Shown here: in pieces, positions 1 through 47,755 of the stretch
Position numbering within the stretch: position 1 is the stretch's first letter
Layout: the number at the start of each line of letters is the position of its first letter
DNA from: a bacterium
GTDB taxonomy: Bacteria > Verrucomicrobiota > Kiritimatiellia > RFP12 > UBA1067
Direction of reading: 5' to 3'
Length of the DNA stretch: 47,755 bases
Assembly (NCBI GenBank): GCA_025360845.1
Contig: JANYBJ010000292.1
Span: 1 to 47,755, forward strand
Notes under the pieces: generated by a model
Databases searched by the model: none
Told to the model about the DNA's origin: nothing
Seen by the model: only the letters and a program-made list of their open reading frames with translations
Program-made: the position numbers and the translations under genes

Positions 1-2646
1 GCGGACAGCCTTGTGTTCCGGTTCATGACCGTCCTCATGATACGAAGACCAATAGATCCGCGCCGCCGCCTCCTTGACACAGGAGGCAACGACGCCAGGC
101 TTCGCGTGGTCACGCGCAGACACATCCAATTGCGGCCAAGGAAAGGTATTGTAGACCATCGATCCGGAATAGCTGTAATCGGACTTCAAACGTCCGCCAA
201 CCTGACGCATCCAGGCCATGTGCATGGTCGAGATCAACACGCCGAAAAGGTATCTGTCGGCGGTCTGGATGATGAAACATTTGTTGCTCGCAATCAAGGA
301 AGGCTGGGCGATGCCGATGGGAATATACTGCCGCCTCTCGGAAGAGACCTCGGGAATCAGGATGTATTCTGTAGTCGGCTGCGAGCGGTAGAAAAACAAC
401 GCCGGCGTCTGCGCGGCGCTGCGTGTCGGCGCGGCCGTGCTCTTGGCCCTGAATTCGCGCACCTTCTCCACGCGTTCCAGAACCAGCGGCAAGCCGCGCA
501 GGACTTGCGGTTCGACGCCTTCGAGCCAGAGGCACCAGCGCATGTTGCCGTTGATGAATTCCTCTGAACCGGCAAAACGCCGCAGGTACTTCTCCGCTCC
601 CGGCTCTGTGGCAAGCAGCGCAGCCCGCTCTTTGTCGGTCATGATCAGGTTGCCGCCGTCGGACGGCTTGTTGCCGCAACGCATGTCGGGCACGGTTGAA
701 AGCGGTAACTGCCGTTTCGTGATAAACGAATCCGAACCCGGCGTGAGATAGGGACTGATGTTGGAGGTTTCCGTCACATTGGCAGGCCCGTTACCCGCCT
801 CGTAGTCGTAAATTTTCTTAACGGGAATGTCGAACGTCGCAAAGCCGATGATGACCACATGGACATGAGCCTTGCCGCGGGCCTCGCTCTGCCACTGGAA
901 CGTGCGGTGCGCAAAGTGGATCTTGACCCGCCACTTGCCGAAGAGCAAGCCCCATAACAGCGGCACCTGCTCGCCCTGCGTGCTTGAGTTGGTGGACACG
1001 AAGCCGACCACGACAGCCGAGCCTTGGATGTACTCTGCTGCTCGATAGTGCCAGCAGGTGACATAATCCAGGTCGCCGATGTTCTTGAACCCTCTAAACA
1101 CGGTGGCCATGTCGGCTTTCTGCTCGGCGGTCTGGTAGTGCTTGCCGATGAACGGTGGATTCCCAAGAATGAAGGAACACAGATCTGTCGGCAGGAGAGT
1201 CTTCCAGTCGAGGCGCAGGGCGTTGCCGAGCACGATATGCGCGGACTTCTTGAGCGGCAGACGCGCGAAGTATTCGCCGAACGCTTCCGAGAGGCGCATG
1301 TTCATCTGGTGTTCCATCAGCCACATCGCCACCTCGGCGATGCGGGCGGGCCACTCCTGAATCTCGATGCCGGTGAAGGCGTCCACGTCCACGCAGGAGA
1401 GCGACTGGACATCGAGCTTCATTTCCATTTGCGTCGCGTCGCCGTAAAGCTCTTTCAGCACCTCGATTTCCAGCAGGCGCAGCTCGCGGTAGGTGATGAC
1501 GAGAAAGTTGCCGCACCCGCAGGCCGGGTCGAAGAACCGCAGGGTTCCCAGCTTCTTATGAAACTGTTTGAGCATGGCCTTGCTGCGCCGGGCTTTCCCG
1601 AACTCCGCCCGCAGGCCGTCCATGAAAAGGGAGTTGATGACCTTGAGGATGTCGCGCTCCGAGGTGTAGTGCCCGCCCGTCTGGCGGCGCTCCTTGCCGT
1701 CCATGGTGCCTTGGAAAAGCGAGCCGAAGACCGCCGGTGAGATTTTCGACCAGTCGAATTTCGTACACTTGATCAGCGCGTCGCGCATGGCACGGTTGAA
1801 GGCGGCAAAGGCCAGCCGCTCTTTGAAAAGATCGCCGTTGACGTACCGGAACGCGGCCAGCATTTCGTCGAGGTTTTTCTGCCGCCGTTCGGGCGGGGTG
1901 TCCAGCACCTCGAAGAGCTGCGCCAGAAGTACGCCGAGATCGGAACCGTCCTTGGCCGTGCGGTTCTCGATGTAGAGCGTGAAGGAATCGGGCTCGAACA
2001 GGCCGGTATCGTCCGCGAAGAGGCAAAAGAGAATGCGCACCAGGAAGCGCTCAAGGTCGTGGCCCGCGTAGCCGCCGTCGGCCAGCGCGTCGTGCAGTTC
2101 GTCAAGGATACCCACGGCCTTGATGTTGATTGGGTCCTCATCGCGCAGGCGGTGCTGCTTGTAGCCAGCGATAAAGGCGAACTCCTGAATCTTCTTGTGA
2201 AAATCCTTCAGGGGAAACTCGACCTTGCGGTAGCGGAACGTATCGAAAAGCGGCAGGTCGCACGGCTCCTCGGGTTCGAGGTCATAGAGCGCGACGCGCT
2301 CGAAGTCCGAGAGGATCACATAGCGCGGCAACTCGCTGTCCCGGTGTTCCCGCGCCAAGTCTTGTATATAGCTGAACGCCTGCGATTCGGCCTTGTCCAG
2401 ACTCTTGCCCCGGCTCTTGTGCTCCGCCAAGACCAGGCCGCGCCAGAAAACATCGATATAGCCATACTGGCCGTTGATCTTCTTGACCGGTTCCTCGAAC
2501 GTGGCGAACAGACGCCGCCGCACGCCGAACACGGAAAAGAACTCGTCCCAGAAGGATTTCGCCTCCGCGTCCTCTCGATGTTCCTCGGACCATTCGCGGG
2601 AAAAGCGGATGGCGTTCTGTCTGATTTCGTTCCAACTGATAGGCAT
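1..2646 (-). CDS. MmeI-like type II restriction-modification enzyme (partial, runs off the window)
   Basis: The minus strand is open without interruption from the ATG at 2646 to base 1, giving 882 codons with no stop seen, so the C-terminus lies outside the window. The N-terminal nuclease domain shows D65, then nine residues, then E75-H-K77, the same D-X9-EXK spacing as the MmeI nuclease. The methyltransferase core has motif I FDPACGCGNF (D373) and motif IV NPPF (N496), typical of N6-adenine methylation. MmeI is about 920 residues, so only a short end should be missing. A single chain that both cuts and methylates DNA is known for this family; the recognition sequence cannot be read from the sequence. 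It reads away from the GH78 gene and no partner gene is visible. The short ORFs in the other frames here are shadows of this gene. Confidence 0.88.
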   Translation of the reverse strand, partial: MPISWNEIRQNAIRFSREWSEEHREDAEAKSFWDEFFSVFGVRRRLFATFEEPVKKINGQYGYIDVFWRGLVLAEHKSRGKSLDKAESQAFSYIQDLAREHRDSELPRYVILSDFERVALYDLEPEEPCDLPLFDTFRYRKVEFPLKDFHKKIQEFAFIAGYKQHRLRDEDPINIKAVGILDELHDALADGGYAGHDLERFLVRILFCLFADDTGLFEPDSFTLYIENRTAKDGSDLGVLLAQLFEVLDTPPERRQKNLDEMLAAFRYVNGDLFKERLAFAAFNRAMRDALIKCTKFDWSKISPAVFGSLFQGTMDGKERRQTGGHYTSERDILKVINSLFMDGLRAEFGKARRSKAMLKQFHKKLGTLRFFDPACGCGNFLVITYRELRLLEIEVLKELYGDATQMEMKLDVQSLSCVDVDAFTGIEIQEWPARIAEVAMWLMEHQMNMRLSEAFGEYFARLPLKKSAHIVLGNALRLDWKTLLPTDLCSFILGNPPFIGKHYQTAEQKADMATVFRGFKNIGDLDYVTCWHYRAAEYIQGSAVVVGFVSTNSSTQGEQVPLLWGLLFGKWRVKIHFAHRTFQWQSEARGKAHVHVVIIGFATFDIPVKKIYDYEAGNGPANVTETSNISPYLTPGSDSFITKRQLPLSTVPDMRCGNKPSDGGNLIMTDKERAALLATEPGAEKYLRRFAGSEEFINGNMRWCLWLEGVEPQVLRGLPLVLERVEKVREFRAKSTAAPTRSAAQTPALFFYRSQPTTEYILIPEVSSERRQYIPIGIAQPSLIASNKCFIIQTADRYLFGVLISTMHMAWMRQVGGRLKSDYSYSGSMVYNTFPWPQLDVSARDHAKPGVVASCVKEAAARIYWSSYHEDGHEPEHKAVR

Positions 2647-2993
2647 AAGGGCTCGTCTGTTTACACTTTAGATGGCATTACCGTACCACAGAGAAGCCGC
2701 TCCCGTAAAGAAACCAGCAATTCTAAATTTGACTTCTTTTGTTTTGTTGTTGAATAGCGCATGAACTGGGTATCCCCTTCGCTCTAGCAGTCTGGGAAAT
2801 AAATTCTTTCGGACAGGATTACATGATTAACAGGATGATGAACCTCTAAAACTAATCATAATAATCAGGTAATCATGTCAAAGATATCCGCCAAAAACCA
2901 GATGTGCCGTCGAATCAAAATTAGAATTGCTGATCCGCAATTGACAGCCCCCCGGCGAATGTCTAAGATGGTAAAAAACATAAGGAGGCGTTT
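2647..2993. other. Intergenic region, 347 bp, largely a nested inverted-repeat element
   Basis: This divergent gap lies between the restriction-modification gene and the GH78 gene. Most of it is the hairpin element at 2714-2932, described separately. A strong AAGGAGG Shine-Dalgarno sits at about 2982 before the GH78 start. No convincing ORF was seen. Confidence 0.7.
2714..2932. repeat. Hairpin/MITE-like element with AGCAATTCTAA termini (copy 1)
   Basis: The outer arm AGCAATTCTAAATTTGAC (about 2715-2732) is matched in inverse orientation by the sequence at 2915-2932 with two differences. Inside, a second imperfect dyad pairs 2805-2838 with 2853-2884; the left half holds GACAGGATTACATGATTA. 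The outer arm is the same as the terminal repeat of the element at 11759-11893, which supports a dispersed non-coding family. No transposase is present. Confidence 0.65.
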
Positions 2994-5402
2994 ATGAAGG
3001 CGATGGTTTTGTTGTCTGTTTTGGGGCTGAGCGTGCATGCGGCTTTCGCGGCGGAGACGGTGTCGTTCGTGTCGGCCAAGCCGGTGTGGCTGGAGGGCCG
3101 GGAGAAAGAAAAGAATGTATTTGTCGGCTTCCGCGCGACCGTAGACGGCAAGGCCGCTGAGAACGCCGTGGTGCGGCTGACCGGCGCGACCATCTGCCGG
3201 CTATTCGTGAACGGCGAGTATCTGGGCTACGGGCCCGCACGCGGCCCGCACGGCTTCTACCGGGTGGATGAGTGGCTGCTCAAGGGGCGCTGTAAGCCCG
3301 GCCCGAACGTCATCGCCATCGAGGTCGCCGGCTACAACGCCAACAGCTACTATTTCATCGACCAGCCCTCCTTTCTTCAGGCTGAAGTCGTCGCGGGCGC
3401 GACCGTGCTCGCCTCCACCGCCGGTGCGGGCTCCGTGTTCGAGGCGCAGGCACTCGAGAGCCGCTTGCAGAAGGTCCAGCGCTACAGTTTCCAGCGTCCC
3501 TTCTCCGAAGCCTACCGCGTGCAGCCCGACTCGTCCGCGTGGCGCACCGGCGGCGCCTTCCAGGCGCAAAAAACGGCGACCCTGCCGGACCGCGCCCTGT
3601 TGCCGCGCTTGTCGCCTTATCCCGCTTTCGCCGTGCGGCCACCGACGCGCGAAGTGTTCGCGGGCACGACCAAGAACAACCCCGAAAAGAAAGTGCAGGC
3701 GGACCGCACGATCAAGGACATCGGCCCGAAACTGGCTGGCTATCCCGAGGCCGAGCTGGTCACCATGCCGTTCTACGACATACAGCGGCTGGAGACGGCG
3801 ACCCAGGAGCGCGTGGACAAGCCCCTCGATGCGCAGGGCCGCCTCGCGCTGGCGGACGGTCAGTTCCGCATCATCGATTTCGGCAAGAACAACTCCGGAT
3901 TTCCCGGCGCGACGTTGCGCTGCGACGCGCCGACGCGCGTGTATTTCGTCTTCGACGAGATCTTGGATCAGGATGACGTGAGCGTGACGCGCCTGAGCTG
4001 CTGCAACGTGGTGAGCTACGAATTGGCCGCGGCGGGCACCTACCGCGTCGAAGCGTTCGAGCCGTACACGCTGCGTTACCTCAAGGTCATCGCCGTCGGC
4101 GCGGCGTGCGAGGTTTCGGATCTGCATCTCCGCGAATACGTGAACTCGGCCACAGAGCGCGCCGTGTTCGCGAGCTCCGACGAGGCGCTCAACCGCATCT
4201 TCGAAGCCGCGCGCTCGACCTTCAAGCAGAACGCGGTGGACGTCTTCACCGACTGCCCGTCCCGCGAGCGCGCGGGCTGGCTCTGCGACAGCTTCTTCAT
4301 CGGACGCGTGGCCGCTGACCTCTGCGGCAACACGCAGATGGAGCGGATGTTCATGCAGAACTTCCTGCTGCCGGCCAAGTTCGAGTATTTGCCCGATGGC
4401 ATGCTGCCGATGTGCTACCCGGCGGATCACAACGACGGCGTCTACATTCCCAACTGGGCCATGTGGTTCGTCATCCAGCTCGACGAGTACCTGCTGCGCA
4501 GCGGCGACCGCGCCACCGTGGACGCGCTCAAGCCGCGCGTGCTGGCGTTGGTGGAGTATTTCAAGAAGTTCAAGAACAGCGACGGGCTGCTCGAAAAGCT
4601 GCCCGGCTGGGTCTTCGTCGAGTGGTCACACGCGAACGATCTGGTGCAGGACGTGAACTACCCCTCCAACATGACCTACGCCGAGGTGTTGTCGTGCGTG
4701 GCGCGGATGTACAGCCTGCCCGCCTTGCAGACCGAGGCCGACGCGATGCGCGAGACCATCCGCAAGCAGTCGTTCGACGGCACCTTCTTTGTGGACAACG
4801 GCAAGCGCCAAGCGGACGGCACGCTGAAGTCGTCCGGCGAGCGCACCGAGACCTGCCAGTACTACGCCTTCTTCTTCCACACCGCCACGCCGCAGACCCA
4901 TGCAGCCTTGTGGGAGACGCTTCGGGCCGACTTCGGGCCGGACCGCCGCCAGACGAAAAAGCATCCGGACATTCACTTCGCCAACGCCTTCATCGGCAAC
5001 TACCTGCGGCTCGAACTGCTCTCGCGGCAGGGGCTGACCGCGCAGATTCTGGACGAGACCAAGGGCTACTTCCTCAAGATGGCTGACCTGACCGGAACCC
5101 TGTGGGAAAACGACAACACCTCGGCGAGCTGCTGCCACGGCTTCGCGAGCCATGTGGAGCGGTTGCTCTACCGCGACGTGCTGGGCATCCGTTCGGTCGA
5201 CGCGGTGAACAAGAAGGTCGCGCTCGGTTTCGCTGACGTTCCTTTGCAGACCTGCTCCGGCTCCATGCCCGTCGGCCCCGACGCGGTCAAGGTCCAGTGG
5301 CGCAAGGCCAACGACACCTTCTTCTACCACGTCGATGCGCCCAAGGGTTTCGCCGTGACCGTGGACTCCTCGCGCCAGCCGCTCAAAGCCGTGCGGGAGT
5401 GA
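2994..5402 (+). CDS. Secreted GH78-like alpha-L-rhamnosidase
   Basis: This 802-residue protein starts at an ATG 5 bp after AAGGAGG. Residues 1-20 form a signal peptide ending in AFA-A, so it is exported. The N-terminal part is beta-rich, with a region near residues 50-110 (RLFVNGEYLGYGPARGP) typical of the accessory jelly-roll domains of this family. From about residue 390 the six-hairpin catalytic domain carries DCPSRERAGW (420-429), the family's signature around the proposed acid Glu, here E425. Members release alpha-L-rhamnose from polysaccharides or glycosides. Substrate and exact specificity are inferred; an uncharacterised relative with another sugar preference is possible. It stands alone, without a visible transporter or regulator nearby. 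Confidence 0.85.
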   Translation: MKAMVLLSVLGLSVHAAFAAETVSFVSAKPVWLEGREKEKNVFVGFRATVDGKAAENAVVRLTGATICRLFVNGEYLGYGPARGPHGFYRVDEWLLKGRCKPGPNVIAIEVAGYNANSYYFIDQPSFLQAEVVAGATVLASTAGAGSVFEAQALESRLQKVQRYSFQRPFSEAYRVQPDSSAWRTGGAFQAQKTATLPDRALLPRLSPYPAFAVRPPTREVFAGTTKNNPEKKVQADRTIKDIGPKLAGYPEAELVTMPFYDIQRLETATQERVDKPLDAQGRLALADGQFRIIDFGKNNSGFPGATLRCDAPTRVYFVFDEILDQDDVSVTRLSCCNVVSYELAAAGTYRVEAFEPYTLRYLKVIAVGAACEVSDLHLREYVNSATERAVFASSDEALNRIFEAARSTFKQNAVDVFTDCPSRERAGWLCDSFFIGRVAADLCGNTQMERMFMQNFLLPAKFEYLPDGMLPMCYPADHNDGVYIPNWAMWFVIQLDEYLLRSGDRATVDALKPRVLALVEYFKKFKNSDGLLEKLPGWVFVEWSHANDLVQDVNYPSNMTYAEVLSCVARMYSLPALQTEADAMRETIRKQSFDGTFFVDNGKRQADGTLKSSGERTETCQYYAFFFHTATPQTHAALWETLRADFGPDRRQTKKHPDIHFANAFIGNYLRLELLSRQGLTAQILDETKGYFLKMADLTGTLWENDNTSASCCHGFASHVERLLYRDVLGIRSVDAVNKKVALGFADVPLQTCSGSMPVGPDAVKVQWRKANDTFFYHVDAPKGFAVTVDSSRQPLKAVRE

Positions 5403-5414
5403 TGATCGATTCGC

Positions 5415-5531
5415 TCATTGCACCGTGATGATAGTGCCTCGGGGGGGCACGGGCGGATTCAGGAGGTAGTCGACGGCCGTGGTCGCATTGCGGGTGAAGA
5501 CGACCTCCGAGAAGGTCCAGCGCGTGATCAT
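5415..5531 (-). CDS. Possible 38-residue ORF with a strong ribosome binding site
   Basis: On the minus strand, a TAA is followed at once by AAGGAGGAG-TTC-ATG, an excellent Shine-Dalgarno, and then 38 codons ending at 5415. The predicted peptide begins MITRWTFSEVVFTRN and ends GTIITVQ. It lies between the end of rnhC (5567) and the end of the convergent GH78 gene (5402). No membrane segment, signal peptide or known motif is visible. It could be a small protein or the remnant of a longer gene that lost its body; nothing assigns a function. Confidence 0.35.
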   Translation of the reverse strand: MITRWTFSEVVFTRNATTAVDYLLNPPVPPRGTIITVQ

Positions 5532-5566
5532 GAACTCCTCCTTTTAGTCATAACGATTTAAGGATC

Positions 5567-6550
5567 TCATTTCTCTTCCTTGGTGCGTGAAACCGCCTGG
5601 CCGTCGGGGCCGAGCGCGGCGCGCGAGGAGCCGCAGGCGGCGAGCACCTGGTCGGCGGTGCGGAAATGACATTTGCTGGTCTTGAGCAGGATCTCTGGGC
5701 CGGACTTTTTGATCAACCCGATCGCGGAGGCTTTGACCTGCTCCGAGGCGCCTTTGTGGGCCTGGAAGCCATAGGTTTCGCCCAGTTTGCCGAGGCCGCG
5801 CAGAAACGCCTCGCGGGCCAGCACGGAGGCGGCGGCGACCGCGATGTCCGACTCCGCCTTGTGGCGCTGTTCGAGTTTGATCGAGCGGCCTTTCTTCATC
5901 AGCGCGCGTTCGATGACCTGCTTGGCGCCGAACTGGTCGGCCACCGCCCGCGGGCAGTCGGGGACGTTTTCCATCAGGTTCTCGATGCAGCGGGCATGGG
6001 CCCAGGCCAGCAGGGTGTTGACGTTGCGCATCTTGGCATAGAGGCGGTTGTAGGCCTCCGGTCCGATGGCGACCATGGAAAAACGTTTGGGGCCGAGGAG
6101 CTGGCGCGTCTTGTTGCCGATGAAGAAGACCGCCTTGTCGGTGAGCTGCTTGCAGTCCTTCACGCCGATGTCTTGCATGGCATGCGCGAGGTCGGGGTCC
6201 ACATAGACCGCGCAGGCGACGAGCGCACCGAAAAAGTCGCCCTTGCCGCTTTCGTCGATGCCCATGTGGGGCGAGACGAGTTCGGGGTTGAGAAGCTCCT
6301 CGTAGCCCACGGTGGCGGCTTGGAGCACGTTGGGCTCGAGGAAAAAGATCACGAAGTCTTGCGCGCCTTTTCCCTGGACCAGGCACTTCCCGCTCTTGTA
6401 AAGGTTAACCACGCAGTCTTGGGCTTCGACCGCGATGAGGGTGTGCGGCACTTCTTTGCGTTTGTAATTGCCCATGTTGAGCAGGATTTTAAGCGACTCC
6501 TGCTGTTCTTTGTCGAGGACAAAGGTGTACGAATTCTTTTTGGTTTCCAT
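5567..6550 (-). CDS. rnhC: Ribonuclease HIII
   Basis: This 327-residue protein begins METKKNSYTF. The reading frame extends upstream to 6721, but that extension lacks family similarity. RNase HIII cuts the RNA strand of RNA-DNA hybrids in the cytoplasm. The N-terminal 90 residues resemble the family's substrate-binding TBP-like domain, and the catalytic part contains GIDESGKGDFFG, which carries the first Asp-Glu pair of the DEDE active site, followed by DCKQLTDK and the stretch HKAESDIAVAAASVLAR. No clear Shine-Dalgarno precedes the chosen ATG. It is transcribed divergently from the secreted hypothetical gene at 6675. Confidence 0.9.
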   Translation of the reverse strand: METKKNSYTFVLDKEQQESLKILLNMGNYKRKEVPHTLIAVEAQDCVVNLYKSGKCLVQGKGAQDFVIFFLEPNVLQAATVGYEELLNPELVSPHMGIDESGKGDFFGALVACAVYVDPDLAHAMQDIGVKDCKQLTDKAVFFIGNKTRQLLGPKRFSMVAIGPEAYNRLYAKMRNVNTLLAWAHARCIENLMENVPDCPRAVADQFGAKQVIERALMKKGRSIKLEQRHKAESDIAVAAASVLAREAFLRGLGKLGETYGFQAHKGASEQVKASAIGLIKKSGPEILLKTSKCHFRTADQVLAACGSSRAALGPDGQAVSRTKEEK

Positions 6551-6674
6551 CGCGGGTTCATTACACCACAAAGCGGTAAGACGCCGCAAGGCGGAACTCG
6601 CTCGACAGGCAGTGCCCGCATCAAGTATTGTATGGATGTGTGGTTTGACAAAAGGCGAGGGAAATGGAGCCGAT

Positions 6675-7673
6675 ATGAAATCTCGAATCAGTCTGTTCGT
6701 TCTGGCAGTGTGTATCGCCACGGGGGCACATGCGCAGATTAAGATTCAGCATTTTCCCGCAGATACGAAGTGGGCGCTGCACCTGGACCTCAAGGCGCTG
6801 AACGAGTCTCAGATGGGCCTGTTCATCCGGCAGTCGCTGGATGAGAACGCGATGCGCGGACTGGTGTCGCTCCAAGCCATGAGCGGGATCAACTTGACGA
6901 ACGACGTCGATTCCCTGGTGGTCTGCGGCAAGGGCAATGTTCAGACGGGGGGCGTGATGTACGCCTACGGGCGGTTCGACGTCCAGAAGCTGACGGCTTT
7001 CGCGGGCGCGGCCAAAGAGTATCAGAACAAGGCGTTCGGCGAGCGCAGCCTGTTGAGTTGGAGTGACAGGGGCAAGCGTACCAGCCTCTGCTTTATCGAC
7101 CCCACTTTGGTGGTGTTGGCGCAAGAGGAAGGCTTGGTGCAGGAGGCTGTGGGGATCATCGACGGCAAGGTGGCGGGCATGGGAAAAGACGGGCCTTTCG
7201 GCAAGGTGCTCGCGCACAATAAGGACTGCTTTTTCGCGTTGCAGGTCAACAATCTGGCGGACTTCTCAGGGACGAACCCGCAACTTCAAATGTTCAAGCA
7301 GGCCGAGGCCGTGATGCTGGAGATCGGCCAGATGGCTGGAACGAACGGTCTGGAGCTTGCGTTGGCCATCAAGGCGGCGACACCGGAGTCGGCGCAGCAG
7401 ATGAATCAGGCGGCTGTGGGGCTGCAGGCGCTTTTCCAGCTGCAGGCGGCTCAGAACCCCGAGGTGGCCGCGGTCGCGCAGGGCGTCAAGGTCAGCCTCC
7501 AGGACAACTTCGTGACCGTTAACCTCAAGATGACTGAGGAAATGCTGAAGAAGCAGGTTCAGGCCCGCGTCGAGCAGCGCAAGGCGGCGCAGGTGCGCAG
7601 GGCCGAACGGAAGGCAGAGGCCGATCAGGCGGCGCAGCAGGAACAGAAGAAGCCTGAGAGGCCCGCGTTCTGA
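6675..7673 (+). CDS. Secreted hypothetical protein with charged C-terminal tail
   Basis: This 332-residue protein is not assigned to a named family. The start at 6675 is chosen because GGAG lies 6 bp upstream and a clear signal peptide (MKSRISLFVLAVCIATGAHA) follows directly; the open frame extends further upstream without such support. The mature protein opens with PADTKWALHLDLKAL, a pattern I associate with uncharacterised exported proteins of PVC bacteria. The last 50 residues are rich in Lys, Arg, Glu, Gln and Ala (QVRRAERKAEADQAAQQ) and should form a helix or coiled coil. Location is periplasm or exterior by inference. No neighbour hints at its job. Confidence 0.7.
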   Translation: MKSRISLFVLAVCIATGAHAQIKIQHFPADTKWALHLDLKALNESQMGLFIRQSLDENAMRGLVSLQAMSGINLTNDVDSLVVCGKGNVQTGGVMYAYGRFDVQKLTAFAGAAKEYQNKAFGERSLLSWSDRGKRTSLCFIDPTLVVLAQEEGLVQEAVGIIDGKVAGMGKDGPFGKVLAHNKDCFFALQVNNLADFSGTNPQLQMFKQAEAVMLEIGQMAGTNGLELALAIKAATPESAQQMNQAAVGLQALFQLQAAQNPEVAAVAQGVKVSLQDNFVTVNLKMTEEMLKKQVQARVEQRKAAQVRRAERKAEADQAAQQEQKKPERPAF

Positions 7674-7968
7674 GCTGTTGGCGACGTCAGCGGCGGATGA
7701 TGCTAACCGGGTATTCACGCCGGCCTTGTGCTTCTCTAACAGAAGCGTTTTACGCTGATCAGGAAACACGCGAGCCGGAGCCAAAAAAAGAAAAATCGCA
7801 TTTTTCTGCTTTTGCGCTTGAAGTATCGCGCAAAAAAGTCAAAACTAACCACTTTTAATTGCCCCAAAAATGGGCATTTTTTCACCGGATGACGGTGTCC
7901 GGCAACTGTCGGCTGAGACGGGAACACAGTCACCGACGCGAAGAGAAGGCCACAAGGAGTCCAAGATC
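7674..7968 (+). promoter_or_regulatory. fusA upstream region with two stem-loops, one terminator-like
   Basis: A perfect 8-bp dyad TTTTGCGC / GCGCAAAA lies at 7810-7817 and 7828-7835. It is followed by TGCCC-caaaaat-GGGCA and six Ts at 7860-7882, which looks like an intrinsic terminator on the plus strand. The fusA start codon is 87 bp further on, so the hairpin could end the upstream transcript or act as an attenuator in a fusA leader. The AAGGAG Shine-Dalgarno for fusA is at 7953-7958. Confidence 0.5.
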
Positions 7969-10053
7969 ATGCCCAGAACCATTCCGCTAGAGAGAGTACG
8001 CAACATCGGCATCATGGCGCACATCGATGCAGGCAAGACCACCTGTAGCGAGCGCATTCTCTTTTATTCCGGCAAGAATTATAAGATCGGCGAGGTACAC
8101 GAAGGTGCCGCGACGATGGACTACATGGTGCAGGAGCAGGAGCGTGGCATCACCATCACCTCGGCGGCCACGGCGGTCTCCTGGCGCGATCACCAGATCA
8201 GCCTGATCGATACCCCCGGACATGTGGACTTCACGGCTGAGGTGGAGCGCTCGCTGCGTGTGCTGGACGGCGCGGTCGCACTCTTCTGCGCGGTGGGCGG
8301 CGTGCAGCCCCAGACCGAGCAGGTGTGGCGTCAGAGCGAGAAGTACGAAGTGCCCAAGCTCTGCATGGTCAATAAGATGGACCGTATCGGCGCAAACTTT
8401 TTCACCGTGATCGACGAGATCAAAGAGACGCTGGGCGGCAATCCGGTGATGATGGTTTACCCGATGGGCGCGGCTGAAACCTTCTGCGGCGTGATCGATC
8501 TGTTGACGATGAAAGCGCTGACGTTCGACGAGGAGTCGCGGGGCGTCAAGGTGATCGAGAGTGAGATCCCCGAGGAGTATCGCGAGGAGTGCGAGCGTCT
8601 CCACATCGAGATGATGGAGAAGGCGGCCGAGCAGGACGAAGCGCTGATGAACAAGTACTTCGAGACCGGCTCGCTGACCAACGAAGAGATCATGCAGGGC
8701 ATCCGCAAGGGCACGATTGATCGCACGCTGGTCCCGGCTTACTGCGGTACGGCGTTCAAGAACAAGGGCGTGCAGCCGCTGCTCGACGGCGTGATCAATT
8801 ACCTGCCGTCGCCCCTCGATGTGGGTTCGGTGCATGCCGCGGACAATCCGGGCCTGATCCGCCGTCCTGACGACAAAGAACCGTTTGCCGGTCTGGCGTT
8901 CAAGATCCTTTCCGACAAGCACATGGGCAAGATCACCTTCGTGCGCATCTATTCCGGCACGTTGAAGGTGGGCGATCCGATTTACAACAGCACGATGGAT
9001 GCGGAAGCCCGCATCGGCCGTCTGTTCCGCATGCACGCGAACCGCCAGGAGGCGCTGGAAGAGGCCTACGCGGGTGACATCATCGCGGTGGTCGGTCTCT
9101 CCAAGACCCGCACCGGCGATACGATCTGCGATCCCAAGAAGCCGATTGTGCTGGAGTCGATCGAGTTCCCGGCGCCGGTGATCTCGATCTCGATCCGCCC
9201 GTCGTCGCGCGGCGACAACGAGAAGCTGGGCAGCGCGCTGCACTCGCTGGCGCAGGAAGATCCGACCTTCATCGTTAAGTTCGATCCCGAAACGAGCGAG
9301 ACGATCATCTCGGGCATGGGCGAACTGCATCTCGAAATCATCGTGGACCGCCTGCGCCGCGAACATAATGTGGAGTGCGAAGTGGGCAAGCCCGAGGTCG
9401 CCTACCGCGAGACCATCCGCCACATGGTGGACGGCGAGTACAAGCACGTCAAGCAGTCCGGCGGCCGCGGCCAGTACGCGCACGTCTGTTTGCGCCTCGA
9501 GCCGCAGGAGCCCGGACACGGGTTCTCCTTCGTCAACGAGGTCAAGGGCGGCGTGATCCCGAACGAGTATATCCCCGCGGTCGAGAAGGGCGTCATCAAG
9601 GCCATGGAGAGCGGCCCGTGCGGCGGCTTCCCCGTGGTGGATGTCAAGGTCGTCGTGCATTACGGTTCGTACCACGAGGTCGACTCCAACGAGTTCGCGT
9701 TCGTGGAGTGCGCGCGCCAGTGCTTTAAGAACCTCTTCCTCAAAGGCAACCCGCTGCTGCTGGAGCCGATCATGAGCGTCGAGGTGGCCGTGCCCGAGGA
9801 GTACATGGGAACCGCAACCGGTTCGATCTGTTCGCGCCGCGGACGCGTCGAGGGCATGGACGACAAGGCGGGCACCAAGCTGGTGCGCGGCTTCGTTCCG
9901 CTCGGCGAGATGTTCGGCTACTCCAGCGCGATCCGTACGGTCACGCAGGGACGCGCCACCTTCACGATGTCGTTCGAACGTTACGAGGGCGTGCCCTTCG
10001 AACTTTCCGAGACGATCATCGAGAAGCGCAAGAAGGAAGGCAAAGTGCGGTAA
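7969..10053 (+). CDS. fusA: Elongation factor G
   Basis: This 694-residue protein has the usual EF-G length. The ATG at 7969 follows AAGGAG by 10 bp. The GTPase motifs are all present: AHIDAGKTT (P-loop), [11 protein letters not shown] (switch I region), DTPGHVDF and NKMDRIGA. Later domains include [10 protein letters not shown] and [12 protein letters not shown] in domain IV. It drives ribosomal translocation and, with RRF, ribosome recycling. It is not next to rpsL, rpsG or tuf, where the main copy usually sits, so it could be the only copy in a rearranged genome or a second, specialised EF-G. A strong intrinsic terminator follows at 10069-10102. Confidence 0.95.
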
Positions 10054-10068
10054 GCACTCGCCGGACAC

Positions 10069-10102
10069 AAAAAAAGGCTGCCCGTACTGGGCGGCCTTTT
10101 TT
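10069..10102 (+). terminator. Intrinsic terminator after fusA
   Basis: The stem GGCTGCCC (10076-10083) pairs with GGGCGGCC (10089-10096) with one G-U pair and a 5-nt loop, followed by six Ts. A run of As precedes the stem, so it could work on both strands. Confidence 0.88.
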
Positions 10103-10107
10103 ATTGC

Positions 10108-10147
10108 AAAATGAAAAGGTGCAGACGCGGAGTAACGCCTGCACCTT
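10108..10147 (-). terminator. Probable terminator after the Hsp20 gene (minus strand)
   Basis: AAGGTGCAG (10116-10124) and CTGCACCTT (10139-10147) form a perfect 9-bp stem. Read on the minus strand, the stem is followed by a T-rich stretch (TTTTCATTTT), as expected for termination of the Hsp20 transcript. Confidence 0.65.
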
Positions 10148-10253
10148 AGACTGAAACTGGACTACGGCACGTCTGCCGTTTTCTCAACTTCAACCTTCCA
10201 GATTTCCAGTCTCTCATGAATTATCGTTCCCTCCTTTCTTTCAACCGGGCGCG

Positions 10254-10766
10254 TTAGGCCGCAATGACGTCGATCCGCTTGTGAGTGGGTTTACCCTGCT
10301 CGGTCTTCGTCAGCGTCAGTGTGAGCACGCCCTTTTTGAATGTGGCTTTCACTTTGTCACGATCAACACCCTCAGGCAGATGGATCGAGCGGCGGAATTC
10401 CCCGTAACTCACTTCCGAGACGAAACAGTCGCGTTTCTTCTCCTCATGTTCACGCTTCTTTTCGCCGTGAACCGTGAGTTCGCTCCCATCCAAACTGACC
10501 TCGATGTCCTTCTCGTCCATGCCAGGCAACTCGGCCTTGACGCAGAATTCCTCGTCTGTCTCCGATACTTCAAGGCTCGGGGTTTCTTCAAACCAACGCT
10601 CACCTCTCCGGAGGAGAGCGCCGCGCCCGAATCCCATACCGAAGTCCTCGAAGAAGTCTTCGAACAGATGACTCACTTCCCGTTCAAACAGGCCTAATGA
10701 GGTGTCTTCACGCCGAGAGGGCACCACTTCCTCGCCTCTTTTCCTCCATGGGATCAGATCTTTCAT
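10254..10766 (-). CDS. Hsp20/alpha-crystallin small heat-shock protein
   Basis: This 170-residue protein starts MKDLIPWRKR, with AAGGAGG 7 bp upstream of the ATG; the frame continues upstream but without a better start. The N-terminal 65 residues are variable and Phe-rich. The alpha-crystallin domain follows, with ELPGMDEKDIEVSLDG and the C-terminal GVLTLTLTK motif. Small heat-shock proteins hold unfolding proteins in an ATP-independent way in the cytoplasm. It is a single-gene unit with its own terminator. No CIRCE-type operator was seen upstream. Confidence 0.93.
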   Translation of the reverse strand: MKDLIPWRKRGEEVVPSRREDTSLGLFEREVSHLFEDFFEDFGMGFGRGALLRRGERWFEETPSLEVSETDEEFCVKAELPGMDEKDIEVSLDGSELTVHGEKKREHEEKKRDCFVSEVSYGEFRRSIHLPEGVDRDKVKATFKKGVLTLTLTKTEQGKPTHKRIDVIAA

Positions 10767-10999
10767 AATGGTTCCTCCTTTCAAACCTCCGTGTCTCGAT
10801 GACACGTGGATAGAAATACTACCATTTAACTAGCATTAAGAGTGCCAGTCATCGGTATATTATGTACAACATGCTATTATGCAACAAGTTAGATAGTCAT
10901 AATAAAAATCGTGAAATGGCAGAACGCGACATTAGTTCACAGTCAAGGATATCCCCCTGGTGACAATTTGACTCTCTTGCGCGTGTGGCTCTGCCGAGG

Positions 11000-11635
11000 T
11001 TACGTACGTAGATGCCGCTCCAGCCAGGCCACGATCTCGCGGCCGACGTCGAGCTTGCTCTGCAGCGGCAGGGCGGTCGGCGGTTCGTTTGCGGAGAGGA
11101 ACGTCACGCGGTTGGTGTCGACTGCGAAGCCCGCGTCCGGCTGAGTCACGTCATTCGCGACGATCAGGTCGAGCCCCTTCGACACCAGCTTGCGCTGCGC
11201 CTCAACGAGGGGATCGCCGGTTTCGGCTGCGAAACCCACGAAGGTCCGCTGCTCCTTGAGCGGACGGATCGTCGTTAAAATGTCGGGGTTGGGTTCCAGT
11301 TCGATGACGGGCCTCATCTCCGACTTCTTGAGTTTGACGGGGCTGGCCTGTTTGAAACGCCAGTCCGCCACAGCGGCACACATGACGAGCGCGGTGTGAA
11401 AGGGTAGGAGCCTCTGGACCGCGGCCAGCATTTCAAGCGCGCTCGTCACATCCACCCGGATCACGCCTGACGGGGTCGGCAACGCCACCGGCCCGGCGAC
11501 CAGCGTCACGGTGTGGCCGCGTTCGGCGGCGGCCTGCGCGACGGCGAATCCCATCTTGCCGGTGGAGCGGTTGCTAAGGAAGCGCACGGGGTCAAGATAC
11601 TCGCGGGTTGGGCCTGCGGTGACGAGGAGTTTCAT
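11000..11635 (-). CDS. coaB: Phosphopantothenate--cysteine ligase, stand-alone CoaB domain
   Basis: This 211-residue protein starts [21 protein letters not shown] lies upstream of the chosen ATG. The opening and the [12 protein letters not shown] stretch are hallmarks of the CoaB half of the Dfp/CoaBC protein, followed by CAAVADWR and the KLKK segment. CoaB joins cysteine to 4'-phosphopantothenate with nucleotide hydrolysis in coenzyme A synthesis. Most bacteria fuse it behind CoaC (the decarboxylase, about 180 residues); here no CoaC domain precedes it in any frame. The decarboxylase should therefore be encoded elsewhere. The gene is isolated. Confidence 0.87.
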
Positions 11636-12044
11636 TATGCTCGGTTCCTTGGAAGGTGGTTGAAACGGCATATTCCGTTTCGCGGTAGCCACAGAATAAC
11701 ATGTTGATGCTGAGCCATCAACCAGCAACCCGGATGTAACGCGCCCAGGCCGGGTGGGGCAGCAATTCTAAATTTGGCAAGGAAGCGCCTCACGGCGCCA
11801 CTACGAACGCAAGAAAGCTTAGGGAAATCCGTTTGTAGTGTGCCCGTTAGGGCATGCTTTCAGGGCGGCCTAAGCCAAATTTAGAATTGCTGCGGGTGGG
11901 GCAGCCTGATTGCGTGCGCGGCGGGTTATCTGGTAAGATGACTTCAAGTCTGTAAGGAGCTGGTCTTCACAAGGGGGCCGCTCCCGAATGAGAAGTGAGG
12001 CGTGGGAAAGTGACGCCTGCGCCGATGGCCAAAGGACCCCATCC
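11636..12044. other. Intergenic region, about 409 bp, with a hairpin repeat element
   Basis: This divergent gap lies between coaB and the sialidase-like gene. It contains the 135-bp hairpin element at 11759-11893. Nearer the sialidase-like gene lies a short dyad AGGCGT / ACGCCT around 11999-12018. No ORF with a convincing start was seen. Confidence 0.6.
11751..11905. repeat. Hairpin/MITE-like element with 20-bp perfect inverted termini (copy 2) and flanking direct repeat
   Basis: GCAGCAATTCTAAATTTGGC at 11759-11778 is repeated exactly in inverse orientation at 11874-11893. CGGGTGGGGCAGC occurs at 11751-11763 and again at 11893-11905; the part directly outside the termini (GGGTGGG) looks like a target-site duplication. 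The interior is itself an imperfect palindrome pairing 11781-11809 with 11830-11861. It has no coding capacity. The ends match the element at 2714-2932. Confidence 0.72.
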
Positions 12045-13148
12045 ATGTGTCTTGCGAGATCCGTGTTAAGCCTGCTCCTGCTCCTGACATGCGTGTGTGC
12101 GCAGGCGGAAAGCTCGCGGAGCCTTCGTATCGAGTGGCAGCCTTCAACCCTGCGTCTGGTTGCGGAAAACAGCGTTTACGCGCGTATCATCCGGTTGAAA
12201 TCCGGGGCTCTGCTTTGCTGTTACGAGAAGGGGAAGCAGTGCTGGATCAAGCGGAGCGGAGACGAGGGCTTGAGCTGGGGGCCGGAGCGGATCGTGACCT
12301 CGTATGCGCACGGGAAGGCCGCCAATCCGGAAATGCTCCAGCTGAAAAACGGCGCGCTGCTGTTTTGCTATAACGAGCGCCCGAACGACGGCGTCAGCCC
12401 TTTCGCGATTGCAATCACAATCAGCCGCGATGAGGGGGAGCGTTGGGGCGATTGCCGGCGGATATTCGAGGGAGGCAAGCAGCCTTCTGAAGGGTGCTGG
12501 GAACCGGCGGCTTTGCAGTTTCCCGACGGTGAAATCCAAATCTTTTTTGCCAACGAGGCTCCGTATCCGCGTTCGGACGAACAGGATATCTCGATGGTCC
12601 GTTCGACAGATTCGGCAACGAGTTGGAGTCGTGCGGAAACCGTGTCCTTCCGCGCCGGAACCCGCGACGGCATGCCGGTTCCCCGGCTGCTGAATGACGG
12701 AAAAACGGTGGTGATGGCCATCGAGGACAACGGGGTGAACGGACGCTTTAAGCCGGTGATTCTTTGTTCCGATGTGGAAAACCGCTGGAGGGGACGTGTG
12801 ATCGGCGGCGATAGCCCGTACCGGCGGTTTGCGCTGTCGGAGCGTCTGCCGGACGAAGTCTATGCGGGGGCACCCTACATCTGTCAGATGCCGAATGGCG
12901 ACACGCTGTTGTCCGTGCAGAGTGACGAAGGCCGTCGTGAAGCGCAGATGGTCGTATATGTCGGCGACGAGAAAGCGCGCGCTTTTCGGCGCCGGAGCGT
13001 GCCCTTCGCGTTGGAAGACGGGGCGGCCGGGAAATGGAACGCGCTGTTCGTGAAGCATTCAAACACCGTCACGGCTGTTTCCAGCACCACATTGCAGGGG
13101 AAGTCCGGGATCTGGATCATCGACGGGCTCGTAAAGGATGCCGAGTAA
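12045..13148 (+). CDS. Secreted sialidase-like (Asp-box) beta-propeller protein
   Basis: This 367-residue protein starts at 12045, where AAAGGA lies 8 bp upstream and a signal peptide (MCLARSVLSLLLLLTCVCAQA) follows; the frame begins at 11988 but the added residues do not look natural. Asp-box motifs appear near residues 70 (SGDEGLSWG), 127 (SRDEGERWG) and, degenerate, 187 (STDSATSWS), spaced as in six-bladed sialidase propellers. YARIIRLKSG near the N-terminus sits where exo-sialidases carry their first substrate Arg. GH33 members remove terminal sialic acid; many relatives in polysaccharide degraders act on other sugars, so the substrate is open. It is exported by inference. Confidence 0.78.
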   Translation: MCLARSVLSLLLLLTCVCAQAESSRSLRIEWQPSTLRLVAENSVYARIIRLKSGALLCCYEKGKQCWIKRSGDEGLSWGPERIVTSYAHGKAANPEMLQLKNGALLFCYNERPNDGVSPFAIAITISRDEGERWGDCRRIFEGGKQPSEGCWEPAALQFPDGEIQIFFANEAPYPRSDEQDISMVRSTDSATSWSRAETVSFRAGTRDGMPVPRLLNDGKTVVMAIEDNGVNGRFKPVILCSDVENRWRGRVIGGDSPYRRFALSERLPDEVYAGAPYICQMPNGDTLLSVQSDEGRREAQMVVYVGDEKARAFRRRSVPFALEDGAAGKWNALFVKHSNTVTAVSSTTLQGKSGIWIIDGLVKDAE

Positions 13149-13257
13149 GCCGTTGCCGGGACTCGGAATTCGGGTGGTCAGGGCCGGGTAAATCTGATTC
13201 AATAGAAGCTACTGGATTTAGGATGTTTTGAGAGTAGAGGAAACGAGGAGACGAGCG

Positions 13258-14430
13258 ATGAAAAATTTCAGTTATTGCAATCCGGTCAAGGTGGTGTTCG
13301 GCAGGGGCACGGTGGCGCAGGTGGGCGAGGAGACGGCGAAGGTCGGGCGCAAGGCGCTGCTGGTTTACGGACAGGCCAGCCTCAAGAAAACCGGGGTGTT
13401 TGACCGTGTGATGGCGTCGCTGAAAGCGGCGGGCGTCGAGGTGGTCGAGTTCGGCGGGGCGCAGGCGAATCCGCTGCTTTCCCATGCGCGCAAAGGGATC
13501 GAGTTGGCCAAGGCGACCGGGTGTGATGTGGTCGTGGCTGCGGGCGGCGGCAGCGTGCTGGACTCGGCCAAGGGCATCGCGGGCGGAGTGGGGTGCGGCA
13601 TCGATCCGTGGGAGGTTCTCAACAACGGCAAGCAGTTTACAGCCGCATTGCCGCTGGTGACGGTGCTGACCGTGCCGGCGGCAGGCTCAGAAATGAACTG
13701 CGGATTCGTGCTGACCGACGATGTCGAGAGCGGCATCAAGGGCGGCGGATACGGCGGCACGCCGGTCTTCCCCAGGACGTCGATCCTTGATCCCGACACC
13801 ACGCTGAGCGTGTCGCCGCACTACATGACCTATGCGTGTGCGGATGTGATGTCGCATTTGGTCGAGTTCTATTTCACTTCGACCGAGGCGTGGACGCCGG
13901 TGCAGGACCGCATGATCGAAGGGCTGGTGCTTTCGGCGATGGAGTGCCTGACGGCGATCCATGCCGACCCGGCGGCGTACGCGCCGCGCGAGGCGTTCAT
14001 GTGGAACGCGACCTTGGCGTGGAACGGCCTGCCGCCGTGCGGCCTGGGCGGCGCCACGCCGTCGCACCTGATCGAGCACGGGCTCAGCGGGGTGTTTCCG
14101 AAGATCGCGCATGGCGAGGGCCTGGCGCTGATCCAGCCGACGTGGCTCAGGTGGTTTGCGGCACGCTCGCCGGTGCGTCCGGCGCGCTTCGCGCGGGCGG
14201 TGTTCGGCGTGGACATCGCCTGCGACACGCTTGCGGGCATCGAAGGCGCGCGGCGGTACCACGATTTCCTGGCGCGTTTCGGCGGGCCGCGCAACTGGGC
14301 CGGATGCGGCGTGGACGCGGTGGGACTCGACGCGGTGGCGCGGGATGCCGCGAAGCTGGCGCATGTCTGGGGCATGGCCGCCGACTATCCCGAAGCGGTG
14401 ATCAAAGAGATTCTGTCGATGGGCGTGTAG
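13258..14430 (+). CDS. Iron-containing alcohol dehydrogenase (BDH/YqhD-like)
   Basis: This 390-residue protein starts MKNFSYCNPVKVVFG with GAGGAG about 7 bp upstream. The N-terminal domain has the nucleotide-binding GGGSVLDSAK (96-105). The metal site of the family can be read as D196, H200, H274 and H285, so it should bind Fe(II) or Zn(II). The full-length relatives are NAD(P)H-dependent butanol or aldehyde dehydrogenases, which remove reducing equivalents in fermentation or detoxify aldehydes. The substrate is not determined by sequence. It is convergent with the glycosyltransferase at 14483; a small GGCGGG / CCCGCC stem lies between them at 14447-14468. Confidence 0.92.
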   Translation: MKNFSYCNPVKVVFGRGTVAQVGEETAKVGRKALLVYGQASLKKTGVFDRVMASLKAAGVEVVEFGGAQANPLLSHARKGIELAKATGCDVVVAAGGGSVLDSAKGIAGGVGCGIDPWEVLNNGKQFTAALPLVTVLTVPAAGSEMNCGFVLTDDVESGIKGGGYGGTPVFPRTSILDPDTTLSVSPHYMTYACADVMSHLVEFYFTSTEAWTPVQDRMIEGLVLSAMECLTAIHADPAAYAPREAFMWNATLAWNGLPPCGLGGATPSHLIEHGLSGVFPKIAHGEGLALIQPTWLRWFAARSPVRPARFARAVFGVDIACDTLAGIEGARRYHDFLARFGGPRNWAGCGVDAVGLDAVARDAAKLAHVWGMAADYPEAVIKEILSMGV

Positions 14431-14482
14431 CGGGTGTTGGATACGTGGCGGGCACACGCCTCCCCGCCGGGAGGGTCAACGG

Positions 14483-15643
14483 TTATTGCGGACCGGTCTT
14501 TGTCGCCCGCTTGAAGAACTCCTCGAGCTGTTCGATGTTCTTCACTCCGTCGAAGTGCTCCTCCACCGTTGCCCGGCCCGCTTTGGCAATCCGGACCATT
14601 TGGTCCTTAGCCGTCAGTGCCATGGCGAGAGCGTCCGTCAATTTGAAAGGATCGTCGGGCGGCACAAGCAGGCCGTTGACGGTGGTGCCGATCACTTCGC
14701 TTGCGGCGTTGGCTGTGGTGGTGACGACGGGGGTTCCGAGCGCCATGGCCTCCACCAGAATGTTGGGGATGCCGTCGCGGTCGCCGTCGGGCAGGAGTCG
14801 TGAGGGCAACGCGAGCACCGAAGCCTTGATGAGGTTCTCACGCGTCTCTTCTTCCGGCTGCCATCCGATGAAGGTCACGTTGTGCTCAACATTGAGTTCC
14901 ACGCAGAGCTGCTTGAGGGCCGCGAGACAGGAGCCGGCACCCGCTATGACGCAGGTGAAGCGGACGCCGCGTTTAACGAGTTGGGCGCAGGCGCGGACCA
15001 AGGTGTCGAGCCCTTTTTTCGGTTCAAGACGGCAGGCGGAAAAGATGATGTCGATCGGACGGACGGGGTCGAAAAGGTATTCGTTGAGCGGCAGGCCGTG
15101 GCGGATGACGGTGACCTTTGCTTTCGGGATGCCGGCGGCGATGACGGCATCGGCGGCCAGCCGCGTACAGGCCGCAATGCCGGCGGCTGAATGCAGGCGA
15201 CGATACAGAAGCTCCGGCGAGCAGGCGAAAACATCGTGCGCGTGAACGCTGCAGGTCCATGGCAGCCCCAGTGTCTGGGCGGTGATCGCGGCGACATCGG
15301 CCGTGATTCCGGCGAAGTGGGCGTGGATCAACCGGCTGTCCGACTCGGCGGTTAAGCGGATGAGGTGGTCGACCTGCGGGATGCGTTTGAGGATCCGGGC
15401 GGCGGTGGCGGGCGACTGCGACTGCGGCCACTCCTCAACGATGCGGTCGTAGGCGATCTGCAAGAAGCGCGGACGGAGTCCTTCCGGACAATTCGTCAGC
15501 GTGAACGCGAGCGTTTCCGTGTACCCTTTCAAAAGCCGCCTGAAGACCGGCCATCCCCGGCGGCAAAGCAGTTCCACCTCGCGCCGGATGAAAGTTTCGC
15601 TCGGCAGAAGTTGGTCCAACAGGTAGGTGACGGGAAAGGGCAT
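14483..15643 (-). CDS. Family 4 glycosyltransferase
   Basis: This 386-residue protein begins MPFPVTYLLDQLLPSETFI, an N-terminus common in GT4 enzymes of exopolysaccharide clusters. HAHFAGITADVAA lies in the acceptor domain. The C-terminal nucleotide-sugar domain has SACRLEPKKGLDTLVRA and the retaining-GT E-X7-E motif in DGIPNILVEAMALGTPVV. It should transfer a sugar from a nucleotide donor to a glycan or lipid in the cytoplasm or at the inner face of the membrane. Its start lies 2 bp past the stop of the M42 peptidase gene, so the two are co-transcribed and perhaps translationally coupled. Donor and acceptor are unknown. Confidence 0.88.
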   Translation of the reverse strand: MPFPVTYLLDQLLPSETFIRREVELLCRRGWPVFRRLLKGYTETLAFTLTNCPEGLRPRFLQIAYDRIVEEWPQSQSPATAARILKRIPQVDHLIRLTAESDSRLIHAHFAGITADVAAITAQTLGLPWTCSVHAHDVFACSPELLYRRLHSAAGIAACTRLAADAVIAAGIPKAKVTVIRHGLPLNEYLFDPVRPIDIIFSACRLEPKKGLDTLVRACAQLVKRGVRFTCVIAGAGSCLAALKQLCVELNVEHNVTFIGWQPEEETRENLIKASVLALPSRLLPDGDRDGIPNILVEAMALGTPVVTTTANAASEVIGTTVNGLLVPPDDPFKLTDALAMALTAKDQMVRIAKAGRATVEEHFDGVKNIEQLEEFFKRATKTGPQ

Positions 15644-15645
15644 GG

Positions 15646-16722
15646 CTAAGGCTGCTTGGGATAGAGGTCAAGAGCTGCGGGAATTGTCCGGATCGCGGCG
15701 CACAAAAGGTCGACCGTCTTGGCCGTGTCATCCAGGCTGAGGAGTTCGACCGGGCTGTGTATGTAGCGCACGGGGACGCTGAGTTGCGCGACGGCCGCGC
15801 CGGAGCGCGACATGCGCATGGCCCAGGCGCAGGTGCCGGTGCCGCGGCTGCGGACCTGCCGTTGGACCTTGATTTCTTGCTGTTCTGCGGCTCCGAGAAC
15901 GAGGCTGTTGAGTTTCGTGTGGTAGGTCGGGCCGATGCCCAGGACCGGACCGTCGCCGATGCGGATGTCGCCCGCGACCTTACGGTCCTCTTTCTGTGCA
16001 TCGGTCGCGAAGGTCACATCCACGCAGAAGCCGATGTGCGGGTCGATGTCGTAGGCGGCTGTGATGCCGCCGACCAGGCCGACCTCCTCCTGCACGCTGG
16101 CGACCATGTGGAGCGCGACGTTCAGTTGTTCGCCCGCGAGGCGGCGCATGACTTCGGTGACAATGAACGCGCCGGCGCGGTTGTCGAAGCCGCGGCAGGC
16201 GACACGGTTGTTGGCAAGGGTGCGCCAGCCCGCATCCACGACCGCCGGGCTGCCGAGGTCAACGAGGGTGAGCGCGTCGGCGCGGCTCTTCGCGCCGATA
16301 TCGACCGTGACGTCTTTGATCTCCTGCGGCGCGACCTTCTCGCGGTCCTTGGCTGTCATCAGATGGGGAGGACGTACGCCGAACACGCCATAGACAGGCC
16401 CTGTTTTTCCCTGGATGACGATGCGCTCGGCCGCGAGCAGGGGGACGGTGACGCCGCCGAGCGCGCACATGTAGAGGAACCCGTCGTCGTCGATGTGCTG
16501 CACCATGAAGCCGATCTCGTCGCAGTGGCCTTCGATCATCACGCGCAAAGGCGCGGCGGGGTTCAGGCAGGCGCGCAGGTTGCCGTGGATGTCGATCTGC
16601 AGACCGGGCACGGAAGCGGCCTTCAGATAATCAGCCAGCAACGCCATGCCGTCATATTCGAAGCCGGTGGGCGTGGGGATTGCGACGAGCTTCTGCAAAA
16701 GGTCAAGGGCTTGTTTGTCCAT
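15646..16722 (-). CDS. M42-family metalloaminopeptidase (FrvX/glutamyl aminopeptidase type)
   Basis: This 358-residue protein has the usual M42 length. The metal and catalytic residues of the family are visible: H66 (EGHCDEIGF), D180 (RGFDNRAG), E212-E213 (QEEVGLVGG), D235 (CVDVTFAT) and H322 (RYIHSPVE). Such enzymes form large tetrahedral assemblies that trim amino acids from short peptides in the cytoplasm; older annotations call them endoglucanases without support. It follows carA by 23 bp on the same strand and precedes the glycosyltransferase by 2 bp. No strong Shine-Dalgarno was seen. Confidence 0.9.
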   Translation of the reverse strand: MDKQALDLLQKLVAIPTPTGFEYDGMALLADYLKAASVPGLQIDIHGNLRACLNPAAPLRVMIEGHCDEIGFMVQHIDDDGFLYMCALGGVTVPLLAAERIVIQGKTGPVYGVFGVRPPHLMTAKDREKVAPQEIKDVTVDIGAKSRADALTLVDLGSPAVVDAGWRTLANNRVACRGFDNRAGAFIVTEVMRRLAGEQLNVALHMVASVQEEVGLVGGITAAYDIDPHIGFCVDVTFATDAQKEDRKVAGDIRIGDGPVLGIGPTYHTKLNSLVLGAAEQQEIKVQRQVRSRGTGTCAWAMRMSRSGAAVAQLSVPVRYIHSPVELLSLDDTAKTVDLLCAAIRTIPAALDLYPKQP

Positions 16723-16745
16723 GGTAAGATCTTTTCAATATGCGT

Positions 16746-17897
<1,152 letters not shown>

Positions 17898-17920
17898 AGC
17901 AAAAGGTGTGTTTTGCGTAG

Positions 17921-17940
17921 GGGCGACCGGCCGGTCGCCC
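17921..17940. repeat. Perfect 20-bp GC palindrome between carB and carA
   Basis: GGGCGACCGGCCGGTCGCCC is its own reverse complement and is flanked by GTAG and TTAC. It belongs with the GTAGGG-type palindromes seen at 27678-27699 and 29190-29244. Confidence 0.75.
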
Positions 17941-17949
17941 TTACTGGGT

Positions 17950-21222
<3,273 letters not shown>

Positions 21223-21260
21223 CGTATGACTCCGGTCTGACGCGCTATTCGATTAAGATT

Positions 21261-21279
21261 TAGCAGGGGGGTGTGCCAA
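21261..21279 (-). promoter_or_regulatory. Sigma-54-like -24/-12 motif before carB, spacing one base long
   Basis: Read on the minus strand it is TTGGCACA, six Cs, then TGCTA. The TGGCAC and TGCT blocks match the consensus, but GG and GC are 11 bases apart instead of 10. A start about 12 bases on would leave a leader of roughly 28 nt with GGAG before the carB ATG. Confidence 0.3.
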
Positions 21280-21610
21280 GGAGGGTGACAGGTCCAAATT
21301 CCATCAGGTGCAGAACGGGGATATATAATACAAAATCGGCGTGTGATACGCCATGAGATTGTGCTACACTTTTTCACGTTTTGAAAGAAGAGGCGGCGAC
21401 ACCCCCCCGTTGTCCGTTACAGAAATGTCGCGCCAGACCCTTTTGACGCTCAGCGGCGACAAAAATGTTTTCATCATCAAAGTTTAACCCGTTTTTGTCG
21501 AGATTGCGAACAGCTTGTTTGGGCTGTTCGACAATTGTGTCGCGTGGAATGATGTGGAAAGCGGTGTGTTAGCAGGGGGAGAAGGCGGTCGGTTTCAGCG
21601 GTCGGATTTT

Positions 21611-21626
21611 TGGCATGAGGAGTGCT
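21611..21626 (+). promoter_or_regulatory. Sigma-54-like -24/-12 motif at the purF start
   Basis: TGGCATGAGGAGTGCT matches 10 of 12 fixed consensus positions, with the canonical ten bases between GG and GC. It overlaps the GAGGAG ribosome binding site and would start transcription at about 21637, just before the second in-frame ATG (21640). It may be a chance match created by the Shine-Dalgarno. Confidence 0.25.
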
Positions 21627-21633
21627 TGTTGCT

Positions 21634-23124
21634 ATGAATATGATTTCTGGACATGATCATTCTGACGACGCACAGGCGCCGGACGAGCCGCGTGAACATT
21701 GCGGCGTGTTTGCGGTGTACGGCATCGAAAACGCCGCCGCGACGATTTATAACGGTCTTTTTGCCCTGCAGCATCGCGGGCAGGAGGGGGCTGGCATGGT
21801 TGTCAGCGACGGCAAAATCATGCATTTTTGTAAAGGCATGGGGCTGGTGAGCGAGGTGTTCACGGGCGATTTCGCGGAGCACCTGCCCGGCAAGATCGGC
21901 ATCGGGCATGTGAGGTACTCGACGACCGGGGCCTCGCGTTCAGCCAACGTTCAGCCGTTTCTGGCCGAGTGCCGCGACGGCATGTGGGCGATCGCCCACA
22001 ACGGCAACCTCGTCAACGCGGGCGAGCTGCGCGACCGGTACCAGAAGCAGGGGGCGATTTTCCAAACCACGACGGACAGCGAGATCTTGCTGCACCAGTT
22101 GGCGGACCCCGCCTTTTTCGGTCAGAGAGACCGTATCCGCAAAGCGCTGGCCGAGCTTTGCGGCTCGTTCGCTTTTGTGATCGCGCGGCCCGGTTGCATT
22201 TATGCGGCGCGCGACCCGTGGGGTATCCGTCCGCTCTCCTTGGGCAAGTTGGGCAAAGGCTATGTGGTGGCCAGCGAGACCTGCGCGATGCGGCAGATCG
22301 GCGCGGAATATCTGCGGGACGTGAACCCGGGCGAACTGGTGAAGCTGGATGAGAACGGCATCAAGAGCCTGCGGTTCGCGGATGTGCCGGCCGGCGGTTA
22401 TGGGCAGTGCGTGTTCGAGCATATCTATTTCGCGCGGCCGGACAGTCACGTGTTCGGGCAGAGCGTGTATCAGGTCCGTTCGGAGATCGGGCGGAAGCTG
22501 GCGCAGGGGCATCCGGTCGAAGCGGACGTGGTGGTGCCGATCCCGGACAGCGGCGTGTTGGCGGCGCTGGGCTACTCGCACGAGAGCGGCCTTCCGTTTG
22601 AGATGGGCTTTATCCGTAACCACTATATCGGACGCACGTTCATCATGCCGACCCAGCGTTCTCGAAAAAGCAGCGTGGACCTGAAGCTGTCGGTGGTGCC
22701 CGAGGTGGTCGACGGGAAGCGCGTGGTGCTGGTGGATGACTCGATCATCCGCGGCAATACGATCCACAAGCGTATCGACGCCCTGCGGCGTGCGGGCGCG
22801 AAAGAGGTGCATGTTCGCATCTCGTGTCCGCCGACGCGGTACCCGTGTTTCTTCGGCATCGACTTCCCGGAGCCTGGAGAGTTGGTGGCGTCGGGAAGGT
22901 CCGAGGACCAGATCCGCCGGTTGTGCGGTGCGGACTCGATCGGGTATCTGAGTATCGGCGGTTTGCGCTCGGTGCTGAACAGCCCGGAGCATTTCTGTTT
23001 CGGCTGTTTCGAGGGGCACTATGTTTGCGACACCGAGCATGTGGTCTGCAAACACGCGCTGGAGCGCAACGGCCCTGAAAATCTGGAAGACCGCCATCAC
23101 CGCTACGGCGTGATGATGCAATGA
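21634..23124 (+). CDS. purF: Amidophosphoribosyltransferase, Fe-S type
   Basis: This 496-residue protein catalyses the first step of purine synthesis, moving the glutamine amide to PRPP. The ATG at 21634 is 11 bp after TGAGGAG; a GTG at 21622 overlaps that site and is less likely. The catalytic N-terminal Cys is C23 (REHCGVF), so the first 22 residues form a propeptide to be removed. The PRPP loop is VVLVDDSIIRGNT. The FCFGCF motif and further Cys in YGQCVFEH and RYPCFFG match the 4Fe-4S ligands of the Bacillus-type enzyme, which makes it likely oxygen-sensitive. It leads the plus-strand nitrogen cluster and gltB follows after 15 bp. Confidence 0.96.
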   Translation: MNMISGHDHSDDAQAPDEPREHCGVFAVYGIENAAATIYNGLFALQHRGQEGAGMVVSDGKIMHFCKGMGLVSEVFTGDFAEHLPGKIGIGHVRYSTTGASRSANVQPFLAECRDGMWAIAHNGNLVNAGELRDRYQKQGAIFQTTTDSEILLHQLADPAFFGQRDRIRKALAELCGSFAFVIARPGCIYAARDPWGIRPLSLGKLGKGYVVASETCAMRQIGAEYLRDVNPGELVKLDENGIKSLRFADVPAGGYGQCVFEHIYFARPDSHVFGQSVYQVRSEIGRKLAQGHPVEADVVVPIPDSGVLAALGYSHESGLPFEMGFIRNHYIGRTFIMPTQRSRKSSVDLKLSVVPEVVDGKRVVLVDDSIIRGNTIHKRIDALRRAGAKEVHVRISCPPTRYPCFFGIDFPEPGELVASGRSEDQIRRLCGADSIGYLSIGGLRSVLNSPEHFCFGCFEGHYVCDTEHVVCKHALERNGPENLEDRHHRYGVMMQ

Positions 23125-23139
23125 TTTTTTGAGGAGAAG

Positions 23140-26100
23140 ATGCAGAAAATGAACGAAGCGAGTTGTTATCCGGAGCAGCAAGGTTTGTACGACCCCGCCT
23201 TTGAAAAGGACGCGTGCGGTGTCGGTATGGTGTGCAGTCTGAAGGGGGAGAAGACCCACGATATCGTGGCCAAGGCCCTTCAGGTGTTGGCCAATCTCGA
23301 ACACCGCGGCGCGACGGGGTATGACCCTGAAACCGGCGACGGCGCCGGCATCCTGATCCAGGTGCCGCATGTGTTTTTCAATTCCGTCGTGAGCGGTTTG
23401 CCCGAGGCGGGCGCGTATGGCGTGGGCATGGTTTTTCTCCCGCAAAACGCCCAGAGCCGGGCCGCGTGCGAACAGGTTCTGGAAAAGCATCTGAAGGCGG
23501 AGGGGCTGAAGGTCCTTGCCTGGCGTGACGTGCCGGTACAGCCCGAGGCGATCGGCGAGTTGGGCCGCGGCACCATGCCCTTCATCCGGCAGGTGTTTGT
23601 GGAACGGGGTGCGGTCCCGTCCGAACATTTGGACCGTCAGCTTTTCATCGCCCGCAAGTTGTCCGAGAATGAGATCCGCACGGGAAAACTTGAAGGCCGC
23701 GAACAGTTTTATCTGCCGAGCCTGTCGTCGAAGCTGATCGTGTACAAAGGCCTGATGCGCTCATTCCGCGTGGCGGAGTTCTATTCGGATCTGCGCAGCC
23801 CGCTGGTCCTCTCGGCGTTGGCGCTGGTGCATCAGCGTTACAGCACCAACACGTTCCCGGCCTGGCCGCTGGCCCAGCCGTTCCGGTTCATCAGCCACAA
23901 CGGCGAGATCAACACGCTGCGCGGCAACATGAACTGGATGAAGGCGCGGCAAGGGCTGTTTGCCTCCGAGTTGCTCGGCACGGGGCTGGAGCGGCTTTTC
24001 CCGATTCTGACCGAGGGCGCGAGCGATTCCGCGATCCTCGACAACGCGATCGAGTTGCTTTACCACGCGGGGCGCAGCCTGCCGCACGCGGTGCTGATGC
24101 TGATTCCCGAAGCGTGGCACCATCACGCGGAGATGAGCCCGGAAAAGAAGGCGTTTTATGAATATCACGCCTGCCTGATGGAGCCGTGGGACGGCCCCGC
24201 CTCGATCCCGTTCACGGACGGCCAGGTCATCGGCGCGGTGCTGGACCGCAACGGCCTGAGGCCTTCGCGGTATACGGTGACCAAAGACGGGCTGGTGATC
24301 TTGGGGTCTGAAACCGGCGTGCTGGAGATCGATCCGTCGAATGTGGTGCGCAAGGGGCGTCTTCAGCCGGGCCGCATGTTTTTGGTGGACACGCAGCAGG
24401 GCCGCATCATCGACGACGACGAGATCAAGGCACAGCTCAGTAACCGCGAGCCGTATGGTCAGTGGCTCAAAGCGAATCTGATGAGCCTCGACGCGTTGCC
24501 CGAAGCGACGGGCAACGCGCGGCTGTCGCTGACGGGCGGCGCGTTGGCGGCGCGGCAGCGGCTCTTCGGCTACAGTGTCGAGGACTTGAAAATCACGTTG
24601 GCCCCGATGGGGCTTGCCGGAATTGAGCCTACGGGCTCGATGGGGAACGACGCGCCGCTCGCCGTTCTGTCTAGCCGGTCGCGCCTGTTCTTCGACTACT
24701 TCCATCAGTTGTTCGCGCAGGTCACCAATCCGCCGCTCGATGCGATCCGCGAAGAGCTGGTCACCTCGCTGGCTTCCTACATCGGCAAGCAGGGGAACCT
24801 GCTCTCCGAGACGCCGGAACTCTGCAGCCTGTTGCGGGTGAAGCAGCCGCTGATCACAGAGGCTGAGCTGCTCAAACTCCGCGCGGCGGACAACCGCGTG
24901 ATCCGCAGTGTGACGCTGCCGATCCTGTTCCCCGCCAAAGGCGACGGCCCGTCGCTGAAGGCGGCGCTTGACGTGTTGTGCGCCCAAGCGGAGAAAGCGG
25001 TGGAGGAGGGCAAGACCTTCCTGATCCTTTCGGACCGGGACGCGAGCCGCGAGTGGGCCCCGATTCCCTCGCTGCTGGCGGTCTCGGCCGTGCATCAGCA
25101 TCTGGTGCGGCAACAGTTGCGGGCGCATGTGGCGCTGGTGCTGGATGCGGGCGACCCGCGGGAGGTCCACCATTTCGCGACACTGCTCGGTTTCGGTGTG
25201 GATGTGGTTTGCCCGTACATGGCCTACGCGACGCTGCGCGACTTGTGCCTGCGCAAACTCTACATCGAGGATGAGCCGGAAGAAGCCTGCGCCCACTACA
25301 TCAAGGCGGTGAACAAGGGCATCCTCAAGGTGATGTCGAAGATGGGCATCTCCACGCTCCAGAGTTACCGCGGGGCGCAGATCTTCGAGATCGTGGGGCT
25401 GAACAGCGACGTGTCCACGCATTTCTTTATGGGCACGGTTTCGCGCGTGGAGGGCGTCGGGCTCGAGCAGATAGCGGAAGAGGCGCTGCGGAGTCACGCG
25501 GCGTGTTTCGAGGAGCCGGTGGCGGGAACGCCCGATCTGCCGCCGGGGGGCGTGTACCAATGGCGTCGCGACGGCGAGGTCCACCTTTACAATCCCGCCA
25601 CGATCGCGCTGTTGCAGCAGGCGGTGCAGAAGGACGACCCCGAGGTGTTCAAGCAGTACGTGGAGCGCATCGGCGGCGAGCAGGCCGACCTGGTTACGCT
25701 CCGCGGGCTCTTCAAGTTCAAGAAGGTTGCGCAGCCGGTGCCGCTGGAGGAGGTCGAACCGTGGACCTCGATCGTGAAGCGCTTCAAGACCGGTGCGATG
25801 TCGTACGGCTCCATCAGCCGTCAGGCGCACGAGACGCTGGCGATCGCGATGAACCGCATCGGCGGGAGCAGCAACAGCGGCGAGGGCGGTGAGGCGTCGG
25901 AGCGCTTCCGCCCCGATGCCGAGGGCAATTGGCGCATCAGCATGATCAAGCAGGTGGCCTCGGGCCGGTTCGGCGTGACGAGCCACTACCTGGTCAACGC
26001 CCGCGAGCTTCAGATCAAAATGGCGCAGGGCGCGAAGCCCGGCGAGGGCGGCCAGCTGCCGGCCGAGAAGGTGTATCCGTGGATCGCGGCGACCCGCATG

Positions 26101-27672
26101 TCCACGCCGTATGTGCAGCTCATTTCGCCGCCGCCGCATCACGACATTTACTCGATCGAGGATTTGGCGCAGCTCATCCACGACCTGAAGAACGCCAACC
26201 CTGACGCGCGCATCAGCGTCAAGCTCGTCTCTGAGGCGGGCGTCGGCACGGTGGCGGCAGGCGTGGCCAAGGGCAAGGCGGACCTGATCCTGATCAGCGG
26301 GTGGGACGGTGGCACGGGCGCATCGCCGATGACGGCGGTGAAGCACGCGGGCCTGCCGTGGGAGCTGGGTTTGGCCGAGGCGCAGCAGACGCTGCTCATC
26401 AACAAGCTGCGCAGCCGGGTGCGGCTCGAGTGCGACGGCAAGCTCATGTGCGGCCGCGACGTGGCAGTCGCCTGCCTGCTCGGCGCGGAGGAGTTTGGCT
26501 TCGCGACGGCGCCGCTCGTGGCCATGGGGTGCGTGATGATGCGCGTGTGTCATCTCAACACCTGTCCGCAAGGCATTGCCACGCAGGACCCCCGCCTCAG
26601 CAAGAAGTTCAAGGGCAAGCCCGAGTATGTGGTGAACTTCATGAAGTTTATCGCCGAGGATTTCCGTCGCCTGATGGCGGAGATGGGTTTCCGGACGGTC
26701 GACGAGATGGTGGGCCGCACGGACCTGCTCGAAATGCGGGATGCGGTGACGCATTGGAAGGCCAAGGGCCTGGATTACTCGTCGATTCTGCGGCATGTTC
26801 CGTCAGAGCCGTCGGAACGCCGCTGCACGCAGGTGCAGGACCACGGCATCAGCGACACGCTGGACCGGACCCTGATCAAGCTGGCGGAGCCGGCGCTGGA
26901 GGGCGGGCAGCCGGTGAAGCTGGCTGTCAATATCCGCAACGTCAACCGGACGATCGGCACGATGTTGAGCAGCGTCATCTCCAAAAAGTACGGGGCGGCG
27001 GGACTGCCCGAAGACACGGTTCACATCACCTGCAAAGGCTCGTGCGGACAGAGCTTCGGCGCGTTCGGCGCGCGCGGCCTGACGCTGGTGGTCGAGGGCG
27101 ACGCGAACGATTATTTCGGCAAGGGGCTGTCGGGCGGCAAGCTGATACTCTATCCGCCGGCGAACGCGTCCTACGTGGCCGAGGCGAACATCATCGCCGG
27201 CAACGTGGCGCTGTACGGCGCGACGCAGGGCGAGGCGTATATCCGCGGCTTGGCGGGCGAGCGCTTCTGCGTGCGCAACAGCGGCGTGACGGCGGTCGTC
27301 GAAGGCGTGGGCGACCACGGGTGCGAATACATGACCGGCGGACGCGTGGTTGTGTTGGGCGCCACGGGACGCAACTTCGCGGCGGGCATGAGCGGCGGCA
27401 TCGCCTACGTGCTCGATGAGAGCGGTGTGTTCGCGGAGAAGCGGTGCAACCGCGAGCTGGTCGACCTCGAAGCGTTGTTTGACCACGTCGAGATCGAAGA
27501 CGTGTTGAACATGATCACCCGGCACTACACCTACACGGGCAGCCCGGTGGCCAAACGTGTGATCAACCAGTGGTATCAGTTGCGCGCGAAGTTCGTTAAA
27601 GTGATGCCGCGCGATTACAAGCGCGCGTTGGCCCGTCTGCAACGTGAGGAGATGGGGACGGTCACCGAATAA
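23140..27672 (+). CDS. gltB: Glutamate synthase large subunit
   Basis: This 1510-residue protein makes two glutamates from glutamine and 2-oxoglutarate together with GltD. Its class II glutaminase nucleophile is C26 in KDACGVG, following a short propeptide. The synthase domain has GAMSYGSISRQAHETLA and GGSSNSGEGGE, and the 3Fe-4S ligands lie in CVMMRVCHLNTCPQG. The C-terminal GXGXG-type helix domain follows (GSCGQSFGAFGARG). Two starts are possible: ATG 23140 lies only 3 bp after GAGGAG, while ATG 23149 lies 12 bp after it; the difference is three residues in the propeptide. It sits 15 bp after purF and 40 bp before gltD. Confidence 0.97.
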   Translation: MQKMNEASCYPEQQGLYDPAFEKDACGVGMVCSLKGEKTHDIVAKALQVLANLEHRGATGYDPETGDGAGILIQVPHVFFNSVVSGLPEAGAYGVGMVFLPQNAQSRAACEQVLEKHLKAEGLKVLAWRDVPVQPEAIGELGRGTMPFIRQVFVERGAVPSEHLDRQLFIARKLSENEIRTGKLEGREQFYLPSLSSKLIVYKGLMRSFRVAEFYSDLRSPLVLSALALVHQRYSTNTFPAWPLAQPFRFISHNGEINTLRGNMNWMKARQGLFASELLGTGLERLFPILTEGASDSAILDNAIELLYHAGRSLPHAVLMLIPEAWHHHAEMSPEKKAFYEYHACLMEPWDGPASIPFTDGQVIGAVLDRNGLRPSRYTVTKDGLVILGSETGVLEIDPSNVVRKGRLQPGRMFLVDTQQGRIIDDDEIKAQLSNREPYGQWLKANLMSLDALPEATGNARLSLTGGALAARQRLFGYSVEDLKITLAPMGLAGIEPTGSMGNDAPLAVLSSRSRLFFDYFHQLFAQVTNPPLDAIREELVTSLASYIGKQGNLLSETPELCSLLRVKQPLITEAELLKLRAADNRVIRSVTLPILFPAKGDGPSLKAALDVLCAQAEKAVEEGKTFLILSDRDASREWAPIPSLLAVSAVHQHLVRQQLRAHVALVLDAGDPREVHHFATLLGFGVDVVCPYMAYATLRDLCLRKLYIEDEPEEACAHYIKAVNKGILKVMSKMGISTLQSYRGAQIFEIVGLNSDVSTHFFMGTVSRVEGVGLEQIAEEALRSHAACFEEPVAGTPDLPPGGVYQWRRDGEVHLYNPATIALLQQAVQKDDPEVFKQYVERIGGEQADLVTLRGLFKFKKVAQPVPLEEVEPWTSIVKRFKTGAMSYGSISRQAHETLAIAMNRIGGSSNSGEGGEASERFRPDAEGNWRISMIKQVASGRFGVTSHYLVNARELQIKMAQGAKPGEGGQLPAEKVYPWIAATRMSTPYVQLISPPPHHDIYSIEDLAQLIHDLKNANPDARISVKLVSEAGVGTVAAGVAKGKADLILISGWDGGTGASPMTAVKHAGLPWELGLAEAQQTLLINKLRSRVRLECDGKLMCGRDVAVACLLGAEEFGFATAPLVAMGCVMMRVCHLNTCPQGIATQDPRLSKKFKGKPEYVVNFMKFIAEDFRRLMAEMGFRTVDEMVGRTDLLEMRDAVTHWKAKGLDYSSILRHVPSEPSERRCTQVQDHGISDTLDRTLIKLAEPALEGGQPVKLAVNIRNVNRTIGTMLSSVISKKYGAAGLPEDTVHITCKGSCGQSFGAFGARGLTLVVEGDANDYFGKGLSGGKLILYPPANASYVAEANIIAGNVALYGATQGEAYIRGLAGERFCVRNSGVTAVVEGVGDHGCEYMTGGRVVVLGATGRNFAAGMSGGIAYVLDESGVFAEKRCNRELVDLEALFDHVEIEDVLNMITRHYTYTGSPVAKRVINQWYQLRAKFVKVMPRDYKRALARLQREEMGTVTE

Positions 27673-27677
27673 CGCAG

Positions 27678-27699
27678 GGGCGGGCCTCTGTGCCCGCCC
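27678..27699. repeat. GC palindrome between gltB and gltD
   Basis: GGGCGGGC and GCCCGCCC form a perfect 8-bp stem with a 6-nt loop. It lies directly before the gltD ribosome binding site and may also work as an RNA hairpin between the two cistrons. Confidence 0.65.
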
Positions 27700-27712
27700 G
27701 AAGGAAAATTTT

Positions 27713-29182
27713 ATGGGTAAAATCACAGGCTTCATGGAGTATCAGCGGGAGACCGCCGAGCAGCGTCCGGTGGAGGAGCGGCTTCACGATTTCAAAGAAG
27801 TCTACCGCCCGGTGGATGAACAGAAGATCATCCGTCAGGCGTCGCGCTGCATGGATTGCGGCGTGCCTTTCTGCCATAGCGGCTGCCCGCTGGGCAACCT
27901 CTGTCCCGAGTGGAACGACTTGGTTTACCGGGGCCAGTGGCAGAAGGCTTGGGAGCGGCTTTCGGGCACCAACAACTTTCCCGAATTCACGGGCCGGCTC
28001 TGTCCTGCGCTCTGCGAGGAGTCGTGCGTTCTGGGCATTCACGAAGGGCCTATGGCGATCCAGCTCGTCGAGAAGACGATCATCGAGTACGCGTTCACCC
28101 ACGGGTTCGTCAAGCCGGTGCTGCCCTCCAAGCGCACGGGCAAGAGCGTGGCGGTGGTCGGGTCGGGCCCGGCCGGACTCGCCGCGGCACAGCAGCTCAA
28201 CCGCGCGGGGCACGAGGTGATGGTGTTTGAGAAAGACGAGAAGCCCGGCGGTCTTTTGCGGTACGGCATTCCGGACTTCAAGCTGGAGAAGTGGGTCATC
28301 GACCGCCGCCTGGAGATCATGGCCGCGGAGGGGGTGAGGTTTGTCACCAACACCGACCCTTCCGCCGAGACCCTGAAGGAGTTCGACGCCGTGGTGCTGA
28401 CGACCGGCTCGGGGCGTCCGCGCGACCTGCCGATTCCAGGGCGGGAGCTGAGCGGCATCCACTTCGCGCTGGAGTATCTCACGCAGCAGAACCGCCTGTT
28501 GGGATCGAAGCCGGACGGCACCCAGGACTGGGGCAAGATCAACGCCAAGGGCAAGAGCGTGATCGTGATCGGCGGCGGCGACACGGGAAGCGACTGCGTG
28601 GGGACGGCGCTGCGCCAGGGCGCGGCGGCGGTCCACAGCTTCGAGGTGATGCCCATGCCGCCGGAGACGCGCACCGAAGACCAGCCTTGGCCGTACTGGC
28701 CGATGAAGCTTCGCACAAGCTCTTCGCACAAGGAGGGCGGCGACCGCTTCTGGAGCATTCTCACCAAGGAGTTTAAAGGGTATAACGGCCATGTGCGGTC
28801 GCTGGTTACGGTCAACGTCGAATGGACCAAGCCGACGAAAAAAGGCGAGCGTCCGCAGTTGAGGGAGAACCCGAACACGCGGCAGGAGTGGCATGCGGAT
28901 CTCGTGATGCTGGCTCTGGGCTTCTTGGGGCCGCAGACGGGCGATGTGATTTCGCGTCTGGGTGTGGCGGTCGACGAGCGCAGCAACATCAAGACCGACA
29001 AGGCGTATCAGACCAACGTTCCGGGCGTGTTCGCGGCGGGTGATTCGCGCCGCGGCCAGTCCTTGATCGTCTGGGCGATTTCTGAGGGCCGCGAGTGCGC
29101 GGTTGCAGTGGACACGTGGTTGATGGGAGCGAGCAACCTGCCCAAACGGGAGGGTGTGGATCTGACGGCGATTAAACGGTAA
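27713..29182 (+). CDS. gltD: Glutamate synthase small subunit (NADPH)
   Basis: This 489-residue protein starts [13 protein letters not shown], 7 bp after AAGGA. The N-terminal Fe-S domain has [21 protein letters not shown] and further Cys in [11 protein letters not shown]. The first dinucleotide fold is [17 protein letters not shown] for FAD and the second is [15 protein letters not shown] for NADPH; the FAD-binding end is [19 protein letters not shown]. It passes electrons from NAD(P)H through Fe-S centres to the FMN of GltB. It lies between gltB and pyrG in the same direction. Confidence 0.97.
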
Positions 29183-29189
29183 CATCAAT

Positions 29190-29244
29190 GGTAGGGACGG
29201 TTCCCCGAACCGTCCGCGGACGCCTCTGGGGAGGCGTCCCTACC
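29190..29244. repeat. Three-stem palindromic element between gltD and pyrG
   Basis: Outer arms GGTAGGGAC (29190-29198) and GTCCCTACC (29236-29244) enclose two further hairpins: GGACGGTT / AACCGTCC (29195-29215) and GGACGCCTC / GAGGCGTCC (29218-29239). All stems are perfect. It ends 6 bp before the pyrG ribosome binding site. Confidence 0.75.
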
Positions 29245-29259
29245 CGTATAGGAGTTCGT

Positions 29260-30864
29260 ATGAGTTGCAAGCATATCTTCGTAACCGGTGGCGTGGTTTC
29301 GTCGCTTGGCAAGGGACTGACGGCAGCATCGATCGGATTGCTGCTGAAGCGTCGCGGATACCGCATCCGCATGCAGAAGCTGGACCCGTACCTGAACGTT
29401 GATCCGGGCACCATGTCGCCGTATCAGCATGGCGAGGTGTACGTGACCGAGGACGGCCGCGAGACCGATCTGGATCTGGGCCACTACGAGCGTTTCACCG
29501 GGATCGCCTGTGACCAGCACAGCAATTACACGACCGGGCGCATTTACAGCAACGTGATTGCCCGCGAGCGAGCGGGCGGTTATCTGGGCAAGACGGTGCA
29601 GGTGATCCCGCACGTCACGGACGAGATCAAACGCGCGATCCGCGAGATCGAAGACGACCAGACGGACATCGCCATCACCGAGATCGGCGGCACGGCGGGC
29701 GACATCGAGTCGCAGCCGTATCTGGAAGCGATCCGGCAGTATCACCACGAGTTGGGACCGGGCAACAGCCTGTTCATTCACCTGACGCTCGTGCCGTATA
29801 TCCGTGCGGCGGGTGAGATGAAGACGAAGCCGTCGCAGCAGTCGGTCGGCATTCTGCGGTCGATCGGCATTGTGCCGGAGCTGCTGATCTGCCGGTGCGA
29901 GCGCCCTTTCGCCGCCGAGCATCGCGCCAAGCTTGCGCTCTTCTGCGGCGTTCGCCCCGAGCACGTCATCGAGGAGTGCGACGTGGCGAACTCGATTTAC
30001 GAAGTTCCGATCGATCTCTTTAAGCAGCAGGTGGATGAGAAGATCCTGAAGCTTCTGGAGCTGCCGGTCAATATATTGGACATGACCGAGTGGAACGCGA
30101 TGCTCGACCGCCTGATCCGCCCGCCGAACGGCGAGGTGGAGATCGCGGTGGTGGGCAAGTACATCAGCCTCCGCGACTCCTACAAAAGCATCTACGAGGC
30201 CCTCACGCACGGGGCGGTCGCCTCGGGCGTGAAACTCAACATCCGCATGATGGAGTCGGAGGAGGTCGAGCAGGCGGGAGCCGAGGCCAAGCTGAAGGGC
30301 GTACACGGCATTCTGGTGCCGGGCGGCTTCGGCATTCGCGGCGTCGAGGGCAAGATCGCGGCCATCCAATATGCGCGTGAGAACAAGATTCCCTTCTTCG
30401 GCATCTGCCTGGGAATGCAGTGCGCGGTCATCGAGTTCGCCCGCCACGTGTGCGGGCTGACGGAGGCCAACAGCACGGAGCTGGCGCCGGGCGCGCCGCA
30501 TCCGGTGATCTCGCTGCTTGACGGGCAGCGCGGCCTGACGGACATGGGCGGCACGATGCGTCTCGGCGCCTATCCGTGCAGGCTGACACCCGGAACGCAG
30601 GCGTCTTTGGCATACGGAGTGGAGCAGATCGCCGAGCGTCATCGCCACCGCTACGAGTTCAACCCCGTGTACCGTGAGGCTTTGGAGAAGGGCGGGATGA
30701 TCGTGGCGGGGGCCTCGCCGGACGGGAATCTGGTCGAGGTGATTGAACTGAAGGACCATCCGTGGTTCGTGGCCTGCCAGTATCACCCGGAGTTCAAGTC
30801 GAATCCGGTGGCTCCGCATCCGTTGTTTGCGGCCTTTATCAAAGCCGCCACTGATAACCGTTGA
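29260..30864 (+). CDS. pyrG: CTP synthase
   Basis: This 534-residue protein starts [19 protein letters not shown], 5 bp after AGGAG. The N-terminal synthetase domain contains that ATP loop and [22 protein letters not shown], both nearly invariant. The C-terminal class I glutaminase domain has [17 protein letters not shown] with the catalytic Cys and [11 protein letters not shown] with His and Glu. It aminates UTP to CTP using glutamine in the cytoplasm. It follows gltD by 77 bp and precedes purC by 77 bp on the same strand, so it probably belongs to the nitrogen cluster transcript. Confidence 0.97.
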
Positions 30865-30941
30865 GGATTTTATTCCGGCGGGAGCTGTGTTTTTGCCCAG
30901 GTTTCGCTAGAATAGCGCCTAAAACAACCGCTGAGGGGTGT

Positions 30942-31847
30942 ATGAAATACGATAAAAACCGTGCATTGATTGAGAGTGCCATACCCGGTCTGCCTGCGCC
31001 GCGTCGCGGCAAGGTGCGGGACCTGTATGATTTGGGTGACAGGCTGCTGCTGGTCGCCACGGACCGGATCAGCGCGTTCGATGTGGTGATGCCCAACGGC
31101 ATTCCGGACAAAGGCCGCATCCTGAACAGCCTGAGCGTGTTCTGGTTCGGGCTGTTGGACGGGATGCCCAACCATTTGATCTCGGCGGATGTTGATGCGT
31201 ATCCGGCAGAGCTGCAGGGCGTCAAAGAGGATTTGCGCGGCCGTTCGATGCTGGTTAAAAAGGTGTCGATCATTCCGTTCGAATGCATCGTGCGCGGGTA
31301 TCTGACCGGTTCGGGCTGGAAGGAGTATCAGAAGAGCCGCACGGTCAATTCGCAACCGCTGCGCGACGGGTATCAGAACGGGTCCAAGCTCGACAGCGTG
31401 CTCTTCACTCCCAGCACCAAGGCTGAGCTGGGCGAGCACGACCTGCCGGTGACGGCGGCGGAACTGGAGTCCGCGCTGGGGCAGGCGCAGGCGAGGAAGC
31501 TTGCGGACGTCTCGATCCGCTGCTACTCGAAAGCGGCCGATTACGCGGCGGCCTGCGGCGTCATCATCGCCGACACCAAGTTCGAGTTCGGCACAGACGC
31601 CTCCGGACGGCTGGTGCTGGCGGACGAAGTGCTGACGCCGGACTCCAGCCGCTTCTGGCCGCAGGCGAGTTATGCGGTGGGCGGCAACCCCCCGAGTCTC
31701 GACAAGCAGTTCGTGCGCGACTGGCTGGACGGCATCCGCTTCAACCATCAGCCGCCCGCGCCTGTGTTACCCGACGAGGTGGTTGCGAAGACCCGCGCGA
31801 AGTACGTCGAAGCCTACGAAAAGCTCACGAAGAAATGTTTTGTGTAG
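30942..31847 (+). CDS. purC: SAICAR synthetase, long form
   Basis: This 301-residue protein joins aspartate to CAIR in purine synthesis. RGKVRDLYDLGDRLLLVATDR and SAFDVVMPNGIPDKGRILN are the family signature; VRGYLTGSGWKEY follows. At about 300 residues it is of the longer type rather than the 240-residue form of Bacillus and E. coli. The ATG at 30942 follows GAGGGG. It is in series with purF, gltB, gltD and pyrG but is not a glutamine-dependent enzyme. The sigma-54 activator gene starts 10 bp after its stop. Confidence 0.96.
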   Translation: MKYDKNRALIESAIPGLPAPRRGKVRDLYDLGDRLLLVATDRISAFDVVMPNGIPDKGRILNSLSVFWFGLLDGMPNHLISADVDAYPAELQGVKEDLRGRSMLVKKVSIIPFECIVRGYLTGSGWKEYQKSRTVNSQPLRDGYQNGSKLDSVLFTPSTKAELGEHDLPVTAAELESALGQAQARKLADVSIRCYSKAADYAAACGVIIADTKFEFGTDASGRLVLADEVLTPDSSRFWPQASYAVGGNPPSLDKQFVRDWLDGIRFNHQPPAPVLPDEVVAKTRAKYVEAYEKLTKKCFV

Positions 31848-31857
31848 GAGATAAAGA

Positions 31858-33399
31858 ATGGACCAGAATCGGCACCTGCAGGAACTCAAGCTTCTCCACA
31901 GCATCAGCACGACCGTGGATCAGACCATCGACATGCGTTCTGTTGTGCATCCGATTCTGGAGGCCTTGGCGGAGTGCCTGAACTTCCGGCTGGCGACCAT
32001 CACGCTGCTGCGCAAGGGCGGCGACGATATCCTGATCGAGGCGGCGCACGGGCTGACGCGCGCGCAGGCCGAGATGGGGCGCTACAAGCTGGGCGAAGGC
32101 GTGACGGGCAAGGTGGTGCTCTCGGGCGAGCCGATGATCATCCCGCGCACGAGCGAGTCGCCGATCTTCCTGAACCGCACGCAGCAGGGCCGCGATCCGG
32201 ACACGGCTTTCATTTGTGTGCCGATCAAGGAGAAGCAGGAGGTGGTGGGCGCGCTGAGCGTCTACCGTCCTTTTGCGGACGACGAGCAGTTGAAAGAGGA
32301 TGCGACCATTCTCGGGATCGTCGCCTCCATGGTCGCCCGCGCGGTGCTGCTGCGGCGCGATGTGCTGGAGCAGCAGGAGCACCTCAAGGAGGAGAACCGG
32401 CAGCTCCGCGCCGAGCTGACGCGCCGGTACCATCCCGACAACATCGTGGGCAACTCGCGCGAAATGCAGGGGGTCTACGACCAGATCTTTCAGGTGGCCA
32501 AGAGCCAGGCCACGGTGCTGATCAACGGCGAGACCGGCACCGGCAAAGAGCTGGTTGCCCATGCCATCCACTATGCCAGCACCCGGGCCGGAGAGCCGTT
32601 TGTGCGCGTACACTGCGCGGCCTTGCCCGAGAGCCTGATCGAGAGCGAGCTGTTCGGGCACGTCAAGGGCGCGTTCACAGGCGCGGTCTCGGATCGCAAG
32701 GGAAGGTTCGAGTTGGCGGACGGCGGCACGATCTTCCTCGATGAGATCGGCGAGATTCCGCTCTCGATCCAGGCGAAGCTGCTGCGCGTGCTGCAGGAGC
32801 GCGAGTTTGAGCGCGTCGGCGGCATCAAGACGATAAAGGTCAACGTGCGCATCATTGCGGCGACGCACCGCGACCTGCCCGCGATGGTGGAGAAGGGCCT
32901 GTTCCGCGAGGACCTGTACTACCGGCTGAGCGTGTTTCCGATCTTTGTGCCGCCGCTGATCAAACGCAAGGCCGACATCATCCTGCTGGCCGATCACTTC
33001 ATGGCGAAATATGCGGAGGAGAACGGCAAGAAAGTCAACCGGCTCTCCAACGAGGCGCTGGATCTGCTGATGCGCCACCGTTGGCCGGGCAACGTGCGCG
33101 AGCTGGAGAACTGCATCGAGCGCGCCGTGTTGCTGGCGGACGGCGAGGTGATCCGGCCCGAAGTCTTGCCGTCGTCGATCCAACTGTCCGACGATCCCGC
33201 GAAGCCCGAAGCCGGCGCGGCGCCCATTCTGGTGGACGGCGCGTCGCTGGGCGAGATGGTCGAACGCTACGAGAAAGCGATCCTCACCGAATCGCTCAAG
33301 CTCACGCACGGCAACATCGCCGCAGCCGCGCGGCAGTTGCTTTCCACGCCGAGAATCGTGAGCTACAAGGTCAAGCAGTACGGGCTGACTGCGTCGTAG
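31858..33399 (+). CDS. NifA-like sigma-54-dependent activator (GAF, AAA+, Fis HTH)
   Basis: This 513-residue protein begins 10 bp after purC, with GGAG overlapping the purC stop region. Residues about 15-170 form a GAF sensor domain. The AAA+ domain has Walker A GETGTGKE (about 225), the sigma-54-contact GAFTGA (about 274), Walker [10 protein letters not shown] (about 292), and [13 protein letters not shown]. The C-terminal Fis-type helix-turn-helix is [28 protein letters not shown], a stretch that ends much as NifA proteins do. Such proteins open promoters held by sigma-54 RNA polymerase. No nif genes are here; its position suggests control of the adjoining nitrogen genes, but the signal and targets are inferred. 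It differs from NtrC in having GAF instead of a receiver domain. Confidence 0.93.
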
Positions 33400-33426
33400 C
33401 GAGTTGCGGCTGCGGCTCGCGGGGAC

Positions 33427-33466
33427 GCTCGCCCTCCATGCGCGAAAGAGGGGCTGGAGGGCGAGC
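33427..33466. repeat. 12-bp perfect stem between convergent genes
   Basis: GCTCGCCCTCCA (33427-33438) and TGGAGGGCGAGC (33455-33466) pair perfectly around a 16-nt loop, between the activator gene and the rubredoxin gene. There is no T-run on either side, so it is not a typical intrinsic terminator, though it may end transcripts from both sides. Confidence 0.65.
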
Positions 33467-33483
33467 CGTGGCTTGGGATGGCG

Positions 33484-33645
33484 CTACGAAACCGGCACGA
33501 ACTGGTCTTTGCCCACGCCGCACTCGGGACAGCACCAATCATCCGGGATGGCTTCGAATGGCGTGCCCGGAGCAATGCCGTTGGAGGGGTCGCCCGTTTC
33601 GGGGTCATACAAATAACCGCACACGTTGCACACGTACTTCTGCAT
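33484..33645 (-). CDS. Rubredoxin
   Basis: This 53-residue protein starts [11 protein letters not shown], with AAGGAG 8 bp upstream of the ATG; the open frame runs further upstream without support. The iron is held by four Cys: C6 and C9 (CNVCG) and C39 and C42 (CPECG). The core [21 protein letters not shown] is typical. Rubredoxins carry single electrons in the cytoplasm of anaerobes, often to peroxide or superoxide reductases; no such partner is next to it. It precedes no gene on its own strand before the activator's end. Confidence 0.95.
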
Positions 33646-33739
33646 AACTGTTCTCCTTTTGTGTCGCTGTAGTAAACCCGCTTTTTGCGGAGAGGTCAAC
33701 CTGAAAAGGGAGGACGTGCCGGGCCCTTGACAGGGCGGC

Positions 33740-34090
33740 CTACTTCTGATCGTGCGTGTACTTGATGATATTCACCTTCTCGATGGTGACAAGCCCCCCG
33801 CAGTTGGACTTTTCAAACAGCTCGTCCAACTTCGGCAGGAAGGCGTTGATGCGGTCCTCGCGGTCTGTGATCTCGATGATGACGGGCATGTCGGAGGAGA
33901 GGTCGAGGATCTTGGCGGTTCTGATGCGGCTGGACTGGCCGTAGGCCATGATGCCGCGCCAAGCCGTGGCGCCCGCCAGCCCGGAAACCTTGGCCTCGCG
34001 CACGATCGCCTCGTAGAGCGGCACGTGCCGGACCTTGTCTGATTCGCCGATGAAGATGCGGAGGAGTTTCGCTTCGCCCGTGAGTTCCAT
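33740..34090 (-). CDS. DUF190 family protein
   Basis: This 116-residue protein starts [19 protein letters not shown]. The opening and the middle stretch [15 protein letters not shown] are characteristic of DUF190 proteins, which resemble PII-like ferredoxin-fold regulators and are often encoded beside crcB. Its function is not established; a role tied to the fluoride channel is inferred from gene pairing. It lies 7 bp after crcB on the same strand, so it is almost surely co-transcribed. Confidence 0.9.
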
Positions 34091-34097
34091 GATGCAC

Positions 34098-34487
34098 CTA
34101 GCCTTTCGTGATGAAGGAGACCGCGTAGAGCCCCAGACAGAAGCTCAACATGCAGCCGACAAACGTCAGAAGAAAGTACCCCGCCGCGTAAAGGTACTCG
34201 GAGTCTTGGAAGAAACTGAAGGTCTCGTACGTGAAGGTGGACATGGTGGTGAACCCGCCGCAGAACCCGGTGGCCAGCAGCAGCCGCATGTTCGGTGAAA
34301 GCACTTCGGTCTTGGCGGCCAGAGCCGATACAATCCCCAGGATGAGGCATCCTCCGAGGTTGGCCCAGAGCGTCCCGTGGGGAAAGGTGGCCGAATAGCG
34401 CTGACCCAGCAGGCCGAGCGAGTAGCGCAAAACCGACCCTGCAAAGCCGCCGAACCCGACGGTAAGAAATGGCACCAGTGTTTTCAT
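34098..34487 (-). CDS. crcB: CrcB/Fluc fluoride channel
   Basis: This 129-residue, four-helix membrane protein has the usual Fluc length. LWANLGGCLILG and the GFCGGFTTMSTFTYE motif with the conserved Phe-Thr-Ser region identify it. Dimers expel fluoride from the cytoplasm. Family members usually show GNxxG where this has NLGG, a small deviation. The DUF190 gene follows after 7 bp. No fluoride riboswitch was recognised upstream; the 104-bp gap to the divergent arsR carries TTGACA boxes for both directions. Confidence 0.93.
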   Translation of the reverse strand: MKTLVPFLTVGFGGFAGSVLRYSLGLLGQRYSATFPHGTLWANLGGCLILGIVSALAAKTEVLSPNMRLLLATGFCGGFTTMSTFTYETFSFFQDSEYLYAAGYFLLTFVGCMLSFCLGLYAVSFITKG

Positions 34488-34520
34488 TTTTTGCCTTCAC
34501 GTTACACTCTTGTGGGCTGG

Positions 34521-34564
34521 CTGTCAATTCAGGGTTGACAGGGTGGCAATCATTTGGTTATTAT
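34521..34564 (+). promoter_or_regulatory. Promoter and dyads between crcB and arsR
   Basis: TTGACA (34535-34540) and TATTAT (34559-34564) are 18 bp apart, a good promoter for the arsR operon. TTGACA is the right arm of the perfect dyad CTGTCAA-ttcaggg-TTGACAG (34521-34541); the left arm gives a TTGACA in the opposite direction. A second dyad, TTTGG / CCAAA, spans 34553-34570 over the -10 box. Either could be the ArsR operator. Confidence 0.55.
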
Positions 34565-34591
34565 GCCAAAAAACAAAACGAAAGAGACGGT

Positions 34592-34897
34592 ATGACCAAG
34601 CACGAGAAAACGGTATTGGCGGCGAAAACGAAGGTTTTGAAGGCGCTGGCGCACCCGGCCCGGCTGTGGATGGTGGAGCAGTTGGAGAGCGGAGAGCGCT
34701 GCGTGTGCGAGTTGGTCGACGGGTTGGAGTTGGACTTCTCGACCGTCTCCAAACACCTGCTGGTGCTGAAAAATGCGGGCGTGGTGGCGGACGACAAGCG
34801 CGGCAAGCAGGTCTTCTATTCCCTGAAGGTGCCGTGCGTCCTAAACTTCATGCACTGCGTCGAGGCGGTGATCAAGGGAGAAGGAGAAGGTTTTTAG
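34592..34897 (+). CDS. ArsR-family transcriptional repressor (copy 1)
   Basis: This 101-residue winged-helix protein has ALAHPARLWMVEQL in the second helix and DFSTVSKHLLVLKNAGVV as the recognition helix and wing. C37 and C39 (ERCVCEL) sit where ArsR-type sensors bind arsenite or a related thiophile, so a metalloid or thiol-reactive signal is likely. It is the first gene of a plus-strand unit with DUF6132, a Cys-rich protein, a methyltransferase and an RND efflux pair, and presumably represses it. It is divergent from crcB. The start at 34592 is chosen by homology; the Shine-Dalgarno AGAGACGG is weak. Confidence 0.88.
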   Translation: MTKHEKTVLAAKTKVLKALAHPARLWMVEQLESGERCVCELVDGLELDFSTVSKHLLVLKNAGVVADDKRGKQVFYSLKVPCVLNFMHCVEAVIKGEGEGF

Positions 34898-34959
34898 GCG
34901 AAGGCGGTTAGGCCGTCAGGCAGACGCGTTGACTCGGAAAGGAACAAGGACTGGGTGTC

Positions 34960-35124
34960 ATGATTATTCGAGTGGTTCTCGGTGCCGTCGTCGGCGGCAT
35001 TCTCGGTTACGGAGTGTGCCGATTCATCGGGTGCTCCTCTGGCACCTGTCCTATCACGTCCAACCCGTGGTTAAGCACGATCTTTGGCATGGCCCTTGGT
35101 GCGCTGCTGTCGAGGGCGGCCTGA
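34960..35124 (+). CDS. DUF6132 small membrane protein
   Basis: This 54-residue protein is preceded by AAGGA about 9 bp from the ATG. Two hydrophobic helices (IIRVVLGAVVGGILGYGV and WLSTIFGMALGALL) flank a loop with CSSGTCPITSNP, the hallmark of DUF6132 proteins. Three Cys are present. Its function is unknown; relatives are found beside thiol or metal resistance genes. Here it sits between the ArsR gene and a Cys-rich protein, which supports a role in a thiophile or redox response. Confidence 0.8.
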   Translation: MIIRVVLGAVVGGILGYGVCRFIGCSSGTCPITSNPWLSTIFGMALGALLSRAA

Positions 35125-35166
35125 GTACGGCGGAATTGGAAAAGTTCGGCGAAAAGGAAAGATACC

Positions 35167-35358
35167 ATGAAACTGACTGATGCTGAGTTCTGCGAGTCGC
35201 ATTGTCCGGTCTGCACCAACGCCCGGAGGGGCAATAAGATTGCCGCCTTTCTGCAGAAGCTTGAAATGGCGCTGACGGGCGGCGGTTGTCCCGCAGGCCG
35301 CGCGCGCCAGAAGAAGTATGGCGTGAAACCGAATGAAAAGCGGGGAAAGCAGTCATGA
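35167..35358 (+). CDS. Cys-rich 63-residue hypothetical protein
   Basis: No family is recognised with confidence. The sequence has a C-X3-C-X2-C cluster (FCESHCPVCTNARRGNK) and a second motif, GGGCPAGRARQKKYG; four Cys in all, with many Lys and Arg. It has no signal peptide or membrane helix, so it should be cytoplasmic. The Cys arrangement would suit metal or Fe-S binding or sulfur transfer. AAGGAAA precedes the ATG at 35167. Its TGA overlaps the ATG of the methyltransferase (ATGA), which implies translational coupling. Confidence 0.75.
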   Translation: MKLTDAEFCESHCPVCTNARRGNKIAAFLQKLEMALTGGGCPAGRARQKKYGVKPNEKRGKQS

Positions 35359-36131
35359 AAACGAACCTAGACGACACCTGCACACGTTTCGACGACAAGG
35401 CCGCGGAGTGGGACGCGAACCCCGCCCGGGTGGCGCTCGCGCGGGCGGTTGTGGAGGCGATCCGTACGGCCGTGCCGCTGAGGCCTGACATGGCGGCGAT
35501 GGATTTCGGCGCGGGCACCGGCCTGGTTTCGCTCGGGCTGCTGCCCGACGTGGGCGAGGTCACGGCTGTGGAAGCTTCAGGCGAAATGCTGCGCGTGCTC
35601 GGCGAGAAGGTGAAGGCCCTGGGGGTGTCCAACCTGCGTACGCTCAAGTGCGACGTGGGGGAAGCGGCGCTGCCGCGCGGGTGCTTCGACCTGATCGTCA
35701 GCTCGATGGTGCTGCATCACCTGCCCGATGTGCCGTTGGTGCTGAGGCATTTGCTGCCTGCGCTCCGGCCCGGCGGCTGGATCGCGCTGGCGGATCTGGA
35801 TTCTGAGGACGGGACTTTCCACGCCGACCCGACGGGCATTTTTCATCACGGCTTTGAGCGTGCTACCGTCTGCCGCTGGCTGGAAGAGTCTGGGTTCGCG
35901 GATGCCTCGTCACGCGAGGCCTACCGCATCACGCGCCCGGGCGCAGACGGTGTGATGCGCACCTACCCGGTCTTTCTGGTGACCGCTCGGGCACTGCAAC
36001 TTAAAGTGCTGGCGGATCAGGGGCTGGTCGCCACATGCAAGGAGGGCACGGTCAAACGCTGCTCGATCCGCAACAAGGATTTTCTGAAACTGTTCACCTG
36101 TCTGCATCGGCATCTGACCGAGGTGCTGTAG
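35355..36131 (+). CDS. Class I SAM methyltransferase fused to the C-terminal part of an ArsR protein
   Basis: This protein has 258 residues. Residues 1 to about 212 form a UbiE-like methyltransferase: MDFGAGTGLVSLGLLP is motif I, FDLIVSSMVLHHLPD is motif IV, and LRPGGWIALADLD follows. The last 45 residues (from L214) match residues 57-101 of the ArsR protein encoded at 46161 at 41 of 45 positions, and the DNA is about 90 percent identical by eye over 138 bp. The tail holds part of the recognition helix, the wing and the last helix, so it cannot form a full DNA-binding domain. The methyltransferase seems complete without it. The methyl acceptor is unknown; the ArsR-led operon suggests a metalloid or thiol compound. 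Confidence 0.85.
   Translation: MKTNLDDTCTRFDDKAAEWDANPARVALARAVVEAIRTAVPLRPDMAAMDFGAGTGLVSLGLLPDVGEVTAVEASGEMLRVLGEKVKALGVSNLRTLKCDVGEAALPRGCFDLIVSSMVLHHLPDVPLVLRHLLPALRPGGWIALADLDSEDGTFHADPTGIFHHGFERATVCRWLEESGFADASSREAYRITRPGADGVMRTYPVFLVTARALQLKVLADQGLVATCKEGTVKRCSIRNKDFLKLFTCLHRHLTEVL
35994..36131 (+). repeat. 138-bp segment duplicated from an arsR gene (copy at 46329-46466)
   Basis: About 14 differences over the 135 coding bases were counted by eye against 46329-46466, and the reading frame is the same. It makes the 3' end of the methyltransferase gene. Confidence 0.9.
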
Positions 36132-36208
36132 GAGTGGCTTAAAGCCGAAGTCATTGGAGAGGACAGTCATTGACCTCTTGTGTGTGCGGTGATACGGTAG
36201 AGGCAAAT

Positions 36209-39200
36209 ATGGAAACGTTCGAACAGAGCGAACCGCAGGGCCTTGTAGTCAGGGTCGCGCGTGTCTTCCTGCAGGGGCCGCAGTCGGTGCTGCTGATTGC
36301 GGCGGCGCTGCTGATGGGCATCGTGGCGCTGCTGGCCACTCCGCAGGAGGAGGAGCCGCAGATCGTCGTGCCCATGGCGGATGTGTTTGTCGATGTGCCG
36401 GGACGTACGCCGCGCGAGGTCGAGGAACTGGTGACGCGCCCGCTTGAACGTATCCTGTGGCAGGTCACGGGCGTGGAGCACATCTATTCGATCAGCCGTC
36501 ACGACCAGTCGGTGGTGACGGTGCGGTTCAAAGTGGGAGAGGATCGCGAACGATCGATCATCAAGCTCCGCGACCAGATCGAGAGCCACCGTGACCTCGT
36601 GCCGTCGCCGGTGGCGGGGTGGATCGTCAAGCCGTCGCAGATCGACGATGTTGCGGTGGTGGCACTGACGCTCTTTTCGCCGCAGCGCAATCCCTTTGAG
36701 TTGCGCCGCATCGGGGAAGAGGTGAAGGCGCGGCTCGACGCGCTGCCCGATCTTTCGCAGAGCGAGATCATCGGCGGGCTGCCTCGTGAGATCCGGATCG
36801 AGGCGGCTTCCGAGGCGCTTGCATCTCGGCGCGTCTGTATGGCCGATATCCGTGGTGCCTTGTCGGGTTCAGATCCGGGCGGCGACGCGGGCACGGTCTA
36901 CGAAAAAGGTCTGCAACTCGGCCTGCGCCCGCGCTCGCCGTTGGACTCGGCGGCGGCGGTGCGAGAGACGGTCCTCCGTTCCGACGCGGGCCGCGTGGTG
37001 CGCGTGGGCGATGTGGCCGCGGTGACGGACGGGCCGGCCGAGCCGGATTCGTATCTCCACATCGGCTTCGGGCCGGTGGACGCGGCCCATGCGGACGCGG
37101 GGCGGCTGCCGGCGGTGACGCTGTCCTTCGCGAAGAAAAAAGGGGCCAACGCGCTCAAGGTGTCGCAGGCGGTCATCGCCGCGGCTGAGTCGCTGAAAGG
37201 CTCGCTGATCCCTGCGGACGTGACGGTGCGCGTGACGCGCGACACGGGGCGGACATCGCAGGAGAAGGTCGGCGAGTTGCTGGACGCCATGGTTTTTGCA
37301 ATCATCACCGTGATCGCGCTGATCGCGGTGACGATGGGGTGGCGCGAGAGCATCGTGGTGGGGCTGTCGGTGCCGATCTCGTTCGCCTTGGCGCTGTTCC
37401 TGAACTACCTGGCCGGCTACTCCATCAACCGCGTGACGCTCTTCGCGCTGATTCTGAGCCTGGGCCTGGTGGTGGACGATCCGATCAGCAATGTGGACAA
37501 CATCCAGCGCCACCTGCGCATGGGTCTTCAGAGGCCGCTGCTGGCGGTGCAGTGGGCGGTGGACGAGATGGCGATCCCGGTGGTGATGTCCGCGCTGACG
37601 ATCATCATCTGCTTCATCCCGATGTTCTACATCACAGGCATGATGGGGCCTTACATGCGGCCGATGGCGGTGAACGTGCCGCTGACGATTTTCTTTTCGG
37701 CGGTCAGCGCGATCACCTTTGTGCCGTGGCTGACGCACAAGCTCTTGCACAAGAAGGTCGCGGCCGCTCCGCAGAGCGCCGAGGATGTCACACCGCGCTG
37801 GATCCGTGCGGGTTACAGGGCCGTTCTGTCGCCCTTCCTGACGCGACGGCGGGCGTGGATGCTGCTGGGGGTTGTGGCCGCGCTCTTCGCGGGGAGTCTG
37901 CTGCTGCCTTTGACGGGGCTCGTGCCTTTGAAGATGCTGCCGTTCGATAACAAGGACGAGCTGCAACTGGTGGTGGATCTGCCGGAGGGGTCGACGCTGG
38001 AAGAGACCGACCGGGCGTGTCAGGCGCTGGAAGCGTACCTAAGCACCGTGAACGAGGTGCGCGATTACGAGACCTACACGGGGCGTAACTCGCCCCTGGA
38101 CTTCAACGGGCTGGTGCGTCACTACGGATTCCGTCGACTGCCGAACCAAGCGGACATCCGCGTCAACCTCGCGGGCAAGCATGAGCGCTCACAGCAGAGC
38201 CACGCCATCGCGCTGCGGCTCCGCGACGACCTCACGCGCATCGCCTCCACGTACCGCGCGGTGCTGAGCATCGTCGAGGTGCCTCCGGGTCCGCCGGTGC
38301 TGAGCACGATCACGGCTGAGGTGCTCGGACCGCCTGATGCGACGTACGACCAGATCATCGACGCGGCGAAGATGCTTGAGGCGCACATGGCGGCGTACGA
38401 CGCGCATCATATCGCGCAGGTTGACGATTATTCCGAAACGCCGCGCGACCGGCTGGCGCTGGTGGTCGACCGCGACAAGGCGGCGTTGCACGGACTCACG
38501 CCTGCGGACGTTGCGCAGGCGGTGGCTGCGGCCGGCGGGCTGCGGCCTTTGGGTGTTCTGCACGCGGCTCACGCCCGAGAGCCCGTTCAAGTGCGGCTCT
38601 TGTTGCCGCTGGCGGAACGGAGCGATTCGACGCGGCTGGAGCAACTCTGGCTGCGTACGCCGCAGGGCTCGCAGGTGCAGGTGCGCGAGATCGCGCGGTT
38701 CGAGAAAGAGGCGGTGGCTCAGCCGGTCTACCGCAAGGATCTTGAGCGGGTTGTGTTTGTGACCGCCGAGGCGGTGGGCCGCGCTCCGGGCGAGATGATT
38801 TTGGGATTGCAGAGCAGGCTGAAGAGAGCGCCACTACCGCACGGGGCCACGGTGCGCTGGAGCGGCGAGGGCGAATGGCAGATCACGGTGGACGTGTTCC
38901 GCGACCTCGGCATCGCCTTCGGCGTGGCGCTGCTCGGCATCTACCTGCTCCTGGTCTTGCAGACCGGCAGCTTCCTGATGCCGGGCGTGATGATGCTGGC
39001 GATCCCGCTGACGCTGATCGGCATCATGCCGGGGTTCGCGCTGCTCAACGCCGGGTCGGGCTCGGTGGGCGGCTATCCGGAGCCGGTCTTCTTTACGGCC
39101 ACAGCCATGATCGGCATGATCGCGCTGGGCGGCATCGTGATCCGCAACAGCATCGTGCTCATCGAGTTCATCCACGAGGCGATCCGGCAGGGTAAGCCGC

Positions 39201-39421
39201 TGCGGCAGGCGCTGCTCGAGAGCGGCGCGGTGCGTTTCCGCCCGATCGCGCTGACCGCGCTGACCGCATTGCTCAGCGCGTGGCCGATCACGCTCGACCC
39301 GATCTTTTCGGGGTTGGCCTGGGCGCTGATCTTCGGCCTGGTGGCGAGCACCGTTTTCACGCTGCTGATCATCCCGACTGTATTTTTCTTGCTGAAGGAG
39401 AGACACCATGAGGCTCAATAA
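36209..39421 (+). CDS. RND efflux permease (AcrB-like)
   Basis: This protein has about 1070 residues, the usual RND inner-membrane pump length. The ATG at 36209 follows AGAGG; a TTG at 36170 also has a good site (GGAGAGGA) and would add 13 residues. The N-terminal anchor helix is near residues 25-45, followed by the periplasmic porter domain (VPGRTPREVEELVTRPLE), helices with GLVVDDPISNVDN carrying the proton-relay Asp pair, a second porter half and the final helices (GIVIRNSIVLIEF). It uses proton motive force to pump substrates outward. The fusion protein gene overlaps its end by 14 bp. Its substrate is unknown; membership of the ArsR operon hints at a toxic, thiol-reactive compound. Confidence 0.92.
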   Translation: METFEQSEPQGLVVRVARVFLQGPQSVLLIAAALLMGIVALLATPQEEEPQIVVPMADVFVDVPGRTPREVEELVTRPLERILWQVTGVEHIYSISRHDQSVVTVRFKVGEDRERSIIKLRDQIESHRDLVPSPVAGWIVKPSQIDDVAVVALTLFSPQRNPFELRRIGEEVKARLDALPDLSQSEIIGGLPREIRIEAASEALASRRVCMADIRGALSGSDPGGDAGTVYEKGLQLGLRPRSPLDSAAAVRETVLRSDAGRVVRVGDVAAVTDGPAEPDSYLHIGFGPVDAAHADAGRLPAVTLSFAKKKGANALKVSQAVIAAAESLKGSLIPADVTVRVTRDTGRTSQEKVGELLDAMVFAIITVIALIAVTMGWRESIVVGLSVPISFALALFLNYLAGYSINRVTLFALILSLGLVVDDPISNVDNIQRHLRMGLQRPLLAVQWAVDEMAIPVVMSALTIIICFIPMFYITGMMGPYMRPMAVNVPLTIFFSAVSAITFVPWLTHKLLHKKVAAAPQSAEDVTPRWIRAGYRAVLSPFLTRRRAWMLLGVVAALFAGSLLLPLTGLVPLKMLPFDNKDELQLVVDLPEGSTLEETDRACQALEAYLSTVNEVRDYETYTGRNSPLDFNGLVRHYGFRRLPNQADIRVNLAGKHERSQQSHAIALRLRDDLTRIASTYRAVLSIVEVPPGPPVLSTITAEVLGPPDATYDQIIDAAKMLEAHMAAYDAHHIAQVDDYSETPRDRLALVVDRDKAALHGLTPADVAQAVAAAGGLRPLGVLHAAHAREPVQVRLLLPLAERSDSTRLEQLWLRTPQGSQVQVREIARFEKEAVAQPVYRKDLERVVFVTAEAVGRAPGEMILGLQSRLKRAPLPHGATVRWSGEGEWQITVDVFRDLGIAFGVALLGIYLLLVLQTGSFLMPGVMMLAIPLTLIGIMPGFALLNAGSGSVGGYPEPVFFTATAMIGMIALGGIVIRNSIVLIEFIHEAIRQGKPLRQALLESGAVRFRPIALTALTALLSAWPITLDPIFSGLAWALIFGLVASTVFTLLIIPTVFFLLKERHHEAQ

Positions 39422-40550
39422 ACGGATCTCGAAATTTCTGGGGTCGGCCGCTGGGCTGATCGTCATCGTCTGGGTGATCGTGTGGCAAGTCGGCGGGTGC
39501 GGCAAGCGCATCAAGCCGGGGCGGGCGACGGAGGCCGCAGCCGTGCCTGCGGTGCGGACTCTGACAGTCGAGGCCACGAACGTTCCGGTCGTCTACACGG
39601 CGGTCGGCACGATCCGCAGCCGGACCGAGGTTCAACTCGCGGCGCGGATCGTCGGGCGGATACTGACGGTGACGGTGCGTACGGGTGACCGCATTAAAGC
39701 AGGTGACGCGCCGGTGACGCTGGACGACGCCGAGTTGCGGACGGGGGTGAGTCAGGCCAAAGAGCGTGTGGCAGGGGCGCAGGCGGGACTGTTGGCGGCG
39801 GCGGAGCGGAGCGTGCAGGCGCGGTCTGCTTTGGATCTCGCCACGGCCGAGGTGGATAGAGCCCGTAAACTGGCGGCGCAGAAAATGACGTCGCAGCAGG
39901 CGCTGGACGCGGCTGAAGACGCATACCGGCAAACGGTGTCGCGCATGGCGCAGGCCGAGCAGGGTCAACTCGCGGCGCAGGCCGATGCGCGTGCGGCGTC
40001 AGAGGCGCAGCATCAGGCCGAGACCGTCGTCGGTTATGCGTCCGTCGTCTGTCCGATGGACGGTGTGGTATCGGAGCGGCTTGCTGATCCGGGCGACCTC
40101 GCGACGCCGGGAAAAACGCTGTTGAGCATTTTCGATCCGACGCGGCTGCTGCTGGAGGCCCCGATCCGCGAGGGGCTGGTGACGCGGGTGAAGATCGGCG
40201 ACAAGCTGCCGGTGACACTCGGCGCATTGGGACGGAAACTCGAGGCAGAGGTCCGCGAGATCGTGCCCTCGGTCGATGCGGGCAGCCGCACGTTTTTGGC
40301 GAAACTCTGCCTGCCGCCGACCGAAGGCGTGATGCCGGGCATGTTCGGCACGGTGTCGCTGAACCTAGGCGAACGGCAGGCGCTGCTCATGCCCGAGGCC
40401 GCGCTGGTGCGCGCGGGACAGCTCGAATATGTGAGCGTGGTGGCGGGCGGGCGGACCACGCGCGTGCTGGTGCGGACCGCTCCTGCGGATGCGGGCCGCG
40501 TGGAAATTCTCGCGGGCTTGAAGGCCGGCGATGCGGTTGCCTTGCCGTAA
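39408..40550 (+). CDS. RND membrane-fusion (periplasmic adaptor) protein
   Basis: This 380-residue protein begins MRLNKRISKFLGSAAG; AAGGAGAG lies within the permease gene before the ATG. An N-terminal helix with a following Cys (GGCGKR) suggests a membrane anchor, possibly a lipoprotein. The lipoyl half AARIVGRILTVTVRTGDRIKAGD and its partner ASVVCPMDGVVSERLADPGD flank a long Ala/Gln-rich coiled hairpin (about residues 120-205), followed by the beta-barrel domain. It links the permease to an outer-membrane channel. Most operons place this gene before the permease; here it comes after, and no TolC-type channel follows. Confidence 0.92.
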   Translation: MRLNKRISKFLGSAAGLIVIVWVIVWQVGGCGKRIKPGRATEAAAVPAVRTLTVEATNVPVVYTAVGTIRSRTEVQLAARIVGRILTVTVRTGDRIKAGDAPVTLDDAELRTGVSQAKERVAGAQAGLLAAAERSVQARSALDLATAEVDRARKLAAQKMTSQQALDAAEDAYRQTVSRMAQAEQGQLAAQADARAASEAQHQAETVVGYASVVCPMDGVVSERLADPGDLATPGKTLLSIFDPTRLLLEAPIREGLVTRVKIGDKLPVTLGALGRKLEAEVREIVPSVDAGSRTFLAKLCLPPTEGVMPGMFGTVSLNLGERQALLMPEAALVRAGQLEYVSVVAGGRTTRVLVRTAPADAGRVEILAGLKAGDAVALP

Positions 40551-40657
40551 GACAGAGGGCGCTGCCGATTCTTGAAAGAGCGCGTAGCGAGCATGAAATC
40601 TGTCTGCCAGTTGATGAACATTGAAAGCCGATTCTGGGAAAGTTTAAGGAGGACGAC

Positions 40658-40826
40658 ATGAACAAAGTGACTCGGCGAAGCATGATCACCGCAGTCGGCG
40701 CGGCGAGCGCAGGGGCTTGCGTGTGCGGACGGCACGCTCAAAAAGGGCCTGACCAAGAAGTCGCTCAGCCGCTACACCGCCGCGCTCGATGCGGCCGACG
40801 GTAAGCGTTTGCTCATCACCTGCTGA
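40658..40826 (+). pseudogene. Remnant of a Tat-exported protein gene
   Basis: TAAGGAGG stands before an ATG that opens MNKVTRRSMITAVGAASAG, a twin-arginine signal peptide. After about 25 codons the frame is lost: the original frame stops at 40804, while another frame carries ADGTLKKGLTKKSLSRY and ends ADGKRLLITC at 40826. The tail resembles the end of small Rieske-type proteins, so the simplest reading is a Tat-anchored Fe-S protein gene that lost its middle. That family assignment is weak. Confidence 0.5.
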
Positions 40827-41110
40827 GGGCGGCGGGACAGTGGCGAACCGGCACGATTGAAGAGTTGACGTGTGCTTCCTATCCCTTATCCGCAGGGGGT
40901 GTTTGCTCGGACGTTTCGGCGCGTTGCCGATCATCGCCGATCTGGCAGACAACCTGGTGGAGGAAGTTGTCCATGCCGGAAGATGAGCGTTGCAAGTTGT
41001 TGTTGCGGCGCTAAAGCATTAACTTGGTCAGCGTCTTTTGCTCACCCTAAGAGCGCCAAGGTGAGGCGGGGCTTTTCCCGCATACCGATACGCGCTCGCG
41101 CTCCCTGGCC

Positions 41111-41140
41111 TTGACGTTTCCAAGAGGTTTTGTGTATTGT
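41111..41140 (+). promoter_or_regulatory. Promoter-like pair before the XhoI-type methylase gene
   Basis: TTGACG (41111-41116) and TATTGT (41135-41140) are 18 bp apart, about 70 bp before the methylase ATG. It lies in the only AT-rich stretch of this gap. Confidence 0.35.
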
Positions 41141-41209
41141 TATGCAAGCGGTATTTTATAGGGAACAAAGCATATTGGGTTCATCACGCACAGGAATCAA
41201 TTCGAAACC

Positions 41210-42848
41210 ATGATAAGTTTAGATTCAACGCGTTGTTTGCCTCGCGGAGCCGGAGTCATTTACACTCGGCCTTGGATGGTTGAACTCGTGTTGGATTTGG
41301 CCGGATACCTGCCTGAAAAACCCTTGGCTGACTTGGTAGCGATTGAACCTTCTGTTGGAGACGGGGCTTTCCTTCAAGCCATGGCACGGCGGCTCGTTCA
41401 ATCCTGTGAACGTCATGGAACGCCATTGACGCAGGCAACAAAAGCTATCCAAGCTTTTGAAATCGATCCGAAAGCGGCGGATCGCGCTATCGCTGTCGTC
41501 TGCGCCACACTCGTCGCGCTCCAGGTTCCCTCAGCGGTTGGGACCCTTCTTGCACGCGAATGGATTAGAGTTGGTGATTTTCTCGAGTCGGCACTCTGTT
41601 TCCCCATCGCCGATTTTGTCATCGGCAATCCTCCATATATCCGTCTTGAGGAGATTCCTTCAAGCAAAGCGGCGATGTATCGCAGTAGTTTCAGCGCCAT
41701 GCGTGGCCGTGCGGACATCTATATAGCCTTTTACCAAGCAGCGCTGGAACAGCTCAAGCCTAACGGGGTCTGCGCTTTCATCTGCGCTGATCGCTGGATG
41801 CTCAACGACTACGGTAGCGCTCTGCGAGAATTTATCACCTCTGGCGGGTATAGTGTTTGCCACATTGTCGAAGCACATGAAGTGCCCGCCTTTGAGACAG
41901 TGGTCTCCGCCTACCCGGCGGTCACGATAATCGCTCGTGAAATTCAAGGTCCAGTCACGGTCTCCAAGGCGCTTGCCGGAATCGAGCACGAGAAGACTGC
42001 AGCTTTAGTCCAGAGCATCGCCCATGCCCGGTCATCGGCCGTTTTGAGGGTTGCCCGTTTTCCCGATTGGTTCCACGGTACAGAGCCCTGGCCCTGCTCT
42101 TCTCCCGATGCGCTGAAGCTGCTCAAGCGCCTCGAAGCCACCTGTTTTCCGCTCGAAAACAAGGCGACGGGCACAAGAATCGGCATCGGTGTTGCTACCG
42201 GAGCAGATCACGTTTTCATTACGCAGGGGAAGCCAGACATCGAGTCAGACCGAATACTACCCCTCGCTCTGGCATCTGATCTCGTTGATGGCCATGTCGT
42301 ATGGTCGGGGCATTGCTTGGTCAACCCTTGGAACGAGCACGGTTTGGTGGATCTGGAAGAGTACCCGCGCTTTGAGACTTACTTGCGACCGCATCAGGTG
42401 TTGCTCAATGGAAGGCACACCGCGAAAAAGGAAAGACCAGGTCGCTGGCACAAAACCATCGATCGCGTGAATCTCGCCCTATACAAAAAAAAACAAGCTC
42501 TACATCGCTGATATCAAGGATCGCTTGCTTCCGTCTCTCGATCTGGGCACGACGTATCCGCAACACAACCTTTACTGGATCACCTCTGAAACATGGGATC
42601 TCCGTGTGCTCGGCGGCTTGCTCATGTCGGCAGTTGGCGATTTTTTCAGCCGGTGTTATGGTGTCCGCATGCGCGGCGGATACTTGCGCTTTCAAGCTCA
42701 ATACCTCCGCCGAATCCGCGTGCCTGATCCAGCGAGCATCCCTGCCAACCTTGCCATCACTCTCGGCCACGCTTTTGACACTCAGGATTTCGAGCGTGCA
42801 ACAAAGGCCGCGATGGAGGCCTATCAGATCGAGGACATTCCCCAATGA
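41210..42848 (+). pseudogene. DNA adenine methyltransferase of a PaeR7I/XhoI-type system, frameshifted at an A9 tract
   Basis: The first frame (41210-42511, 433 residues) has IEPSVGDGAFLQ as motif I and GNPPYIRLEEIP as motif IV (NPPY), which define an N6-adenine methylase with a C-terminal target-recognition domain. At 42485-42493 nine As follow TAC; read as written, translation ends in ALHR at 42511. With eight As the frame goes on through KKNKLYIADIKDRLLPSLD and GTTYPQHNLYWIT to PQ at 42848. The intact protein would be about 545 residues. GC content is visibly lower than in the neighbours, consistent with transfer. The stop overlaps the nuclease ATG. It may be a phase-variable gene, a true pseudogene, or a homopolymer sequencing error. 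Confidence 0.85.
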
Positions 42849-43480
42849 GCACCACTCTGGAAACAGACCTTTTTAAGAGAGCCATTAAACACTGGTGGGC
42901 CTCAAAAAAAGGCACCGCGCCTAAGAATGCGCAAGGCGGAACTCGCGACGAGAACCTGAACGGGAAGACCATGGACGGCTTCGCGAACACTATCCGGGAT
43001 TTTTTGATCGATCTGAACGTGAAGCCCTCGCACATCTATTCGGGAGGGCATCTCTCCGAGACGCCCTCCATCCTTCCCTCTTTCTTCCGCCCCTCAAAGA
43101 ACTGGGACATCATCGTGCTGGCCAACAGCCGCTTCTACCCGGCAAAAGGGGACAAGGGGTCTCCCGTGCTTTATGCGGCTGTCGAATTCAAATCGCAGGA
43201 CCAGAGTATCGGCAAAAACCAAAACAATCGGCTGGAGGAAAGCCTCGGCAACGCCCTCGATTTCTGGACGACTTACGAGAAAGATGGTTTTGAACGACAA
43301 CTGCCACGACCTTGGCTCGGCTATCTGTTTGTGGGAAACTACAAACCCGCAGCCGATGACAAACCTGTGCGCATAAAACAACCCCATTTTCTTGCCATGC
43401 CGCCGTTCCGAACAAAGGGGAGCGAAACACAGAAACAGTTTTCCGGTCCATCCTATGCCGAGCGCTATAAGATTTTTTGA
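42845..43480 (+). CDS. PaeR7I/XhoI-family type II restriction endonuclease, probably C-terminally short
   Basis: This 211-residue protein shares with XhoI and PaeR7I the order NGKTMDGFANTIRDFL, FFRPSKNWDIIVL, AAVEFKSQDQSIGKNQNNRLEE, PHFLAMPPF and GPSYAERYKIF. The VEFKS stretch is the probable PD-(D/E)XK metal site. Characterised members cut CTCGAG and are about 246 residues; this one ends soon after the SYxxRY motif, after a T6 tract (43473-43478), so some 35 residues appear to be missing. Removing one T would add 18 residues that do not look like the family. It overlaps the methylase stop (ATGA) and is convergent with the CoA-disulfide reductase gene, which ends 52 bp away. Confidence 0.82.
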   Translation: MSTTLETDLFKRAIKHWWASKKGTAPKNAQGGTRDENLNGKTMDGFANTIRDFLIDLNVKPSHIYSGGHLSETPSILPSFFRPSKNWDIIVLANSRFYPAKGDKGSPVLYAAVEFKSQDQSIGKNQNNRLEESLGNALDFWTTYEKDGFERQLPRPWLGYLFVGNYKPAADDKPVRIKQPHFLAMPPFRTKGSETQKQFSGPSYAERYKIF

Positions 43481-43531
43481 GCCACCCGTAATAGCAGGAA
43501 GGTTTCTCGAGTTTCTCCTGCCTGATCTTAT

Positions 43532-45997
43532 CTAAGAAATGAACAGGCCGGCCGATGAGCGGCTCAGGTGGTCGATATACAGGGCGACGCCGCCTTCCTC
43601 GATGCCGTCGATCAGCTCTTCGCTCTTGATGCCCATGAGGTCCATGCTCATGGTGCACACGACCAAGCGCACGCCGCTGAGCTTAGCCTGCGCGATCAGC
43701 GCCGGGAGCGTCATGACGTTCTTGTGTTTCATGATGCCTTTGATCATCGCGATTCCCATGCCCGCCATATTCATTTTGGAGAGCGTGAGGCGGTCCGCGC
43801 CCTTCGGCATCATGAAGCCGAACATTTTCTCGATGAGGTTCTTCCTGGCCGTGACCGGGCCGGATTTGCGCAGGATGTTGAGGCCCCAGAAGGTGAAGAA
43901 GAGCGTCACGTCATAGCCCGCCGCGGCGGCGCCGTTGGCGATGATGAAGGCGGCCACGGCCTTGTCGAAATCGTCGCAGAAAACGACATTGGTCATGGCG
44001 CGCTTGCCGGCGTTTTGAACGTTCAAGCCCGTTGCGGGCGACCGTTTGACGACCGTGGCGCGATAGCCGCCTATTTCAGCCGGCTCCAGGCTGACGAGTT
44101 CATGGCCGGTGGTGTTGCACCACGCGGGCGCGTCGGCGACAAAGCCGGGGTCGGTTGCGGTGATGCTGACGGCCTCGCCGACTTTAATGTCGTCGATGGC
44201 CTGTTTGAGCTGAAGGATGGGGCCGGGGCACTGCAGGCCGCAGGCGTTCACGGTTTTGACAAGTTTCAAAGTCGTCTCCTTTCCCAAGGGCTGGGAATCC
44301 TGATTGTCGGAATCATTTTCGGGGCGATGGTTTTCGGGCATTTCTGAGGCGGGTAAGCCGGTCGTCCGCTGGTAGGTGATATAGCCGCCGGTGAGGTTGC
44401 GGCAGTTGAAGCCGTTTTGTGAAAGTATGCGGCAGGCCAGGTAGCCGCGCAGTCCGACGCGGCAGAAGACGAGATACTCCTTTTCCTTGGACAGTTCGCC
44501 CAGCCGGTCGCGCAGGTCGTCGACCGGAATGTTGATCGCGCCGGGAATCGTCCCGGCGGAGACCTCGTCCGGCGTGCGGACATCGAGCAGCTTCTGATGC
44601 GCCGCCGGTTTGATGACCTCGTCCACCTGGCAGAGCTTGACATCGCCGCGCAGCGCGTTGGCTGCGACGAACCCGGCGAAGTTGACGGGATCCTTGGCGG
44701 AGCCGAACGGCGGCGCGTAGGAGAGCTCGAGGTTTTCGAGGTCGAAGACGGACAGTCCCGCGCGGATGGCGACGGCGAACACGTCGATGCGCTTATCCAC
44801 GCCGTCAGCGCCGACCGCCTGTGCGCCGAGCACTTGGCCGGAGCGGGGATCGAACAGCAGTTTAATGCTGAGTGGCGCCGCGCCGGGATAGTACGACGCA
44901 TGGCTGGCCGCATGGATATACACCTTTTCAAACGCGATGCCCGCACGTTTAGCCGCTTTTTCGCTGAGGCCGGTCATGCCGATGGCCAGGTTGAAGACCT
45001 TGCAGATGGCTGTGCCCTGCGTGTCACGGTACCGCGTGTCGCGTCCGAAAATATTGTCGGCGGCGATGCGACCCTGCCGGTTGGCGGGTCCGGCCAGCGG
45101 AATGAGCGCGGGCTGGCGCGTGATGAAGTCGGTCACCTCCACGGCATCGCCGACCGCGTAGATGAAGGGATCGCTGGTCAGCATGCGGTCATTGACTTGG
45201 ATGCCGCCTCGCGGGCCGAGAACCAGACCTGCAGCTTTGGCGAGCGAGGTTTCGGGTTTGACGCCGATCGCGAGCACAACTATCCCGGTCTCGAGCGTTT
45301 CGCCGGAACTGAGGGTGAGTTTCAGCCCTTTCGCCGAGTCACTGAAGCCGGTGACGGAGGTGCCGAGGCGCAGATCGACGCCGTTGAGGGTCAGCTCCTG
45401 GTGGAGCAGCGAAACCATTTCTGGATCGGCCGGGCCCATCACCTGCGGTGCGAGTTCAATCAGCGAGGTCGCGATCTTGCGGCGGCGCAGCGCCTCGGCC
45501 ATTTCGAGACCGATGTAGCCGCCGCCGATCACGGTGGCGTGCTTTTTGCCGTCGAGCGCCTTGATGATGCGGTCCATGTCCTCCATGTTGCGGAGCGTCA
45601 GCACGTTCGGGCTGTCGATGCCGGGAATCGGCGGGCGGATCGGTTCGGCGCCGGGGCTCAGGATGAGCGCGTCGTAGCTTTCGCGGTAAACTTCGCCGCT
45701 CGCGAGGTTTTTGATTTCGACCTCCTTTTTCTCGGGGTCGATGGCGGTGACTTCGCTGCGGGTGCGCACGCCGATCCGGAAGCGGGCGCGAAGGTTCTCG
45801 GGCGTGGTGACGAGCAGGCGGCCGCGGTCGGCGATTACGCCGCCGATGTGGTACGGCAGGCCGCAGTTGGCGAACGAAACAGAGGGGCCGCGCTCGAGCA
45901 GAATAATCTCCGCCTCTTCGCTCAGGCGCCGCGCGCGCGCCGCCGCGCTGGCTCCGCCAGCCACGCCGCCAATGATCACAAGCTTTTGCGTATTCAT
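43532..45997 (-). CDS. CoA-disulfide reductase fused to rhodanese, TusA and DsrE-like domains
   Basis: This 821-residue protein starts MNTQKLVIIGGVAGG, 8 bp after GGAGG; the frame extends upstream to 46252 without support. Residues 1 to about 450 are the FAD/NAD(P)H reductase, with GGVAGGASAAARARR, the redox Cys C45 in FANCGLPYHIGG, and AVGDAVEV near the FAD end. Residues about 455-545 are a rhodanese domain with LLDVRTPDE and the active loop CRVGLR. TusA follows at about 573-650 (NACGLQCPGPILQLKQAI), then a DsrE/DsrF-like domain to the end (FCDDFDKAVAAFIIANGA, VVCTMSMDLMGI). Each domain handles sulfane sulfur or persulfides, so one chain could reduce and relay polysulfide sulfur. It is divergent from an ArsR gene that probably controls it. 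Confidence 0.92.
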   Translation of the reverse strand: MNTQKLVIIGGVAGGASAAARARRLSEEAEIILLERGPSVSFANCGLPYHIGGVIADRGRLLVTTPENLRARFRIGVRTRSEVTAIDPEKKEVEIKNLASGEVYRESYDALILSPGAEPIRPPIPGIDSPNVLTLRNMEDMDRIIKALDGKKHATVIGGGYIGLEMAEALRRRKIATSLIELAPQVMGPADPEMVSLLHQELTLNGVDLRLGTSVTGFSDSAKGLKLTLSSGETLETGIVVLAIGVKPETSLAKAAGLVLGPRGGIQVNDRMLTSDPFIYAVGDAVEVTDFITRQPALIPLAGPANRQGRIAADNIFGRDTRYRDTQGTAICKVFNLAIGMTGLSEKAAKRAGIAFEKVYIHAASHASYYPGAAPLSIKLLFDPRSGQVLGAQAVGADGVDKRIDVFAVAIRAGLSVFDLENLELSYAPPFGSAKDPVNFAGFVAANALRGDVKLCQVDEVIKPAAHQKLLDVRTPDEVSAGTIPGAINIPVDDLRDRLGELSKEKEYLVFCRVGLRGYLACRILSQNGFNCRNLTGGYITYQRTTGLPASEMPENHRPENDSDNQDSQPLGKETTLKLVKTVNACGLQCPGPILQLKQAIDDIKVGEAVSITATDPGFVADAPAWCNTTGHELVSLEPAEIGGYRATVVKRSPATGLNVQNAGKRAMTNVVFCDDFDKAVAAFIIANGAAAAGYDVTLFFTFWGLNILRKSGPVTARKNLIEKMFGFMMPKGADRLTLSKMNMAGMGIAMIKGIMKHKNVMTLPALIAQAKLSGVRLVVCTMSMDLMGIKSEELIDGIEEGGVALYIDHLSRSSAGLFIS

Positions 45998-46098
45998 GAT
46001 TCTTCCTCCGTAAGCCTTACGTGTCTTAAAAATTAAAATATTACAATATTCTGATACTAGAAGCAACCACCATTTGTCAGAGGATTTTGGGAACGATA

Positions 46099-46118
46099 AT
46101 ATTTGATAATGCAAATAT
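46099..46118. promoter_or_regulatory. Perfect dyad in the CoADR-arsR divergent promoter, candidate ArsR operator
   Basis: ATATTTG (46099-46105) and CAAATAT (46112-46118) are perfect inverted arms 6 bp apart, in an AT-rich 163-bp divergent gap. A second, looser dyad AATATT-ac-AATATT lies nearby at about 46036-46049. Position and symmetry fit an operator shared by both genes. Confidence 0.55.
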
Positions 46119-46160
46119 GCCAATTGACTCACTACGCGATGATCGGTTACTATCGAGCAT

Positions 46161-46466
46161 ATGAAAAGCCAAGAGAAGCTGACTTCGGAACAAACGGTGC
46201 GCGGCGCCCGCGTGCTGCAGGCGCTGGCACATCCCCTTCGGCTGGGCATCATGCAGGCGCTCGCCGAGTCGACGCTGACCTGTTCGGAGCTTCAGGCGCT
46301 GCTGGGATGCCCCCAGCCGACGCTCTCGCTGCAGCTCAAAGTGCTGGTGGATCAGGGGCTGGTCGCCACATGCAAGGAGGGCACTGTAAAAAGCTGCTCA
46401 ATCCGCAACAGGGATTTTCTAAAGCTCTTCACCTGTCTGCGCCGGCATCTGACCGAGGTGTTGTGA
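46161..46466 (+). CDS. ArsR-family transcriptional repressor (copy 2)
   Basis: This 101-residue winged-helix protein has LQALAHPLRLGIMQAL, then CSELQALLGCPQPTLSLQLK with the recognition helix. Five Cys (C41, C50, C71, C79, C92) are present, with none in the CVC arrangement of copy 1. Divergent orientation from the sulfur reductase gene, with a dyad between them, suggests a persulfide or sulfide sensor of the SqrR/BigR kind, though the ligand is inferred. Its last 45 codons are nearly the same as the tail of the methyltransferase at 35355. It is followed by an 89-bp gap with nothing recognisable and then by trmB in the opposite direction. Confidence 0.88.
   Translation: MKSQEKLTSEQTVRGARVLQALAHPLRLGIMQALAESTLTCSELQALLGCPQPTLSLQLKVLVDQGLVATCKEGTVKSCSIRNRDFLKLFTCLRRHLTEVL
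46329..46466 (+). repeat. 138-bp segment shared with the methyltransferase gene (copy at 35994-36131)
   Basis: Here the segment lies in its natural place as the 3' part of an intact arsR gene, so this copy is the likely type of the donor. About 90 percent identity by eye. Confidence 0.9.
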
Positions 46467-46555
46467 GGAGAGCCTATTTCTGAAATTGCGGTGTCAATGG
46501 GTATGCTGCGGATATGGCAACTGGCCTATAATTAAGAGCGTAGAGCAACCGGCAT

Positions 46556-47272
46556 TCAAGTGTCTTCGGGATCAAGCCGCGGCTCAGTTTCATCATCGTC
46601 ACGGCCGTCCCGGGGCTCCATCTCCGGGTCGATCTCCAACGGAGGGAATGTTGTTTCTTCGGCCGGAAGGGTCTGGAAGGCGCACTGGCCGATGGTCAGC
46701 CCCTGGCGGCGGAAGATGTGCTCGAACTCGGTCTGCTCATCGGGCGTGCGCTCCATGGCGGGGACCTCGCGGAAGCGCGGGTCCGAGGCGAGGCGCGTGC
46801 GGATCTCCTCGAAGTAGCCGGGATGGTCGGTGGCCACCTGAATCACGCCGCCGATCTCCAGCCGCGCCCAGAGCACGTCGAGGAAGAGCGGGGAGAAGAG
46901 GCGTCGGGTCTGGTGCCGGCGCTTGGGCCAGGGGTCGGGGAAAAAGACGTAGACCGTGCGCAGGCGGTGCGTTGGCAACAGGTAGTAAAAGGTGTAGAAC
47001 GCCTCCAGTCGCAGGATGCGGAGATTGTCCAGCTTCAGGCGGCAGGCCTTCTTGTCGAGCTTGCGGACGCGATCCTTCAAGCGCTCGATGCCGAGGTACT
47101 GCGTCTCCGGGTTCTTCGCGGCGCGTGCGGAGAGGAAGCGGCCTTTGCCGCAGCCGATCTCAAGCTCCAGCGGGCGGCCGGGGTCGAACAGCGTGTCGAG
47201 CGGCAGCGGCACCGTCGGGTCCGTGACGGGGATGACGTGCTTTAGCTCGGGGTGTGTGTGCGTAGGGTTCAT
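46556..47272 (-). CDS. trmB: tRNA (guanine-N7-)-methyltransferase
   Basis: This protein has about 238 residues; ATG 47272 is chosen, with a GTG one codon upstream as an alternative, and no strong Shine-Dalgarno at either. LELEIGCGKGRFL is the SAM-binding motif I, and VFFPDPWPKRRHQTRRL is the family's catalytic and tRNA-binding signature, followed by ATDHPGYFEEI and RTPDEQTEFE. It makes m7G46 in the variable loop of tRNAs. The last 25 residues are very acidic (RDGRDDDETEPRLDPEDT), an extension beyond the normal end of TrmB. It is on the same strand as the upstream oxidoreductase gene but separated by its terminator. Confidence 0.94.
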   Translation of the reverse strand: MNPTHTHPELKHVIPVTDPTVPLPLDTLFDPGRPLELEIGCGKGRFLSARAAKNPETQYLGIERLKDRVRKLDKKACRLKLDNLRILRLEAFYTFYYLLPTHRLRTVYVFFPDPWPKRRHQTRRLFSPLFLDVLWARLEIGGVIQVATDHPGYFEEIRTRLASDPRFREVPAMERTPDEQTEFEHIFRRQGLTIGQCAFQTLPAEETTFPPLEIDPEMEPRDGRDDDETEPRLDPEDT

Positions 47273-47292
47273 CACCGGTTGTGACTCAGTGT

Positions 47293-47323
47293 AAAAAAAG
47301 CGCCCCGGAACGAGCCGGGGCGC
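47293..47323 (-). terminator. Intrinsic terminator after the pyruvate:ferredoxin oxidoreductase gene
   Basis: On the minus strand, GCGCCCCGG and CCGGGGCGC form a perfect 9-bp stem with a 6-nt loop, followed by seven Ts (47299-47293). It lies 24 bp after the stop at 47347. Confidence 0.92.
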
Positions 47324-47346
47324 CGTTTCCGGATTGTGAGCGACGC

Positions 47347-47755
47347 TTACGACTTGGTCATGTTCGCCAGGTTCTGAAGCATATCGAAGTTCTCCTTGAA
47401 CTTCTTTTCCGCCGACTGCAACATCGCGGCCGCATTCGGATTGAGCGTGAGGAGCTGCTTGAAGCGGTTCTCCTTCACGGCGGTCTCGGCGAACGACTGC
47501 GTCGGCGCCTTGCAGTCGAGCTGCAACGCGTTCTTGCCTTCGTCCGCAAGCTGCGGGTTGTAGCGGTACAGCGGGAAGTGGCCGGTTTCGACGGCGATCT
47601 TCTGATGCTCCAGCCCGTTGACCATGTCGAAGCCCTGCGCGATGCAGTGCGAGTAGGCGATGATGATCGCGGGGCCGTCATACGCCTCGGCTTCGACGAA
47701 GGCCTTGACCGTGGCGGCCGCATTGGCGCCCAGACTGACCTGCGCGACGTAGATG
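47347..47755 (-). CDS. nifJ: Pyruvate:ferredoxin (flavodoxin) oxidoreductase, C-terminal part only
   Basis: The last 136 codons of a gene that continues past the right edge are open on the minus strand. The visible start reads IYVAQVSLGANAAATVKAF, then AYDGPAIIIAYSHCIAQG, which is the end of the thiamine-diphosphate domain of PFOR, with the Cys-containing YSHCIAQG signature. ETGHFPLYRYNP and the helical tail ending LQNLANMTKS agree with the normal C-terminus. The full enzyme (about 1170-1200 residues) converts pyruvate and CoA to acetyl-CoA and CO2 while reducing ferredoxin, central in anaerobic metabolism. A strong terminator follows. Confidence 0.92.
   Translation of the reverse strand, partial: IYVAQVSLGANAAATVKAFVEAEAYDGPAIIIAYSHCIAQGFDMVNGLEHQKIAVETGHFPLYRYNPQLADEGKNALQLDCKAPTQSFAETAVKENRFKQLLTLNPNAAAMLQSAEKKFKENFDMLQNLANMTKS

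Follow-up and report, generated by a model that had tools for sequence, protein, structure and literature searches.

The locus examined here raises the question of why a methyltransferase gene ends in the C-terminal half of an ArsR repressor, from which gene this half was derived, and whether it serves the protein that carries it. The gene is an open reading frame of 258 aa (35355-36131), composed of a methyltransferase body and an ArsR-derived tail, and is located in the window, which is the whole stretch of 47,755 nucleotides analyzed and corresponds to the entire contig 213 of the genome of a groundwater bacterium (5.17 Mb in 326 contigs). The features are listed in Table 1, in which G001 is the sole genome of the same genus that was compared (Verrucomicrobia bacterium nzgw607, JAHFSX01). 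As described below, the tail is very probably a read-through scar of a deletion between the methyltransferase gene and an adjoining arsR gene, and is most likely functionless.

Table 1. Features of the fusion locus and of the second arsR locus in the window.
Feature	Position	Strand	Basis
Sigma-70-like promoter TTGACA-18-TATTAT, before ArsR1	34535-34564	+	Consensus scan, 11/12 matches, 0.2 expected
ArsR1, ArsR/SmtB repressor, CVCEL motif	34592-34897	+	Pfam HTH_5, NCBIfam HTH_metalloreg
DUF6132 small membrane protein	34960-35124	+	Pfam PF19628
Small Cys-rich protein, 63 aa, overlapping the methyltransferase start	35167-35358	+	No Pfam/NCBIfam match; 87% to the protein encoded ahead of MT2 in G001
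Complete class I SAM-dependent methyltransferase, residues 1-213	35355-35993	+	Pfam Methyltransf_11 etc.; homologue ends; ω; pLDDT
arsR remnant, codons 57-101 and stop, read in frame as methyltransferase tail	35994-36131	+	41/45 aa ArsR2, 42/45 aa G001 arsR
Promoter-like element TTGACC ... GATACG, before RND, conserved in G001	36170-36196	+	By-eye comparison, below consensus-scan threshold
RND efflux pump permease	36209-39421	+	Pfam ACR_tran
RND periplasmic adaptor (MFP)	39408-40550	+	TIGR01730 above cut-off
ArsR2, intact paralogue of the remnant	46161-46466	+	NCBIfam HTH_metalloreg; 91% aa identity to G001 arsR

The tail, which begins at base 35994 (residue 214) and includes the stop codon, aligned ungapped and in register with 46329-46466 in the gene of ArsR2, and was identical to residues 57-101 of ArsR2 at 41 of the 45 positions and at 122 of the 138 bases (88%, 16 differences), with the similarity dropping sharply to background at both edges. 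The match had an E value of 1.4e-20 in a search across the whole genome and, hence, is not due to chance. This second locus (46161-46466) was the only other place in the genome resembling the tail, and the methyltransferase was also present as one copy. The tail starts at ArsR residue L57, which lies within the recognition helix, and a Pfam search found no helix-turn-helix in the fusion protein, bearing out the claims of the earlier note that the tail is derived from ArsR and is unable to bind DNA in the manner of ArsR. Three Cys are kept in it, namely, C71, C79, and C92 of ArsR, which correspond to residues 228, 236, and 249 of the fusion protein. The C-terminus of ArsR1, the repressor of the operon itself, was confirmed to be unlike the tail, as had been stated, and the DNA identity, previously put at about 90 percent, was found to be 88% with the ArsR2 gene at 46161, while the arsR next to the methyltransferase gene of G001 gave 92.7% over 137 bases.

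The methyltransferase body gave a match to Methyltransf_11 with an E value of 3.5e-17, and its DFGAGTG motif and final core strand, which are conserved in homologues, place it among the class I SAM-dependent methyltransferases. No curated subfamily was matched by the body above its cut-off, the curated ArsM family (NF008823) giving 35.2 bits against a cut-off of 263. At E <= 1e-12, the fusion protein had matches in 47 of the 346 class genomes, a few of which were matched solely via the ArsR part. All of the 30 homologues read in detail, which are from the same class, end at one column, directly behind the final strand of the core (YPVFLVTARA-), without any tail; since they end at the junction, the methyltransferase is complete before the tail, as the earlier note had proposed. 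Longer frames in some homologues (e.g., 351 aa in G057) proved to be the result of upstream reading, with the stop at the usual point. The methyltransferase family is likely to have a role in metalloid resistance, because its members in relatives adjoin genes for ACR3, ArsC-like proteins, heavy-metal ATPases, ArsP, or RND proteins.

We compared the locus with that of G001, in which a YeeE/rhodanese gene, a methyltransferase gene (MT1), arsR, a thioredoxin gene, a gene without a family match, the RND and MFP genes, a gene for a small Cys protein, and a second methyltransferase gene (MT2) are arranged in this order and in one direction. MT1 is tailless, and its stop codon (5491-5493 of locus L012) is followed by 120 nt and then by a full arsR (5614-5919). 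The fusion body at 35382-35983 aligned to 4876-5477, within MT1, and the tail at 35994-36130 to 5782-5918, within the C-terminal half of arsR (92.7%); the synteny resumed at 36168, with 36168-40549 aligning to 6719-11097, the RND-MFP part (86.9% DNA identity). The unfused neighbors are, thus, present in the same order in G001, as is the case for a gene fusion born by deletion. G001 is, therefore, a relative in which the methyltransferase lacks the tail and an entire arsR comes after it, which is the finding that the earlier note had set against its own reading; the fusion in the contig still stands as real, and it is reduced to a deletion scar. The two methyltransferase copies of G001 (4846-5493 and 11326-11967 of L012) are about 90% identical in DNA and flank the arsR-RND-MFP block. 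The small Cys protein gene is also present there in two copies, and duplication or conversion within the locus is possible; the 63-aa protein itself is conserved ahead of methyltransferase genes in the genus, with 87% identity in G001.

The earlier note had regarded the second ArsR (46161), or a close relative, as the donor, which would mean that the 3' half of its gene was copied behind the methyltransferase. The 41 identical residues are in agreement with this, and likelihood did not separate the topologies, the three groupings of the tail in the tree being within 0.2 lnL. However, G001 has a full arsR exactly behind MT1, and the tail differs from this gene at 11 of the 138 bases (42 of the 45 aa being the same), as against 16 for ArsR2, whereas the flanks of ArsR2 beyond the gene are without similarity; donorship of ArsR2 is, hence, extremely unlikely. 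Over the same stretch, ArsR2 and the G001 arsR differed at 14 bases. At the 4-fold sites, the tail differed from the G001 arsR at 3 of 23 and from ArsR2 at 6 of 22, a contrast that was not significant by the Fisher test. As likelihood leaves the arsR copies unseparated, the assignment of the donor is based on gene order and distance, and above all on gene order. The source of the tail was very probably the arsR adjoining the methyltransferase and not the copy 10 kb away, because of the tandem of methyltransferase, stop, and arsR in G001 and the smaller distance of the tail from its arsR. It was also considered that a tailless methyltransferase might have been misjoined to an arsR in this metagenome-assembled contig, given that the assembly is a draft of 326 contigs and that the contig departs from G001 at ~34944, 35993, and 36131-36168. 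Such an assembly artefact is highly improbable, since no other arsR in the genome is identical to the tail (even that at 46161 differing at 16 bases), the genome contains the methyltransferase gene only once and a single complete arsR of the ArsR2 kind, and the frame is intact. Furthermore, there is no long exact word common to both sides of the junction, which, together with a tail that is no copy of other sequence in the genome, makes a repeat-driven misjoin unlikely.

The possibility that the tail is functional, which the earlier note had raised in terms of pairing with ArsR subunits or metal binding, is improbable. In this case, the wing and last helix would pair with ArsR2 or ArsR1, tying the methyltransferase to the repressor or sequestering it, or the three Cys would bind a metalloid for the enzyme. 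The last helix of the ArsR family is part of the dimer interface, and this helix and the three Cys are kept in the tail. In addition, an ArsR/SmtB regulator of Thermus thermophilus binds an arsenite methyltransferase (PMC8649762), and working ArsR-methyltransferase fusions exist (PMC10190100). However, the tail does not make up a complete ArsR fold unit, whereas the known fusions carry the whole ArsR in front. The selection analysis gave an ω of 0.73-0.84 for the tail branch against 0.076 for the background, and ω = 1 fitted the tail equally well; one ratio was weakly disfavored against two (2dlnL = 3.1, p of about 0.08), and the codon changes were not significantly different by the Fisher test (p = 0.26), the test being weak because the tail has 45 codons. 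For the methyltransferase body in the same lineage, ω was 0.076, and ω = 1 was rejected (2dlnL = 17.5), both the tail and body branches also covering the time before the fusion. These values indicate that the body is kept by selection, and the tail, for which the sample is small, could have evolved by neutral drift. In an AlphaFold2 model built with 33 sequences, most of the core had a pLDDT of >90, as against 49-60 for the tail, in which helix formation was limited to a short first helix and the last one. The same fusion was found in none of the other genomes searched (346 from the class and 388 from the phylum) and is, thus, known from one genome; a scan of genome contigs matched the G001 record and distant homologues, of which the G001 record was read for a tail. 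A 235-aa open frame in G555, considered as a second fusion, turned out to be a normal complete ArsR preceded by open sequence. The two comparisons that the earlier note had in mind, of selection on the ArsR copies and of other proteins with the same tail, thus gave a tail ω near 1, no further fusion, and no support for a function, and the proposal of pairing or metal binding is left unsupported by a fusion that is known from one genome, evolves compatibly with neutrality, and is poorly folded over its tail in the model. A more specific form of the proposal, in which the tail is a docking helix that pairs with intact ArsR2, so that the abundance or cargo state of the enzyme tunes the repressor and the half-repressor acts as a dimerization tag, is very unlikely.

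The tail would, therefore, be best understood as a deletion scar, with the following history. In the ancestor of the genus, a full arsR would have stood between the methyltransferase gene and the genes of the RND pump, the order that G001 still shows. In the lineage of the window, an in-frame deletion of ~290 bp would have taken the stop codon of the methyltransferase, the intergenic promoter/operator of arsR, and arsR codons 1-56, after which translation of the methyltransferase would run to the stop codon of arsR. A block of the type CAAATATTNCAATTGACAAAT precedes the arsR start in G001 and recurs in closely similar form in G004, in G005, and before ArsR2; this promoter/operator block is absent ahead of the remnant in the window. 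The methyltransferase body presumably works as before, judging from the selection pattern, and the tail would be tolerated. Against a simple scar, the frame is open and all three Cys are kept in the tail. The window also lacks the thioredoxin gene of G001 and the gene after it, which calls for either a second event or an insertion in G001. Moreover, the small Cys protein is encoded directly before the methyltransferase in the window, but before MT2, not MT1, in G001, so that the locus may have undergone recombination between MT1 and MT2.

The operon would also have exchanged its regulator, with ArsR1 and its own promoter now at the head and the old arsR decayed. The promoter before ArsR1 (34535-34564) is now the nearest one upstream of the operon. 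The orthologue of ArsR1 in G001 (G001:C72:88048, 87%) is on another contig, where an ArsP-like permease follows it, and the window resembles this locus from 34533 to 34943. The synteny with G001 switches from arsR1-ArsP (C72) to DUF6132/RND (C83) between 34943 and 34946. The regulator and its promoter, thus, appear to have been placed before another operon in either the lineage of the window or that of G001. The loss of arsR could have been tolerable because the intact paralogue at 46161 remains and ArsR1 with its promoter heads the operon. Behind MFP, 40600-41140 has no long convincing open reading frame and resembles decayed gene pieces; a start at 40659 reads MNKVTRRSMITAVGAASAG and soon loses sense.

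ArsR2 is encoded divergently from a CoA-disulfide-reductase-like/rhodanese/TusA/DsrE2 gene. In G001, the CoA-disulfide-reductase-like gene has no adjoining arsR, though a similar AT-rich block precedes it, and the synteny ends at 46076. One way to account for the presence of ArsR2 beside this gene in the window and its absence there in G001 is duplication followed by the loss of different copies. The nearest solved structure to ArsR2 is that of BigR (3pqj). ArsR2 was not assigned to the sulfide-sensing repressors of the BigR/SqrR type, as it scored 41.2 bits against 155 for NF040642 and the Cys pair was unmatched: the aligned BigR Cys, which we take to be the sensing one, falls on Gln32 of ArsR2. 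ArsR2-type repressors in relatives adjoin sulfur or thiol genes, being next to a metallo-beta-lactamase/rhodanese/YgaP-like gene in G004 (L007 1336-3029) and thioredoxin in G001 (L012 5614-6326). There are hints in these gene neighborhoods that the signal of ArsR2-type repressors may be reactive sulfur or thiol stress.

This locus illustrates clearly how one regulator of an operon may be replaced by another while half of the lost one stays readable on its neighbor, and it also warns that a domain piece in common need not mean a function in common. With respect to known systems, ArsRM of Brevundimonas sp. M20, which consists of ArsR helices alpha1-alpha5, a linker (111-121), and a methyltransferase (122-320) and binds its own promoter, is similar in that ArsR sequence and a SAM-dependent methyltransferase are in one polypeptide (PMC10190100). 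It has the complete ArsR in front, whereas the protein in the window has the methyltransferase in front and the last 45 ArsR residues behind, with no usable helix-turn-helix; the latter is not a fusion of the ArsRM type, the helix-turn-helix being incomplete and the domain order reversed, nor is its tail an ArsR/SmtB repressor, the recognition helix being incomplete. In Thermus thermophilus HB27, TtArsM and TtSmtB bind each other and both shift the promoter (PMC8649762), so that a methyltransferase and an ArsR/SmtB regulator are likewise linked in one stress response. These are, however, two separate proteins whose binding was measured, whereas the fusion in the window is known from sequence; binding of the tail to ArsR2, if true, would be a new way of linking an enzyme to its repressor. 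The tandem locus of G001 has the same genes and order, with 81-93% DNA identity over the aligned pieces, and differs in that the methyltransferase has its own stop, the intergenic promoter/operator and whole arsR are intact, and thioredoxin and one further gene are present. In gene fusion by deletion between co-directional neighbors, the stop of the upstream gene and the start of the downstream gene are lost in frame and the stop of the second gene is reused. The in-frame loss and the reuse of the second stop are also seen in the window, but, unlike in the general class, half of the second gene was kept and, thus, no second working domain was gained. Taken together, the protein in the window is best classed as a fusion of genes by deletion, with a tail that is probably a scar.
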